From the NCBI RefSeq assembly GCF_034259325.1, contig NZ_JAXIVS010000011.1:1-64000 (forward strand): DNA of 64,000 nt, given 5' to 3'. Positions 1 through 64,000 of the stretch are shown one piece after another; position 1 is the stretch's first letter, and each line of letters starts with the position of its first letter. The translations under genes were made by a program, and so were the position numbers. The notes beneath the pieces were generated by a model, which was not told the origin of the DNA, searched no databases, and saw only the letters and a program-made list of their open reading frames with translations. This DNA is from Hyalangium ruber (GTDB lineage: Bacteria; Myxococcota; Myxococcia; Myxococcales; Myxococcaceae).

Positions 1-50
1 AGGAAAGCGGCTGCGGCCAACGCGACGCCAGCTCCGAACAATCCCTTCAT
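1..50 (-). CDS. Hint-family secreted protein, fourth paralog (5' end only)
   Basis: Only the first 16 or so codons are inside the window; the gene runs off the left edge on the minus strand. The visible residues MKGLFGAGVALAAAAF are a signal-peptide start and nearly match the start of the protein at 283-1404 (MKGLFGACTALAAATF). The DNA is also identical for about 31 bases across the start codon and the AAGGAG ribosome site. It is therefore a recent tandem copy of that gene, in the same orientation. Whether it also carries a Hint domain cannot be seen. Confidence 0.7.
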   Translation of the reverse strand, partial: MKGLFGAGVALAAAAF

Positions 51-195
51 TTCAGACTCCTTGCCGGTGGGTGAGCAGGAGATCCCAGGTCTTTCGCGGA
101 ATCTCATGGAGAACTGAATAAGCGGATGTTTCAAGGAATACAAGATCAATCGCAGAGAAATGAATGAGAGCCAGTAGCGCATTCCTCCAATGAGA

Positions 196-231
196 AAAGC
201 CGGGCACGGCACATAGGCCGAGCCCGGCTTT
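196..231 (-). terminator. Rho-independent-like terminator after the Hint gene
   Basis: A perfect 10-bp stem (AAAGCCGGGC / GCCCGGCTTT) surrounds a 16-base loop. On the minus strand it is followed by TTCTC. It sits about 50 bases past the stop codon of the minus-strand gene at 283-1404, before the partial paralog starts at 50, so the two Hint copies probably have separate transcripts. Confidence 0.65.
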
Positions 232-282
232 CAGGGACTGAGAGACCATGCGGCCCCTCAGTGTCCTAGCCCTTCAGGGTGC

Positions 283-1404
283 TCAGGGAATCACAGCCTG
301 CGGCACCTGCTTGTGGAGGATGATGCGGTTGATGTAGCCAACCTCGTCGTTCTGGAAGAGCGAGGAGCCGACCAGATAGCCCTCGGCCACCAGGATGTTC
401 GAGACGCGGTCGTCCGTTGCCGGGCGCAGGTTGTACACCTTGCCGAAGTACTTGGTGTGCTCGGCCTTCACGATGGCATCACGCGAGCCATCCACCTTGA
501 TGAGCTCGTCGCCCACCTTGAGCGTCTGAGCGGTGACCAGGCGGCCCTCGCCGTTGATCATCGGGTGCTCGGTGGTCACGCTCAGCTTGCCACCGGAAGC
601 CATCTCCAGCAGCACGACGGGGTGCTCGGTGTCCCGGAACTCCGCCGTGTAGCTGTAGGTCTTGTTGGTCTTCAGCGTGATGTTGTCCAGGCTGGAGTTC
701 GGCGTCAGGGTGACGACGTTCTCCTTCATCTGGGTGACGGCCTCGGCGATGGCCACATCCCCCTCAGGGAAGCGGACCCGCTGCTCGGGCGTGTAGCAGG
801 ACGCCTCGCAGTAGCCGTTGACGAAGAAGTTATAGCCCGTCGCCAGCACCGTGCCGGCCTGGTTGAGGTAGAGGTTGCAGTTGAGCGCGCTGCCGGTGAT
901 GAGCTGGCTGGGGTGCGGCCACAGCTGCTTGTTGGTGGCGCTGTAGATGTCGTACTCGCTGCCGAAGGTGGGGTAGAGCGGACGGGCCTTCTTGCGCGCC
1001 AGCTGGCGCTCCCAGCGGTAGTACCCGTCGCCATCCGTGAACTGCGAGGTCGGGCCACTCAGGTAGAGCTTGTTGATGAACGAGGCGTTCATCTCGTACG
1101 CATCATTCTGCCCCGTATAGGTGTTCTGCCCGCCCCAGTTGGTGCTGAGGTCGTCCTCGAGGTAGTCCTTCAGCGTCCCCGCATTGTTCGAGGACGGGGT
1201 GTAGGTGTCGAACCAGGCCCCCGTGTTCGCCACGTGGGTGAGCAATCCACAGCGACGCGCCCAGTTCAAACGCTTCTCTGCCTGAGCTGAATCCAGACTA
1301 TCCGCGTTGCAGCGCTGCTGGAGGATCGGCTGGGCGTCAGCAAGCCCCGGGAGCAGGAAAGTGGCTGCGGCCAATGCGGTGCAAGCCCCGAACAATCCCT
1401 TCAT
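283..1404 (-). CDS. Secreted protein: conserved N-domain fused to a Hint domain
   Basis: 373 residues. Residues 1-24 are a signal peptide ending ADA|Q. Residues 25 to about 198 form a domain shared with the proteins at 5560-6636 and 10424-11665; landmarks are RLNWARRC near the start, GQNTYTG, and ARPLYPTFGS. From Cys203 (EASCYTPEQ) to about residue 355 is a Hedgehog/intein-type Hint fold: the starting Cys, the block-B motif VTTEHP with His280, then VGDEL and a last strand pair around VYNLRP and NILVAEGYLVGSS. The usual terminal His-Asn is absent; an 18-residue tail (FQNDEVGYINRII and beyond) follows. In other Hint families this arrangement supports N-S acyl shift and cleavage rather than splicing; whether this one cleaves is inference. 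The AAGGAG ribosome site is good. A palindromic TCACT-N3-AGTGA element lies 67 bases upstream. Confidence 0.8.
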   Translation of the reverse strand: MKGLFGACTALAAATFLLPGLADAQPILQQRCNADSLDSAQAEKRLNWARRCGLLTHVANTGAWFDTYTPSSNNAGTLKDYLEDDLSTNWGGQNTYTGQNDAYEMNASFINKLYLSGPTSQFTDGDGYYRWERQLARKKARPLYPTFGSEYDIYSATNKQLWPHPSQLITGSALNCNLYLNQAGTVLATGYNFFVNGYCEASCYTPEQRVRFPEGDVAIAEAVTQMKENVVTLTPNSSLDNITLKTNKTYSYTAEFRDTEHPVVLLEMASGGKLSVTTEHPMINGEGRLVTAQTLKVGDELIKVDGSRDAIVKAEHTKYFGKVYNLRPATDDRVSNILVAEGYLVGSSLFQNDEVGYINRIILHKQVPQAVIP

Positions 1405-1470
1405 TTCAGACTCCTTGCTGTTGATTGAGCGTGAGGAGAGGACCCTGCCTCTGGCGAACCCCTCAAATAC

Positions 1471-1483
1471 TCACTTAGAGTGA
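1471..1483 (-). promoter_or_regulatory. TCACT-N3-AGT element upstream of the Hint gene
   Basis: The palindrome TCACTTAGAGTGA lies in a short AT-rich stretch 67 bases upstream of the start at 1404. Related TCACT-N3-AGT elements lie 60 and 65 bases upstream of two other genes of the same island (8192-8204 and 11795-11807), in the same orientation relative to the gene. It may be a shared promoter or operator; this is inference. Confidence 0.3.
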
Positions 1484-1530
1484 AATTTCCATGAATGCAA
1501 GAATAATTTGAACTCCCTGATGATCTTTCT

Positions 1531-3204
1531 TTACCTGAGGCCGCTGGGCTGTACCTGAGGGAGCGCCTGCGATGAGCCTCCGCACCATCCTGTCTCCCCC
1601 TTGAGGGTTGCCTCCCCCTGCCTTCCTCCAGCGGAGGGCGTGGCTCGGGCCGTGGTCAAAAGGAAGGCATCTCGCGCCCCCTTCGCGGGGCCGAAGAGAT
1701 CGCCCGTCGTGAAGCCGCCGATGACAGCCTCTCCACACGCATCCACGGCCACGGTGGACGGGTAGTCTTCCCCGGCGCTGCCCCACTGCCGGACATCGAG
1801 CAGCTCTCCGGAGGAGCTGAGCCGCACGAGGAACACATCCAGCTCGCCCATGTTCTGGTAGTGCTCACTGAGCGTGAGGGGCGTCTGCCCCACCACCAGG
1901 ATATTGCCCGAGCTATCCACCGCCAGGTCCGTCACCCAGTCGGAGTCCTCGGAGCCAAACTGGAAGGTCCACAGCGGCGTACCGGTCTCCGCATCCAGCT
2001 TCCGGACGACGATGTCCTGCTGGCCATAGCTCTGCTCTCCCAGCTGCGCGAAGGTCGAGCCCGCGATGACGATATGTCCATCCGACACGAGCTCGGCCGC
2101 CTGCATCACGTCGACGCCGATGGGGGTCTGGCGCTTGAGCCACACGTTCTGGCCGTTCGTGTCTAGCTTCTGCGCGAAGGTGCCCCGCTGTGCGCCAGCC
2201 AGGACGACGCCCGTGATGTAGATGGACGAGCTGCCCGTGCTCTCGACCGTCGCCCCAGCCAGCAGATCGGAGTAGACGGTGTTGAACTGCCACCACCAGA
2301 GCGCGGAGACCCCATCTGCCCCCCGGCGCAGCTTGGCGACGAACGGGTCCTCCCACTTATCGACATAGTTGCTGGGGATGTAGATGTCGTCGTACCCGCT
2401 GACGATCATGTCCCGCGCGGCATCGAAGTGGAGCCGGCGTGGATGCTGTGGCGTCTCCGTGCCGTCCTGGTAGATGACTTCCAGCTCCGAGGTATCCGTC
2501 GGCCCGCCGAGGATGAGGTCCTGCTGGCCCCGATGGGTGAAGCCGGGGAATGCGCCGGTGGTACGGCCCGCGAAGTACAGCTCGCCGGTGTCAGGGTGGA
2601 AGGCCAGGGCCTCGATGGTGTCCGTCCCAGCGGTATCGAATTCCTTGCTCCAGCCCTGCGTCAGCCCGGACTGGGGCGGTGCGAGCTTGATGACCAGGGC
2701 GCGAGCATCCCCAGAGGGATCGACGTTGGTCGCGCCCGTGATGCCATTCTCGTAGCCAGCGACGAAGATGTTCCCCTGGCCATCGATGACCACGTCGAGA
2801 ACCTCATCGCTGTTCTCCGTTCCCCACATCACCCCGCCCGTGGGCCACTCGGGCGGCAGGACGATACAGTGCGGCGTACCACCGTCTCCTGGCACGCCAC
2901 CACCATCCGGAATGCCACCGTCCCCGGGCGTGCCACCACCGTCCGGAATGCCGCCATCCTCGGGCGTGCCACCACCGTCCGGAATGCCGCCATCCTCGGG
3001 TGTGCCACCACCGTCCGGAATGCCGCCATCCTCGGGCGTGCCACCACCATCCGGAATGCCGCCGTCCTCGGGCGTGCCACCACCATCCGGGGTTCCTGCG
3101 TCAGGCGTGATGACCCCACTGTCCGGCTCATTCGGTGGGGACGAATCGCAGGCCGCCAGAGCCACGGCGGCCACCAGAAACACCACGCTAGGACGCAGGA
3201 CCAT
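1531..3204 (-). CDS. SBBP beta-propeller lipoprotein with PEDGG-type spacer
   Basis: 557 residues. The signal peptide ends in the lipobox ALAAC, so the protein should be lipid-anchored. Next comes a spacer of about six 12-residue units (GGGTPEDGGIPD and variants) that should act as a flexible, acidic stalk. The rest is made of SBBP (seven-bladed beta-propeller) repeats, with typical phrases such as GNIFVAGYENG, GELYFAGRTTGAF and GNILVVGQT. It is a paralog of the neighbour at 3228-4631 (shared SGYDDIYIPSNYV phrase). A GAGGT ribosome site precedes ATG 3204. It starts 23 bases after the upstream stop, so it is probably third in an operon with 4631-5440 and 3228-4631. The role is unknown; SBBP proteins are generally binding or scaffold surface proteins. 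Confidence 0.85.
   Translation of the reverse strand: MVLRPSVVFLVAAVALAACDSSPPNEPDSGVITPDAGTPDGGGTPEDGGIPDGGGTPEDGGIPDGGGTPEDGGIPDGGGTPEDGGIPDGGGTPGDGGIPDGGGVPGDGGTPHCIVLPPEWPTGGVMWGTENSDEVLDVVIDGQGNIFVAGYENGITGATNVDPSGDARALVIKLAPPQSGLTQGWSKEFDTAGTDTIEALAFHPDTGELYFAGRTTGAFPGFTHRGQQDLILGGPTDTSELEVIYQDGTETPQHPRRLHFDAARDMIVSGYDDIYIPSNYVDKWEDPFVAKLRRGADGVSALWWWQFNTVYSDLLAGATVESTGSSSIYITGVVLAGAQRGTFAQKLDTNGQNVWLKRQTPIGVDVMQAAELVSDGHIVIAGSTFAQLGEQSYGQQDIVVRKLDAETGTPLWTFQFGSEDSDWVTDLAVDSSGNILVVGQTPLTLSEHYQNMGELDVFLVRLSSSGELLDVRQWGSAGEDYPSTVAVDACGEAVIGGFTTGDLFGPAKGARDAFLLTTARATPSAGGRQGEATLKGETGWCGGSSQALPQVQPSGLR
2880..3100 (-). repeat. 36-bp coding tandem repeat (12-residue Pro/Glu/Asp/Gly units)
   Basis: About six copies of a 36-base unit encode GGGTPEDGGIPD and close variants in the stalk of the SBBP lipoprotein. 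The central units are almost identical in DNA, and the flanking ones have drifted (PGDGG instead of PEDGG). Such in-frame repeats can change number by slippage and so change stalk length. Confidence 0.85.
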
Positions 3205-3227
3205 TGTCTACCTCAGGCTGCCCATAC

Positions 3228-4631
3228 CTAATAAGCCCCCGTCCCCATGCCGGGAGGCGTCACGCGGAACACGAAGCCATCACGCTGCCCATTGTGCATC
3301 GTTCCGTCGAACAGAAGGTCCGTGGTGTAGCCCGCCACGTAGATATCTCCCTGCGGGCCCACGGCGACGGAGGAGGGATAATCCTCGCCCGGCGAGCTGA
3401 GCTGGAAGTACTCCGGCGCGGTCCCATTCGAGTTCAGCTTGATCAAGAAGATGTCGCTGTTGTCCTCAGGAGGCGGAATGTTGGGATGGAACGAGCCCAG
3501 CGTCTGGCCCACCAGGTAGATGTTGCCGTCGGCATCGACGGTCATGTCCGTGACCCAGTCGGAACTCGTGGTGCCGTAGAGCCTCGTCCACACGGGCTCT
3601 TCGCCCTGGTTCGGAGTCAGCTTCCGCACGACGATGTCCTGCTCGCCAATGACGGGCTGCCCGAAGTCGAAATAGGTGGAGCCGGTGAAGAGCACGTTGT
3701 TGTCCGGCAGCACGTGGAGCGCCGCCCCCATGTCCACGGAGACAGGGGACTGCTGGGAGACCCACTCGACGGTGCCATTCTGCTGGAGCTTCTTCACGAA
3801 CATGCCGCGAGTGCTACCGCTGGCGTTGGCGCCGGCGATGTAGATCGGGGCATTGGCATCGGGCTTCATCGCCATGCCTGGCAGCAAGTCCGTGATGCCG
3901 GTGTTGAACTGGAGCGGCCAGCCGCTGGCGACAGTCAGGTTCGTGCCCGACCGCTGCAACTTCATGACGAACGGATCCTCCCACGCCTCCACGTAGTTGG
4001 AGGGGATGTAGATGTCGTCGTACCCGGAGATGATCATCCCACCGGCGTTGTCGAGCGCCAGTCGCCGCGGGTGCTGCGGGCGGTTCGTGCCGAACTGGAA
4101 GACCTTCTGCGTTCCAGTCAGCGACGTCCAGCCCGCGATGGTGTCGTACTGCCCGGCGTTGGGAGTGTTGTTGAACGAGCCCGTCGTCCGTCCCGCGAAG
4201 TACAGCTCCCACGGGCTTGTACTCGAGCTTCGAGCGCCGACGACCGCCTCGATGACCTCCGACTTCCCATTGCCATTGCCGAACTTGATGGCGGTGCCCT
4301 GGCTGCTCAGGTCCGCGGAGAATTTGTGGATCACTCCACGCGTGTCACCCGAGGGGTCGACACTGGTCATCCCCAGCGTGCCATTCTCGTAGCCAGAGAC
4401 GTAGACGGAGCCATTCTCGGGGTGGATCCAGAGGTCAGTCGCCTCATCATGCCGGATCGTGCCGAAATTGACGCCGACGAGGTTCCACCCGGGAGAGGAC
4501 ACCGAAAACCCGCTCCGGAGCGAGCCCTGCGGGAGCGCATCAGGACCACAGCCGCTCCCCAGCGCGCTCAACGCGGCGGCCGCGAGCATGCTTCTGCCGT
4601 AAACGAAGACTGACATGGATTTTCTTACCAT
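3228..4631 (-). CDS. SBBP beta-propeller lipoprotein
   Basis: 467 residues. A hydrophobic N-terminus followed by LGSGC suggests a lipoprotein, though the lipobox is not ideal. SBBP repeats follow (GSVYVSGYENGTLG, YFAGRTTGSFNN, GNIYLVGQTLG, GDIYVAGYTTD). It is a paralog of 1531-3204 but lacks the repeat stalk. The start at 4631 is chosen because its ATG overlaps the TGA of the upstream gene (TGATG), a sign of translational coupling; an internal ATG at residue 6 is the alternative. Likely surface-exposed; the partner is unknown. Confidence 0.82.
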   Translation of the reverse strand: MVRKSMSVFVYGRSMLAAAALSALGSGCGPDALPQGSLRSGFSVSSPGWNLVGVNFGTIRHDEATDLWIHPENGSVYVSGYENGTLGMTSVDPSGDTRGVIHKFSADLSSQGTAIKFGNGNGKSEVIEAVVGARSSSTSPWELYFAGRTTGSFNNTPNAGQYDTIAGWTSLTGTQKVFQFGTNRPQHPRRLALDNAGGMIISGYDDIYIPSNYVEAWEDPFVMKLQRSGTNLTVASGWPLQFNTGITDLLPGMAMKPDANAPIYIAGANASGSTRGMFVKKLQQNGTVEWVSQQSPVSVDMGAALHVLPDNNVLFTGSTYFDFGQPVIGEQDIVVRKLTPNQGEEPVWTRLYGTTSSDWVTDMTVDADGNIYLVGQTLGSFHPNIPPPEDNSDIFLIKLNSNGTAPEYFQLSSPGEDYPSSVAVGPQGDIYVAGYTTDLLFDGTMHNGQRDGFVFRVTPPGMGTGAY

Positions 4632-5440
4632 CAGGGCTGGGGGTTGGACTTCTGAGCCTGCAGGCTCAACTCGCGCTCCTTGGCCAGGCGGCGCTGGTTG
4701 CTCTCCGCGAAGTACTCCATCATCTTCTCCAGCCGCGTCCCCCGAGCCTTGTCCGTCAGCGCCAGCGTGCGGGCGGGATCATGGCTCGAGAAGATCTCGT
4801 ACAGCTCCATCTTGGTCGCAGCCAGCGAGCGCTTGACCTTGGGATCCATCTGCGCCGTGAAGGAGTCCTCGAGGATGATGGACTCCACCGTGTCGAGCAG
4901 GTACGCGCGGTCGGGGTGATCCTTCAGGCTCAGCCCCTCGCGCAGGTAGTCGATCTGCATCAAGCGCTTGGTATTGGTCTCGGGCGTGTCCTTGGGCTCT
5001 TTCGGGTGCAGCAGATCATCGCGCGTCTGCGCGATCATCTCCTTGTCCATCAGCAGCTTGTGGTAGCCCTCACGGCTGACCGAGTCGAGCAGGACGTGCT
5101 CACGGAAGTAGTCGAACTGCGCCAGCTTGGGCTCTCGCTTGAAGAGCTTCTGCTTGATCATGTCCGTCGCGGTGGTGAACTCGCCATGCTCTCCCTCATC
5201 CTCGGGGAGCGAGCCCTCGCTTGGAGCGGTGAGCAGGGGCGGAATCGCGATCTGGGGAGCGGCGGGCTGGGGCTTCGCCAGGGGCGGGGCGGAGGGCGCG
5301 GCGGGCGCGACGGGCGCGGGTGTCGTGGCTGCCATCTCGGGCAGTTCCACCTCGGGAGTCCCAGACAGGGCCACCTTCACCGCGACAACAGCGATCGTGA
5401 GCAGCACCGCGACGACGAGCGTGATTCGCAAGGGCTTCAT
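4631..5440 (-). CDS. Membrane-anchored helical protein with Ala/Pro linker
   Basis: 269 residues, starting MKPLRITLVVAV. One N-terminal transmembrane helix (about residues 5-25) is followed by an Ala/Pro-rich linker (to about 70) and then a charged, mostly helical domain. This order (anchor, Ala/Pro linker, extended helices) resembles lipase-specific foldases (LifO), and an FDYF phrase occurs, but the full foldase signature is not visible, so no function is claimed. It is first in a probable operon with the two SBBP lipoproteins (1-base TGATG overlap with 3228-4631). A protein of the same layout, not clearly homologous, is at 57385-58068. Confidence 0.65.
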   Translation of the reverse strand: MKPLRITLVVAVLLTIAVVAVKVALSGTPEVELPEMAATTPAPVAPAAPSAPPLAKPQPAAPQIAIPPLLTAPSEGSLPEDEGEHGEFTTATDMIKQKLFKREPKLAQFDYFREHVLLDSVSREGYHKLLMDKEMIAQTRDDLLHPKEPKDTPETNTKRLMQIDYLREGLSLKDHPDRAYLLDTVESIILEDSFTAQMDPKVKRSLAATKMELYEIFSSHDPARTLALTDKARGTRLEKMMEYFAESNQRRLAKERELSLQAQKSNPQP

Positions 5441-5482
5441 CGAAGTCCAACGCCTCCAGTAGGGCAGAGAAACAGGAAGGCC

Positions 5483-5537
5483 CCCACCCGAAAGGGTGGG
5501 AGCTCCGGCCAAGAGCCGGCCAGCCTTCGGCCGGCTC
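5483..5537 (-). terminator. Two hairpins after the second Hint gene
   Basis: Two stem-loops lie between the minus-strand Hint gene (stop at 5560) and the start at 5440: CCCACCC-GAAA-GGGTGGG (5483-5500) and GAGCCGGC/GCCGGCTC (5513-5537). There is no clear T-run, but GC-rich hairpins just after a stop codon are plausible terminators or attenuators in this genome. Confidence 0.45.
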
Positions 5538-5559
5538 CTGATCATCTCAGTACAGCTGA

Positions 5560-6636
5560 CTACGGGATGTGCGGCACGTTGTTGTAGAGGATGATGCGGT
5601 TCATGTAGCCCACATCATCGTTCTGGAAGCGCGAGGAGCCCACGAGGAAGCCCTGGGCCACCAGCACGTTGGAGACCAGATCCTCGGACACCGGGCGGAT
5701 GTTGTACACCTTGCCGAAGTGCTTGACGCGCTCGATGCTCACGATGGCATCGCGGCTGCCGTCGGCGCGCACCAGCTCGTCACCCACCTTCAGGGTCTTG
5801 GCCTGCACCATGCGGCCCTCGCCGTTGATGACCGGGTGCTCGTCCGTCACGCTCAGCTTGCCGCCGCCCACGGTGGAGATGGCGAAGATGTCGTGATCGG
5901 TGTCACGCGTCTCCACCGTGTAGCCGTAGGTCTCGTTGCGGGTCAGCTGGATGTTGTCCAGCGTGGAGCTGGAGGCCAGGGTCACCAGGTCCTCACGGCG
6001 CGAGTTCAGCGCCTCGATGATGGGCATCTCGCCACCCTCGAACAGGATGTTCTGGTCACCCGTGTAGCAGCTCGCCTCGCAGTAGCCGTTCACGAAGAAG
6101 GTGCCGGCCGGCGCCCCGTTGTTCAGCAGCGCGCAGCTGGCGGCGCTGGGGATGAGCTGCTGGTTGCTCGCGTCGTTCAGGTTGGCCGTCGTACCGAAGG
6201 TGGGGTACAGCGGACGGGCGCGGGCGCGCGCGGCGGCACGCGACCAGATCTTGTAGCCGTTCGCATCCGCGCTCTGGGTGGTGGGGCCGCTCAGGAACCG
6301 GGTGTTGACGTTGGCGTAGTTGACCTCGAAGCCGTAGTTCGGCCCGGAGAAGGCGTTCTGGCCGTTGGGGTTCGTGGCGGCGTCGGCCTCCACGTAATCG
6401 AACAGGGTGCCACCGTTCGCGGCCGGGATGCCCGTGTCATACCCGTTGTTCGGGTTGCCAATGCGGAGCTGGACCGCGCACTTGCGGGCCCACTCGATAC
6501 GCGCCAGAGCCTGGGTCGGGTCCAGGTTGTCCGCGCTGCAGCGCTGGAGAAGGATTGGCTGCGCCGACGCCTCCGTGGGAAGCAGCGCTACGCCAGCCAG
6601 GACGACGACAGCACCCAACAGTTGATTCTTGTTCAT
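5560..6636 (-). CDS. Secreted protein: conserved N-domain fused to a Hint domain (second full copy)
   Basis: 358 residues. Signal peptide of about 25 residues ending ASA|Q, then the N-domain shared with 283-1404 and 10424-11665 (RIEWARKC, GQNAFSG, FEVN, ARPLYPTFGT). The Hint domain runs from Cys190 (EASCYTGDQ) through VTDEHP (His267) to NVLVAQGFLVGSS. The Cys-to-His spacing of 77 residues equals that of the first copy (203 to 280). The terminal His-Asn is again missing and the tail FQNDDVGYMNRII is conserved, so the tail itself is probably functional. The two full copies differ clearly in sequence, so this is an older duplication than the partial copy at 1-50. A TGACTCCTT-complement ribosome site (AAGGAGT) precedes the start. 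Confidence 0.8.
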   Translation of the reverse strand: MNKNQLLGAVVVLAGVALLPTEASAQPILLQRCSADNLDPTQALARIEWARKCAVQLRIGNPNNGYDTGIPAANGGTLFDYVEADAATNPNGQNAFSGPNYGFEVNYANVNTRFLSGPTTQSADANGYKIWSRAAARARARPLYPTFGTTANLNDASNQQLIPSAASCALLNNGAPAGTFFVNGYCEASCYTGDQNILFEGGEMPIIEALNSRREDLVTLASSSTLDNIQLTRNETYGYTVETRDTDHDIFAISTVGGGKLSVTDEHPVINGEGRMVQAKTLKVGDELVRADGSRDAIVSIERVKHFGKVYNIRPVSEDLVSNVLVAQGFLVGSSRFQNDDVGYMNRIILYNNVPHIP

Positions 6637-6884
6637 GCTGACTCCTTAAAAAAAGGGACAACTCCCGTACTTCAGACGAACGACTGCTCCTCGGCGCTGT
6701 CTCGCGACACCACCTGAGTTCTTATCGAATGTGATTGCTTGGTTTGCTCGCTGCCCCCGCCACCAGTCGCACTCGCTCTTCACTGGTATACACTTGTTTT
6801 CGCTAAATGTCATGCCTTTTAGGGAAAACAGGTTTGGCGGGTTGATCTATGGGTTTCCCCATAGAAGTGTGCGCCTGCCCGCAG

Positions 6885-6912
6885 CAAAGCCCCGCGGGTG
6901 AGCGGGGCTTTG
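6885..6912 (-). terminator. Terminator hairpin after the beta-rich secreted protein gene
   Basis: An 11-bp stem, CAAAGCCCCGC / GCGGGGCTTTG, with a 6-base loop begins just past the stop codon of the minus-strand gene at 6924-8132. Confidence 0.65.
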
Positions 6913-6923
6913 ACTGCTTGGGC

Positions 6924-8132
6924 TTACTGCGCCTGGGCCACGACGTCCGGCGCCTCGGCAGGGCCATTCATGTAGTTGCACATGCCGAGGTCCTTGGTGC
7001 CGTTCACGTCGACGAGGGTCCAGTTGTAGTTCAACCCATTCCACTGAGCGATGGTCACGGACCACTTCTTGCTGAAGAAGAGGAACTTGATCTTCGCGTA
7101 CAGGCTCAGGGTGCCGGAGAGCGTGTTCAGGGCCAGGTTGGACTTGAGCTTCCAGTTGATGGTGCACAGCGGCCAGAAGAGCTCCCCTGTCGACGGCATG
7201 GTGGCATTGATGAGGGTGAGGCTGCCCTCGACGCCGAAGCTGGCGATGATGATGCTGACCGAGGCCGAGGCCGTGACATTGGACCACCCGCCGGGGGTCG
7301 CGGTCAGGCGCGCCACGGTCGGGGTGACCTCGCCCAGCACGGTGAGCTTGACGCCGCCCGCCAGCGAGGCCTTCACGTTGATCGGCACGGGGCCCACCAT
7401 GAACGTCTTCGAGGCGGACAGGAACGTGCGGCTCCAGTTGATGGGGGCCGGAGCAAACGTATAGGAGAGGTTGGTGGACCAGATCTGCTGGCCGACCGCA
7501 TAGAGCGCTGCCGTGCCGCTGTTGGCGCCGCCCTGCTGACCGCGGATCTCCACGCGGCCCCGGACCAGCTCCTTCTGGGTGTTGAACGCGGTGCCGAAGA
7601 CCTTGCCCTCGGCGAACGCCTCGACCCGCTTGGCCTCGCTCAGCGACCCGTCGGTGGCCGTGATGGCGGCATCGATGGCGTAGCCACCGCCAAAGATGTT
7701 GTTACCGAAGCTCTGCGTGCGAGAGTACGACTTGTTGTACGAGGGGCTCTGGAACTGCGGGTCCGCCGCCGGGAAGTGCTCCACGGTGGGCGGCACGTTC
7801 TGGATGACCGCCTCTGGGATGTTGCCCTGGATGATCGAGACCAGCGGCATTCCCGTCGGGTCGGTGGACAGGATGCCGCCCGTTACGTCCAACTCGTCCT
7901 GGACGATCAACTGCTGCTCATACGGGTGGTAGTAGAGGCCCGGATTGAAGGGATACGAAGACTCCCAGGCGTAGTTGTCGTTCAGCTGGTAGCTGGTGGG
8001 GTAGGCAACGTACGGATATTGCACCTCGACCTGATAGGGCTGGGGATCCGGGAAGTGCGGTTCCGCAGCGAGAGCAAGCCCAGGCACGAGTACTGCAGCC
8101 ATCAGCACTGTCTTCAGAATGGGGCGCGTCAT
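6924..8132 (-). CDS. Beta-rich secreted protein of unknown function
   Basis: 402 residues starting MTRPILKTVLM, with a signal peptide ending ALAAE. Residues about 24-130 are rich in Tyr, Pro and Asn. The second half is made of alternating hydrophobic and polar stretches such as INVKASLAGGVKLTVLG and LSLYAKIKFLF, as expected for amphipathic beta strands. I do not recognise the family. It lies 195 bases downstream of, and on the same strand as, the HEAT-repeat protein at 8327-10288, which may be a partner. A TCACT-N3-AGT element lies 60 bases upstream. The start is chosen at the signal peptide; the longer open frame upstream has no coding look. Confidence 0.75.
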   Translation of the reverse strand: MTRPILKTVLMAAVLVPGLALAAEPHFPDPQPYQVEVQYPYVAYPTSYQLNDNYAWESSYPFNPGLYYHPYEQQLIVQDELDVTGGILSTDPTGMPLVSIIQGNIPEAVIQNVPPTVEHFPAADPQFQSPSYNKSYSRTQSFGNNIFGGGYAIDAAITATDGSLSEAKRVEAFAEGKVFGTAFNTQKELVRGRVEIRGQQGGANSGTAALYAVGQQIWSTNLSYTFAPAPINWSRTFLSASKTFMVGPVPINVKASLAGGVKLTVLGEVTPTVARLTATPGGWSNVTASASVSIIIASFGVEGSLTLINATMPSTGELFWPLCTINWKLKSNLALNTLSGTLSLYAKIKFLFFSKKWSVTIAQWNGLNYNWTLVDVNGTKDLGMCNYMNGPAEAPDVVAQAQ

Positions 8133-8191
8133 CAGTATCCCTTTTGTGGACTGCGGGGACAGCACGACATTTACGCTTGGGGAACGCTTAC

Positions 8192-8204
8192 ATACTCTGA
8201 GTGA
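8192..8204 (-). promoter_or_regulatory. TCACT-N3-AGT element
   Basis: On the minus strand this reads TCACTCAGAGTAT, 60 bases upstream of the start at 8132. It matches elements at a similar distance upstream of 283-1404 and 11872-13041. Function inferred. Confidence 0.3.
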
Positions 8205-8326
8205 ATAAAAGAGAAAAGAGGGGTCGTCCGGATTTTCACGAATAGTTGGTCTTTCGGATGCGTGTATAAAATTCGGCCCTGGCCGAAAAGCCACGCTCGT
8301 GAATTTGAGAGGAATGGCGGACTGCG

Positions 8327-10288
8327 TCAGGGAGCAGGAGGCAGGGGCCGCGCGGAGGGCTGGAGGAAGGACAGCGCGGCCTGACGAATGTCGGCGCTGC
8401 GGTCGTGCTGGCTGGACCAGGTGAGCAGGGCCTCCGCCTGCGGCACGGCAGCGCGGTTTCTGCCCAGCAGGACGACGATCTCCGCTCGCACTGTGTCCGC
8501 CGGGTCGCTCTGCAGGGCCCGCTGGAGCGCGGGGAGCAGGGGCATCAGGGCGCGGAAGCTGCATGCGAAGACCACGCTCTTGCGGACCTCGGGAGCTGAA
8601 TCCGTGACGAGCAGCTCGCTCAAGAGACGATCCATGGAGGGATCCGGATAGAAGCGCAGCGCGACGGCGGCCGCGGCACGCACCTGCGCGGAGGTGGAGC
8701 GCGCGCCCTCGAGGATGAGGGGGATCGCGCTGGCGGAGTGGGTGTTGCCCAGGGCCCGCAGCACCAGCGCCTGCTGCTCGGGGCTCGTGGCCGACCGGTA
8801 GGCAGCGCTCAACTTCTCCACCAGGGTGCCTGCACGCCCGGTGTCTTCGTCCTGAAGGTTCATGGCCGCGTTGCCCAGCGCCAGGGTGGCCGTCTCGCGC
8901 AGCTCCGGCGTCGCTCCCTGGGCGGTGCGCCACAGCGTGTCCACGCCTTCCTGCGTGGGCGCCTCTGCCATGCCCAGAGCGGCGACCGCGTCCGTGCGGA
9001 CGGGCTGCGAGAGGGTGGTGTCCTCGATGGTGCGTGACAGGACCTGGACTGCCTCGGGAGTGCTGGCCGCCGACAGGGCCCCGAGCATGGGGCTGGCCGC
9101 GATCGGATCAATTCCCGAGCGCAGGATGTCCGAGACCTTCAGCGCCTCGGTTGGCTGGAGCATGAAGAGCGCGCGCAGCCGCTCGAGCGCCGCCGTGCGC
9201 GCGTCATCCCGGGCCTTCTCGTCCTGGGGAAGGGAACGCAGATCCTGGACCATGTCCTCGAAGCGCCTGTTGCCCAGGACCTGCCGGTAGTGCTCCATGG
9301 GATCCGGGGCTTGCCCCACGAGGCTGGCCAGCGCTTGGGTGACCAGTGACGCCTGTCGCGCGCTCATCGCTCCCAGCAGCGAAGCATCCTCGAGGCGATC
9401 CAGCAGGCGCAGCGACACCTGGTGAGTGGTGCTGGCCTCGGGCATCCCTTCGCCCATATTGACCACCAGCGTCTCTGCTCCCTCGAGCGAGCGGATCCAC
9501 AAATCCTCCGCCAGCTCGATGGTGCTCAGCGAGCGCACCTGGATCTGGACACTCGGATCCAGGGGGGCCAGCCCTTGCGGCGTCGCCATATGGGTGTAGT
9601 GGCGCTTGGTCTTCTCGACGCGAGCTGGGGCCAGGAGGCGGTATGCGGCCAGATACTGTCCCGTGGAGTCGAACTCCGTCGCCTCCCAGGAAGCGCGCGG
9701 CGCCCCGGCCATGACGAACTGGGTGGAGGCAACCATGGAGCGGAGGAGCCCCTGCGCCAGGCCGTCGAGCTCCCGCTCGAAATGGACGAACTTCACGGCA
9801 CCGGTCCTGTCCAGCGTGATGAAGAAAGGCGTTGCCAGGCTGAGCGACAGCGCGCGCTCGACCTCGGGGGCGAGCCTTTGCTGCCCCTCGACGCTCGCGG
9901 AGAACGAGGCCAGCCGCAGGTGGACGCGCGCCTCGATGCGCTCCTCCTGAGCGGAGATGAGGCCCACGTCCCACTCCCCCTTCAGCTGGAACCGCATCCC
10001 CGGCATCGCGGGAGTCGCGCTCTGGGGTTGCCGCAGGGTGATGTCCTGATCGCTGCTCACGGCATAGCGGTAGAGGCTGCCAGGGCGCCACGCGCGCGTG
10101 CTCGCGGGAGCCTTCGTGGCGGCGGTCCCCGTTTGGCTCTCAGGCCTGGCAGCGGGTTGCAGAGCGGGAGCCGGCGCCAGGCTCGGATCTTCGGGTTTCC
10201 CCTGATCCGTTGTCGCCCACCAGCCCCCCAGGCCGAGCAGGACGACAACCAACGGCACCCCCAGGAGCCACGCGCGATTGCCGGACAT
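8327..10288 (-). CDS. Membrane-anchored HEAT-repeat protein, possibly vitellogenin-N-like
   Basis: 653 residues. One N-terminal membrane helix (about residues 5-25) is followed by an Ala/Pro linker. Residues about 65-280 form a beta-rich domain opening with WRPGSLYRYAV and ending in a lipid-transfer-like pattern. Residues about 310-640 are helical HEAT-type repeats (for example PVRTDAVAALGMA, AQVRAAAAVALRF, PEVRKSVVFACSF). A beta barrel followed by a helical repeat array is the order seen in the N-terminal part of vitellogenin-type large lipid transfer proteins; I infer only a possible relation. The start MSGNRAW at 10288 has a GAGAG ribosome site close by; a longer start at 10321 has none. 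It is divergent from 10424-11665. Confidence 0.7.
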   Translation of the reverse strand: MSGNRAWLLGVPLVVVLLGLGGWWATTDQGKPEDPSLAPAPALQPAARPESQTGTAATKAPASTRAWRPGSLYRYAVSSDQDITLRQPQSATPAMPGMRFQLKGEWDVGLISAQEERIEARVHLRLASFSASVEGQQRLAPEVERALSLSLATPFFITLDRTGAVKFVHFERELDGLAQGLLRSMVASTQFVMAGAPRASWEATEFDSTGQYLAAYRLLAPARVEKTKRHYTHMATPQGLAPLDPSVQIQVRSLSTIELAEDLWIRSLEGAETLVVNMGEGMPEASTTHQVSLRLLDRLEDASLLGAMSARQASLVTQALASLVGQAPDPMEHYRQVLGNRRFEDMVQDLRSLPQDEKARDDARTAALERLRALFMLQPTEALKVSDILRSGIDPIAASPMLGALSAASTPEAVQVLSRTIEDTTLSQPVRTDAVAALGMAEAPTQEGVDTLWRTAQGATPELRETATLALGNAAMNLQDEDTGRAGTLVEKLSAAYRSATSPEQQALVLRALGNTHSASAIPLILEGARSTSAQVRAAAAVALRFYPDPSMDRLLSELLVTDSAPEVRKSVVFACSFRALMPLLPALQRALQSDPADTVRAEIVVLLGRNRAAVPQAEALLTWSSQHDRSADIRQAALSFLQPSARPLPPAP

Positions 10289-10423
10289 GGGCTCTCGGAT
10301 ACACAGTCCTAGGACGGACAATCAAGTAAAACTGAAATAATTTGCACATTCGGACTACAAGGCTTGTCAGGATGATTGTATAATTTCAGCGGCATCGTTT
10401 TCCAAGAAGGAGGTAGAACCCGC

Positions 10424-11665
10424 ATGAGGCTCCTGCTCTCTCCTGTGTTCATCCTGACGTGGTGCGTCTTCAGCCCTACGGAAGCCCTGGCGCAATTCGG
10501 GCAATGCGGAATGGATGCCATCAGCCGAGCGGACGCGGAGGCCCGGGTGGAGTGGGCCCGCAGGTGCGCGCTCAACAAGCTGGCCACCACCCAGGGGTTT
10601 CCCGTCACCGACGGCCCCAACCCGATGATCGACTATCAGGAGGTGGCTCCATCCACCTATGGCCAGAACGCCTTCCATGGCGACTTCATGAACTTCGAGG
10701 TCAACGCGACCTACTCTTATTCACTTTTCTCCATCATGCCTTACACGCAGGTGATGGATGCCTATGGCTTCTACCAGTGGACCTCCGCGACCAATAGGCG
10801 GGCCAACCCGTACTACCCAATCTTCGGCACCACGCCCACGCCCGGAGTGGGCAGCCAGCTCTACCCTCACCCACAACTGAGGGACTGCAACCTCTATACG
10901 GATCGCAGCGGCTACAACGTGGCGCCGACGTTCTATGTGAGCATGTACTGCAGCTCCACTCCCGAGGCCCTCGCCAACGGAGTCCCTCTCGCGGGGCAGA
11001 GCTACGGTGCCGGCACCGAGAAGGTGTTCACCGTGGCCGTGCCGGAGGGCTCGGTGGGCCTGAGCATCACCCTCAGCGGTGGCTCGGGGAACGCGGACCT
11101 GTACGTCAAGCGAGGCAGCCCACCGACGACGGGCTCGTATGACTGCGCCTCGGCCTACGGCGGCAGCTACGACTCGTGCTACTTCCCGTCCGCCGAGGGC
11201 ACCTACTACGTGATGGTGCGGGGCACCACGAGCTACTCCAACGTCTCGGTGTCGGCACGCTGGAACGCGCTCTCGCCCAACAGCCCCGTCTACAACCTCT
11301 ATGCGGGGTGGGGGACCGAGAAGTACTACACCTTCTACGTCCCCAGTGGCAGCTCCAGCGCCTCGTTCAACATCTCGGGCGGAACGGGAGACGCGGACAT
11401 CTATGTCCGCTACGGCGCCCCGCCCACCCTGAATGACTTTGACTGCCGGCCCTATACCGGCGGCAATGCCGAGACCTGCTCCTTCTCTTATCCCAGCGGG
11501 GGCACCTACTACGTCATGGTCCGGGCCTGGAGCAGGTACTCCGGCGTGGCACTCTCCGCCAACTACGTCACGCCACCGCCACCGCCACCCTCCTGTCTGG
11601 GACAGCAGATGCTGCCCCAATGCCCGGTCGATCAGATGGCGTGTCCCCAGGACCCCTGCCTTTGA
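10424..11665 (+). CDS. Secreted protein: conserved N-domain fused to two PPC domains
   Basis: 413 residues. A very strong ribosome site (AAGAAGGAGGT, 10403-10413) sets the start MRLLLSPVF. The signal peptide ends ALA|Q. Residues about 25-175 are the same N-domain as in the two Hint proteins (RVEWARRC, GQNAFHG, FEVN, ANPYYPIFGT). The similarity stops at a YC dipeptide near residue 175, the same place where the Hint module begins in the paralogs. Two PPC (bacterial pre-peptidase C-terminal) domains follow, about residues 183-280 and 286-380, each with GNADLYVKRG or GDADIYVRYG and GTYYVMVR. The end is a proline run and a short tail with four cysteines. PPC domains are usually removed after secretion, so the N-domain is the likely mature part; this last step is inference. 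Confidence 0.82.
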   Translation: MRLLLSPVFILTWCVFSPTEALAQFGQCGMDAISRADAEARVEWARRCALNKLATTQGFPVTDGPNPMIDYQEVAPSTYGQNAFHGDFMNFEVNATYSYSLFSIMPYTQVMDAYGFYQWTSATNRRANPYYPIFGTTPTPGVGSQLYPHPQLRDCNLYTDRSGYNVAPTFYVSMYCSSTPEALANGVPLAGQSYGAGTEKVFTVAVPEGSVGLSITLSGGSGNADLYVKRGSPPTTGSYDCASAYGGSYDSCYFPSAEGTYYVMVRGTTSYSNVSVSARWNALSPNSPVYNLYAGWGTEKYYTFYVPSGSSSASFNISGGTGDADIYVRYGAPPTLNDFDCRPYTGGNAETCSFSYPSGGTYYVMVRAWSRYSGVALSANYVTPPPPPPSCLGQQMLPQCPVDQMACPQDPCL

Positions 11666-11704
11666 GTAAGGGTTTCCCCCTATTTGAGTAAGGGTTTCCC
11701 CCTA
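11661..11704 (+). repeat. Perfect 22-bp tandem duplication spanning a stop codon
   Basis: Two back-to-back identical 22-base units (11661-11682 and 11683-11704), each beginning TTTGAGTAAGGG. The first unit contains the TGA stop of the PPC protein. This looks like a simple recent duplication; no hairpin is formed. Confidence 0.9.
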
Positions 11705-11794
11705 ATTACGGCCACTGCACACGGGACAATCCAGACACGCTGGATTTTCTTGATGTTCCGGCATGCCGAATAATCTGAGAAAGACAGCTATTTC

Positions 11795-11807
11795 TCACTT
11801 GTAGTAA
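11795..11807 (+). promoter_or_regulatory. TCACT-N3-AGT element
   Basis: TCACTTGTAGTAA lies 65 bases upstream of ATG 11872 in an AT-rich stretch. It matches elements upstream of 283-1404 and 6924-8132 at nearly the same distance. Function inferred. Confidence 0.3.
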
Positions 11808-11871
11808 AATCCATATTTACGTATATCTCACGTCGCTTCTCGCCACTTCGAGACATTTGAAAGGAAGATCC

Positions 11872-13041
<1,170 letters not shown>

Positions 13042-13064
13042 TTCGAAGAACCTCGGTTGAATCG

Positions 13065-13108
13065 GACGGGGGTCGCGGCCTGGCGCCGCGGCCCCCGTCT
13101 GTCTTTTT
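13065..13108 (+). terminator. Rho-independent terminator after the S8 protease gene
   Basis: A 14-bp stem with one mismatch (GACGGGGGTCGCGG / CCGCGGCCCCCGTC) is followed by TGTCTTTTT, 24 bases past the stop. Confidence 0.85.
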
Positions 13109-13237
13109 CAAGCCTTACAATGGGCAAACGCCCGGGCCGCACCCCAGGCAGTTTATTTTATCCTGCGTGTTTCAATCTTCAGACAAAATCCAGAAAAACG
13201 GCTATAAGCGTCCAGCTCTGTTTACCTGGAGAGTCTC

Positions 13238-16060
13238 ATGAAGATGCGTGCATTGGGGTGGCTGTTGTGCGTCACGGTCGGTTCGTCCGCGAGCGCTTCT
13301 GGCAGCGCTGCAGGCCGTTGGGACAGCCTCCCGGAGGATCACCCGTTGCGGATCCTTCAGCCGCGGGGTGAATCCCTGCCACCTGCCTCCCAGGGGGCGT
13401 CAGCCCAGAGCAGCGACTTTTCGACCCAGATGGTCCCCGCGGGCATTGGGGGCACCCTCAACTGGATCCAGCAGCTCGGGTCCGTCACCCAGGATCTCGG
13501 CCAGGCTATCGCCGTGACGGACGAGGGCTCCTACACGGGGGGCTACTCCAACAGCGACTTTGACGGCAACGTCCCCGCCGCCCAGAATGACTTCATCCTC
13601 GTCAAGCACCGGGCGGACGGCGTCAAGCTCTGGTCCCGGCAGTACGGCACCAACGCCCAGGACTTCGGTACCGGCGTGGCGACGTTCACGGGGACGACCC
13701 CTCACCAGGTCTACCTGGCGGGCTATACCGCCGGTGCGCTGGGAGGAGCCAACCAGGGAGCCAATGACGCCGCCCTGATCCGCGTGGATCCAGCCAACGG
13801 CAACATCATCTGGTCCCGCCAGTTCGGCTCGACCGCCACGGACTTCGTCTTCGCTACGACGACCGACAAGACCGGCGCCATCTACGTCGCGGGGCACACC
13901 ATGGGCTCCATCGACGGCCAGCCCAACGCGGGCTCCTTCGACATGTTCCTGACCAAGTACAACTCCGCGGGCACCCGGCTCTGGACCCGGCAGCTCGGAA
14001 CGACCGGCCAGGAGCAGGTACGCGGGGTGGCCACGGACGCTAGCGACAACATCTATGTCGCCGGGCAGACCGATGGGACCCTGACCGGCGCGAACGCGGG
14101 AGGCATGGACCTGTTCCTGGCCAAGTACAGCTCCGCGGGGACGCTCTTGTGGGTCCGTCAGATGGGCACCAGCCAGGCTGACTCCGTCTATGGCGTGGCC
14201 ACCTCGCGGCGGCTCAATGGCGTCGTCGACGTCTACGTCGTCGGGTACGTGGGAGCCTCCTTCGACGGCCAGCCCCACATGGGCGGGTTCGATGGCATCG
14301 TGGTGAAGTTCGACTCGGCCGGCACCAAGCAGTGGTCGCGGCAGATGGGCAGCGCGGGCAACGACTTCGCGCAGGGCATCGCCTCCGACGGTGGCGCCAA
14401 CGTCTACGTCACGGGCCGCACGAACCACGATCTCGAGACCAACGCCGCGGAGATCAGCGACAACGTCTTCATGACGAAGTACGACTCGCTCGGCACGCTG
14501 CTGGTGACGCGGCAGCTCGGCTCCCTCAATGCCCTGGATCCCACCAAGGTCTATGACACCGGACTGGGCGTGGCCGCCGACATCAACGACCGGGTCTACA
14601 TCGCTGGCTTCACGGAGGGCGAGTTCAACGGCGCCTCGGCGACGAACCTGGGGGAGAAGGACCTCATCGTGCTGCAGTACTCGGATGGCTGTCAGGTCAA
14701 CACCCCGGGAGAGTGCGGCATCTCCTACGGTTGGGGTGACCCCCACCTGGGCACCTTCGACGGAAAGGCCTACGACTTCCAGGGTGTCGGCGAGTTCATC
14801 CTCGTCGAGAGCACCGCGGGCAGCCCGCTCACGGTTCAGGCGCGGATGAGCCCGTGGGGCTCGAGCAACCAGGTCAGCGTGATGACGGCGGTGGCGACCC
14901 GTGTGGGGACCGATCGCGTGGGCTTCTACATGGGCAGCAACCCGCCGCTGAAGGTCAACGGGGCCACTGTCTCCTTGAGCACCGGCCAGGTGGTGCCACT
15001 GCCAGGCGGGGGGCGCATCCGCCGCAAGGACGCGAGCTCCTATGTCGTCTACTACCCGGGGCACGACCGGCTGATCGTCACGCTGAACAGCGGGTACATC
15101 GACGTCAATTTCGCGCTGCCTACCACCCGCCGGAAGGGACTTCGCGGGCTGCTCGGCAACTTCAATGGTAGGACCGACGATGATCTCGCCCTGCGCACCG
15201 GCGCGGTCCTCGCCTCCCCTGTGACCTTCGCGCAGATGTACACCAGCAGCTCGAGCCTCGCGGCCAGCTGGCGCATCAAGCAAGAGGAGTCCCTGTTCGA
15301 CTACGGGAGTGGTGAAAACACCTGGACGTTCACGAACTTGAACTTCCCGTGGTCGCCCATTTCCCTGAGCGATCTGACCGCGCCGCAGCTGGAACTGGGG
15401 CAGCAGGCGTGCCGGGCGCGAGGCCTCAAGACCGGCGCCTTCTTCGACACCTGCGTCCTGGATGTCGGACTGACGGAAGACACCTCCTTCGCAGTGGCGG
15501 CCGCTCAGCTCGAGACGCAGGTCCTCACGCAGCGTGGCGGAACGCTGCCTCCCCCGGAGCAGGGCCCGAAGCGGGTCTACTTCGCCAACTTCCAGAGTGA
15601 GGCGAAAAGGCCGGAGTGGAGCGAGTGGCGCTGGGCCGTGACGCCCTCGGAGGACAAGTTCTTCCTGGGCCCCTTCGGCGAGGAGAGCGTCGCGCTGTAT
15701 CTGACCAAGCTGCCTTCGCACGCCTCCGTCACGGTGAGCTTCGACCTGATCCTGGCCAATGACTGGGACGGCGATGGTTCGCGCGGTCCGCACTCCTGGG
15801 GAGTGGTCGCCAACGACCAGACGCTGTTGCACAGCACCTTCTCGAACACGGCCAGCAAGCAGTCCTACCCCGTCAAGGGGAGCCTGCCGGGAACCGGCGC
15901 GGACGCCATCAACACCCTGGGCTATGAAAAGGGCGACTCGCTCTACCGGCTGAAGTTCACGCTGACGGACAGGTCCTCGGAGCTGAAGCTGATCTTCTTC
16001 GGCCAAGGGCTGCAGGGCGAGGCCTGGGGCCTGGACAACGTCGAGGTGCTGGTCCACTAA
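13238..16060 (+). CDS. Secreted SBBP-vWD protein
   Basis: 940 residues. Signal peptide of about 20 residues (ends ASASG). Residues about 70-480 hold seven SBBP repeats (WSRQFGS, IYVAGHTMGS, WTRQLGT, VYIAGFTEG). Residues about 490-680 are a von Willebrand factor D domain: GDPHLGTFDGKAYDFQG at its start and GLRGLLGNFNGRTDDD in the middle, where the usual Cys of CGLCGN is replaced by Arg. The last 160 residues look like a jelly-roll binding domain (VTVSFDLILANDWDGDG, AWGLDNVEVLV). A propeller joined to vWD suggests an extracellular adhesion or matrix protein. The start follows a GGAGAG ribosome site. It is convergent with the P450 gene. Confidence 0.87.
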   Translation: MKMRALGWLLCVTVGSSASASGSAAGRWDSLPEDHPLRILQPRGESLPPASQGASAQSSDFSTQMVPAGIGGTLNWIQQLGSVTQDLGQAIAVTDEGSYTGGYSNSDFDGNVPAAQNDFILVKHRADGVKLWSRQYGTNAQDFGTGVATFTGTTPHQVYLAGYTAGALGGANQGANDAALIRVDPANGNIIWSRQFGSTATDFVFATTTDKTGAIYVAGHTMGSIDGQPNAGSFDMFLTKYNSAGTRLWTRQLGTTGQEQVRGVATDASDNIYVAGQTDGTLTGANAGGMDLFLAKYSSAGTLLWVRQMGTSQADSVYGVATSRRLNGVVDVYVVGYVGASFDGQPHMGGFDGIVVKFDSAGTKQWSRQMGSAGNDFAQGIASDGGANVYVTGRTNHDLETNAAEISDNVFMTKYDSLGTLLVTRQLGSLNALDPTKVYDTGLGVAADINDRVYIAGFTEGEFNGASATNLGEKDLIVLQYSDGCQVNTPGECGISYGWGDPHLGTFDGKAYDFQGVGEFILVESTAGSPLTVQARMSPWGSSNQVSVMTAVATRVGTDRVGFYMGSNPPLKVNGATVSLSTGQVVPLPGGGRIRRKDASSYVVYYPGHDRLIVTLNSGYIDVNFALPTTRRKGLRGLLGNFNGRTDDDLALRTGAVLASPVTFAQMYTSSSSLAASWRIKQEESLFDYGSGENTWTFTNLNFPWSPISLSDLTAPQLELGQQACRARGLKTGAFFDTCVLDVGLTEDTSFAVAAAQLETQVLTQRGGTLPPPEQGPKRVYFANFQSEAKRPEWSEWRWAVTPSEDKFFLGPFGEESVALYLTKLPSHASVTVSFDLILANDWDGDGSRGPHSWGVVANDQTLLHSTFSNTASKQSYPVKGSLPGTGADAINTLGYEKGDSLYRLKFTLTDRSSELKLIFFGQGLQGEAWGLDNVEVLVH

Positions 16061-16073
16061 CCGCACGGAATCG

Positions 16074-17450
<1,377 letters not shown>

Positions 17451-17576
17451 GCGGTGTCTCCTGGGAGGGCCTGGGCCCTCGTGGACGCCGCAACCTAACA
17501 GCTCTCCTCGGGAGACGCGCACCCACCACGCGCTACGGTCCCCCACCGAGGCGGTAGGGGACCGATCGGGCTCGGC

Positions 17577-19975
17577 TCAGTTCGAGGCGATCCCGCAGAT
17601 CAGGCCGCCCGCGCCGCGAGCGCAGACGTCCGCCTTCCCGTCCTTGTTCAGGTCGAGGTAGTGGAAGGTCCCCCAGTAGCCAGGGGACGAGTTCCAGCCA
17701 TGCTCGTCCGGATAGCTGATCGACCACGCGGTGGACTCTCCGAAGGTGGTGCCGTCGGACACCGCGCAGAAGAGCGCGCTGGTTCCACGCCCGCACACGT
17801 CCGCCTTGCCATCCCCGTTCACGTCCGGGAAGCGCAGCGTCTGCCAGTACGCCGGAGTGGAGCCCCAGTTGTTGTCGTCCCCGAAGCCCACCGACCACCG
17901 CTTGTAGTCCGTGAAGGCCGTGCCGGTGGAGAGCGTGCAGTACACGCCATCCGTGCCGCGGCCGCACAGGTCCGCCCGCGAGTCGCCGTTGACGTCCACG
18001 TACTGGAGCGTCTGCCAGTACTTCGGATCATCTTTCCAGTACGTGGCGTTGCTGAAGGACGGAGTCCAGAGGGAGAGGGAGCCAAAGCGGGAGCCGTTGG
18101 AGAGCCCGCACACGATGCCGTCGCCTGCTCGGCCACACACGTCCGCCGAGCCATCGCCGTTCAAGTCCGGGAAGCGCAGCGTCTGCCAGTGGTGGGCCTG
18201 CTGCCCCCAGCCGGTAGCGTCCGCGTAGCCGTAGCCCCAGAGGGTGGCCGCGCTGAAGCCCGTGCCCGTCGACAGCGCGCAGTACGCCCCATCCGTGCCG
18301 CGGCCGCAGAGGTCCGCCCGCTTGTCGCCGTTGATGTCCGCGAACTGCAGCGTCTGCCAGTATCGAGGGTCGCTTCCCCAGAAGGTCGAGTCGCTGAACT
18401 CGCTGGTCCACAGCGCCGGAGTGTCGAAGGCCGTACCCGTGGACAGCGCACACACCATGCCGGAGTCGCTGCGGCCGCACACGTCGGTCTTCCCATCAGC
18501 GTTGAGGTCGGCCAGCTTCACCGTCTGCCAGTACTTCGGGTCTGCGCCCCAGCCCAGCGAGTCTCCAAACTGACTCGACCACTGGGTCATGGCGCCAAAG
18601 CCCGCTCCGGTCGACAGCACGCAGAACATGCCATTGCCAGCACGGCCACACATGTCCTGGAAGCCGTCACCGTTGAGGTCCCCGGACTGAAGGGTCTGCC
18701 AGAACTTCGGAGCCGAGCCCCAGCCCTGCACGTCGTTGTAGTCCCTGCTCCAATAACTCATGTCGTGGAAGCCAGGCGGACGCGGCGGATTGGGCGGCGG
18801 CGTCACCAACGAGCAGACCAGCCCCTCCTTGGAGCGCATGCAGATGTCGGCGCGCCCGTCCTTGTTCAGGTCGAGGTAGTGCGTCGTCCCGTAGTACTGC
18901 GGACCCTGGGTCCAGCCCTCGGAGTTGTTGTAGCGCGCGGTCCACTCGGTCACCGTCCCGAAGGTCGTGCCCGTGGACAGGGCGCAGAGCACCCCATTGC
19001 CACCGCGGCCACACACGTCCGCCTTGCCATCTCCGTTGATGTCCGGGAAGCGCAGCGTCTGCCAATGGTACGCTTGGCCCCAACCGGAGTTGTCTCCGTA
19101 ATCCGTCGTCCAGCGGAAGAACTGCCCGAAGGCCGAGCCGGTGGAGAGCATGCAGTACACGCCATCCGTGCCACGGCCGCACAGGTCCGCCCGCTTGTCC
19201 CCGTTGAGGTCCACGTACTGGAGCGTCTGCCAGTACTTCGGATCATCCTCCCAATACGTGGAGTTGCTGAAGGACCGGGTCCAGAAGGAGAGGGAGCCAA
19301 AGCGGGTGCCGTCGGACAGCCCGCACACCATGCCGTCGCCACCGCGGCCACACACGTCCGCCAGGCCATCGCCGTTCAGGTCCGGGAAGCGCAGCGTCTG
19401 CCAGTGGTGGGCCTGCTGCCCCCAGCCGGTGGCGTCCGCGTAGCCGTAGCCCCAGAGGGTGGCCGCGCTGAAGCCCGTGCCCGTCGACAGCGCGCAGTAC
19501 GCCCCATCCGTGCCGCGGCCGCAAACATCTGCCTGCTTGTCGCCATTGACGTCCGCGAACTGCAGCGTCTGCCAATACCGAGGATTGCTCGCCCAGAAGG
19601 TCGAATCGCTGAACTCGCTGGTCCACAGGGCCGGGGGGGCGAAGGCCGTACCCGTGGACAGGGCACACACCAGACCCGCTCCGCTGCGGCCGCACACGTC
19701 GGCCTTTCCATCGGCGTTGAGGTCGGCCAGCTTTACCGTCTGCCAGTACTTCGGGTCTGCACCCCAGCCCAGCGAGTCTCCGAACTGGCTCGACCACTGG
19801 GTCATGGGGCCAAAGCCCACGCCGGTCGACAGCACGCAGAACACGCCATTGCCGGCACGGCCACACATGTCCTGGTTGCCATCTCCGTTGAGGTCCCCGG
19901 ACTGAAGGGTTTGCCAGAACTTCGGAGCCGAGCCCCAGCCCTGCACGTCGTTGTAGTCCGTGGTCCACAGCCGGG
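17577..19975 (-). repeat. 1.2-kb internal tandem duplication (two blocks of seven repeats)
   Basis: The DNA at about 17577-18760 repeats at about 18792-19975 with an offset of 1,215 bases (405 codons). Long stretches are nearly identical, for example around 18706 and 19921. Each block encodes seven FG-GAP-like repeats in the same order, so the whole seven-repeat block was copied once as a unit. Confidence 0.85.
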
Positions 19976-21251
19976 TGTCCACGAAGGTGGAGGGCGGCGG
20001 GGGACCCTCGGGCGGCGGGCTGATGAGCGAGTAGAGCAGCCGGTTGGACGAGCCCTTCGGGTCCGTCACCACGTTGGGGGTGCTGCCATCGAGAATGGCC
20101 TTGGCCACGTCGGCTTGCTTCGCCGTGGGGCGCTTCTCCAGGAAGAGCGCGGCCACTCCCGCCACGTGCGGCGCCGCCATCGAGGTACCGCTGATGGTCT
20201 TCGTCGCGTCATTGCCCGTGTACCAGGGGGAGGTGATCTGCACGCCCGGGGCGAACAGGTCCACGCACGAGCCCCAGTTGGAGAAGCTGGCACGCTGGTC
20301 GAGATTGTTGGAGGCGCCCACGGTGAGCGCCTCGGGGGTGCGCGCGGGACTGACGGTGCAGGCGTCCACGTCCGAGTTGCCGGCGGCGAGCACATAGGTG
20401 ACTCCTGCCGCGATGGACCTGCGGATCGCATCATCCATCAGCCCGTAGGCACCACCGCCCAGGCTCATGTTGACCACCGCGGGCTTGACGTGGTTCGCCG
20501 TCACCCAGTTGATGCCCTGGATGACGCCGCTGATCGCGCCGCCGCCGGTACAGCCCAGCACACGCACCGCGTAGAGGCGCGTGCCCTTGGCCACCCCCCA
20601 TTTCGAGCCGCCAATGGTGCCCGCCACGTGGGTGCCATGGCCGTTGCAGTCCTCGGTGCCCTTGCCGTCGTTGATGGCTGTGAAGCCCGGCATCACCCGC
20701 CCGCCAAAGTCCACGTGGGTGGAGCGGATGCCCGTGTCGAGGACGTACACGTTGACTCCCTGCCCGGTGCTCGTCTGCTCGTAGCGGGCATTGAGCGCTC
20801 GGGCGCGCTCGTCGATGCGGTCCAGGCCCCAGGTCGCGCCGGTCTGGGTCGCCGTCAGCCGGACATACCCGTCCTGGCCGACGGACTGCACGCGGACGTC
20901 CCCGGCAATGGCCAGGGCCGTGGCATCATCCATCCTGTAGCCCAGGAAGCCGCGCACGCTGCCCTCGTACAGGTCGGAGACGAGGCCTCCGTGCCTGGCG
21001 GTGAGCTCGGCCGCCACCTTGGCCACGTCCCGCTCTCCCACCAGGGCCTCGTCGAAGAAGAAGAGGTACTGGCCGGGGATGGGGTTCTCCGGTTCAACGA
21101 GCTCGAGAGGAGGCCGGCCAACGCCAGGATCCTCCGGGAGGGGGTCCACTCCCTCGCTGCCACAAGCGGCGAGGACCAGGAAGAGGGGCAGAGAGAGTCT
21201 CGCGGCCTGTTCATACAGGGCCGCCATGAGCGATTCGCGGGGTGGGGTCAT
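17577..21251 (-). CDS. S8 protease lipoprotein with 14 FG-GAP-like repeats
   Basis: 1,224 residues. The lipobox LVLAAC (about residue 30) follows the signal sequence. An I9-like propeptide spans about residues 60-140 ([13 protein letters not shown]). The subtilisin domain has Asp172 (LDTG), His205 (NGHGTHVAG) and Ser357 (GTSMAAPH). After a proline-rich linker come 14 repeats of about 51 residues, each with a DxNxDGxxDxCGR core (for example [13 protein letters not shown]) followed by a second cysteine and CxLSTG. The DxNxDxxxD loop is the calcium-binding pattern of FG-GAP/VCBS repeats. The repeats form two blocks of seven separated by a [10 protein letters not shown] linker. An ATG at 21251 with GGAG upstream is chosen; 21227 is an alternative. 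The repeats probably bind polymer or stiffen the protein in Ca2+. Confidence 0.88.
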
Positions 21252-21390
21252 GGGGTAGCCAGCTCCGTTCCAGGAGCGCTTCGGGCGAGGCGGAAGCTTC
21301 GCCAAGGTCTGTCCCCGAGCTGACTGCAAGCCGCACACCAGTACTGGTCCCTCCTGGGCTGGCGCTTTCGACGTGAATCCGCGGGCAGGT

Positions 21391-21444
21391 TGACGTGTCA
21401 GCGGGCGGAGTGACGTGTCAGCGGGCGGGGTGACGTGTGTCAGC
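21391..21444. repeat. 20-bp intergenic tandem repeat, about 2.5 copies
   Basis: TGACGTGTCAGCGGGCGGAG (21391-21410) is followed by the same unit with one change (21411-21430) and a partial copy, TGACGTGTGTCAGC. TGACGTGTCA is itself nearly palindromic. It lies between two minus-strand genes, upstream of the 17577-21251 protease and just past the 21488-22210 stop. It could be a repeated operator or just satellite DNA. Confidence 0.7.
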
Positions 21445-21487
21445 CCATGCTCTCTGCCAAGCGGCTGGAGCGCGCCGCCGAGGAACG

Positions 21488-22210
21488 CTACGGCTTGGGC
21501 TTGGGCGTCCGACGGATGGGCTCAGCGCCAAGCTCGATGGTCACGGGCTTCGACTCCAGCCGACAGTTGTCCGGAGAGAAGTGGTTGGTGTGCGAGAACC
21601 GCACCGTCAGCCGATGCTTGCCGGGAGGCACGGGGTAGTCCGACGAGAGCTCGATCCCCGTGCGGTAGTCCGCTCCAGGCTTCAGCTCGATGAATCGGCC
21701 GGGAGGGGCCCGTTTGGCCATCATCCCGCGATAGGGGATGGGCTTGCCGTCGACCTCGACGTCGAAGAGGTCGTTCGAGAGCATGCCCTTCTCGGCAACG
21801 CTGGGCCCGTCGAGCTTGAGCGGTCGCGTGAGCGTGTTGGAGATCTTCAGCTCCACGGAGTACTTCCATCCGTCCGGGCCAGGGCTCGCCTCGACGACGC
21901 GGACCTCGACAGGCCAGGTCAGCAGTTTCGCCTGTCGCGTCTTCAGATCGACCCGGTGGCGCACGCCACACTCGTCCTCGATGAGCATCGCCTCGTTGCT
22001 CGAGTCGAGCGTCATCGACGCGAAGTACACCTCCTGTACGTCGGTCTCCACCTCCTCGTTGATGAGGTACCTGTAGACCTCGACCTGCCAGAGCGGCTTT
22101 CCGGACTGCGCATCGACCGCGAAGAGCACGCCCCGGTGTGACCACCGCGACTCGTAACGGACGCCGTCCCGGGTGATGGGGGCGATGACAGGGGGAGCAG
22201 GCCTGGACAT
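21488..22210 (-). CDS. Cytosolic-looking protein with a peptidyl-Lys metalloendopeptidase N-domain-like fold
   Basis: 240 residues starting MSRPAPPVIAP, after a strong GGAGGAGG ribosome site 8 bases from the ATG. There is no signal peptide. The first half (about 15-110) is beta-rich with no known motif. The second half (about 115-230) has the pattern NTLTRPLKLDGPSV, VDGKPIPYRGMMAKRAPPG, IELKPGADYRT, PGKHRLTVRFSH, which resembles the beta-sandwich N-terminal domain before the catalytic domain of M35 deuterolysin-like proteases (GplF/AprM type). The zinc-protease part (HExxH) is absent. It may be a stand-alone propeptide-like or inhibitor-like protein; this is inference. It precedes the S8 protease gene on the same strand. 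Confidence 0.65.
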   Translation of the reverse strand: MSRPAPPVIAPITRDGVRYESRWSHRGVLFAVDAQSGKPLWQVEVYRYLINEEVETDVQEVYFASMTLDSSNEAMLIEDECGVRHRVDLKTRQAKLLTWPVEVRVVEASPGPDGWKYSVELKISNTLTRPLKLDGPSVAEKGMLSNDLFDVEVDGKPIPYRGMMAKRAPPGRFIELKPGADYRTGIELSSDYPVPPGKHRLTVRFSHTNHFSPDNCRLESKPVTIELGAEPIRRTPKPKP

Positions 22211-22366
22211 GGGGACATCCTCCTCCAATTCGTCTTATGCGTGCTCCTGTCCAGGTCGGCCGCTTCCGGACCTTGGGTGGATTCCAGTGACACGCTCGAT
22301 ACACGATGCCGCTGTAGTGCTGAATTCACAGCGAGGGGACGGTCTAGGAAATAAATTAAGCGGAAT

Positions 22367-23485
22367 ATGCCAACCCCCAAGCTGTTGTCGTCTTCCTTTG
22401 GCCGCGCAGTTTTGCTGGCGGCCTTGACGCTCATGGTCGCCCCCGCATGCGGGGAGAGTGAGCCCACCGACTCCGGACTCTCCACCCAGGAGCGGCAGCA
22501 GTTGGAGCAGCACATCTCGGAGCTGGAGGCTCAGGTCCGCGAACTGGAGGCCCAGGTCGCTCGGCAGCAGGAGGACGCCGCTACCTCCGAGAAGGAGAAG
22601 GCGGAGATGACCGCGCAGATGAAGACCCTGCGTGAGGATCTCGCCGAGGCGCGTGCCCTGCTGGAGACCCAGGACTGGCAGGGAGTCCTCGTCCGGCTCG
22701 AGGCGGCGCAGGCGGAGATTGCCTCCCTCGAGACGCGAATCGCGGGTCTGGACGGCAGCATGGAGTTCACCGCGGCGCTGAGCTTCGGCAATGAGCCCTT
22801 CGCACTGGATCAGCAGTACACCCTGTCGACGGGAGAGAAGCTCACCTTCACCGAGCTGCGCTACTGGCTCTCCAACATCAAGCTCCTGAAGCAGGACGGC
22901 ACCTCGGTGGCGCTGCCGGGCAGCTACTACCTCATGGAGCTCCTCAAGGAGCAGTACGTGGAGGGAGGCAACCAGTCCGGTTCGACGCCGCAGCCGATGC
23001 TCCCCGCCAATCGCCGTGAGCAGGTGAACGTGGCCGCGGTGCCTGCCGGTGTCTATACCGGCATCGAGTTCAGCATCGGCGTGGATCCCACCCACAATGA
23101 CAACCTGAGCCTGCAGGCCGGTGAGCTGCACATGCTCAGGAACATGACGACCGTGACCTGGATGTGGTTCACCAGCTACATCTTCACCAAGACCAAGGGC
23201 CAGTACGTCGCCGTCGACGGAACCAGTAACACCTTCGGCTGGGAGACGGGCACCAACAATGATTTCCGCACCACGCGGCAGACCTTTGCCGCCCCGGTCT
23301 CCGTGGGCGCGCACAAGCGGCTGCGGGTAAGCCTTCGCGCGGACGTTGCCAAGCTCTTCACGGTGCTGAGCCCCTCGACCACGCCCACCATCAATGTCGG
23401 CCAGGCGGACGCTCGCGCGACGCTGTCGAATGGCTTCAGGGACATGTTCACGCTGGTGTCCGTGGAGAACCCGAATCGGTGGTGA
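22367..23485 (+). CDS. MbnP-family copper-binding lipoprotein with coiled-coil N-terminus
   Basis: 372 residues. The lipobox-like end APAC is followed by about 90 residues of heptad-rich coiled coil (HISELEAQVRELEAQVARQ and on), unusual for the family. From about residue 125 it matches MbnP: FALDQQYTLSTGEKLTFTEL, YLMELL, GVYTGIEFSIGVDPTHN, and the Trp-rich VTWMWFTSYIFTKTKG. In the studied methanotroph MbnP, one tryptophan is oxidised to kynurenine by the diheme partner MbnH and helps bind copper. Here the MbnH-like gene follows with a GTGA overlap, so the two are translationally coupled. The ribosome site is weak. Confidence 0.85.
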   Translation: MPTPKLLSSSFGRAVLLAALTLMVAPACGESEPTDSGLSTQERQQLEQHISELEAQVRELEAQVARQQEDAATSEKEKAEMTAQMKTLREDLAEARALLETQDWQGVLVRLEAAQAEIASLETRIAGLDGSMEFTAALSFGNEPFALDQQYTLSTGEKLTFTELRYWLSNIKLLKQDGTSVALPGSYYLMELLKEQYVEGGNQSGSTPQPMLPANRREQVNVAAVPAGVYTGIEFSIGVDPTHNDNLSLQAGELHMLRNMTTVTWMWFTSYIFTKTKGQYVAVDGTSNTFGWETGTNNDFRTTRQTFAAPVSVGAHKRLRVSLRADVAKLFTVLSPSTTPTINVGQADARATLSNGFRDMFTLVSVENPNRW

Positions 23486-24567
23486 GCCCTCGCCCGCGTC
23501 GGTGGACGGCCGCGTGGCTCCTGCTGCCCGTCCTGCTGGGCGCGTGCGGCGGAGAGTCCGGCGGAGGGCCCTCTCCCGCCCCGGAGAGTGATGCCCCCCG
23601 TGCCCTGCCCGCGGGCTTCACCACCCTCCCGACGCTCCAGGGCAATCCCCTCACACCCGAGGGGGTCTCCCTGGGGCGCTGGTTGTTCCATTCCCCCGTG
23701 TTGTCGAGCACCGGGCAGGTCTCCTGCGCCACCTGCCATCCCCAGGCGCACGCCTTCGCGCATGACACCCCCCTCACGCGGCGCGGGGTGAGCGGCCGGC
23801 CACTGGCACGACATACTCCGGCGCTCATCAATCTCGCCTGGACGGGAGAGCTCTTCTGGGATGGGGGCGTGAAGAACCTGGAGTCTCTCTCTCTCGCTCC
23901 CCTCACACACCCGGACGAGCTCGGGCAGGCCGATCTGGCCGGGCTGCTGGAACGGCTGGCCTCGCAGCCCGAGGCCGTGCGGCGCTTCGAGGCCGCCTTC
24001 GGTCCGGAAGGGCTGTCCCTGGGCAACCTCCTCCGGGCGCTCGCCCAATTCCAGCGGACGTTGGTGTCCGCGGACTCCCGCTATGATCGATGGCGGCGCG
24101 GTGAACAGGGCGGGGTGCTGAGCCACCAGGAGCAAGCGGGGTTCGAGCTCGTGCAGCGGCGCTGCGGGCCATGTCACGGCACGGAGCTCTTCACGGACAA
24201 TGCGTTCCACAACAATGGCTTGGATTCCCACTTCGGCGCGGGAGAGGACGTGCGCCGGGGGCGGGGCCGGGTCACCCAGAGGGCCGAGGACGACGGGCGC
24301 TACAAGACGCCCACGCTTCGAAACGTGGCCCGCTCGGCGCCCTACATGCACGATGGCCGCTTTGCCACGCTGGACGCGGTGCTGGAGCACTACCGGCACG
24401 GCATGGTGCCCTCGGCCACGCTGGAGCCGCTCTTCCAACGCGGCTCCGCGCCGCCGGGCCTGAGCCTGGAGGACGGTGAGAAGGCCGCCATCCTCGCCTT
24501 CCTCGAGACGCTGACGGACGAGTCCTTCCTCACCGACTCCAGGCTGGGGCCTCCCGAGGCCCCGTAG
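23482..24567 (+). CDS. MbnH-like diheme cytochrome c peroxidase family lipoprotein
   Basis: 361 residues from a GTG start that overlaps the TGA of the MbnP gene (GTGA); a second GTG one codon earlier is possible. The lipobox LLGAC anchors it. Two c-type heme sites are present: CATCH at Cys82 and CGPCH at Cys228. Typical MauG/CcpA-family phrases include LGRWLFHSPVLSSTGQVSC, FWDGGVKNLESL, KTPTLRNVARSAPYMHDG and the C-terminal LTDESFLTD. MbnH enzymes use a bis-Fe(IV) state to oxidise a Trp of MbnP; that chemistry is assumed from family and operon context. It converges with a second MbnH gene 4 bases away. Confidence 0.88.
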   Translation: MSPRPRRWTAAWLLLPVLLGACGGESGGGPSPAPESDAPRALPAGFTTLPTLQGNPLTPEGVSLGRWLFHSPVLSSTGQVSCATCHPQAHAFAHDTPLTRRGVSGRPLARHTPALINLAWTGELFWDGGVKNLESLSLAPLTHPDELGQADLAGLLERLASQPEAVRRFEAAFGPEGLSLGNLLRALAQFQRTLVSADSRYDRWRRGEQGGVLSHQEQAGFELVQRRCGPCHGTELFTDNAFHNNGLDSHFGAGEDVRRGRGRVTQRAEDDGRYKTPTLRNVARSAPYMHDGRFATLDAVLEHYRHGMVPSATLEPLFQRGSAPPGLSLEDGEKAAILAFLETLTDESFLTDSRLGPPEAP

Positions 24568-24570
24568 GCC

Positions 24571-25722
24571 TCAGGGCGAAGCGAAGGGATCCGAGAAGCG
24601 CGGGTTGCTCAGGAACTCCGTATCAGTCAGCGCCTCCAAGAAGGCCAGGAGGTCTGCCTTCTCCTGCTCCGTCAATGTGAAGCCTCTCACGAAGCCGCTC
24701 TGCATGGGGCTGAGTGGGCCGCCCTGGCGCAGGCGCGCCTTGCCCCCGGCGGCATAGTGGTCAATCACTTCCGAGAGCGTCGCGATGCTGCCGTCGTGCA
24801 TATACGGAGCCGTGACGGCGATGTTGCGCAGCGAGGAGGCTCGGAAGCGCCCCATGTCCTCTCGCTGCCCCGTCAGCTCGATCACCCCCGGATCCTCGGC
24901 GGGATAGGCGCCCTGACCGTCCTCGTTGTAGAGGCCGGTGTTGTGGAAGGCCTGGACGGGTGTCGCGGTGAGCGAGGTGGCCGACGCATCCAGGAAGTTG
25001 AAGCCGGAGTGGCAGTGATTGCACTCCAGGCGCTCGGACATGAAGAGATCCATGCCGCGCACCGCTGCGGGGGAGAGGGCGCCTGCTTCGCCCCGGTAGA
25101 CATATCGATCATACGGAGAGTTGCCGGAGATCAGCGTGCGCTGGAAGGAGGCCAGGGCACGCGTGAGGGAGGCAAGGGACACCGGCTCGGCTTCTCCAGG
25201 GAAGGCCTCCGCGAAGCGGGAGACGAGCTCCACGTCTGACCGCAGACGCTCCAGCAGTTCCTCCTGTCGGTCTCCGAACCCCAGCTCCACCGGCTCTTTG
25301 CCAAACAGAGGCGTCAGGGCCTGGAGCTCCAGGGTCGTCAGGGACGGGTTCGCCCAGGTGAGGCTCGTGGCGTAGGCGACGTTGATCAGCCCCTGGGCAT
25401 TGCGACGGTGGACCTCCCCTGTGCTGCCCAAGGCATTCTTGCGGCCATCCGTGAAGGCCAGGTTCTGAAAGTGGCAGGAGCCGCACGACTGGGTGCCATT
25501 GAGCGACAGGCGCGTGTCATAGAAGAGGTGCCGACCGAGCTCGACCTTCGCCTCCGTCATCGGGTTGTCCGCCGGGACACGAGGCTTGGGGAAGCCCATG
25601 GGCAGTTGCCAGTCATACGTATCTGGCTCCGGCTCTGGCTCCGGCTTCGAGTCGCCGCAGCCCGCTCCCAGCAAGGCCGCCGTCGTCACCACTCCCATCC
25701 ACCGGTGCATGCGTGAAGTCAT
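24571..25722 (-). CDS. MbnH-like diheme cytochrome c peroxidase family lipoprotein (second pair)
   Basis: 383 residues starting MTSRMHRWMGVV, with lipobox LGAGC. Heme sites are CGSCH (Cys80) and CNHCH (Cys234). Other family phrases are VELGRHLFYDTRLSLNGTQS, FRASSLRNIAVTAPYMHDGS and EALTDTEFLSNPRFSDP. An AGGTG ribosome site formed at the end of the MbnP gene (TAGGTG) supports this start; a GTG at 25731, just after the MbnP stop, is the alternative. Its stop is 4 bases from that of the first MbnH gene on the other strand. Confidence 0.88.
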   Translation of the reverse strand: MTSRMHRWMGVVTTAALLGAGCGDSKPEPEPEPDTYDWQLPMGFPKPRVPADNPMTEAKVELGRHLFYDTRLSLNGTQSCGSCHFQNLAFTDGRKNALGSTGEVHRRNAQGLINVAYATSLTWANPSLTTLELQALTPLFGKEPVELGFGDRQEELLERLRSDVELVSRFAEAFPGEAEPVSLASLTRALASFQRTLISGNSPYDRYVYRGEAGALSPAAVRGMDLFMSERLECNHCHSGFNFLDASATSLTATPVQAFHNTGLYNEDGQGAYPAEDPGVIELTGQREDMGRFRASSLRNIAVTAPYMHDGSIATLSEVIDHYAAGGKARLRQGGPLSPMQSGFVRGFTLTEQEKADLLAFLEALTDTEFLSNPRFSDPFASP

Positions 25723-25731
25723 GGGGTTCAC

Positions 25732-26622
25732 CTATTCCACCCGGATGAAGGATTGAGACGCCGGCGGGGGCGCGCTCGTGTCCATGGAGAGCCCCAGCTG
25801 GTGGAACATGGGAGTGCAGTCCGGATCCTCCTTCTGCGACATGCAGCCGATGGAGGTGTTGGTCACCTCCGCGTTGGTATCCAGGTTGGCATTGGTGAAG
25901 AGGGTGGCCAGATCCAGCACGACCTTGCTCTTGTCGAGCTCAAACCCGTCCAGGGAGATTTCAGGGCGGTTGGGGAAGGTGCAGCCGGCGGAGCCCGTGG
26001 TCTGCCCGGGGGGAGGGCCCGCACAGTCCGTGCTGCCCAGGTGCATGAAGTGGCCAGCCTTCAGGCCCGTCGTGCGCCCATCGACGCGAAGGAAGAGGTA
26101 GCCGGTGCGCCACCCCCAGAAGAGCGTCGGATCATTGAGGGGCGTCGGCGCGGTGGAGACGTCCTGGTGGTTCAGAGCGGAGGGCAGGCCCACCCGGAAG
26201 CGCAGGCCTCGGTAGTTCCCCGCGGGCACGGTGCCCACCACTTGCGTGCGGATCTTCTTCGTCCCGTTGGTGCATAGCCCTGTCTTGTCCTCGAAATCGA
26301 GAAAGGCAGCGCCATCGACCTGCCACTCGCCATCGTTCGTCAGGGTGACAGGCACCTCCTGGCCCGTGTCCGAGACGAGCCGGACATCGTGGAGGTACAT
26401 GCGAAAGTCCATGGGCTCGTACGTCGTCCCCGTCGCGCCCAGCCCTGGATACGACTGCCCGCAGGCAAAGGGCTTGTCGCCCACCCGCGCCTCGAAGGGG
26501 ATGCTGATATCGGTCGGAGGAGGAGGAGGTTCTGGGAGCGTGGGTTCCTCGTCCCCACAGCCAGTAGCGCAGAGGACGACGAGAGGGAGCAGGAAGGTCA
26601 ACCGAGCAGACAGCAACACCAT
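25732..26622 (-). CDS. MbnP-family copper-binding lipoprotein (second pair)
   Basis: 296 residues with lipobox CATGC. After a Pro-rich spacer the MbnP pattern follows: ISIPFEARVGDKPFACGQSY, MDFRMYLHDVRLVSDTGQEV, GNYRGLRFRVGLPSALNHQD, and LFWGWRTGYLFLRVDG with the conserved Trp pair. It also has DCAGPPPGQTTGSAGCTFPN, a Cys-containing loop absent from the first MbnP. There is no coiled coil. A GAGGAGC ribosome site precedes ATG 26622. It sits directly upstream of its MbnH gene, the same order as in the facing pair. Confidence 0.88.
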   Translation of the reverse strand: MVLLSARLTFLLPLVVLCATGCGDEEPTLPEPPPPPTDISIPFEARVGDKPFACGQSYPGLGATGTTYEPMDFRMYLHDVRLVSDTGQEVPVTLTNDGEWQVDGAAFLDFEDKTGLCTNGTKKIRTQVVGTVPAGNYRGLRFRVGLPSALNHQDVSTAPTPLNDPTLFWGWRTGYLFLRVDGRTTGLKAGHFMHLGSTDCAGPPPGQTTGSAGCTFPNRPEISLDGFELDKSKVVLDLATLFTNANLDTNAEVTNTSIGCMSQKEDPDCTPMFHQLGLSMDTSAPPPASQSFIRVE

Positions 26623-26750
26623 GTCAAGAGCTCCTCTGGGATGGAAGAGCCGCGATACATAATGCTCGGAGTGAATGACCGCAGCAGCATGTCTGATGTT
26701 TCAATGGAACTACCGTTGTGCCGGGGAGACATAAGGCGTCTCGTCGGCAT

Positions 26751-26785
26751 CGATCGCGGCCTGAAGATTGCCGAACCCGCGATCG
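26751..26785. promoter_or_regulatory. 9-bp inverted repeat between divergent genes
   Basis: CGATCGCGG and CCGCGATCG are separated by 17 bases in the 230-base gap between the second MbnP gene (start 26622, minus) and the kelch lipoprotein gene (start 26853, plus). It may be an operator or an RNA hairpin in the kelch leader. Function inferred. Confidence 0.3.
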
Positions 26786-26852
26786 TAGCCTCGGTACCAT
26801 GCGGTATAGTTCCCTCCCGCACGCTCGGCGTTTGCTCGAGGAGTCCTCGCGA

Positions 26853-28007
26853 ATGTGGCAGACCGTCGTGACCCGGATAGGGCTTGCTCTGACGCTCGCG
26901 CTCGCCGCGGGCTGCTTCGAGTCCGTTTCGCCCATCCCCAGTTCGCCTGAGCCTGAGCCTGAGCCCGGTCCCGGTCCTGCTCCTGAACCCAAGCCTGAGC
27001 CCGAGCCCAAGCCCCTGCCCACCATGAGCACCATGAGCCTGCCGCGCCACCTGCACATGGCGGTGTTGCTGGCCTCTGGATCGGTGCTCGTCTCGGGAGG
27101 GCATGACAGCGCCTCGGACGCTTCGAAGCGGACCGCGGAGCTCTATGATCCGACTACGAACACCTGGACGCAGACAGGCTCCATGAGCTTGCCGCGAGCC
27201 TCCCATACCGGAGTGCTGCTGCCCTCGGGGAAGGTGCTGGTCATGGGAGAGGGTTCGCTTTCCCCGACGGCCGAACTCTATGACCCGGCCGAGCGGCGCT
27301 GGGTCCCCACGGGAGCCATGGGCATTGGCCGCAAATCCACTCGAGCCCTGGTGTTGTCGACGGGGAAGGTGCTCGTCGCGGGAGGCGACCCAGGTGACCC
27401 CAACAAGCCCGGCAATGCCGAGCTGTACGACCCAGCCACGGGGAGCTGGGCCGCGACGGACCCGAGCCCGACGCGCTCACTCAATCCCGAGATGGTGTTA
27501 TTGGCCTCGGGCAAAGCGCTCTTCGTCGGAGGGAGCTACAGGGACCTCCGTGCCCAGGCGGACCTGTATGATCCGGTCAGCGGCACCTGGAGCAGCGCGC
27601 GTCCGATGGCGGAGGCCCGTCAAGGCCACACGGCCACGTTGCTGCCCTCGGGCCAGGTGCTCGTCACAGGAGGGTACGCCTGGAACACGCTGGCCACGGC
27701 CGAGCTGTACGACCCCCAGAGCGATACATGGAGCAGCGCCCAGCCCATGGCTCAGCCACGCGTGGGGCACACGGCGACGTTGCTGCCCTCGGGGCAGGTG
27801 CTCATCGCGGGGGGAAGAGACAATGACGGCGACCTGGCGACCGCGGAGCTGTACGACCCAGCCACGGGGAGCTGGAGTCAGGCGAAGGCGCTGACAGAGG
27901 CACGCGGCGCCCACGTGGCCATCTTGTTGCCATCCGGCGAGCTCCTCTTCGTGGGAGGAGTCCGCGACGGACGCGCCCTCGCTACCGTGGAGCGCTACAG
28001 CCCGTGA
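26853..28007 (+). CDS. Kelch-repeat lipoprotein
   Basis: 384 residues starting MWQTVVTRIGLA after a GAGGAG ribosome site; lipobox LAAGC. A Pro/Glu spacer (PEPEPEPGPGPAPEP) forms a stalk. About seven kelch repeats follow, each of about 47-50 residues with the form LLPSGKVLV.GG ... AELYDP.T..W. It is a closed beta propeller by family. It shares the repeat type with 30238-32547. Ligand unknown. Confidence 0.85.
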   Translation: MWQTVVTRIGLALTLALAAGCFESVSPIPSSPEPEPEPGPGPAPEPKPEPEPKPLPTMSTMSLPRHLHMAVLLASGSVLVSGGHDSASDASKRTAELYDPTTNTWTQTGSMSLPRASHTGVLLPSGKVLVMGEGSLSPTAELYDPAERRWVPTGAMGIGRKSTRALVLSTGKVLVAGGDPGDPNKPGNAELYDPATGSWAATDPSPTRSLNPEMVLLASGKALFVGGSYRDLRAQADLYDPVSGTWSSARPMAEARQGHTATLLPSGQVLVTGGYAWNTLATAELYDPQSDTWSSAQPMAQPRVGHTATLLPSGQVLIAGGRDNDGDLATAELYDPATGSWSQAKALTEARGAHVAILLPSGELLFVGGVRDGRALATVERYSP

Positions 28008-28014
28008 GAGGGGA

Positions 28015-28048
28015 CAGGGGCGCTCATCTGTGCGCCCCTGCCTTTTCT
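28015..28048. terminator. Bidirectional terminator between convergent genes
   Basis: CAGGGGCGC / GCGCCCCTG with an 8-base loop, followed by CCTTTTCT on the plus strand. It lies between the kelch gene (stop 28007) and the minus-strand dipeptidase-like gene (stop 28057). Confidence 0.75.
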
Positions 28049-28056
28049 GCCTGGGA

Positions 28057-30114
28057 CTACGGCACGGTGGCGCCCCTGGCCTCGGCGCGCTCCCAGACCT
28101 GGATGTAGCCCTCGGCCGAGTTCATCAGCGGATCCAGGTCCTGGCTGCGGAGGCCCTGGCGGCGCAGGTCCGCGATGAAGTCCGGGAGCATGCCCGCGTG
28201 CGCCAGGCCATCTTCATTGATGTCGAAGACCTTGTTGCCCACCCCGCTGCGCTCCAGCTTCGCGGGGCTGTTCTCCACCGCGATGCTCAGCGGGTAGCGC
28301 GTGCGGGCCACCTGCTGGGCGGAGCGGCCACCGTGGCACGCCTCGCCACCAAAGCGCGGGCCTGGCAAGCCCGCCAGCCCATTGAAGTCCGTGCCGAAGC
28401 CCACCGGCATCCCGCTCTGCTGCTGCGTGAGATAGAGGTACGCCTGCGCCCAGCTCTGCGAGGTCTTGCCGCACTGGTGCTCCACCACCGGCTGGCCCGA
28501 GCCGCGCCAGGTGGGCACCTCGTCTCGCGAGCCCTGCTCCGCGATGAGCGACACCATGCCCCCCACGCCGCGGATGCGCTGGAGCTGCGCGGCCTTGAGG
28601 CTGCCCTCGTGACGCTTGCCGCCGCGGGCCGTGTCGAACAGCGTGGTGTGGCCGCTCACCACCGGGTAGCCGTAGGGCTCCACCATCGCCAGCGTGTCGT
28701 CGAAGGCCAGCTTCGACATGTGGTCGATGTCGATGATCATCTTCCGGCGCATCATCCCGCGCACCAGCGTGCGGCCCAGGCTCGTGAGTCCCTGCGCGCC
28801 GCAGATGGGCGCCTTGGTGATGTCCCGCTTGTACTCGTAGCCCTCCTGGGAGCAGTCGCGCGAGTCGCCCTCGGTGATGATGTTGATGAGCGCCGAGCCG
28901 CCAAAGGCGTTCTGCTTGAAGTGGACGGGGAACAGGTGACGCAGGCCCAGTGCCTGGTAGTAGTCCAGCCGCGACTCCACGTACGCGGCCGTGCATGAGC
29001 CGTTGCGGCGACAGTCGAAGAGGTAGTCAACCTCCGCGCCCAGCACCACCGCCAGCTTGCCCTGGGCGATGACGGAGCGAGCCTCCGCGGGCGTCTTCAC
29101 GATGCGGTACCAGCCCAGCCCCGCGCCGCCGGCCTTCGAGTCGATGTAGCTCTGCATGTTGTAGGCCTCGGCGATCTGCAGATCCACGGCCTCCATGTCC
29201 TCGCCGGTGCGGCCTGGCGCCTTCTCCGCGTAGATGGGGAAGCCCAAGAGGTCCTGGTTGTTGACGGCCAGCATCACCATCAGCCGCAGGCCGCCCTGCA
29301 CGGCGCGGTAGAGCCAGTCCTCGTACATGGACTGGTGCGTGTAGCTGTTCCAGCGCGGCCAGCCGTCGTACTGCGGATGGCCGCCCACCAGGTGCCCCGC
29401 GCCGCCGGTGCCGTAGCCCAGGGTGGCCATGATGCTGCCGAAGGAGTCTCGCGTGCCCCCAGGCCCGTGGACGCTGTCGCACCAGGGCAGCGCGTTGGAC
29501 ATGGGACCATAGGCTTTGCCGAAGAAGGCCTTGCCCCCGAAGGCCAGGTTGGCGAACTGGTGCGAGTGCAGATCCGCGAAGCCCTTCGCGGGCGCCTTGC
29601 AGTAGCAGGTGACGGCGGTGTCTCCCTGGTCGGCGGCCACATCATCGCAAGACAGACAGGAGCCCGCGTGCGGGCCGCTCGTGACCTGGCCCTTCACGCA
29701 TGCGCCGCGCTGACCCCAGTTGGCGTCGCGGTTGGCGCAGAAGGCATCGCAGCTCACCGCGCCGTTGTTGCCTGTCTTCGAGAAGGTGCCCGCGGGGGGC
29801 GTGGAGTTGCACTCCGTCACGGGGGAGCAGGTGGTGTCGGCCACCTCGAACTCGCCCCACATGCCGGAAGTGCCCTTGTTCACGCAGCGCGTGGGGCGCA
29901 GGAAGGTGTAGCCGCCCACGGTGCCGCCAGTGGCCTGGCACGCGCTCTCCCACGACGTGTTGGACGGCACGCTCAGCAATTGCGCTGAGTACTGGCGTCG
30001 TCCCGAGTCCGTGCAGCGGTCCTTCTGGAAGGTGCCCCAGTAGGGCGCGGCGATCGCGGAGGAAGCGGTACACAGCATCCACCCCAGCAGGGTGATGCGC
30101 GGCAGGCTCGTCAT
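28057..30114 (-). CDS. Secreted M19-like (membrane dipeptidase) amidohydrolase with Cys-rich N-domain
   Basis: 685 residues starting MTSLPRITLLGWM, with a signal peptide ending SSAIAAP. Residues about 20-160 form a cysteine-rich region (CTDSGRR, CNSTPPAGTF, CDAFCANRDANWG, CLSCDD, CYCKAP) that looks like a secreted binding or stability domain. The remainder follows the M19 renal-dipeptidase plan: FADLHSHQF (first metal motif), VVLGAEVDYLF (bridging Glu), LFPVHFKQNAFGG, IIDIDHMS, VVSGHTT and VGFGTDFNGL. It is larger than ordinary M19 enzymes (about 350-400 residues) because of insertions. Substrate is likely a dipeptide or other amide; unproven. An M19 relative with a different N-terminus is at 45556-46698. 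Confidence 0.75.
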   Translation of the reverse strand: MTSLPRITLLGWMLCTASSAIAAPYWGTFQKDRCTDSGRRQYSAQLLSVPSNTSWESACQATGGTVGGYTFLRPTRCVNKGTSGMWGEFEVADTTCSPVTECNSTPPAGTFSKTGNNGAVSCDAFCANRDANWGQRGACVKGQVTSGPHAGSCLSCDDVAADQGDTAVTCYCKAPAKGFADLHSHQFANLAFGGKAFFGKAYGPMSNALPWCDSVHGPGGTRDSFGSIMATLGYGTGGAGHLVGGHPQYDGWPRWNSYTHQSMYEDWLYRAVQGGLRLMVMLAVNNQDLLGFPIYAEKAPGRTGEDMEAVDLQIAEAYNMQSYIDSKAGGAGLGWYRIVKTPAEARSVIAQGKLAVVLGAEVDYLFDCRRNGSCTAAYVESRLDYYQALGLRHLFPVHFKQNAFGGSALINIITEGDSRDCSQEGYEYKRDITKAPICGAQGLTSLGRTLVRGMMRRKMIIDIDHMSKLAFDDTLAMVEPYGYPVVSGHTTLFDTARGGKRHEGSLKAAQLQRIRGVGGMVSLIAEQGSRDEVPTWRGSGQPVVEHQCGKTSQSWAQAYLYLTQQQSGMPVGFGTDFNGLAGLPGPRFGGEACHGGRSAQQVARTRYPLSIAVENSPAKLERSGVGNKVFDINEDGLAHAGMLPDFIADLRRQGLRSQDLDPLMNSAEGYIQVWERAEARGATVP

Positions 30115-30237
30115 GTGTGGTGGCTCCAAGGCAGGCGGGGCCGAGGCCCCGTCTGACTTCAGCACGGTGTCACCACTCAGTCACTCGGGCATGACGAGCC
30201 CTGGGGTTTTCCCTGAGCACACTTCGCCATCCGTGCC

Positions 30238-32547
30238 TCAGGGAATGTACAACTCCGCCTTCTCGAGCTCGTAGTTGCCATCGACCTTGTATCCCCCCGC
30301 GACGAGGACCGTGCCGTTGGGCAACAGCGTCGCCGTGTGCTGTTGGTGAGAGGAGGCCAAGGGGCTGGTAAGGCTCCAGGTGCCCGTGGCCGGGTCGTAC
30401 ACCTCCGCGCTGTCCTCGGGAGCCCCGTAGTCGGCGAACTTCCCCGCGACGAGGACCGTGCCGTTGGGCAGCAGTGTCGCCGTGTGGAAGTAGCGGGCTG
30501 AGACCATGGAGCCGGTAGGGCTCCAGGTGCCCGTGGCCGGGTCGTACACCTCTGCCTGGGTGGAGCTACTGCCCCCCGCGATGAGGACCTTGCCGTCGGG
30601 CAGCAGCGTCGCCGTGTGGGCATCGCGAGTCGAGGCCATGGAGCCGGTAGAGTTCCAGGTGCCCGTGGTCGGATCGTACAGGACCGCCGTCGCGAGAAGG
30701 TTTCCACCGTCCCATCCCCCGACGACGAGGACCTTGCCGTCGGGCAGCAGCGTTGCCGTGTGGGATTCGCGAGTCGAGGGCATGGCGCCGGTAAGGCTCC
30801 AGGTGTTCGTAGCCGGGTCATACAGCTCTGCTGTCAGGGGGGAGAAACTGCCCCCGGCGACGAGGACCTTGCCGTTGGGCAGCAGCGTCGCCGTGTGGTG
30901 GTTGCGCCGGTTGGTCGTGGAGCCAGCAGGACTCCAGGTGCCTGTGGCCGGGTCATACAGCTCCGCTGCCAGGGGGGCGCTACTGCTGCCCCCGACGACG
31001 AGGACCTTGCCGTTGGGCAGCAGCGTCGCCGTGTGATCGGAGCGCTCCGTAGCCATGGAGCCGGTAGGGCTCCAGGTGCCCGTGGCCGGGTCGTACACCT
31101 CCGCCGTCCTATAGGCGTGTTCCCACGGCCACTGTTCATCTGGCACCCGCCCTCCGCTGACGAGGACCTTGCCGTCGGGCAGCAGCGTCGCCGCGTGTCG
31201 GTAGCGAGGTGAGGTCATGGAGCCCGTTGGGACCCAGCTGCCCGAGGGGGGGACGCAGGTCGGCAGCCCTGTCACCGTGAAGCTCCGGTACGCCGTGCGG
31301 CGGAAGGCGTTCATGACGGTGACGGTGATGGAGGGGGGATCGCCGGCGTTGGCACAGGAGGGGGCGGTCCAGGTGAAACGGCTGCGGAAGCTGTCCTGGC
31401 TCACGCGCTCCAGCGAGCCTGTATTGGCTTGCCAGAAGAAGGAGAGGTCAGAGCCCTCTGGATCGCTGGCAACCACTTCGTAGGTGATCTCCTGGCCCGG
31501 AGTGGCCGTGTCCGAGGATCGGTAGGTGCGGACGATGACGGGAGGGATGTGGTTGGGAGGAGGCGTGTTGCTGATGCACAGGGCGACGGTGCCGGTGTTC
31601 AACCCGCCGCGTCCGTCCGAGATCGAGACCGTCAGGCTGCAGTTGTTGCAGGAGCCCGCGGGCAGAACAGAGGGGGTGAACTGAGCAGCGCTGGAGGAGG
31701 CATTGCTCCAGGAGCCCGCGCAGGAGGCGCTCCAGGAATAGGAGAGGCTGTCTCCATCCGGGTCGGCAGCCGAGACGGAGACAGAGGTCGTCTGGCCGAC
31801 GGCCAACTGCGTGGGAGAGGCACCGAGAGAGGCCACCGAGGGGGAGCGATTGAAGGAGATGGACAGCTCCGCCTCGCCCTCGCCGCTGTGGGTGACGTTG
31901 ATGGCCAGGATCATGCTGGAGGACAGGCCACGTGAGTCCGTTACGACGAAGGTGATGGAGTGAATGCCGATGGAATCCGGCGCTGTCCACCGGGTGAAGC
32001 CCTCCGAGAGCGAGGAGAATGAGCCCGCGGTAGCGCTCCACGCATAGGAGAGGGTATCGCCTGGGTTGGGATCATGGGCTGAGGCCCACAGGGAGATGGA
32101 GCCGCCCGCGGGCACGGAGGTGGAAGCGGCCGCCAGGGAGTCAATGATCGGGGCCTCATTGTCGAAGGCAGGCGGAGGATTGACCTGCTGAAGAACGATG
32201 GCGACGAGGACCGTCTGGTCTTGAGTGACAGTGATGCCAGAGGCGGAACCCTGGAAGAGCAGGGTGCCAGAGGAGTCGAAGGCCTGCGCGAGGAAGGCGC
32301 GGTCACTGCCCGCGGGGATGTTGCCGATGATGCCGCCCCAGACACCGTTGGACGGCGCGAGGTCGATGGAGACGGAAGGGATGTCCGGGGCGCTGGAGGT
32401 GACGTTGACGCGGGAGATTTCGGAGGAGAGGGATTGGGACACGGAGACGGCGAAGCGTGCCGAGCCGGTGTCGGAGGAAGAGGAAGAGCAGCCAGCCAGA
32501 AGCGCCAGAGTGAGCGCCAGCCCAGGGAAAGCGAATGATTTTTTCAT
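30238..32547 (-). CDS. Lipoprotein with Ig/PKD-like domains and kelch propeller
   Basis: 769 residues starting MKKSFAFPGLAL; lipobox LLAGC followed by a serine run. Residues about 20-120 are a small beta domain, about 130-420 hold three Ig/PKD-like modules (phrases AHDPNPGDTLSYAWSA, AADPDGDSLSYSWSA, ASDPEGSDLSFFWQA), and about 430-769 are seven kelch repeats (HTATLLPNGKVLV.GG, AELYDPATGTWSPTGSM). The kelch units are nearly identical in DNA, a sign of recent expansion. The ribosome site is weak. Probably a surface-exposed binding protein; ligand unknown. Same repeat family as 26853-28007. Confidence 0.85.
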   Translation of the reverse strand: MKKSFAFPGLALTLALLAGCSSSSSDTGSARFAVSVSQSLSSEISRVNVTSSAPDIPSVSIDLAPSNGVWGGIIGNIPAGSDRAFLAQAFDSSGTLLFQGSASGITVTQDQTVLVAIVLQQVNPPPAFDNEAPIIDSLAAASTSVPAGGSISLWASAHDPNPGDTLSYAWSATAGSFSSLSEGFTRWTAPDSIGIHSITFVVTDSRGLSSSMILAINVTHSGEGEAELSISFNRSPSVASLGASPTQLAVGQTTSVSVSAADPDGDSLSYSWSASCAGSWSNASSSAAQFTPSVLPAGSCNNCSLTVSISDGRGGLNTGTVALCISNTPPPNHIPPVIVRTYRSSDTATPGQEITYEVVASDPEGSDLSFFWQANTGSLERVSQDSFRSRFTWTAPSCANAGDPPSITVTVMNAFRRTAYRSFTVTGLPTCVPPSGSWVPTGSMTSPRYRHAATLLPDGKVLVSGGRVPDEQWPWEHAYRTAEVYDPATGTWSPTGSMATERSDHTATLLPNGKVLVVGGSSSAPLAAELYDPATGTWSPAGSTTNRRNHHTATLLPNGKVLVAGGSFSPLTAELYDPATNTWSLTGAMPSTRESHTATLLPDGKVLVVGGWDGGNLLATAVLYDPTTGTWNSTGSMASTRDAHTATLLPDGKVLIAGGSSSTQAEVYDPATGTWSPTGSMVSARYFHTATLLPNGTVLVAGKFADYGAPEDSAEVYDPATGTWSLTSPLASSHQQHTATLLPNGTVLVAGGYKVDGNYELEKAELYIP

Positions 32548-32779
32548 AGGGGATTGACCGGCGCGGAGTATTGGGAATGGAGGGAGTCCCGACCATTGTC
32601 CCAACAGCCTGTGCTCAGTCCTCTGCTGGACGAGTCTGTCTGGACTCGCGACCACCGCCCCCCGCACCGCTTCGCGGGAGTGAGGAGGGGAAGCGGTGCA
32701 TGACGGGAGCAATATCCAAGGTCTCCCGTTGGCACGCCATCCCCGTGCCTCGCGAGGGGCGGCCCTCAACGCAGACAGG

Positions 32780-33709
32780 TCAGGAGCAGGGGCCGCAGTC
32801 CAGGCCGCAGTTGTCGGCGGTCCCGCCCGTTCCGCAGCACTCGCTCACCTGACAGACACCGTCCCCACAGGTGTACACGTCCGACGGGCGCAGACGCGAG
32901 GTGAGCACCTTGTACGTGATGCCCTGGTAGGTGCAGGTCCGGTAGTAGTTCGCGTCCCGATCCAGGGTGCAGGACAGTTGTTCGCACGAGCCCACCCGGA
33001 TGATGGGCGCGCATTCGGGATCCACCCCGCTGAGCGTCTGTGACAGGCCACAGCGCCGGGGAGTGCTCTTCTCCGGAGGCAGCGTGTTACGATCGTTGCC
33101 CGCGTAGAGCCCCTCGCCGGTGAACAGGTTGCCGAAGAAGCAGGCCTCTCGCGTGGTGTACTCCTCGAGCTCTCCTTTCGCGATGTAGAGGGGGCGGTTG
33201 GTCGCCTTGTCTCCCAGGAGCGAGAGCTGGACGTGCATGCCATAGGTATTCACGTGCGCCGCCAGGCACGCCGAGATGAGTTGCTGATCCACGACCGTGG
33301 CCGGGTCTCCGGAGGCCCAGTTGTGCGCCAATCCCAACCAACCATTCCAGGTGTAGGTGATGCCCGTGGCGGGATGGGTGTAGCTTTTCTGGACTCCCCA
33401 ATTCTCCGCGCAATAGACGACGTACTTCATCACCCTGTCGCTCAATGCTGGATCCTGGGAAAACCAGTCAGCGAAGCTCGGAGATGACAAGCCTTGGGCA
33501 TCCAAGCCGTTGACGACGAGCCCATTGACGACCAGTCCATTGACGACGAGCCCATTGACGACCAGTCCATTGAGCGTCAGTCCATTCGAACCTGCAAGGG
33601 ATTGCGTGGCGCTGCTCGGGTCTCCATCCTCTCGTGGATTCCACGGCTCCTGGGGGCCACAACTCCAGAGGGCAGCAAGCATCAACACCGCCAGCGGCTT
33701 GGATCGCAC
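32780..33709 (-). CDS. Lipoprotein with NGLVV pentapeptide repeats and Cys-rich C-terminus
   Basis: 309 residues from a GTG start (MRSKPLAVLMLAA) with a GAGAG ribosome site 8 bases upstream; the lipobox-like end is LWSC. The in-frame ATG at 33763 would add 18 residues before the signal sequence and is less likely. About residues 40-65 are five pentapeptides of the NGLVV type. A globular region follows (YVVYCAENWGVQKSYTHP, YTWNGWLGLAHNWA), ending in a cysteine-rich tail with CGDGVCQVSECCGTGG. Proteins with an NGL-repeat leader and this body occur in myxobacteria; function unknown to me. Confidence 0.75.
   Translation of the reverse strand: MRSKPLAVLMLAALWSCGPQEPWNPREDGDPSSATQSLAGSNGLTLNGLVVNGLVVNGLVVNGLVVNGLDAQGLSSPSFADWFSQDPALSDRVMKYVVYCAENWGVQKSYTHPATGITYTWNGWLGLAHNWASGDPATVVDQQLISACLAAHVNTYGMHVQLSLLGDKATNRPLYIAKGELEEYTTREACFFGNLFTGEGLYAGNDRNTLPPEKSTPRRCGLSQTLSGVDPECAPIIRVGSCEQLSCTLDRDANYYRTCTYQGITYKVLTSRLRPSDVYTCGDGVCQVSECCGTGGTADNCGLDCGPCS
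33510..33584 (-). repeat. 15-bp coding tandem repeat, five units
   Basis: Five 15-base units (33510, 33525, 33540, 33555, 33570) alternate between two near-identical versions, TTGACGACGAGCCCA and TTGACGACCAGTCCA, with the last one diverged. They encode NGLVV pentapeptides. The alternation shows that the duplicated unit was a 30-base pair of repeats. Confidence 0.9.
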
Positions 33710-33883
33710 AGGACGTACTCTCTCGGGCAATTCGTGGTCTTCCGCCCCCCCATTCGAAAGCATTGCCCCAGGCGTCCGAAGGGACCATCTAATGAGAGAA
33801 TATTCTTATGGGCCTGCATTCATATCGCCCACCGGGGCGGGGCAGGAATGACCTAAGAGGTCTGTGAGGGATTGCCGCGCCGG

Positions 33884-36800
33884 TCAGGAGCGCGCCGCGG
33901 CGGCTGCGCTTCGGGCCAACAAAAGATAGCCGAGGCGGGCTGCTTCACGCTCGATCGCCTCGCACTCCGTGCTGTCCCGAGACAACTCAGCCAAGGCCAG
34001 ACGTGCCGCGAGCCACACGCTGCGAAGGCCTACCTGGGCGGCCTGCGCGACGAGCCCGTGAAGCCTCCGGGCTTGTGCCTCGCACTCCTGGAGCGTTCCG
34101 TCCCTTTTCGCCACCCAGGCTCCTGTGAGGAGGATTGCCGACCGAATCAGCAGGTCCTCGCAGTCCTCCGCGCACTCCTTCGCCTGCGCCAGGGCCTGGC
34201 GCGCTCGAGGCACCTCACCCCGGGCAAGCAGGGCCCTGGCTCTCACCGCGTGCGCCAGCCCTTCCTTGTCTCGGCTGCGCAGCGCCGCATGGGAGGAGAG
34301 GGCCTGCTCCGCCAGCGCGAGCGACTCCTCCATCCGGTTTTCCTCCAGGGCCAGACGCGCGAGGGCCAGCTCGGACTCGGCCACGAAGGCCCGAATGCCT
34401 CGCGCCTGCCGCAGCTCCAGCGCGCGCTCCAACTGCGGCCGGGCCTGCCCCAAGGCGCCGCGCTCCAGCAGCAGCAGGCCCAGCTCGTAGCGCGCCCACG
34501 CCTCGATGTAGTCGTCCTGGAATCGTTCCCGGGCCACCTGGCCCGCCTGTTCCAGCAGGCGCTGTGCCTCGTTCAGCTCCCCCCGGTACCCCTGCACCAT
34601 GCCGAGCACGAGCGTGGCGTGGTTGGCTCCCACGGGCATCTCCAGCCTCTGGTAAAGCTCCAGCGCCTCCAGCGCACGCCTCAGCGCTTCGTTCAGCTCG
34701 CCCAGCTGGCAGGCCATCACCCCGGCGCTGGTGAGGACTTGCGCGACCAGCGAGCTCCCCTGGAGCTGGCGGGCCACCCGGAGGGCGCTGAGGAGAATTC
34801 CCTCGGCGGAGCGCAGCCGGCCCATGTCCTTGAGCGCGAAGGCATGCACCAGGAGCGCACGAGCCGCGCCACCCCGATCCCCTCCCGACAAGAACAGCCG
34901 CTCCGCTTCCTTCAGCAGCTCGACTGCCCGGGCGGGCTCACCCAGGTTGCGCGCGGCGTAGGCCTCGAGGACGAGCGCGGCCGCGGCGAGCTGGGACTGC
35001 CCCACCTGTCGCGCCTGGCGCACCGCCTCCTCCGCGCGCCGGCGGGAGGCGACGAAGTTGGAGCTCGCGCTCAGGGCCTCCACCTCGGCCAGGTCGATCC
35101 GCACATCCTCTCGCAGCGGCGCGGGCAGCCGGCGCAGCGCGGCGAGCGTCTCCTGAGCCTCGCGCATTCGGCCTGCGGACACCTGGGCTGAGGCCAGCGC
35201 AGTGCCGTACTCCACATTGTCGGGGAATCGGCCGAGGAGCGACTGCCAGGCCCCGATGGCCTGCGTCCACTCCGCCTGGGCCTCGTGATGGCGAGCTCGC
35301 ACCAGCAAGCGCTCCTCTCCCGACAAGCCAGAGGACAGCTCGAAGGCCCGGCGCGCGGCCTCCTTCGCCCGAGAGTCCAGGTGGAGCTGCTGGAAGGCCG
35401 CGGCGAGCACGGACCAAGCAGGCGCGTAGGAGGGTTCCCGCTCCAACATGCGCTCCAGCTTCTCCACGGCAGTGGCGGCGTCGTGGCCGCGCGAGGCCGC
35501 GAGCCCTTCGGCATAGAGACGCGCCGCCTCGGGATCGGAGGGCAGCACGCCGTGCCGCTCCGGCTCCTGCTCGGCAGAGGGGGCACCCAAGCCCAGCTTC
35601 TCTCGGAGCGAGGCACCCGTGCGTGCGACGAGCTCCAGAAGCTCACGCTCTGTCCCCGTCAGGGTCAGGTGGGCCACCGTCTCGGCGGTGGCTACCTCCT
35701 GCACGAGCAGACCCAGCCGCAGCGCCGCGCTGTCCCCCTGTCCCACCACGAGGTAGTTGCCCGTGAGCACCAGGTCCGCTCCGGACCAGGCCCGGATGCG
35801 GTACAGCGTGTCCTCCGCGAAGCCCTCCTCCTCGGGCAGGGAGAGATCCTTGCGCATGCGCGTCACGCTCTCGCCGGACAGCAGGCGCACCTGACCGCTG
35901 GCGGCCAGCTCCGCGGAGACCATCTCTGCCAGGGCGGTGGAGAGCCACGCCGCTTCGCTCCGGCCCGAGAGGTTGCGCGGGGCGAGCACCGCCATCGCAC
36001 GCCGCGCCACCGGCATCGAGCCCGCCCGGGCCTTGGGACGCGGCGCCGCGAACCCGCTCGAGGAGGCCGAGGGCCCTTCGATGCTCTGGAGCAAGGCGAC
36101 GGCCTCGGAGGCCGTGGGAAACCGCTGGTGCGGCAGGCGCGCCAGGCAGCGGAGGATGACGCGCTCCCAGGAAGGCGCCAGCTCGGGCACGAGGTCCCGA
36201 GGAGAGGGCGGGGGCTCGCGCAGGCGCAGGAGCGCGGTGGCGGCAGCGGTGGACGCCAAGAAGGGCAGGCGGCCCGTGAGCAGCTCGAAGAGCACCACCC
36301 CGAAGGAGTAGAGGTCCGACGCCGGCGTCAGCGGCTGGCCCTCCACCTGCTCGGGGGACATATAGCCGGGACTGCCCAGCAACTGTTTGTCCCGGGTGAT
36401 GCAGGCGTCCTCTTCCAGCACCTCGCCGAGCGCCAGTCCGAAGTCCGTTACCACCGCCCGCGCGTCTCCCAGCGGAGAGCGGGAGGGCACCCGCATCACG
36501 TTGCTGCTCTTGAAGTCCCGGTGGATGACCTGGGCGCCGTGGGCCGCATCGAGCGCCGAGGCCATCTGCTCGGCCAGCCGAAGCACCTCGGACGGAGGCA
36601 GGCGGCCCTGGCGCGCCAGGTACGCGTGCAGCGTTTCGCCCTCCAGCAACTCCATGGTGAGGAAGGCCACTCCGGTTCCGGCCTCATCCCCGGGGGCGGA
36701 GTGCTCTCCAATGTCGAACACCCGGCACACGTGGGGGTGCGTCACCCGGCGCGCCATCCGCAGCTCGCGCTTGAAACGCGCGAGGGACTCTGGCGCGCCA

Positions 36801-37042
36801 GCCACCTCGGGACGGATGGTCTTGAGCGCCACGTGCTCGTGCAGCGAGAGGTCCTCCACCGCGTAGACCTCGCCCATCGCGCCCGAGGCAAGGAACCGCT
36901 CCACCCGGTAGCGCTCGGCCACCACCTCTCCCACGGAGAAGGAGCGGCTGAGCCAGGCAGGAGGTCTCCCTGTCGGGCCTGGTGCCGTGGGGCCCTGATG
37001 GATCAGGGTTTTCTCCTGAGAATCTCCTGACGGGGAGTCCAT
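33884..37042 (-). CDS. Ser/Thr protein kinase with TPR-rich C-terminus
   Basis: 1,052 residues starting MDSPSGDSQEKT. A Hanks-type kinase domain occupies about residues 40-310: P-loop ASGAMGEVY, catalytic Lys in HVALKTI, HRDFKSSN catalytic loop (Phe instead of the usual Leu), DFG and SPEQ. No transmembrane helix is visible. Residues about 335-480 resemble the TolB/FlgO-like domain often placed after myxobacterial kinases (AVLAPRNLSGRSEAAWLSTAL). The remaining about 550 residues are helical TPR repeats with a tail rich in Ala, Arg and Leu. Such kinases are cytoplasmic signal proteins with partner binding through the TPRs. It stands alone here, divergent from the DUF1993 gene. Confidence 0.92.
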   Translation of the reverse strand: MDSPSGDSQEKTLIHQGPTAPGPTGRPPAWLSRSFSVGEVVAERYRVERFLASGAMGEVYAVEDLSLHEHVALKTIRPEVAGAPESLARFKRELRMARRVTHPHVCRVFDIGEHSAPGDEAGTGVAFLTMELLEGETLHAYLARQGRLPPSEVLRLAEQMASALDAAHGAQVIHRDFKSSNVMRVPSRSPLGDARAVVTDFGLALGEVLEEDACITRDKQLLGSPGYMSPEQVEGQPLTPASDLYSFGVVLFELLTGRLPFLASTAAATALLRLREPPPSPRDLVPELAPSWERVILRCLARLPHQRFPTASEAVALLQSIEGPSASSSGFAAPRPKARAGSMPVARRAMAVLAPRNLSGRSEAAWLSTALAEMVSAELAASGQVRLLSGESVTRMRKDLSLPEEEGFAEDTLYRIRAWSGADLVLTGNYLVVGQGDSAALRLGLLVQEVATAETVAHLTLTGTERELLELVARTGASLREKLGLGAPSAEQEPERHGVLPSDPEAARLYAEGLAASRGHDAATAVEKLERMLEREPSYAPAWSVLAAAFQQLHLDSRAKEAARRAFELSSGLSGEERLLVRARHHEAQAEWTQAIGAWQSLLGRFPDNVEYGTALASAQVSAGRMREAQETLAALRRLPAPLREDVRIDLAEVEALSASSNFVASRRRAEEAVRQARQVGQSQLAAAALVLEAYAARNLGEPARAVELLKEAERLFLSGGDRGGAARALLVHAFALKDMGRLRSAEGILLSALRVARQLQGSSLVAQVLTSAGVMACQLGELNEALRRALEALELYQRLEMPVGANHATLVLGMVQGYRGELNEAQRLLEQAGQVARERFQDDYIEAWARYELGLLLLERGALGQARPQLERALELRQARGIRAFVAESELALARLALEENRMEESLALAEQALSSHAALRSRDKEGLAHAVRARALLARGEVPRARQALAQAKECAEDCEDLLIRSAILLTGAWVAKRDGTLQECEAQARRLHGLVAQAAQVGLRSVWLAARLALAELSRDSTECEAIEREAARLGYLLLARSAAAAARS

Positions 37043-37244
37043 GGCTGAGGACGGGCTCTGCCCTTCTCTGCCTTCGTGTGGCAGCCAGAACTGCACTGTC
37101 CCGATTGTACAGGCTGTCTTCCGTTCGTGCGATGCAGGCTCCCCAATCCTTCGGACCCGGCGGCATGCCGGCTTCAGCGATTTACGTGCCTCCGTGCGGG
37201 AGAGGCGTTATCGCTCGGGCCCCTTTTTCAATGGAGCACGCACC

Positions 37245-37751
37245 ATGTCCCTGTCGATGTACCAGGCGTCGATCCCCGTCTTCATCCGAATGCTGAGCAA
37301 CCTCTCCGCGATCCTCGACAAGGCCGTCGCGCATGCCGAGGCGAAGAAGATCGATCCGTCGACCTTCACCAAGGCCCGGCTGGCGCCCGACATGCTTCCC
37401 TTCACCTTCCAGATACAGACCGCCAGCGATACGGCGAAGGGCTGCGCGGCGCGCCTGGCGGGAATCGAGGCGCCCAGCTTCGCCGACACCGAGTCCACGT
37501 TCCCTGAGTTGAAGGAGCGCATCGCGAAGACCATCGCCTTCTTGCAGAGCGTGAAGGCGGAGCAGATCGACGGCAGCGAGGAGCGCGACGTCACCCTCAA
37601 GATGAGGAGAGGGGAGATCCACTTCAAGGGACAGGCCTATCTGCTCACCTTCGCGCTGCCCAACTTCTACTTCCACGTCACCACGGCCTACGCCCTGCTT
37701 CGGAACAACGGCGTGGAGATCGGCAAGCAGGACTTCCTCGGCGGCGCGTGA
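37245..37751 (+). CDS. DUF1993 family protein
   Basis: 168 residues starting MSLSMYQASIPV after a GGAG ribosome site. It matches the DUF1993 (PF09351) pattern: IPVFIRMLSNLSAILDKA near the start, ARLAPDMLPFTFQIQTASD, LTFALPNFYFHVTTAYALLR near the end. These are four-helix-bundle proteins of the DinB/YfiT-like type, often with unknown metal-dependent activity. Length is normal for the family. No clear partner is nearby. Confidence 0.85.
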   Translation: MSLSMYQASIPVFIRMLSNLSAILDKAVAHAEAKKIDPSTFTKARLAPDMLPFTFQIQTASDTAKGCAARLAGIEAPSFADTESTFPELKERIAKTIAFLQSVKAEQIDGSEERDVTLKMRRGEIHFKGQAYLLTFALPNFYFHVTTAYALLRNNGVEIGKQDFLGGA

Positions 37752-38064
37752 CGCTCAGGCGTTGATCTTCTGTCCCAGGATTCTTCCGCCTGTGCTTCAC
37801 AGTCGAGGAGAAATCCATGGGGCGCCGCATCAGCGATGCACGGAATCGCCCGCTCGCGTCCTGTGTGGACGCGAGCGCTTCCTGAGGAGACGCGATGCCC
37901 CCCGCCACCGCAGGTGCGTTCGAGCGAAGCGGGAGGTGTCCGGTAGGTGGCATACACCCTGCACTTGAGGCCAGTGGGTCAGGCAGCGACTCGCCTGACC
38001 CGCGAAGCAGCGCACCTTCTCACCTCGTGCTGGGCTCCTGCGCCCAGGAAGGCCTCTTCTTTTT
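37752..38064. other. Intergenic region with two hairpins
   Basis: No gene was found in this 313-base gap. It holds a perfect 11-bp hairpin, CGCTCGCGTCC-TGTGT-GGACGCGAGCG (37851-37877), and a 9-bp one, GGGTCAGGC / GCCTGACCC (37976-38001). Neither has a T-run. They could end the DUF1993 transcript or lie in the leader of 38065-39534. Confidence 0.5.
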
Positions 38065-39534
38065 ATGAAGCGTTCTCGCCGATCCTTGCTGTTGTCGGGT
38101 GCCCTGGGGCTCACGGGCTGCCTGGTGCTGTCCGCCGCCGCGTGCAAGACCACCGACGCCACCACGCCTGCGCCGGAGGTTGGGGACTCCGCGCCGGCGA
38201 AGGGCCCCTTCGCCGCCCGCCGCTCCTTCGAACTCAACGCGGTCAACGCCAACCCCTTCGCTGACAACAACGGGCAGATTCCTCCCTCGTCCCAGTACAC
38301 GGGGCCGCTGTTCCAGCTCAGCCACAACTACCCCACCACCCAGAAGCCGCCGCCGGCCAACCCGCCGTGGATCCAGGCGCTGAAGGGCAAGCCCATCTCG
38401 AAGGACAACGCGATCGCCTACGTCAACGCGCTCAAGGACTACATCGCGGCTGACATGAAGACGCTGCTCTACAACTATCCCAGCTGGGATGCCGAGAAGG
38501 CGGGCTGGTACAACGAGCCCTGGCTGGCCTCCATTCGCGAGAGCATCCACGGCACCTACGTGGGCTCCGAGTTCCCCGCGAACACCTTCCCCAAGTCCGG
38601 GTTGAAAGTGCCCATGACGACGTACGTGCTCACCTATTACGACGAGCTCGCCGCGTACACGCTCGGGCAGGTATGGGGCCAGACGGCGCTGAACCCCACC
38701 ATCACCCCCACGTCCGGGCAGTTCCCCGAGGGCTCCATCGTCATCAAGGTGGCGCTGACCAGCGCCCTGGCCCAGGACTGGCCGGCGATGGAGGGCGCCT
38801 CGCTGTGGCCCGTCTACGTCACGCCTCCCAATGGGCCCTCGAGTGCACCGCCGCAGGTGATGAACACCTCGATCATGCAGTTCGACATCATCGTCAAGGA
38901 CTCGAAGACGGCGCCCAAGACGGGTTGGGTGTTCTCCACCCTCGTCTACGACAAGAGCGTCCCGGGTGACGCGTGGGCGAAGATGATCCCGCTCGGCGCC
39001 ATGTGGGGCGACGACCCCAACGTCAACTCGACGCAGAACCCGGGCGCGCCACTGTCGGAGACGGTCATCAACCCGGTGGCGCCGGTGTACTCGACCGAGA
39101 CGCTCGGCTGGGGCGGCCGGCTCTCGGGCCCGAACGATGGCGCCGTGGTGGCCCCGGCCTACTACAACGGCCAGCAGTATCCGGCTGTCGCGGCCTCGTC
39201 CTGTATGAGCTGCCACAGCGTGTCCGAGTGGCCGATGAAGACCTTCCTGCTCCCCAGCCCGACGAATCCGCCGAAGACCGTGGGTGACGCGCTCGTCATC
39301 GAGGTGCCGGGCTCGGAGGGCTGGATGAAGTGGTTCCAGGATCAGCCGGGCAATGTGCCGCTGGACCCTGGGACCGTGGCCTTCGACTTCGACATGGTCT
39401 TCACCTTCAAGTCGTTGCCGGCCTGGCAGCGAGCGATGCAGGGCAAGAGCTCCATGGGCGCCTTCGAGGCGGCGGATGCCATCCGGGGCGAGCCGGCCGT
39501 CAACCCGCTCGATCTCAAGTACAACGGGCAGTAG
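38065..39534 (+). CDS. Lipoprotein with a single c-type heme site, family not recognised
   Basis: 489 residues. Signal peptide with lipobox SAAAC. The protein is mostly not similar to anything I recognise; visible phrases include NPPWIQALKGKPISKDNA, IRESIHGTYVGSEFP, QTALNPTITPTSGQFPEG and MQFDIIVKDSKT. One heme c motif, CMSCH (SSCMSCHSVSEWPMK), sits about residue 378. A single CxxCH late in a large lipoprotein suggests an electron-transfer surface protein. The ribosome site AGGAAGG is about 12 bases from ATG, longer than usual. Confidence 0.75.
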   Translation: MKRSRRSLLLSGALGLTGCLVLSAAACKTTDATTPAPEVGDSAPAKGPFAARRSFELNAVNANPFADNNGQIPPSSQYTGPLFQLSHNYPTTQKPPPANPPWIQALKGKPISKDNAIAYVNALKDYIAADMKTLLYNYPSWDAEKAGWYNEPWLASIRESIHGTYVGSEFPANTFPKSGLKVPMTTYVLTYYDELAAYTLGQVWGQTALNPTITPTSGQFPEGSIVIKVALTSALAQDWPAMEGASLWPVYVTPPNGPSSAPPQVMNTSIMQFDIIVKDSKTAPKTGWVFSTLVYDKSVPGDAWAKMIPLGAMWGDDPNVNSTQNPGAPLSETVINPVAPVYSTETLGWGGRLSGPNDGAVVAPAYYNGQQYPAVAASSCMSCHSVSEWPMKTFLLPSPTNPPKTVGDALVIEVPGSEGWMKWFQDQPGNVPLDPGTVAFDFDMVFTFKSLPAWQRAMQGKSSMGAFEAADAIRGEPAVNPLDLKYNGQ

Positions 39535-39592
39535 CCTGCGGCTGAGAAGGCTGGACTCCCGCCCGCTCTCGATTCGAGGGCGGGCGGACTTG

Positions 39593-40510
39593 TTAGAAGA
39601 TGGAGAGGCCCGTGCGGGTGGTGAAGTGGTCCAACACCGCGAGCCCGGCCAGGGAGTTTCCGTGGCTGTCCAAGCCCGGGCTCCAGGTGGCGAGGGCCAT
39701 GCGGTTGGGGATGATGGCGAGGATGCCGCCGCCCACACCGCTCTTGCAGGGCAGGCCGACCCGGTAGGCGAACTCGCCCGCGGCGTCGTAGGTGCCGCAC
39801 GTGAGCATGATGGCGTTGATCTGCTTGGCCTGGCTGCGGGTGAGCAGCCGCTGCCCGTCCGGACAGAGGCCATGGTTGGCCAGGAACAGGCCCGCCTGCG
39901 CCAACTGCCGGCAGTTCATGCGGATGGAGCACTGCCGGAAGTAGTGCCGCAGGACTTCGTCGACCGGGTGGGTGAGGTTGCCGAACGACTTCATGAAGTG
40001 GGCGAGGGCGGCGTTGCGATCCCGGTGCTGCCACTCCGACTCGGCGATGTCCTCATCGACGGCCACCTGCGAAAGGCCGACCTGGGCCCGCAGGAACGTG
40101 AGCACCGTGCCGCAGGCGTCCCCGGTGAGGGACAGCAGGGCGTCCGTGACGACCAGGGCTCCGGCGTTGATGAAGGGGTTGCGTGGCAGGCCGCGCTCGT
40201 ACTCGAGCTGGACCAGGGAGTTGAAGGGGTTGCCGGACGGCTCCTTGCCCACGCGCCGCCAGAGGGCATCGCCCAGGCGGGAGAGGGTGAGCGCCAGGGC
40301 GAAGACCTTGGAGATGCTCTGGATGGAGAAGGTCTCCTGGTCGTCGCCGGTGCCGCACACCTCGCCTTCCAGGGTGGCCAGGGCCAGGCCGAAGCGCGAG
40401 GGGTCTGCCTGGGCCAGCAGCGGGATGTAGTCCGCCACGCGGCCCTGTCCCAGCAGCGGCCGGACTTCCGCCGCGAGTTCCGAGAGGAGGAGGGGATAGG
40501 GGGAGGGCAT
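39593..40510 (-). CDS. glsA: Glutaminase A
   Basis: 305 residues starting MPSPYPLLLSELA. It hydrolyses L-glutamine to glutamate and ammonia in the cytoplasm. The serine-dependent (beta-lactamase-fold) glutaminase signatures are present: FSIQSISKVFALAL with the Ser-x-x-Lys nucleophile motif, LPRNPFINAGALVV, NYF-like HYFRQCSIRMNCRQLA, and GLPCKSGVGGGILAI. Length is normal. A GGGAG ribosome site lies 7 bases upstream; a GTG just before the ATG is an alternative. Convergent with 38065-39534. Confidence 0.94.
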   Translation of the reverse strand: MPSPYPLLLSELAAEVRPLLGQGRVADYIPLLAQADPSRFGLALATLEGEVCGTGDDQETFSIQSISKVFALALTLSRLGDALWRRVGKEPSGNPFNSLVQLEYERGLPRNPFINAGALVVTDALLSLTGDACGTVLTFLRAQVGLSQVAVDEDIAESEWQHRDRNAALAHFMKSFGNLTHPVDEVLRHYFRQCSIRMNCRQLAQAGLFLANHGLCPDGQRLLTRSQAKQINAIMLTCGTYDAAGEFAYRVGLPCKSGVGGGILAIIPNRMALATWSPGLDSHGNSLAGLAVLDHFTTRTGLSIF

Positions 40511-40570
40511 CACGCGACTCCCAGATGAACAGCCACGGGATGCCCGTGACAAGCCCGTAGAGCACCCGAC

Positions 40571-41059
40571 TCACGCGTTCGGTCTGGCCTCAAAGGCGCG
40601 CTGGAGGGTCGCGACATCGAGTTTGCTCATCTTCATCATCGCCTGCATGGCGCGCCCCGCCGCCTCGCGGTCAGGTGCTCCCATCATTTCGGTGAGGGCC
40701 CGTGGGACGATCTGCCACGAGAGGCCGAAGCGGTCCTTGAGCCAGCCGCATGGCCCGGGCGAGCCGCCACCTTGAATCAGCGCGTCCCAGAGCCGGTCCA
40801 CCTCGGCCTGGTCCGCGCAGTCGATGGTGAAGGACACGGCCTCCGTGAAAGGGAACTTGGGGCCGCCGTTGAGACCCATGAACTGCTGCCCGGCGAGCGT
40901 GAACTCGACCGTCAGCACGGCTCCAGCGGGCGTGCTCGGATTGTCCGCGGGCGAGCGCATCACCCTGTCGATGCGGGAATCGGGAAGCAGCGAGACATAG
41001 AGTTTCGCGGCTTCCTCGGCCTGACCGTTGAACCAGAGGCAGGGGACGATCTTGGACAT
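40571..41059 (-). CDS. VOC-superfamily protein (PhnB / 3-demethylubiquinone methyltransferase-like)
   Basis: 162 residues starting MSKIVPCLWFNGQAEEAAKLYVS, with an AGGAG ribosome site 8 bases upstream. It is a typical PF06983 protein: a single beta-alpha-beta-beta-beta fold with GQQFMGLNGGPKF, AVSFTIDCADQAEVDRLWDAL, and DRFGLSWQIVP. Despite the family name, few members are proven methyltransferases; an unknown small-molecule binding or metal role is more likely. It lies just upstream of the glutaminase gene on the same strand (60-base gap). Confidence 0.9.
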   Translation of the reverse strand: MSKIVPCLWFNGQAEEAAKLYVSLLPDSRIDRVMRSPADNPSTPAGAVLTVEFTLAGQQFMGLNGGPKFPFTEAVSFTIDCADQAEVDRLWDALIQGGGSPGPCGWLKDRFGLSWQIVPRALTEMMGAPDREAAGRAMQAMMKMSKLDVATLQRAFEARPNA

Positions 41060-41172
41060 GGCTCTCACTCCTGGGTGTCGAGCAAGATGATGAGGCGCGG
41101 GGTGTCGAACGGCATGCCGCCCTCTGGGGCCCGGCCCCCGTTCGAGGGGCAGGGGAGCGGGCAGGGGCGCCG

Positions 41173-42186
41173 TCAGGTCTCCGCGACAGCCTCGGTGATG
41201 CTCATCGCTGTCGGAGTGGGAATGACCCTCGAGAGTCGGAGTCCTGCCTGAGCGAAGAGCTTCCCGAACTCCGCTTCCGTGCGCTCCCGGCCCGGCAGTG
41301 AGGCCAGCATCATGACGTCCAGCACCTTGCCCCCATGCGGGGCATTGCCTGGGGGGATGACCGTGTCGACGACGAGGACTCGCCCGCCCGGTGCCATGGC
41401 GCTTCGGCAGTTGCGCAGGATGCCGACGCAGACCTCATCGCTCCAGTCGTGGAGGATGCGCTTCAGGACATACACGTCCGCGCCCGCGGGCACTTCCTGG
41501 AAGAAGTCCCCCGTGGCGTGCTCGCAGCGATCCGCGAAGCCCGCTCTGGCGATTCGAGACTCCGCGAGCACATGGGCGTGGTCGAAGAGCACGCCCCGGA
41601 TCTTCGGAGAGGACTGGAGCACTTCGATGAGGAACCCCCCGTGTCCCCCGCCGATGTCCACGACCTTCTGGAAGGGGCTGAAGTCATAGCTGCGTGCGAT
41701 GGGGCCGTTCTCAAGGTCCGAGAGGCTGGACATCCCCCGGTGGAAGGTGGCTCCGGCCGCCGCGTCGCTCGCGAGGTAGTCGAAGAACGGCTTGCCGAAG
41801 ATGCGGTCGAAGGGTGTCTTTCCTGTTCGGATCGTGTCCGCTAGCTCTCCGGTCGGGGCCCAGAAGATGTTCTGGGTGAGCATCAGCACCGCGTCACGCA
41901 GCGAGCCCTGCGTCTGCGAGCGCAGCAACTCCGCGGCGGGCGTGAGGCCGAAGCGCCCTTCGGCGTCCTCGGTGAACACTCCCGCGCTCGCCAGCAGGCG
42001 GAGCGCCCGGTAGAGCGAGGAGGCGTCGGTGCCAAGCTCCTCCGAGAGGAGGGCGGCGCTCTTGGGGCCTTGTACCAGTCGATCGGCGACACCCAGCTCG
42101 GTCACCGCGGCGAGCGCGCCAGAGACGATGAAGCCAAAGCCGAGCTCCACGATGAGCTGAGCGGGATGGGGAGGAGTCGAAGTCAT
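41173..42186 (-). CDS. SAM-dependent O-methyltransferase (hydroxyneurosporene-methyltransferase type)
   Basis: 337 residues starting MTSTPPHPAQLIVELGFG. Residues about 10-100 form the dimerisation/winged-helix domain (LGVADRLVQGPKSAALLSEEL, RALRLLASAGVF). The AdoMet-binding loop is VVDIGGGHGGF (about residue 180), and RILHDWSDEV is the typical late motif of PF00891 methyltransferases. These methylate hydroxyls of secondary metabolites; substrate unknown. No biosynthetic partner genes are adjacent. Confidence 0.9.
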   Translation of the reverse strand: MTSTPPHPAQLIVELGFGFIVSGALAAVTELGVADRLVQGPKSAALLSEELGTDASSLYRALRLLASAGVFTEDAEGRFGLTPAAELLRSQTQGSLRDAVLMLTQNIFWAPTGELADTIRTGKTPFDRIFGKPFFDYLASDAAAGATFHRGMSSLSDLENGPIARSYDFSPFQKVVDIGGGHGGFLIEVLQSSPKIRGVLFDHAHVLAESRIARAGFADRCEHATGDFFQEVPAGADVYVLKRILHDWSDEVCVGILRNCRSAMAPGGRVLVVDTVIPPGNAPHGGKVLDVMMLASLPGRERTEAEFGKLFAQAGLRLSRVIPTPTAMSITEAVAET

Positions 42187-42321
42187 GGGTGCGCCCTCGA
42201 GGTGTGGAGTGACACGCACGGAGTGTACTCCCGCCGAGGCCCGGGTGCCGCGTTGCGCGGCGCACGGTGCCCTTCGCGGATTCGTCAGTCGGCCGCGTTC
42301 CATTGTCCGGCTCGCGAGGTC

Positions 42322-42411
42322 ACCGGAGTGATCTTCGGAAACTCCACCGAGCCCGAACACGAGCAGGCGCTGGGCGCGCTGACGCAAAGGTTGATGCAGG
42401 AGGATCCGTAG
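42322..42411 (+). pseudogene. Possible remnant: C-terminal coding fragment
   Basis: A short in-frame stretch with good codon use ends in VIFGNSTEPEHEQALGAL and LTQRLMQEDP then a stop. It lies in the 276-base gap between the methyltransferase and the 42463 lipoprotein. The upstream frame loses coding character, so it looks like the surviving end of a broken gene. It could also be chance. Confidence 0.25.
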
Positions 42412-42462
42412 GGGCCGATGTCCACCGGTCCATGGGGCGCAAGCCGTGGTAAGGGAGGCCGC

Positions 42463-42966
42463 ATGAGAACCTTCGTCCTCCTTCTGCCCTCGGTCCTCGC
42501 CCTTGCCACGGGATGTATCAGCGCGGAGTTCGTGCGGACCGATCCTCGCGTCACCCTTGCGCCGAAAGCGAGCCGGCCCCAGGTCTACATCGATCGATTG
42601 CCGGAGCGTTCATACCGTTCGGTAGGGATCATCGAGCTGACGATTCCCACCGGCTCGTCGCTCCAGGATGTCATGAATGCCGCAGGTGACGAAGGACAGC
42701 GCTCGGGATGCGATGTCGTCGTCGACCGCTCCATCCATCCTGTCCGGAGAGAGAGCGGACAGCGGGAGACGTCGACCTTCTGGAGGCATGCCCAGCACTC
42801 GCCCATCCCGCCGCCGCCGGCTGCTCCTCCTGTCGTCTACAACTCGCCGCCGCCCGGAAAACGCGAGTTCGTTTGCGGAATCTGGGAGGAGGCGGAGGCC
42901 CCCGCTCAGGGGCAGGCACCCTCAGCGGCTTCGCCTGGCCAGGCTGGAGTCGGGTTCACCGGGTAG
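42463..42966 (+). CDS. Small lipoprotein, unknown function
   Basis: 167 residues starting MRTFVLLLPSVLAL after AAGGGAGG; lipobox LATGC. Residues about 35-100 include VYIDRLPERSYRSVGIIELTI and QRSGCDVVVDRSIHP, a small alpha/beta domain seen in several uncharacterised myxobacterial lipoproteins. The C-terminal third is Pro/Ala-rich. The gene end overlaps the convergent gene at 42956-43528 by 11 bases. Confidence 0.75.
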   Translation: MRTFVLLLPSVLALATGCISAEFVRTDPRVTLAPKASRPQVYIDRLPERSYRSVGIIELTIPTGSSLQDVMNAAGDEGQRSGCDVVVDRSIHPVRRESGQRETSTFWRHAQHSPIPPPPAAPPVVYNSPPPGKREFVCGIWEEAEAPAQGQAPSAASPGQAGVGFTG

Positions 42967-43528
42967 CTGCCCGGCGTGCTCGCCAGGAGAGCAGAACGAG
43001 CTGGCCGGCGATGAGCAGCAGCACGGGCGGAAGCGCATGCGCGCCCGTGCTCGAGCAAGAGGACTCATTCGAGGAGCCCTTTGGCTTGAGCGGGAGCGGG
43101 GGGAGGTGGGCCTCGACGTACTTCACGTACTCGGCCGTGGGGGAGAACTCCTGGGTGTGGTGACACATCGAGGTCCACAGCACACCTCCCGAAGGGCGCG
43201 GGGCGGCAAAGACGATGTACTCGACGCCTTCCTGGAAGGGCATTCCACAGCCATCCGGGAAGGAGTCGCCCACGGCGAGCTCGGCTTCCGCGGGTCCCTT
43301 CCAGGCCGTGATGACCTCGAAGCGGACGACTCTCGGTACGGATGACCACTTACCAAAGGTGAACCTGCCGGTCCGGGTGATGGAGACGACGCGGCCGCGG
43401 AAGATGGCCTCCGAGCGTTGGACCACCTCCTCGGGCTTGTCTTGGATGTTGCACATGCAAGCCGAGGCACGCACGGGCATGAGCACCGCCAGGGCGAAGA
43501 GCAGCGGGAGGAGCCAACGAAGGTGCAT
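42956..43528 (-). CDS. Secreted TIMP/NTR-like protein with possible MYXO-CTERM tail
   Basis: 190 residues. A signal peptide is followed at once by ASACMCNIQDKPEEVVQRS. A Cys-x-Cys right after the signal peptide and the later AIFRGRVVSI, RVVRFEVITAWKG, CGMPFQEGVEYIVFA resemble the OB-fold NTR/TIMP domain, in which the first cysteine can contact a metalloprotease zinc. The last 35 residues are a Cys-Ser-rich spacer, a hydrophobic helix (PVLLLIAGQLVLLSW) and an Arg-rich end, the layout of the MYXO-CTERM sorting signal used by myxobacterial surface proteins. Both assignments are pattern-based. Confidence 0.7.
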   Translation of the reverse strand: MHLRWLLPLLFALAVLMPVRASACMCNIQDKPEEVVQRSEAIFRGRVVSITRTGRFTFGKWSSVPRVVRFEVITAWKGPAEAELAVGDSFPDGCGMPFQEGVEYIVFAAPRPSGGVLWTSMCHHTQEFSPTAEYVKYVEAHLPPLPLKPKGSSNESSCSSTGAHALPPVLLLIAGQLVLLSWRARRAATR

Positions 43529-43626
43529 GCGAGCCGCCGCGAGGCGCGGAGCAGCGCCCCTGGAAAGGTGTGCGGCCCGAAGTTATAGAGGACGGACATC
43601 CCTGAGAAGGCTCACCTCGATTGAAC

Positions 43627-44964
43627 ATGCGCTCCGGTATCCCCCCCGGCGCCCTGCACGCCTCCCGCTCCAGGGAAGTGGAGCTCGGGGTCGCTTCCGC
43701 ATCCCTCGCGACTCTTGCCGTGCATCGTCCTACCTCGCTGCTCTCCGAGCTGCTGGGGCTCGGCATGGGGGACCTGCTGCACGAGGTGACGCGAGCTGGA
43801 GCTGCCCAGGCTCCCGCGCACTTCAGTTACCCCGGCGTCCCGTTGGTGGAGCTGCGCCAGGCACGCCAGTGGACGCCGGACCGGGGCGGCATGTGCGGCG
43901 TCCAGGCCAACGCGCACACCATCACCACCTATCAGGCGCTCGACTTCCACATGGCGCGCTACCTCGGCGCTCCGCTGCTGTCGACCTGGGTGACCTTCGG
44001 CAAGTACGCCGCCCGTGAGGCGGGCTCGTGGATCCGCATCCTCGAGACGATGCTGAGCCTCAGCCACCTGGGGCCGGGCGGCGGGACGTACGCGCGGAGG
44101 CTGCGGCTGAGCCGCTCGCTGCTGGCGCTCGCGAGCCAGGACGGACTGCTGGCCGCGCTCACCAGCGTGGTCCAGGGGCTGCTGGACGGCTATCGGACGA
44201 GCACCGCCCTGCTGGCAGATGCCCACCGCCTGGCGAACCTGCTGCCCGAGTTCCGACAGAGAGGATGGGCGGCGCGCAACGGCCTCGTGGAGGGCAACAC
44301 CGAGATGTACCACCGCGTGGGGTTCGCCTTTGACGTCTTCCTGCGAGCCGAGGCCGCGGGGCGCAATGGCGTGGAGTCCCTCCAGGAAGTCATTTCCACC
44401 GGAGCGCTGGAGGATCCGCAGGGCTACCTCCAGGCGGGCTTCGCGCTCTACCGAGAGGCGCACCTGGTGGGCCTGCTGTCCCGCTCGCCGCGGGTGTCCC
44501 GTGGCCGCCAGCTCGTGCTCGAGTCCTGTCGTCGGCACCTCGTCCACGAGGGCAACCTGCTCATCGCCGTACAGGAGCAGGCGCTGGTGCTGCAGCGCCC
44601 CAGTGTCTTCACCCACCCGGTCCTCCACGCGCTGCTGGGCGCCGTGCGGCCGGGCCAGTTGCGGATGACGCTCACGCCGCTGCCGGGAGGGAAGGGCTAC
44701 GACCGATTCCCGATGCTGCCCGACGGAGGCAACTGGGCGGACTTCGCGACGCGGATGGGCGTTCGGGACGTCACGGACGAGCCGAACCGGCCCGCGTACA
44801 CCTTCTCCGTCGTCTTCCCCGGTACGCCGCCCTCCGAGGCGCGCCACTACGTGGTGGACACGAACCGGCGGGGCACCATCGTGGACCTCTTCACGCGCTA
44901 CCTCTGCGGGCCCGCGGGCGAGCAGCTCCAGCACGGGCGCCCCCGGGAGCTTCATCCCCTGTGA
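43627..44964 (+). CDS. Hypothetical protein, no recognised domain
   Basis: 445 residues, starting MRSGIPPGALHAS (a TTG two codons earlier is not needed). No signal peptide or membrane helix. The protein is Ala/Leu/Arg-rich and mostly helical (for example LSRSLLALASQDGLLAALTS, RLANLLPEFRQRGWAARNG). I recognise no motif or family. It is divergent from the TIMP-like gene and convergent with the SnoaL-like gene. Confidence 0.7.
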   Translation: MRSGIPPGALHASRSREVELGVASASLATLAVHRPTSLLSELLGLGMGDLLHEVTRAGAAQAPAHFSYPGVPLVELRQARQWTPDRGGMCGVQANAHTITTYQALDFHMARYLGAPLLSTWVTFGKYAAREAGSWIRILETMLSLSHLGPGGGTYARRLRLSRSLLALASQDGLLAALTSVVQGLLDGYRTSTALLADAHRLANLLPEFRQRGWAARNGLVEGNTEMYHRVGFAFDVFLRAEAAGRNGVESLQEVISTGALEDPQGYLQAGFALYREAHLVGLLSRSPRVSRGRQLVLESCRRHLVHEGNLLIAVQEQALVLQRPSVFTHPVLHALLGAVRPGQLRMTLTPLPGGKGYDRFPMLPDGGNWADFATRMGVRDVTDEPNRPAYTFSVVFPGTPPSEARHYVVDTNRRGTIVDLFTRYLCGPAGEQLQHGRPRELHPL

Positions 44965-44988
44965 GGCGGAGCGCCCTTTTTCTGCGGC

Positions 44989-45426
44989 TCACGTCACCCG
45001 GGTGAGCACGGCCCGGTAGAGCGAGGACAGCCCGGGCACCGCTGAGGCCAGACCGCCCGCGGTGTCGAAGTGGTCTCTCTGGTAGACGATGCGCCCCTCG
45101 CGCACCCTCAGGTGGCTGACCCCCTCCAGGGTGAGCTCCGGCCCGATGCGCGGCGCGAACTTCAGCCGCCAGGACGCGAAGATGCGACCGTCCTGTTCGG
45201 CCAGCTCCTCCACGGTGATGTCGAGCCGGCGCGCGCGGGCCAGGAAGCGCCGGTTGAGCTCGGCATAGGCGGCCACGCCCGAGACGCGCTGGAGCGGATC
45301 CTGGAACTGGATGTGCTCGTCGTAGAGGGAGAGGAATGCGGGCAGCGCCGGCTCGCGCTCGCGGAACAGCGTCTCGAGCGCCCGGCTCCAGCGTTGACCC
45401 AGCGTTCCTTCTTCGGACGGACTCAT
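44989..45426 (-). CDS. SnoaL / NTF2-like protein
   Basis: 145 residues starting MSPSEEGTLGQR. It shows the cone-shaped alpha+beta NTF2-like pattern: LPAFLSLYDEHIQFQDPL, AAYAELNRRFLARA, IFASWRLKF, LTLEGVSHLRVREGRIVYQRDHFD. These act as small isomerases, hydratases or ligand-binding proteins; activity cannot be assigned. Convergent with 43627-44964. Confidence 0.85.
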   Translation of the reverse strand: MSPSEEGTLGQRWSRALETLFREREPALPAFLSLYDEHIQFQDPLQRVSGVAAYAELNRRFLARARRLDITVEELAEQDGRIFASWRLKFAPRIGPELTLEGVSHLRVREGRIVYQRDHFDTAGGLASAVPGLSSLYRAVLTRVT

Positions 45427-45555
45427 GTGGCTCCTGGGCAGGGAGTGGAAGCCCCTGCGCGCGCGGCACCCTAGCACTCGCGGCCTTCTTCTCTGCTGCT
45501 GGTCCACCTTGGCGGAGGCTTGCCATACTGGCGTCTCCTGAAGAGGGGAGGGGAC

Positions 45556-46698
45556 ATGGGGCCCATCAAGTTGGATCGCCGTTCGCTGCTGACCGTGCTG
45601 GGAAGCGTCGCGGTGGGCGGCGCGGCGCGGGCCGCGGCCCCCGCTCGCCCGGCGGCCCGATCCGCCTACGAACGGGCCATCGTCATCAACGGCCAGGGAA
45701 GCGTCAGCGATCCGGACCCGAATGCGAAGCCAGATGACCCGCCCTCGAAGCGGATGTTCGACGAGGTGCGCGCCTCGGGCGTGACGGCCATCAGTACGAC
45801 CGTGGGTGAGGTCGGAAACGGGCCGGACCGCTACCTCCACGCGCTCGACTACCTCGCGCTCTACAGCAGCCTGGCCGCCAACAGCCCCGACCTGTTCATG
45901 ACCATCCTGCGTGGGAGCGATCTGGCGCTGGCCAAGCGGAACGGGCGGCTGGGGTTGATCTACAACCTGCAGGACACCACCGCGCTCGAGACCGATCTGT
46001 CACGCGTGCGCGCGCTGCGGCAGGCCGGCGTCCGCGTCATCCAGCTCACCTACAACAAGCGCAACCTGTGTGGTGACGGCGCGCTCGAAGCCGCGAACTC
46101 CGGGCTGAGCGACTTCGGTCATGAGGTCATCGCCGAGCTCGAAAAGAACAAGGTACAGCTCGACCTCAGCCACGGAGGCCAGAAGACCATCGCCGAGGCG
46201 ATCGCCGCCGCGAAGGTTCCGCCGACGATCTCCCATACGGGCTGTCGAGACCTCGTGGACAACCCCCGCAACGTCTACGACCGGGAGCTGCGCGCGCTCG
46301 CCGACAAGGGCGGGGTGGTCGGCATCTACTTCATGCCCTTCCTGCGGAACGGGGGCATGGCCACCTCCGAGGATGTGATTCGCCACCTGGAGCACGCGGT
46401 GAAGGTCTGCGGCGAGGACCACGTCGGCATCGGCACCGACGGCAAGCTCTCGGCCCTGGTCATGGACGACAAGGCCCGCGAGCGGCAGCGGAAGTTCTAC
46501 GAGACGCGCAAGGCCCAGGGGCTCGCCGCGCCGGGAGAGGCGGCCGACGTGTTCAACATCGTCGTCGACTACAACTCCCACCGCCGCTTTGAGAACCTGG
46601 CGAACGACCTGTCTCGGCGCGGCTGGCCCTGGTCCCGCATCGAGAAGATCCTGGGCAGCAACTTCGCCAGGGTGTTCACCCAGGCCTGGGGTGGATGA
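45556..46698 (+). CDS. Tat-exported M19-like membrane dipeptidase family protein
   Basis: 380 residues starting MGPIKLDRRSLLTV after GAGGGGAGGGG. The twin-arginine signal RRSLLTVLGSVAVGG predicts export as a folded protein. The M19 barrel is clear (LDLSHGGQKT, TISHTGCRDLVDNPRN, VGIGTDGKLS), but the first metal motif HxD is replaced by INGQGS and the bridging Glu position reads YNLQDTT. The first metal site may thus be changed or lost, and catalysis could differ from renal dipeptidase. A distant M19-like relative is at 28057-30114. Confidence 0.82.
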   Translation: MGPIKLDRRSLLTVLGSVAVGGAARAAAPARPAARSAYERAIVINGQGSVSDPDPNAKPDDPPSKRMFDEVRASGVTAISTTVGEVGNGPDRYLHALDYLALYSSLAANSPDLFMTILRGSDLALAKRNGRLGLIYNLQDTTALETDLSRVRALRQAGVRVIQLTYNKRNLCGDGALEAANSGLSDFGHEVIAELEKNKVQLDLSHGGQKTIAEAIAAAKVPPTISHTGCRDLVDNPRNVYDRELRALADKGGVVGIYFMPFLRNGGMATSEDVIRHLEHAVKVCGEDHVGIGTDGKLSALVMDDKARERQRKFYETRKAQGLAAPGEAADVFNIVVDYNSHRRFENLANDLSRRGWPWSRIEKILGSNFARVFTQAWGG

Positions 46699-46744
46699 GT
46701 TTCCACCCTCGGCGTGGCGGGCTCACCGAGCGGACAGTCGTATT

Positions 46745-46760
46745 TTGACAGCGTTGTCAA
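46745..46760. promoter_or_regulatory. LacI-type operator (autoregulation site)
   Basis: TTGACAGCGTTGTCAA, 6-bp inverted arms around GCGT, ends 22 bases before the LacI-family start. It shares the pattern TTGA-x-AGCG-xxx-TCAA with the site at 49484-49499. The likely ligand is the adjacent LacI protein. Confidence 0.65.
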
Positions 46761-46782
46761 GCCGATGTTATGAGCCCCACCC

Positions 46783-47823
46783 ATGGATGGTGATGGTCGA
46801 GGTCCCTCTGAGGTGACCCTGGAGGAAGTGGCCCGTCGTGCCGGCGTCTCGCCGAGTACCGTGTCGCGCATCCTCAATGGCACGGCCCGTGTGCGGGAGA
46901 GCAAGCGCAAGGCGGTCGAGCGCGCCATCGCCGAGCTCGACTACCACCCCAACGTCATGGCCCGAGGCCTGGCGGGTGGGCGCTCCATGTCCATCGGGGT
47001 CGTCACCCAGGACATCTCCAGCCCCTTCTACAACGAGACCCTCAAGGGCATCGAGGACAGCATCTCCGTGGCCGGCTATGCGCCGCTCTTCGTGAGCGGC
47101 CACTGGAACCGGGCCAAGGAGGCCGAGCGCATGGCGCTGCTCGTGGCGCGCCGCGTCGACGGCATCATCGTGCTCACCGGCATTCTCGATGACGCCACCC
47201 TGCTGACCTACGCGCAGCGCATGCCGATCGTCATCACCGGCCGCAGCCTGCGAGCGCCCAACCTCTACAGCATCCAGCTCGGCAACGAGCAGGCCGCCTA
47301 CGAGGCCACCCGCCACCTCATCGAGCTGGGCCACAGCCGCATCGCCCACATCGGCGGGCCGGAGGACAATGTCGATGCCCAGGAGCGCCTGGCCGGCTTC
47401 CGGCGCGCGCTGGCCGAAGCCAACCTGCCGATGGAGGATCGCCTGCTCGCCGTGGGCGACTTCCATGAGGCCAGTGGCCTGCTGGCGCTGAACCAGCTGC
47501 TGGACACGCGCCTGAACTTCACGGCCCTGTTCGTGGCCAACGACCAGATGGCCTACGGCGCCCGGCTGGCCCTGTACCGCAAGGGGATCCGCGTCCCGGA
47601 GGACGTGTCCCTGATTGGCTTCGACGACCTGCCGGGCTCGCTGTACTCCACCCCGCCGCTCACCACCGTGCGCCAGCCCGTGTACGACCTGGGGAAGGCG
47701 GCCGGAGGGGCCATGCTCCAGCTCATCCAGGGCCGGCCCGTCTCCGAGGTCGTCATCCCCTCTCTGCCGCTGGAACTCATCGCCCGCGAGTCGACCCAGC
47801 GGCGGCGCGGTCAGTCCTACTGA
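46783..47823 (+). CDS. LacI-family transcriptional regulator of the glucan locus
   Basis: 346 residues. Residues about 11-35 are the LacI helix-turn-helix (VTLEEVARRAGVSPSTVSRI), followed by the hinge (HPNVMARGLAGGRS). The rest is a periplasmic-binding-like effector domain (IGVVTQDISSPFYNETLKG, LFVANDQMAYGARLALYRKG, IGFDDLPGSLYSTPPLTTV). The four palindromes around it (46745, 47873, 49389, 49484) fit this family. The first is just upstream of its own start, so autoregulation is likely. An inducer sugar, probably a glucan-derived oligosaccharide or glucose derivative, is inferred from context. The ribosome site is weak. Confidence 0.92.
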   Translation: MDGDGRGPSEVTLEEVARRAGVSPSTVSRILNGTARVRESKRKAVERAIAELDYHPNVMARGLAGGRSMSIGVVTQDISSPFYNETLKGIEDSISVAGYAPLFVSGHWNRAKEAERMALLVARRVDGIIVLTGILDDATLLTYAQRMPIVITGRSLRAPNLYSIQLGNEQAAYEATRHLIELGHSRIAHIGGPEDNVDAQERLAGFRRALAEANLPMEDRLLAVGDFHEASGLLALNQLLDTRLNFTALFVANDQMAYGARLALYRKGIRVPEDVSLIGFDDLPGSLYSTPPLTTVRQPVYDLGKAAGGAMLQLIQGRPVSEVVIPSLPLELIARESTQRRRGQSY

Positions 47824-47872
47824 CAGAATCCTGAAAAGAGGGGCCCGAAAGCGCGTAAAAACAGGGAAGTGA

Positions 47873-47886
47873 TGAAAGCGCTTTCA
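47873..47886. promoter_or_regulatory. LacI-type operator upstream of beta-glucosidase
   Basis: TGAAAGCGCTTTCA is a perfect 14-base palindrome with central CG, 53 bases upstream of ATG 47940. It is the strongest of four related sites. Confidence 0.8.
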
Positions 47887-47939
47887 CCTTATGGCTTGCC
47901 GTGTCATGATGAGGGCCTCTCCCTGGGAGAGGAGACCCG

Positions 47940-49301
47940 ATGTCGCGCCAGCCCAAGCCTATGAACCCCCGATACTTCCCCGAGGACTTCCAGTGGGGCG
48001 TCGCCACCAGCGCCTATCAAATCGAAGGCGCCGCCAATGAGGATGGGCGTGGCCCGTCCATCTGGGACACCTTCAGCCACACTCCGGGCAAGGTGGTGGA
48101 CGGCCACACCGGCGACGTGGCGTGCGAGCACTACCACCGCGTCGAGGAGGACCTGGACCTGCTGGTGGCGCTGGGGGTCAACGCCTACCGCTTCTCGGTG
48201 GCCTGGCCTCGTGTCCTGCCCTCGGGGCGCTATCCGGTGAACGCGAAGGGGCTCGACTTCTACGACCGGATGCTGGACGGCCTGTTGGCGCGAGGCCTGC
48301 GGCCGCACCTGACGCTCTACCACTGGGACTTGCCGCAGGCGCTCCAGGATGAGGGCGGGTGGGCCAACCCGGAGACGATCCAGCACTTCGCTGACTACGC
48401 GGAGGTGGTCGCGCGCCGCCTGGGAGACCGGCTGGAGAGCATCACCACGTTCAATGAGCCCTGGGTCGTGGCGACCCTGGGCCATGAGAAGGGCATCTTC
48501 GCGCCCGGCCTGACGGACCGGCGGCTGGCGATGCAGGTGTCGCACCACCTGCTGATGGCGCATGGCCTGGGCGTGCAGGTGCTGCGCACGATCGTGCCTC
48601 GGGTGAAGCTGGGCATCGTCCTCAACATGGCGCCCACCCATCCCGCCCGGCTGAACGCCGTCGACCGGGCCAAGGCCCAGCTCGAGGATGGCCTGCTGGT
48701 GCGCTGGTACATGGACCCGCTGTTCCGAGGCCACTACCCGCAGGATGTGCTCAATCACCTCGGGGCGGATGCCCCCGACGTGAAGCCGGAGGACCTGCGG
48801 CTCATCCGGCAGCCGATCGACTTCCTGGGCATCAACTACTACACGCGCAACGTCGTCCACGCCGAGGACCCCAGCGCCACGCCTCCGGGAGAGATGGGCT
48901 TCACCGACATGGGCTGGGAGGTCTATCCGCAGGGGTTGACGGAGCTGCTGGTCCGGCTCACCCGCCACTACAACCCTCCGCCGCTCTACATCACCGAGAA
49001 CGGGGCCGCCTTCGTGGACCGGCTGGAGGGCGACCGGGTCCACGACGTGGAGCGGGTGCGCTACCTGGAGACGCACATCGGGGCCATGGCGGAGGCGCGC
49101 GCCCAGGGCGTGGACATCCGCGGCTACTTCGCCTGGAGCTTCCTCGACAACTTCGAGTGGGCGCTGGGCTACCTGAAGCGCTTCGGCATCGTGTACGTCG
49201 ACTACGACACCCAGCGGCGCGTGATGAAGGACAGCGCCCACTGGTACCGCGACTTCATCGCGTCCCAGCGCATCTGGCAGCCCTCCGTCTCCGGGGCGTG
49301 A
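47940..49301 (+). CDS. GH1 beta-glucosidase
   Basis: 453 residues starting MSRQPKPMNPRYFPEDFQWG after GAGGAGA. No signal peptide, so cytoplasmic. GH1 signatures: WGVATSAYQIEGA at the start, general acid/base Glu173 in TFNEPW, nucleophile Glu353 in YITENG, and the late motif WSFLDNFEWALGY. It releases glucose from beta-glucosides such as cellobiose, laminaribiose or other imported beta-oligosaccharides. Length is normal. It follows the LacI gene and has the perfect operator at 47873-47886. Confidence 0.96.
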   Translation: MSRQPKPMNPRYFPEDFQWGVATSAYQIEGAANEDGRGPSIWDTFSHTPGKVVDGHTGDVACEHYHRVEEDLDLLVALGVNAYRFSVAWPRVLPSGRYPVNAKGLDFYDRMLDGLLARGLRPHLTLYHWDLPQALQDEGGWANPETIQHFADYAEVVARRLGDRLESITTFNEPWVVATLGHEKGIFAPGLTDRRLAMQVSHHLLMAHGLGVQVLRTIVPRVKLGIVLNMAPTHPARLNAVDRAKAQLEDGLLVRWYMDPLFRGHYPQDVLNHLGADAPDVKPEDLRLIRQPIDFLGINYYTRNVVHAEDPSATPPGEMGFTDMGWEVYPQGLTELLVRLTRHYNPPPLYITENGAAFVDRLEGDRVHDVERVRYLETHIGAMAEARAQGVDIRGYFAWSFLDNFEWALGYLKRFGIVYVDYDTQRRVMKDSAHWYRDFIASQRIWQPSVSGA

Positions 49302-49329
49302 GGTTCGCTCCCCGGCAGTGAGGCACCCG

Positions 49330-49369
49330 AAAGGGGCGTGAGGCCGGATGGTCTCCGCCCCTTTTGTGT
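49330..49369 (+). terminator. Terminator after the GH1 gene
   Basis: AAAGGGGCG / CGCCCCTTTT stem with a 17-base loop followed by GTGTTT, beginning 29 bases past the stop. Confidence 0.75.
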
Positions 49370-49388
49370 TTCTGGGTGCCCGCATTGC

Positions 49389-49402
49389 TGGGAGCGCTTT
49401 CA
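49389..49402. promoter_or_regulatory. LacI-type operator, upstream site
   Basis: TGGGAGCGCTTTCA matches 12 of 14 bases of the palindrome at 47873-47886; the right half is intact. Confidence 0.6.
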
Positions 49403-49483
49403 GAAAGCCTCCTGCTGAAACCCAGGGACCCAGGGCTTTGCCCCATCATTTGAGTGTTTTCCGGTTTACAGACACCCGGGTTC

Positions 49484-49499
49484 TTGAAAGCGCATTCAA
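49484..49499. promoter_or_regulatory. LacI-type operator, downstream site
   Basis: TTGAAAGCGCATTCAA, a near-perfect palindrome with central CG, 124 bases upstream of ATG 49623. It closely matches 46745-46760 and 47873-47886. Confidence 0.7.
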
Positions 49500-49622
49500 A
49501 AAATGCTTTACTTACCGGGTATCGAGGCCTATACGGCTGCCCGGGGGAAGCAAGAAGCCCCCGTCTGTCTTGACGCGGTGCGCAAGGACGGCCCTTTCAC
49601 CAGCCAGACCGAGGAGACGGTT

Positions 49623-51905
49623 ATGTCGCTTGGGGAGTCGCGGAACGAAGGACGAGGGTGGCCGCGGGGGAGGGCGTCATGGCTGGTGGGGGTCGCGGGG
49701 TTGATGGCGACCGTGACGTTGGCTTGCGGCGGCGAGCTGGAGTTCACCGAGGAGGAGCTGACGGGAAGCGTCCAGCAGGCGGCCTTCACGGGCGTGCCGC
49801 TGTTCAGCGCCAGCACCTCGCTGGAGCCCGCGCTCGTGGTGGACACGTCCACGGCCCGCGTCACCCGCTTCGCGGACCGGGTGCGAGACCGCCACGCGCG
49901 TGAGTCGGAGTTCCGCAGCTACGATCATTACCTGCCGCTGTACTTCACCAACCGGACCATCTCCGTCGAGATCGTCGACCGCGTCGCCAAGGGCGGCACG
50001 GACATCACCTTCAACGTCACCTCGCTCGTGCCGCTGGAGACGCCGGACTTCCGCGCCTTCTACCTGGGGCAGGGCGTCCTCTCGAACTACCACTTCAACG
50101 CGGACATGACGCAGTTGGATCCGCTCCACTACACCGTCACCGTCACGCGCAACGTCCGGGAGAACCGGGCGCTGCAGAACGGCGACCGGATGGAGATCGA
50201 GATCAGCCCCTTCCTCCTGCCCCCGGTCGAAGGCCGCACCAACTACTACGGCACGACCTTCCTCTACATCGTCGGACAGGGCGGCATGGTCCCCTGGGAG
50301 GGTGTGGGCGCCAACCTGGACTCGTTCGCGCTGCCGCAGGCGGCCTGGCTCGGGGGGCGCACGACGATTGGCCACAACTACTCCAACGAGCCTTCCCACC
50401 GCTTCAAGCAGATGTCGACGAACCTGGCGCCGGTGAACGCGCAGCCTTTCGTCCTCGGCCGCCGCCTGCACCACACCGACTTCGGTGATGGCACCCACTC
50501 CGAGTCCGGCAACCCGGTGTACGGCGAGCAGTTGAACAAGCTCGGTCCTCGCTACATCGCGCGCAGCTGTGTCGCCTGCCACGTCAACAACGGGCGCGCG
50601 CTGCCGCCGGGGACGACGACGGCCGGACTCAACGTGCAGTTCTTCGCCAACAACGCCCCCTGGGCCGACGTCCACTACAGCGTCAACGGCGGTGGGCAGC
50701 AGAACATCCGGATGACGCACGATGCCGCCAACAACAACACCTTCATCGCGGCGAACCTGCCGGGTGGGGCGACCGTGCGCTACTCGTTCACCATCGGCCT
50801 GGCCGCCGGTGGCCAGACCAGCACCGCGGCCATCCAGTTCACGGTGGCGGGCGGGAGCACCGGTGGCAATGGCAGCTATGGCCACTCCGTCCTCTCTCCG
50901 GCCCTGCAGTACGTCGTCCGGGTGGGGCAGGTGAGTGGCTCTACCGTGACGGCCCATCCGCAGCTGGGCTTCGTCATCCAGCCGCAGACCACCAGCGGCA
51001 GCCCCGAGGGCAACGTGACGATCTCGGGCTGGACGACGACGAGCGGCACGTACGGCGACGGGACGGCGTACCAGCTGCGGCGCCCCACCTACAGCTTCAC
51101 CGGGGCGGTGCCCGCGAACTACTCGGCGCGCATCTCCTCGCCGCTGGTTGGAATGGGGCTGCTGGAGGCCGTCGCGGAGACCACGGTCGCCGCCCTGGAG
51201 GATCCCTCCGACAGCAATGGCGACGGCATCTCCGGGCGCATCCAGTACGTGACCGACTCGCAGACGGGCCAGCAGCGCATGGGCCGCTTTGGCTGGAAGG
51301 CTGGCAGCGCCCGCCTCAGCCAGCAGATCGCCCGGGCGCTCAACACGGACATGGGGGTCACCACCTCCATCTACCCGAACCACGACTGTGGCTCGTCGCA
51401 GAGCTGCCCGGCCGGGGGCACGGAGCTGAGCGACGCGGACCTCGACAAGCTGGTTCGCTACGTCGCTACGCTGGGCGTGCCGGCGCGCCGCAACCTCAAT
51501 GACACGCAGGCCCAGCAGGGCGAGAGCCTGTTTGGCACCTTCGGGTGCAGCAAGTGCCACACGCCGTCGCTGACGACCAGCGCGTATCACCCCATGGCCG
51601 AGCTGCGCGGGCAGACGATCCGCCCGTACACGGACATGCTGCTGCACGACATGGGCACGGGCCTGGCGGACAACCTGCCGGAGGCCCTGGCCTCGGGCGC
51701 TGAGTGGCGCACGCCTCCGCTGTGGGGCATCGGCCTGACCGCGGGTGTGAGCGGTGGCGAGGCGTACCTGCATGACGGCCGCGCTCGCAACCTGAGCGAG
51801 GCCATCCTGTGGCACGGCGGCGAGGCCGAGGCCTCCAAGCAGGCCTTCCGCACCGCCAGCAGCACCAACCGGGCCGCGCTGCTCCGCTTCCTGCAGTCGC
51901 TCTGA
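49623..51905 (+). CDS. Diheme oxidoreductase (DHOR-type) with internal CBM56-like glucan-binding module
   Basis: 760 residues starting MSLGESRNEGRGW after GAGGAGA; lipobox TLAC. It has the putative diheme peroxidase/oxidoreductase fold (PF06537 type): heme 1 CVACH at Cys316, heme 2 CSKCH at Cys642, and the typical end LHDMGTGLADNLPEA, RTPPLWGIGL, YLHDGRARNLSEAILWHGGE. A beta-rich module of about 80 residues (332-412; phrases VQFFANNAPWADVHYSVNG, IRMTHDAANNNTF, LPGGATVRYSFTIG) is inserted shortly after heme 1. It closely matches the CBM56-like module at the N-terminus of the next gene's laminarinase (IQFWVKEAAWADLHYTING). Redox role at glucan is inferred. Confidence 0.85.
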   Translation: MSLGESRNEGRGWPRGRASWLVGVAGLMATVTLACGGELEFTEEELTGSVQQAAFTGVPLFSASTSLEPALVVDTSTARVTRFADRVRDRHARESEFRSYDHYLPLYFTNRTISVEIVDRVAKGGTDITFNVTSLVPLETPDFRAFYLGQGVLSNYHFNADMTQLDPLHYTVTVTRNVRENRALQNGDRMEIEISPFLLPPVEGRTNYYGTTFLYIVGQGGMVPWEGVGANLDSFALPQAAWLGGRTTIGHNYSNEPSHRFKQMSTNLAPVNAQPFVLGRRLHHTDFGDGTHSESGNPVYGEQLNKLGPRYIARSCVACHVNNGRALPPGTTTAGLNVQFFANNAPWADVHYSVNGGGQQNIRMTHDAANNNTFIAANLPGGATVRYSFTIGLAAGGQTSTAAIQFTVAGGSTGGNGSYGHSVLSPALQYVVRVGQVSGSTVTAHPQLGFVIQPQTTSGSPEGNVTISGWTTTSGTYGDGTAYQLRRPTYSFTGAVPANYSARISSPLVGMGLLEAVAETTVAALEDPSDSNGDGISGRIQYVTDSQTGQQRMGRFGWKAGSARLSQQIARALNTDMGVTTSIYPNHDCGSSQSCPAGGTELSDADLDKLVRYVATLGVPARRNLNDTQAQQGESLFGTFGCSKCHTPSLTTSAYHPMAELRGQTIRPYTDMLLHDMGTGLADNLPEALASGAEWRTPPLWGIGLTAGVSGGEAYLHDGRARNLSEAILWHGGEAEASKQAFRTASSTNRAALLRFLQSL

Positions 51906-51965
51906 GTTCCTGGCGGTCCTTTCACTTTCAATCGCTGTCCTTGTTTCAATCGAGGGGAATGAACG

Positions 51966-53171
<1,206 letters not shown>

Positions 53172-53183
53172 ACGCGAGTACCC

Positions 53184-53238
53184 CGACTGGCTGTGTCACC
53201 TCTCCTGTTGGAGAGCGAGACGCAGCCAGTCGTTTTTT
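53184..53238 (+). terminator. Rho-independent terminator after the laminarinase gene
   Basis: CGACTGGCTG / CAGCCAGTCG outer stem, an inner CTCTCC/GGAGAG stem, then a T6 run. This is the clearest intrinsic terminator in the window. Confidence 0.9.
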
Positions 53239-53303
53239 CGCTGTGCGGCACAAGCCTCAAAGACAGAGCAACGATTGACCCCGCTCCGGCGAGGGAGGGA
53301 CGA

Positions 53304-54437
53304 GTGGACACGCGCTTTTCGATGATTCGCGTCGGTACCGTGACGGTGCTGGCCGCGCTGACGTGGGTGGGAACGGCTTGCAAGAAGGAGAGCTCGGAGC
53401 CGGCGGCGGGAACCACCGCCACGTCCACGGGCGAGAAGAAGGCCGCGGGAGCAAAGATTGCCCTGCTGCTGCCCGAGTCGAAGACGGCGCGCTACGAGTC
53501 GCACGACCGGCCGCACTTCGAGCGCAAGGTGAAGGAGCTGTGCCCGGAGTGCGAGGTCATCTACAGCAACGCGGACCAGGACGCGGCCAAGCAGCAGAGC
53601 CAGGCCGAGGCGGCGCTGACCAACGGCGCCCAGGTGCTGGTGCTCGACCCGGTGGACTCGGCCTCGGCGGCGGCCACGGTAGCGCGGGCCAAGCAGTCCA
53701 AGGTGCCCGTCATCAGCTATGACCGACTGATTACCGGCGCGGACGTGGACTACTACATCTCGTTCGACAACGAGAAGGTGGGCAAGCTCCAGGGCCAGGC
53801 GCTGGTCGACAAGCTCAAGGCGGACGGCAAGGGCAGTGGCACGGTGGTGATGATCAACGGCGCGCCCACCGACAACAACGCGAAGATGTTCAAGGCCGGC
53901 GCGCACGCCGCCATCGACGGCAGCGGGCTGACGGTGGGGGCCGAGTACGACACCCCGGACTGGAGCCCGGACAAGGCGCAGCAGCAGATGGAGCAGGCGC
54001 TGACCTCGCTGGGCAAGGACAAGATTGTCGGTGTGTACGCGGCCAATGACGGCACGGCCGGCGGTGCGATTGCCGCGATGAAGGCCTCGGGCGTCAACCC
54101 GCTGCCGCCCGTCACCGGGCAGGACGCGGAGCTGGCCGGCATCCAGCGCATCGTGGCGGGCGAGCAGTTCATGACCGTCTACAAGGCCATCAAGCCGGAG
54201 GCCGAGGTGGCCGCCGAGCTGGCGGTGGCGCTGGCCAAGGGCCAGCCGGCTCCCGCTGGCAAGGTCAACGCCAAGGTGAACAATGGCCAGAAGGACGTGC
54301 CGGCCATCCTGCTGGCGCCCGTGGCGGTGACGAAGGAGAACGTGAAGAGCACTGTCGTCGCCGATGGCTTCTGGAAGGCCGACGAGATCTGCGCGGGCGC
54401 GTACAAGGATGCCTGCGCCACGGCGCAGTTCCAGTAG
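53304..54437 (+). CDS. Sugar ABC transporter substrate-binding lipoprotein (XylF type)
   Basis: 377 residues from GTG 53304 (MDTRFSMIRVGTV) with the strong ribosome site GAGGGAGGGA. Lipobox VGTAC. A type I periplasmic binding fold of the xylose/glucose/galactose (CUT2) family: IALLLPESKTARYESHDRPH, LVLDPVDSASAAATVARAK, VPVISYDRLITGADVDYYIS, YAANDGTAGGAIAAM, VTGQDAELAGIQRI. This resembles XylF/ChvE. It captures a monosaccharide and gives it to the permease. It follows a strong terminator, so it has its own promoter or depends on readthrough. Confidence 0.93.
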   Translation: MDTRFSMIRVGTVTVLAALTWVGTACKKESSEPAAGTTATSTGEKKAAGAKIALLLPESKTARYESHDRPHFERKVKELCPECEVIYSNADQDAAKQQSQAEAALTNGAQVLVLDPVDSASAAATVARAKQSKVPVISYDRLITGADVDYYISFDNEKVGKLQGQALVDKLKADGKGSGTVVMINGAPTDNNAKMFKAGAHAAIDGSGLTVGAEYDTPDWSPDKAQQQMEQALTSLGKDKIVGVYAANDGTAGGAIAAMKASGVNPLPPVTGQDAELAGIQRIVAGEQFMTVYKAIKPEAEVAAELAVALAKGQPAPAGKVNAKVNNGQKDVPAILLAPVAVTKENVKSTVVADGFWKADEICAGAYKDACATAQFQ

Positions 54438-54451
54438 TCCAGGAGATCCCC

Positions 54452-55240
54452 ATGCTCTCCAACACGCTGCTGGCGCTGCGCGGAATCTCCAAGCGCTTCG
54501 GAGCTGTCCAGGCGCTCACGGCGGTGGACTTCGAGGTCTCGGCCGGTGAAGTGGTCGCCCTGGTGGGCGACAACGGAGCCGGCAAGTCCACCCTCATCAA
54601 GGTCATCTCGGGAATCATCCCCATCGACGAGGGCGAGGTGCGCTTCGAGGGCCGGCCCGTGTCACTCGATGGGCCGAAGGCTTCCTCCGCGCTGGGGATC
54701 GCCACCGTGTACCAGGACCTCGCGCTCTGCGACAACCTGGACGTCGTGGGCAACCTGTTCCTCGGGCGCGAGGTGCGCGCGGGGGGCGTGGGCAAGGCGG
54801 CCGGCTGGCTGGATGAGACAGCGATGGAGCAGCAGGCTTCTTCGCTGCTTCAGCGGCTGAGCGTGAGCATCCCCAGCGTGCGCACGCAGGTGGCGGCGCT
54901 GTCGGGCGGCCAGCGGCAGTCCATCGCGGTGGCCCGGGCGATGATGGGCGCGCCGAAGATGGTGCTGCTGGACGAGCCCACCGCCGCGCTCGGCGTGGCG
55001 CAGACGCGGCAGGTGTTGGAACTCATCCGCCGGCTGCGGGAGCAGGGGCTCGGAGTCGTCGTCATCAGCCACAACCTGATGGACGTGTTCTCCGTGGCCG
55101 ACCGCATCATCGTGATGAGACTGGGCAAGCGGGTGGCGACCTTCGACGCCAAGGATACGAAGGAGGTCGAGGTCGTCTCCGCCATCACTGGGGCCAGGAG
55201 GCCCGAGGCGCACGAGATTCGGCAGGTGGAGGCTTCATGA
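54452..55240 (+). CDS. Sugar ABC transporter ATP-binding protein (single domain)
   Basis: 262 residues starting MLSNTLLALRGISKRFG after AGGAG. Walker A GDNGAGKST, signature LSGGQRQ, Walker B MVLLDEPTAAL. Sugar ABC ATPases of the XylG/RbsA type usually have two tandem ATPase domains (about 500 residues). This one has only one, so it probably works as a homodimer. Its last codons overlap the permease start (ATGA), showing translational coupling. Confidence 0.94.
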   Translation: MLSNTLLALRGISKRFGAVQALTAVDFEVSAGEVVALVGDNGAGKSTLIKVISGIIPIDEGEVRFEGRPVSLDGPKASSALGIATVYQDLALCDNLDVVGNLFLGREVRAGGVGKAAGWLDETAMEQQASSLLQRLSVSIPSVRTQVAALSGGQRQSIAVARAMMGAPKMVLLDEPTAALGVAQTRQVLELIRRLREQGLGVVVISHNLMDVFSVADRIIVMRLGKRVATFDAKDTKEVEVVSAITGARRPEAHEIRQVEAS

Positions 55241-56466
55241 GCGCGCAGCTGGGAGTGGCAGTCGATCCGCGTCTGATTCAGGATGAGCCTGGCCTCGTGG
55301 GCGCCTGGCGGGGCTTCCGTCGCCGCCTGTCCCAAGGCGAGCTGGGCAGCCTGCCCGTCATCGTCGGCCTGAGCGTCATCTGGCTCATCTTCTACCTGGC
55401 CAACCCGCGCTTCCTGTCGGCCGTCAACCTCACCAACCTCATGCTGCAGATCGCCGCCATGGGGACGATCTCCGCGGGCATCGTGCTGGTGCTGCTGCTG
55501 GGAGAGATTGATCTGTCCGCGGGTGCCGTGAGCGGACTGGCCGCCTCCGTGATGACCATCCTCAACGTGAAGATGCAGTGGGCGCCCGTGCCCTCCATCC
55601 TCGCAGGGCTGGGCGCGGGCATGGCCATCGGGCTGTTCCACGGTTTGTGGATTACCAAGTTGCGCGTGCCCTCCTTCGTGGTGACGCTGGCGGGACTGCT
55701 CGGATGGCAGGGCGCCCTGCTGTTCGCCCTGGGCGGTACGGGCACGGTGAACCTCAATGATCCGCTCATCACCGGGCTCACCGGCACGTTCTTCGAGGCG
55801 ACGGTTGCCTGGCCGGTGGCTGCGTTGATCATCCTCACCTACGTGGCCACGGTGCTGGTGGAGCGGTGGCGGCGAGCGGCCGCTGGGTTGCCGCTTCCTC
55901 ATATGCGCTCCACGGTGGCGCGGGTGGTGGTCATCTCCGGCGCGGTGGTGGCCGCTGTGGCCGTCTTCACGCAGGACCGGGGACTGCCGCTCGCGGCGCT
56001 CATCTTCGCGGGCGTCGTGGTGCTGCTGGAGTTGCTCATCAAGCGCACGCGCTTCGGCCGCCACGTCTTCGCCGTGGGCGGTAACGCCGAGGCGGCGCGG
56101 CGGGCGGGTATCCGCGTGGAGAACATCCGCGTGGCCATCTTCGCGCTGGCCTCCACCATGGCCGCCGCTGGCGGCATCCTCGCCGCCTCGCGCCTGCTGG
56201 CGGTGAATCAGTCCTCGGGCAGTGGCGATGTGCTGCTCAACGCCATCGCCGCGGCGGTGATTGGCGGCACCAGCCTCTTCGGTGGGCGCGGCTCCGCGTG
56301 GTCGGCGATCCTCGGCGCGCTGGTCATCGGCTCCATCTCCAACGGGATGGACCTGCTGGCGCTGTCCTCCTCGGTGAAGTTCATGGTCACCGGAGCGGTG
56401 CTGCTCGTGGCGGCCTCCATCGACGCGCTCTCGCGCCGGGGACGGCAGGCCGCGGGCCGAGCCTGA
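55237..56466 (+). CDS. Sugar ABC transporter permease (XylH type)
   Basis: 409 residues with about 10 membrane helices (IVGLSVIWLIFYLA, TISAGIVLVLLLGEIDLSAG, AGLGAGMAIGLFHG and on). The phrases GEIDLSAGAVSG, RFGRHVFAVGGNAEAARRAGI and AAAVIGGTSLFGGRGS are the hallmarks of CUT2 permeases (RbsC/XylH). It is the membrane channel of the importer and shares the operon with 53304 and 54452. It ends the glucan locus. Confidence 0.95.
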   Translation: MSAQLGVAVDPRLIQDEPGLVGAWRGFRRRLSQGELGSLPVIVGLSVIWLIFYLANPRFLSAVNLTNLMLQIAAMGTISAGIVLVLLLGEIDLSAGAVSGLAASVMTILNVKMQWAPVPSILAGLGAGMAIGLFHGLWITKLRVPSFVVTLAGLLGWQGALLFALGGTGTVNLNDPLITGLTGTFFEATVAWPVAALIILTYVATVLVERWRRAAAGLPLPHMRSTVARVVVISGAVVAAVAVFTQDRGLPLAALIFAGVVVLLELLIKRTRFGRHVFAVGGNAEAARRAGIRVENIRVAIFALASTMAAAGGILAASRLLAVNQSSGSGDVLLNAIAAAVIGGTSLFGGRGSAWSAILGALVIGSISNGMDLLALSSSVKFMVTGAVLLVAASIDALSRRGRQAAGRA

Positions 56467-56473
56467 GGTAGGG

Positions 56474-56504
56474 CAGGGGAGGGGAGTTCGGATCTCCTCC
56501 CCTG
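56474..56504. terminator. Terminator between permease and pirin genes
   Basis: CAGGGGAGG / CCTCCCCTG with a 13-base loop containing further pairing, between convergent genes. Confidence 0.65.
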
Positions 56505-56509
56505 TACTT

Positions 56510-57370
56510 CTAGTTCACCGGCTCGAGGCGGCCCATGCGCCCGGCCTGGTAGTCCTGCACGGCGCGCTCGATCTGCTCCTGGGTGTTCATCACGAACGGG
56601 CCCTGGGAGACGATGGGCTCGCGCAGCGGCCGTCCCCCGAAGACGATCAGCCGGGCCGGGGTCTCCGTACCGCGCAGGATCAGGCGGTCCCCGTCTGGGC
56701 CCAGCACGGCCACATCTCCTGCATCCAGTCTGCGGTCCTCTCGGCCCGCGAGGACCGTGCCGGCTGTCACGTAGACCAGGAGGGAGTCACTCGTCGGCTG
56801 CACGTGCTCGAAGCCGCCGCCTGCCTGGAGCGTCACATCCAGCAGCGTCACGTCGGTGGGAGGGCGGAGTTCCGCGGTGCGCCCGTTGGAGCTTCCCACC
56901 AGGACTCGTGCGCGGCTGCCAGGGCCCTCGATGACGGGAATGCTCGGCCCTTTGGTGTGGAAGATGCTGGGCTCGCTGAACTTCTTGTCCGAGGCGAGGT
57001 TCACGAACATCTGGAGGCCATGCACGGTGGACCCACGGCGCACCGGGTACTCCTCATGGACCACGCCGCGCCCCGTCTGCGTCCAGAGCAGCTCCCCAGG
57101 CTCGATGACCAGTTGGTGGCCGAGCGAGTCACGGTTGAGGAAGCCCACCTCCGAATCCTCGAAGAGGTAGGTGACGGCGCTGAAGCCCGCGTGCGGATGG
57201 GGCGCGAAGGTAGGCGCACGCATCTCGAAGTGGTCGATGCTGATGAACGGGTCCATCGCGTCCTGGAGCTCCGGCCCACCCAGCTGGGTGGCGCTGAAGT
57301 CGGACGACCGCGTACGGCGCGGAGGATGAACCACTTTCAGCACGGAACGGGGCAGGGATGGAGAGGACAT
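56510..57370 (-). CDS. Pirin family protein
   Basis: 286 residues starting MSSPSLPRSVLKVV after GGAG. Bicupin pirin signatures: MDPFISIDHFEMRAP, the metal-binding HPHAGFSAVTYLFE, and QLVIEPGELLWTQTGRGVVHEE. Some pirins have quercetinase activity and others regulate transcription; neither can be assigned. Its gene starts 14 bases after the stop of 57385-58068, so the two are probably one transcript. Confidence 0.92.
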   Translation of the reverse strand: MSSPSLPRSVLKVVHPPRRTRSSDFSATQLGGPELQDAMDPFISIDHFEMRAPTFAPHPHAGFSAVTYLFEDSEVGFLNRDSLGHQLVIEPGELLWTQTGRGVVHEEYPVRRGSTVHGLQMFVNLASDKKFSEPSIFHTKGPSIPVIEGPGSRARVLVGSSNGRTAELRPPTDVTLLDVTLQAGGGFEHVQPTSDSLLVYVTAGTVLAGREDRRLDAGDVAVLGPDGDRLILRGTETPARLIVFGGRPLREPIVSQGPFVMNTQEQIERAVQDYQAGRMGRLEPVN

Positions 57371-57384
57371 GGTCAGCGCTCCTT

Positions 57385-58068
57385 TCAGGGCGCCTTGCCG
57401 GTACGACGCCACTCTTCTCGCCGCTGGTCCAGGAGCTTCTTGCGCTCCTGCGCCTCCGAGAGCTGCCGTGGCACTTCCGCCAGCCGGTCCCGGTGCATCC
57501 GGATGCTCAGCTCGATCAACCCCTGGTCCCGCTCGGGGAGGCGATCCCTGTACTCAGTGAGCATCAGGCTCCCCATCTCGATGTAGTCCTCGGAGATCTT
57601 CCGGCGGTAGTCGTAGTAGCGCTGGATCTCCTCCTCGGTGGCCTCGCCCACCTGCACCTTCCCGAAGACCGTGTTCCACTGCCGCGCCTCCTCGTCGCGC
57701 TGCCGGAGCACCTCGGGATCCGTCGTCGGCGCGTCTCGCTTCCAGTACAGGTTGTCTGGCAGCCGGGCCCTCAGCTCCTCGATCTTCAGCGGAGAATCCG
57801 GATACTGCTCCTGCGTGGACTCCGCAGGGGGGACCTCGAGGAGCTTGGCCAGAGAGTCGTTCGGGTCCGGCACCGCGATGCGCCCTGGCGTCGCCACGCT
57901 CGAGGGTGCCGGCACGCTGGGGGCGGGCGCGGGGGTTGTCGCACCCTTCGCCTCATGTATGGGAGTGGTTTCCGGCGAGGAATGGTTGAGCAGCGCGAAG
58001 AGGACCGCAGCCACCAGTACCAGCGCTCCCAGCACGAGCGGCAGCTTTATGCGGTGAGTCAAACTCAT
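57385..58068 (-). CDS. Membrane-anchored helical protein with Ala/Pro linker
   Basis: 227 residues. One membrane helix (about residues 8-26, LPLVLGALVLVAAVLFAL), a Pro/Ala-rich linker (about 35-65), then a charged helical domain of about 160 residues (RQRDEEARQWNTVFG, EIQRYYDYRRKISEDYIEMG, RQLSEAQERKKLLDQRREEW). It has the same layout as 4631-5440 and as lipase foldases, but no diagnostic motif is visible. It is divergent, by 79 bases, from the pectinacetylesterase-family hydrolase gene, which might be its client. Function unknown. Confidence 0.7.
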   Translation of the reverse strand: MSLTHRIKLPLVLGALVLVAAVLFALLNHSSPETTPIHEAKGATTPAPAPSVPAPSSVATPGRIAVPDPNDSLAKLLEVPPAESTQEQYPDSPLKIEELRARLPDNLYWKRDAPTTDPEVLRQRDEEARQWNTVFGKVQVGEATEEEIQRYYDYRRKISEDYIEMGSLMLTEYRDRLPERDQGLIELSIRMHRDRLAEVPRQLSEAQERKKLLDQRREEWRRTGKAP

Positions 58069-58147
58069 GGTGGATCAGACACCCTTGCCCTTGGACTTCA
58101 CTCCCAGTATACCGAGCAACCCCCGATAAACCAGGAGGAACCCATAA

Positions 58148-59458
<1,311 letters not shown>

Positions 59459-59470
59459 TCCGCTGAACAC

Positions 59471-59545
59471 GGTGGGCGGGGGGACTCAGCTCCCGCCCAC
59501 CCGTGCGTCACCGGGGCCTGTGTTCCTTCCTCGGAGCACAGGCCC
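59471..59545. terminator. Two opposing terminator hairpins
   Basis: GGTGGGCGGG / CCCGCCCACC (59471-59501) follows the hydrolase gene. GGGCCTGTG / CACAGGCCC (59514-59545) abuts the stop of the minus-strand YgiQ gene. Each probably ends one transcript. Confidence 0.65.
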
Positions 59546-61456
59546 TCAGTTCGACCGGCGCTCCTCGGCCCGTCGGCGCCGTTCGGCCTCGCCAGCGCTC
59601 TCCGGAGGCACCAGCGCGCTCGGTCCCCGCCCGATGAGGTCCTTGCGGCCTGCCTGCTCCAGCGCCTCGCGCACCAGCGGCCACTGCTCCGGGTTCCAGT
59701 AGAGCAACAGCGCCTTCTGCAGCCGCTTCTCGCGCAGCCCTCGCGCCGTGTACACCGGCTCCATCTTCAGTGGATCGAACCCCGAGTAGTACATGGCCGT
59801 GGCCACCGCCATCGGCGTGGGGATGAAGTCCTGCACCTGGCGCGGTCGCTTCCCGTTCTGCTTCAGCCACAGCGCCAGGTCGATCATGTCCTCCAGCGCC
59901 GAGCCCGGGTGTCCGCTGATGAAGTAGGGGATGTCGTACTGCTCCTTGCCCGCCTCCTCGCTGGCGCACGCGAACATGTGCTGGAAGCGCTCGAAGCTCG
60001 CGATGCCCGGCTTCTTCATCTTCTCCAGCACGCGCGGCGACACGTGCTCGGGCGCCACCGAGAGCTGGCCGCCCACGTGGTGCGCGGCGAGCTCCTTCAC
60101 GTACTCGGGTGAGCGCTCCGCCAGGTCGTACCGCACACCGCTGGCGATGAAGACGTGCTTGACGCCCTCCTCCTCGCGCACCTGCCGCATGACATCAATG
60201 AGCGGCCCGTGGTCCGTCTGGAGGTTCTCGCACACCCCGGGGTGGACGCAGGACAGCTTGCGGCACCTGCGCTCGATGTCCTCGCTCTTGCACTTGAGCT
60301 TGTACATGTTGGCCGTGGGGCCCCCCAGGTCCGTGATGGTGCCCCGGAAGTCGCCCATCCGCCGCAGCGCCCGCACCTCACGCAGCACGCTCTCCGCCGA
60401 GCGGCTCTGGATGACGCGCCCCTCGTGCTCGGTGATGGAGCAGAAGGTGCATCCGCCGAAGCACCCTCGCATCAGCACGATGGAGTGCTTCACCGTCTCG
60501 TAGGCGGGGATGCGCTCCTTGTACATGGGGTGGGGGACGCGGTTGAACGGCAAGTCGTACATCTCGTCCATCGCCACCGCGCCTTCCGAGGTGCCTACCC
60601 CGTCCTCCAGCGGCTGCGCCGGCGAGTTCATGTAGATGGCGCGGTTGCCATGGCGCTGGGCCACCGGGCGCGCGTTGCCCGGGTTGGTCTCCATCTGGAA
60701 GTCCCGCGTCATCACCGCGAAGGCGCGCTTGTCGGCGATCACCTCCTCGTAGGAGGGCAGCACCACCGTCTTGCGGTCCGCGGCGCGCTTCGCCGGGTCC
60801 GCCTCGTGGACCTTCATCTCCGCGTCGTTGATGAGGTAGGCCGTGCCGCGCACGTCGCGGATCTGATCGATGCGCTCACCTCGGCGCATCCGGTCGGCCA
60901 CTTCCCATACGGGGCGCTCGCCCATGCCGAAGATGAGCAGGTCCGCCTTGGCGTCGAAGAGGATGGAGCGGCGCACCTTGTCGCTCCAGTAGTCGTAGTG
61001 GGCGATGCGCCGCAGCGAGGCTTCAATCCCGCCCAGGATGATGGGCACGTCCGGGTACGCCTCGCGGCAGCGCTGGGCGTAGACGATGGTGGCGCGGTCC
61101 GGCCGGCAGTTGGTGCGCCCGCCGGGGCTGTACTGGTCCTCCGAGCGGTTCTTCTTCTGCGCGGTGAGCCGGTTGAGCATCGAGTCCAGGTTGCCGGCGG
61201 CCACCCCGAAGAAGAGCCGCGGCTTGCCCAGCACTTTGAAGGGGTCGGCTGAGTGCCAGTCAGGCTGGGCGATGATGCCTACCTTGAACCCTCGCCCCTC
61301 GAGGAACCGGGCGATGAGCACCGGTCCGAAGGCAGGGTGGTCCACGTAGGCGTCGCCACTGACGATGATGATGTCGAGCTGGTCCCAGCCTCTCGCCTCC
61401 ATGTCGGCGCGAGTGGTGGGAAGGAACGGATGGAGGAAGCGAGCGGGCGTGGCCAT
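59546..61456 (-). CDS. ygiQ: YgiQ family radical SAM protein
   Basis: 636 residues starting [16 protein letters not shown]. Typical YgiQ start ([17 protein letters not shown]), a cobalamin-like N-terminal part ([31 protein letters not shown]), then the radical SAM [4Fe-4S] motif [18 protein letters not shown] and [15 protein letters not shown]. The end ([37 protein letters not shown]) is also diagnostic. The biochemical role of YgiQ remains undefined. Length is a little shorter than the E. coli protein. The Shine-Dalgarno is weak; a longer N-terminus upstream is not supported. Confidence 0.95.
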
Positions 61457-61599
61457 GGTGGAGACGCCGCCTCCTATTAGAGGAGGAGCGGCGCTTCCCG
61501 TTAACACGCGACCGCCCCCAATCCCATACCCGGCGTGCTCCGAACGTGCTCGTCCGGCGGGGTGGGGGAAAACCGGAATTCAGTGCTTACTGAGCCGGT

Positions 61600-62703
61600 C
61601 TACGCGCCGAGCACGCTCCGGGCGCGCGCGTAGTAGGCATCGCGGCTCGCCTTGCCGTTGTAGCCGCCGTTCACCCGGTAGGTGATGGCGTCGAAGTTGC
61701 CGGCGTCCGCGTAGGAGTTGAGGTTGCGGCTGGTCCAGAACCACGCCGCGGTGCGGAAGCCCACGTCCGGAGCGGCGGCGCGAGCGGGGTTGTTCTCCAG
61801 GTCGATGCCGAGCGCCCGACCCGCGGCGCGGTAGTTGGAGCGGCCCGTGAGCTGGATGGGGCCGCGGCCCTTGAAGCGCACGCCGTCGCCAGGCTGGGTG
61901 TTGCCCAGGTCCGCGCGGCCCTCGTACGCGGCGCCGGAGGCGATCTCCTCGAAGTAGCGCAGCTCGACGCTCTCGTGGGCGAGCTGGGCGAGGAAGGCGG
62001 CCTGCCGGCGAGGCGTGTTGATGTTCGCCTCCTGCATGGCGGAGTTGAGGTAGGGCAGGAGCTGCTGCGCGCGGCCCTCGGGGAGGTTGGGCATGATGGC
62101 CCGGAGCTGCTGGAGCGACACGCCGCCCGTGGTCGGCACGTTGCCGGGGCCGGTGACGGGGCCCGGGCCGGTGACGGGGCCGTTGCCTCCGGGGATGGTC
62201 AGGCGCTGGCCGGCATAGATGAGGTTGGGGTTGGAGATGCCGTTGGCGGAGGCAATCGCCCCCACGGTGGTGCCGAAGCGCCCGGCGATGCCGCTCAGCG
62301 TGTCTCCGCTCTGCACCGTGTAGCTGCGCGAGCCGCCGCCAGCCGGGGGCGCGCTGGGCGCCTGGGGCGCGGAGCCCCCGGGGATGGTGAGGCGCTGACC
62401 GGCGTAGATGCGGTTGGGGTTGGAGATGCCGTTGGCGGAGGCGATCGCCCCCACGGTGGTGCCGAAGCGCCCGGCGATGCCGCTCAACGTGTCGCCACTC
62501 TGGACGGTGTAGCCGCGCGAGCCGCCGCTGGGAGTCGCGGTGGGGGCGTCGAAGCCGTCGGGGATGGTGAGCTGCTGGCCCGCGTAGATCCGGTCCGGGT
62601 TGGCGATCCGATTGGTCTGGGCGAGGCGGTCCACGGAGGTGTTGAAGCGCTTGGCGATGCCTCCGAGGGTGTCACCACTGCGGATCGTGTAGGACTGGGA
62701 CAC
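61600..62703 (-). CDS. LysM-GH19 chitinase/lysozyme-like enzyme
   Basis: 367 residues. Three LysM modules (about 4-50, 64-110, 127-173; phrases YTIRSGDTLGGIAKRF, YTVQSGDTLSGIAGRFGTT, IYAGQRLTIPGG) bind peptidoglycan or chitin. A Pro/Gly linker with VTGPG repeats leads to a GH19 domain (about 195-367): AAFLAQLAHESVELRYFEE with the catalytic Glu, FKGRGPIQLTGRSNYRAAG, WFWTSRNLN. No signal peptide is visible, so export would need a non-Sec route, or it acts like an endolysin. Both AGGACT and the start MSQSYTIRSG fit. Confidence 0.92.
   Translation of the reverse strand: MSQSYTIRSGDTLGGIAKRFNTSVDRLAQTNRIANPDRIYAGQQLTIPDGFDAPTATPSGGSRGYTVQSGDTLSGIAGRFGTTVGAIASANGISNPNRIYAGQRLTIPGGSAPQAPSAPPAGGGSRSYTVQSGDTLSGIAGRFGTTVGAIASANGISNPNLIYAGQRLTIPGGNGPVTGPGPVTGPGNVPTTGGVSLQQLRAIMPNLPEGRAQQLLPYLNSAMQEANINTPRRQAAFLAQLAHESVELRYFEEIASGAAYEGRADLGNTQPGDGVRFKGRGPIQLTGRSNYRAAGRALGIDLENNPARAAAPDVGFRTAAWFWTSRNLNSYADAGNFDAITYRVNGGYNGKASRDAYYARARSVLGA
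62191..62529 (-). repeat. LysM modules 2 and 3 near-identical in DNA
   Basis: The 150-base units 62191-62340 and 62380-62529 (offset 189) are almost identical; the first module (about 62560-62700) is diverged. This is a recent duplication of one LysM module. Confidence 0.85.
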
Positions 62704-63060
62704 AAGGACTCCGTGCGAAGATGGTGCCCTGATTCTCGAATCAACCGTGGAAAAGTTGCGGATTCAGAGAATCTGGAGCCCGTGGCTGCTCGCCTGCAGC
62801 GAGAGCAGGCTCGGTAGGGGATATGTTGAGTACGAAATAAATCCCGCGCTTGCGCCTTGGTGAGCTCGCAAGGCGTGACCGCATCCCGCGGCCGCAGACC
62901 CGGAGCAGACCCACCCAGACCCTCGCGGCGTCCCCAACGTCAGGGCTCGAGCCCTGCGTCACGGGAGAGCTGTACCCCCAAACCCCCCAACCCGCACCTC
63001 CCGGCTGCCTCGCGCGGCACGGAGCAGTCCCCCCTTTGCCTTCACACAAGGACTCTCATT
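62704..63060. other. Divergent intergenic region, no gene seen
   Basis: 357 bases between the minus-strand chitinase and the plus-strand lyase gene. A small CGCCTTG/CAAGGCG stem-loop lies near 62850-62876. No coding frame with typical codon use, no tRNA and no LacI-type operator was found. It should contain promoters for both genes. Confidence 0.5.
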
Positions 63061-64000
63061 TTGAAGAAAGCCCTTTTCCTGGTCGGATCTTTGCTCGTCA
63101 TCAACAGCCTCGCCTGTGGCTCGCAGGACATGGTCACCGGTGGTGAAGAACCCGCGCTCGTGGAAACCGAGACGGAGGCGTTGACCCTGCAGAACTGCAC
63201 GCCGTTGGCGGCCTCGTCCGTCATCGCCAGCGGCAATGACGGCAATCCGCCAGCCAATACCCTCGATGATCAGCTCGGCACCCGCTGGAGCAACCTCGGC
63301 AAGGGCTCCTGGATCGACTACGACCTGGGCTCCAACCAGACGGTCTCCGCGGCGGCCATCGCCTGGCACCAAGGCAACACCCGGACCAACACCTTCACGC
63401 TCTCCACCTCGTTGGATGGGATGACGTACACCCCGGTCTACACGGGCACGAGCAGCGGCACTACGACGGCGGCGGAGACATATGCCTTCACCGCCCGCAC
63501 CGCGCGCCGCCTGCGCATCACCGTGAACGGCAACAGCCTGAACGAGTGGGCCAGCATCGCCGAGGCGCGCGTGTGCTCCGGCACGACGCCTCCGCCCTCC
63601 ACCGTCGTGTGGCGCGGGGACTTCGAGACAGGGGACCGCACCCAGTGGTCCGGGACGCAGATGGTGAGCGCGGACCGGCTGCAGGTGGTGTCCTCGCCGA
63701 TGCGCGAGGGCCGCTACGCCATGAAGGTCACCGTGCGGCAGGGCGATGACCCCATCAACTCCAGCGGCAACCGCAACGAGCTGTTCCGCATGACGCGAGA
63801 GCCGACGGGCTCGGAGTACTACTACAAGTGGAGCACGATGTTCGCCACGGACTTCCCGAGCGTGAAGACCTGGCAGCTCTTCGCCCAGTGGCACCACGAG
63901 GGCAGCAGCGGCTCGCCGCCCGTGGAGTTCTACGTGAACGGTGAGGAGATTCGCCTGAACATCGGCGGCAACCCCGGCACCATCGTGTGGCGCACGCCCC
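63061..64000 (+). CDS. F5/8C-polysaccharide lyase lipoprotein (5' part, runs off the window)
   Basis: 313 residues visible, from TTG 63061 (MKKALFLVGSLLV) with AAGGA about 9 bases upstream; lipobox NSLAC. No in-frame stop occurs before the window end. Residues about 45-175 are an F5/8 type C (discoidin) carbohydrate-binding domain (NTLDDQLGTRWSNLGKGSW, RLRITVNGNSLNEWASIAE). From about residue 185 the pattern WRGDFETGDRTQWSG, NRNELFRMT, YYYKWSTMF, WQLFAQWHHEGS matches the polysaccharide lyase family PF14099 (heparin/glucuronan lyase-like). The catalytic end is missing. The TTG start is why it is easily missed. Confidence 0.85.
   Translation, partial: MKKALFLVGSLLVINSLACGSQDMVTGGEEPALVETETEALTLQNCTPLAASSVIASGNDGNPPANTLDDQLGTRWSNLGKGSWIDYDLGSNQTVSAAAIAWHQGNTRTNTFTLSTSLDGMTYTPVYTGTSSGTTTAAETYAFTARTARRLRITVNGNSLNEWASIAEARVCSGTTPPPSTVVWRGDFETGDRTQWSGTQMVSADRLQVVSSPMREGRYAMKVTVRQGDDPINSSGNRNELFRMTREPTGSEYYYKWSTMFATDFPSVKTWQLFAQWHHEGSSGSPPVEFYVNGEEIRLNIGGNPGTIVWRTP

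Follow-up and report, generated by a model that had tools for sequence, protein, structure and literature searches.

Genes at the locus and the shared N-terminal domain

The window analysed here, which covers contig C11 of a Myxococcota genome (10.8 Mb) from its start to 64 kb, opens with a gene cluster that encodes three proteins with a common N-terminal domain (N-domain; Table 1). A sequence-only reading of this DNA had proposed the three open reading frames, all of which are present, and had described a single N-domain joined to a Hint domain in two proteins and to two PPC domains in the third, with the switch at the same YC position. Each of these points is borne out. In BLASTP comparisons the N-PPC protein matched the two Hint proteins with E values of 1e-20 (36% identity) and 2e-22 (34%), in the N-part only, and the resemblance is therefore homology rather than a chance alignment. 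The PPC pair was identified as PF04151 (E 9e-38; 129.5 bits vs. a curated cut-off of 25.9), and the intein and Hint matches of the other two proteins are given below. The fourth copy that had been placed at position 50 is also real: contig C7 begins with 255 bp that are the reverse complement of window positions 1-255 with 1 mismatch, and this overlap leads into a complete gene. Elsewhere in the same genome are two more N-Hint genes on contig C25, one with Ser for the first Hint cysteine (Cys1), and two adjoining genes on contig C26 that encode the N-domain alone and end in '...FYVNGYCEASP*' and '...FYLNAFCVP*'.

Table 1. Genes and domains at the beginning of the window
Feature	Position	Strand	Description
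N-Hint gene (fourth copy), first codons	1..50	-	complete gene at contig C7:206-1318
N-Hint protein, 373 aa	283..1404	-	signal peptide; N-domain 799-1332; Hint and tail 286-798, from Cys1
SBBP beta-propeller protein	1531..3204	-	recurrent neighbour
SBBP beta-propeller protein	3228..4631	-	recurrent neighbour
Partner gene, 269 aa	4631..5440	-	directly downstream of N-Hint gene; N-terminal membrane anchor, Pro/Ala linker, helical domain
N-Hint protein, 358 aa	5560..6636	-	N-domain 6070-6561; Hint and tail 5563-6069
Secreted protein, 402 aa, no family	6924..8132	-	conserved neighbour
HEAT-repeat protein, 653 aa, scoring on Pfam Vitellogenin_N	8327..10288	-	conserved neighbour
N-PPC protein, 413 aa	10424..11665	+	N-domain 10496-10957; PPC 10976-11272 and 11273-11566
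Subtilisin-like S8 protease, I9 propeptide	11872..13041	+	recurrent neighbour

The N-domain carries four conserved cysteines (C33, C53, C168 and C186 in the numbering of window protein P0003). Over 58 sequences three of them are invariant and the first nearly so; D, R, Y, E, N, G and W residues are also invariant. The domain is probably a disulfide-bonded, cysteine-rich unit. The earlier reading had not recognised it as a named family, and neither Pfam nor NCBIfam gave a family match; no PDB sequence matched. Choice-of-anchor W (NF041928) was considered and rejected (18.7 vs. 45 bits, for one member with its signal peptide included); the N-domain alone gave no match to it. Structure prediction, which the earlier reading had recommended, yielded a confident AlphaFold2 model (pLDDT 95, pTM 0.89), for which Foldseek found no known fold in PDB (best E 0.8) or BFVD (best E 0.38) and VIA likewise found none (best Z 2.0); no activity is readable from the modelled fold. 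The N-domain diverges faster than the Hint domain, with a mean identity of 46% vs. 62% and a higher value for Hint in 549 of 561 pairs.

Distribution and exchange of C-terminal modules

A profile built from eight N-domains was used to search 195 Myxococcota genomes, 96 of which belong to the same family. It detected 70 N-domains, which lie in 20 of these 96 genomes and in 6 of the 26 genera; the Myxococcota genomes of the set outside this family gave no match. The 66 proteins concerned comprise 49 N-Hint, 7 N-PPC, 6 N-alone and 4 N-N forms, so that the list of joined modules, which the sequence-only reading had called for, reads Hint, PPC, none or a second N-domain. Comparison with the PPC pair of the window showed that all seven N-PPC proteins share the PPC domain (PF04151). 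N-alone proteins end no more than about four residues past the C-terminal cysteine of the domain, where Hint or PPC begins in other members; stand-alone copies thus stop at the Hint junction, for example with YCEASP*, FCESA* or FCEPS*.

An IQ-TREE phylogeny of 58 N-domains requires, on its well supported branches, three or more changes involving PPC and two or more involving N-alone proteins; architecture changes number 8 in all vs. 20.0 in shuffles. Swapping was therefore repeated and not a single event. The idea of a module-swapping family is strongly supported by the four architectures, by PPC gains that number at least three and are independent, and by six stand-alone copies that end at the junction; the three regions did not prove unrelated, the PPC protein does not align by chance, and the domain does occur without Hint.

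Genomes that have the neighbouring genes and no N-domain detectable with this first profile were found to encode other N-Hint proteins with diverged N-parts. Their Hint domains matched with E values mostly of 1e-50 to 1e-63, and of 1e-31 to 1e-34 in a group with short N-parts. The N-parts are distantly related: group I matched groups II, III and IV and a family with small genomes with E values of 1.7e-7 to 1.5e-11, and a Bdellovibrio sequence with E 1.1e-5 in a profile comparison without anchoring, vs. 0.095 to 0.63 for reversed controls of these five pairs. The N-parts have in common the motif 'RC..D.L..aQA..R..WA.kC' and, ahead of 'xxCYTPEQ', a last Cys. A profile of Hint and tail matched in 62 of 189 Myxococcota genomes, including the family with genomes of 1.3-1.8 Mb, the weaker matches including other Hint proteins such as those of the P0009 type. 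The diverged relatives span Myxococcaceae, the Myxococcota family with small genomes and one plasmid of Bdellovibrio sp. HAGR004, pBdHAGR2, on which tblastn against plasmids revealed a protein with N-core, Hint and tail; the family thus occurs in predatory bacteria, Bdellovibrio among them. A scan of genome contigs with a narrow pattern returned four loci only, all in an Archangium MAG, and a phage collection gave no match.

Hint active site and predicted chemistry

Single Hint sequences gave PT-HINT in Pfam at E 5e-4, below the cut-off, and TIGR01445 (intein N-term) matched 33 of 34 family members (best 1.4e-6). When a full-length model was compared with known structures by Foldseek, it matched 1mi8 (E 1.9e-8, TMt 0.78), the BIL structure 2lwy (0.80) and Hedgehog 1at0 (0.73). 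With intein, BIL and Hedgehog Hint structures among its matches, the predicted fold of the domain in the window proteins is that of a Hint.

In an alignment of 88 copies, Cys1 is present in all 84 ungapped rows, and the TxxH motif retains its Thr in 86 and its His in 87. The positions of the intein His-Asn, which were located visually with the help of the conserved 'GYLVGS' block, are occupied by Gly (86/88) and Ser (82/88). Behind them lies a conserved tail, about 25 residues long ('xFQNxxVxxxNRxILxxxVP'; Arg in 84 of 88). The domain therefore has the N-terminal Cys/Ser and TxxH block B of Hint proteins. It lacks the C-terminal His-Asn, +1 nucleophile and extein ligation of an intein, having Gly-Ser and no C-extein; it has not kept the His-Asn of an A-type BIL; and no toxin follows it as in PT-HINT proteins, the polypeptide ending about 25 aa past Gly-Ser. 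A few copies are degenerate, and these, together with the Ser1 copy in the window's own genome, suggest that Hint processing may not always be needed.

The N-S acyl shift is the only step that the Hedgehog Hint carries out, and the products of BIL domains are mainly cleaved ones (PMC7664689). The simplest reading of the active-site residues is that the domain is suited to Cys1-dependent N-terminal cleavage or transfer and not to splicing, and the retention of residues for N-terminal cleavage alongside the loss of His-Asn is a pattern that points to selected N-terminal chemistry.

The model we favour, and regard as reasonably probable, is that secreted precursors release or transfer their N-domain in a Cys1-dependent manner. 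The precursors would belong to a protein family of predatory bacteria, with the cysteine-rich N-domain as their functional unit. Cys1 would perform an N-S acyl shift with help from the TxxH histidine, and because the His-Asn needed for splicing is replaced by Gly-Ser, the resulting thioester would be resolved by water or an external nucleophile, so that an N-domain ending in ...YCEAS is released or conjugated and may act at the cell surface or on prey. Stand-alone genes would encode the same end product directly, and PPC fusions would swap autoprocessing for another C-terminal module. For the Hint form, the earlier suggestion of a released N-domain is thus favoured by sequence, in that Cys1 and TxxH are kept and His-Asn is lost; for the PPC form, release through removal of PPC is conjectural.

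Alternatively, as in Hedgehog, an envelope molecule (a lipid, amine or sugar) chosen by the tail might attack the thioester, leaving the N-domain anchored and not released. We consider this possible but unlikely. The absence of a C-terminal His-Asn and the Hedgehog Hint among the structural matches are consistent with it, and the conserved tail of about 25 residues sits where the adduct recognition region of Hedgehog is found (PMC2362128). However, the tail is short and shows no similarity to a sterol-recognition region, no adduct is known, and the stand-alone copies would be without the modification.

A linked partner gene and relation to known systems

The membrane anchor and helical nature of the partner protein (Table 1) were recognised by inspection of its sequence, and its helical part alone served as a search profile. 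Matches were obtained in 30 of 189 genomes, all 30 with a strong Hint match (E < 1e-40), and a comparison by hand found none in those of the 189 without one. Each of the 38 partner copies has an N-Hint gene within 3 kb on the same strand (30/30 genomes), although these counts, like those for the neighbours below, are over related genomes and not independent events. The Hint gene is also followed by more distant versions of the partner in small-genome Myxococcota (E 1e-29, 3e-24 and 2e-5), in the short-N group (E 1e-5 and 3e-4) and, as a weak match, on the Bdellovibrio plasmid, for which a small search gave E 0.0012 and hhalign E 0.019. A lipase-chaperone-like identity, guessed from the layout, found no support in Pfam or PDB. 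Also recurring at other loci are the 402-aa protein, the HEAT protein, beta-propellers (SBBP or Kelch) and an S8 subtilase. When the HEAT family was examined for kinship with large lipid transfer proteins, all 15 members matched Vitellogenin_N (PF01347; best 2.6e-18), the match of the window member being its HEAT part (400-602), and the PDB matches were HEAT and alphaRep chains.

In the release-or-transfer model, the partner would probably hold, fold or secrete the N-Hint precursor at the cell envelope. That it is instead an immunity protein, and the diverging N-domain a secreted antibacterial effector, seems doubtful. Such a pair would be in keeping with the faster divergence of the N-domain, a partner that always adjoins, and the occurrence of the family in predatory groups, and the best Pfam name for the Hint is that of the PT-HINT polymorphic toxins (PF07591). 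In those proteins, however, the toxin is C-terminal to Hint; here the order is opposite. Moreover, several N-Hint genes in the window share a single partner, and a partner of their own is not established for N-alone, N-N and N-PPC genes. Still less probable is an inactive Hint with a structural or sorting role in adhesins or coat proteins that exchange their C-terminal modules, since the ability of PPC, nothing or a tandem N-domain to stand in, the degenerate copies and the Cys1-to-Ser change are set against near-invariant Cys1, Thr and His and a uniform loss of His-Asn in 88 copies.

Dori-Bachash et al. reportedly described in 2009 a C-type BIL domain together with a domain called PPS-1 in predatory bacteria (PMID 19153786). 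Very probably the Hint domain here is the C-type BIL and the N-core is PPS-1, a match based on the title of that work and a citing sentence. The citing text speaks of a conserved predator-specific domain that accompanies the C-type BIL (PMC9185962). Shared features are a Hint in secreted proteins of predatory bacteria and the N-core, Hint and tail of the Bdellovibrio plasmid protein. The self-cutting half of the system has thus very probably been reported already, whereas replacement of the Hint module by PPC, stand-alone or tandem N-domains and a constant membrane-anchored partner are absent from these accounts and, as far as we found, appear to be new. A domain made with, without or with another processing module offers a test of what C-terminal autoprocessing serves; the precise end product of a cleaved member can be predicted from its stand-alone paralogue; and the constant partner gene is a handle on the machinery around C-type BILs. 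Partner and N-Hint genes co-occur in Myxococcota and, less certainly, in Bdellovibrio, both of which prey on other bacteria.

Like Hedgehog and Hog proteins, the N-Hint proteins have a secreted and more variable N-domain, a C-terminal Hint acting by N-S acyl shift (here predicted) and an extra C-terminal region; unlike them, they are bacterial, have a short tail and no evident cholesterol, and their N-domain showed no relation to the Hedgehog one. A far-reaching scheme, which we think improbable, is a bacterial Hedgehog-like delivery by predators: a fast-diverging, disulfide-rich N-domain of new fold would be autoprocessed by a C-type BIL and covalently moved to an envelope or prey molecule picked by the tail; a dedicated membrane-anchored partner and a conserved cluster (HEAT/Vitellogenin_N-like carrier, beta-propellers, subtilase) would handle it, and PPC and stand-alone versions would supply the same ligand at other locations. 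PPC proteins (PF04151) resemble the third window protein in its C-terminal PPC pair, but in the latter no peptidase domain was found and the N-domain takes its place.

A subgroup of bacterial Hint proteins that includes STIAU_1829, MXAN_6253 and members from Reinekea, Serratia and Yersinia was described by Burglin in 2008 (PMC2362128). It shares with the present family a C-terminal Hint, signal peptides, conserved upstream cysteines and myxobacterial members (PMC2362128). The subgroup may correspond to the longer P0009-type proteins, one of which, at C5:566675 in the window's own genome, matches Pseudoalteromonas over residues 263-620.

Neighbours of the N-Hint genes

The HEAT-repeat protein encoded beside the N-Hint genes (secreted N-domain plus C-terminal Hint) scored 50.2 bits against Pfam Vitellogenin_N (cut-off 24), a family also matched by 15 of 15 of its homologues. 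The match may point to a bacterial lipid-transfer-like protein, or may stem from the HEAT repeats only. The adjoining gene encodes a 402-aa secreted protein without a match in Pfam or PDB. It is conserved (44–72% identity) and accompanies the HEAT gene as its neighbour in several genera, also at loci with no N-Hint gene seen in the vicinity.

In small-genome Myxococcota (1.3–1.8 Mb; loci L131–L135), N-Hint genes adjoin a gene that encodes either a Kelch protein with secretion signal features or one of 420 aa. By eye, the N-terminal parts of these neighbours look like a pore-former, a likeness to which Pfam gives no support.

Within the SBBP protein at 1531-3204, Gly/Asp/Thr/Pro-rich imperfect repeats (GGGTPEDGGIPD; 2880-3110) come after the lipoprotein-like signal.

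Hint proteins and N-Hint variants

Residues 263–620 of the larger further Hint protein match Pseudoalteromonas sequences. Tandem N-Hint gene pairs occur at L083, L084, L086 and L089, with one member of each carrying a poly-glycine linker between signal peptide and N-domain.

Neighbouring genes, further Hint proteins and N-Hint paralogues (coordinates after L-numbers are within the locus)
Feature	Position	Strand	Remark
HEAT-repeat protein, membrane anchor	window 8327-10288	(-)	Pfam Vitellogenin_N above cut-off
402-aa secreted protein	window 6924-8132	(-)	conserved beside HEAT gene
Hint protein, 628 aa	L009 1384-3270		own genome; N-part without match to N-domain profile
Hint protein, 280 aa	L010 994-1836		own genome; N-part without match to N-domain profile
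N-Hint paralogue, pre-junction insertion, decayed Hint	L075 9411-10592		adjoins intact copy
N-Hint paralogue, pre-junction insertion, decayed Hint	L078 1-1173		adjoins intact copy
N-Hint paralogue, pre-junction insertion, decayed Hint	L079 3796-5037		adjoins intact copy
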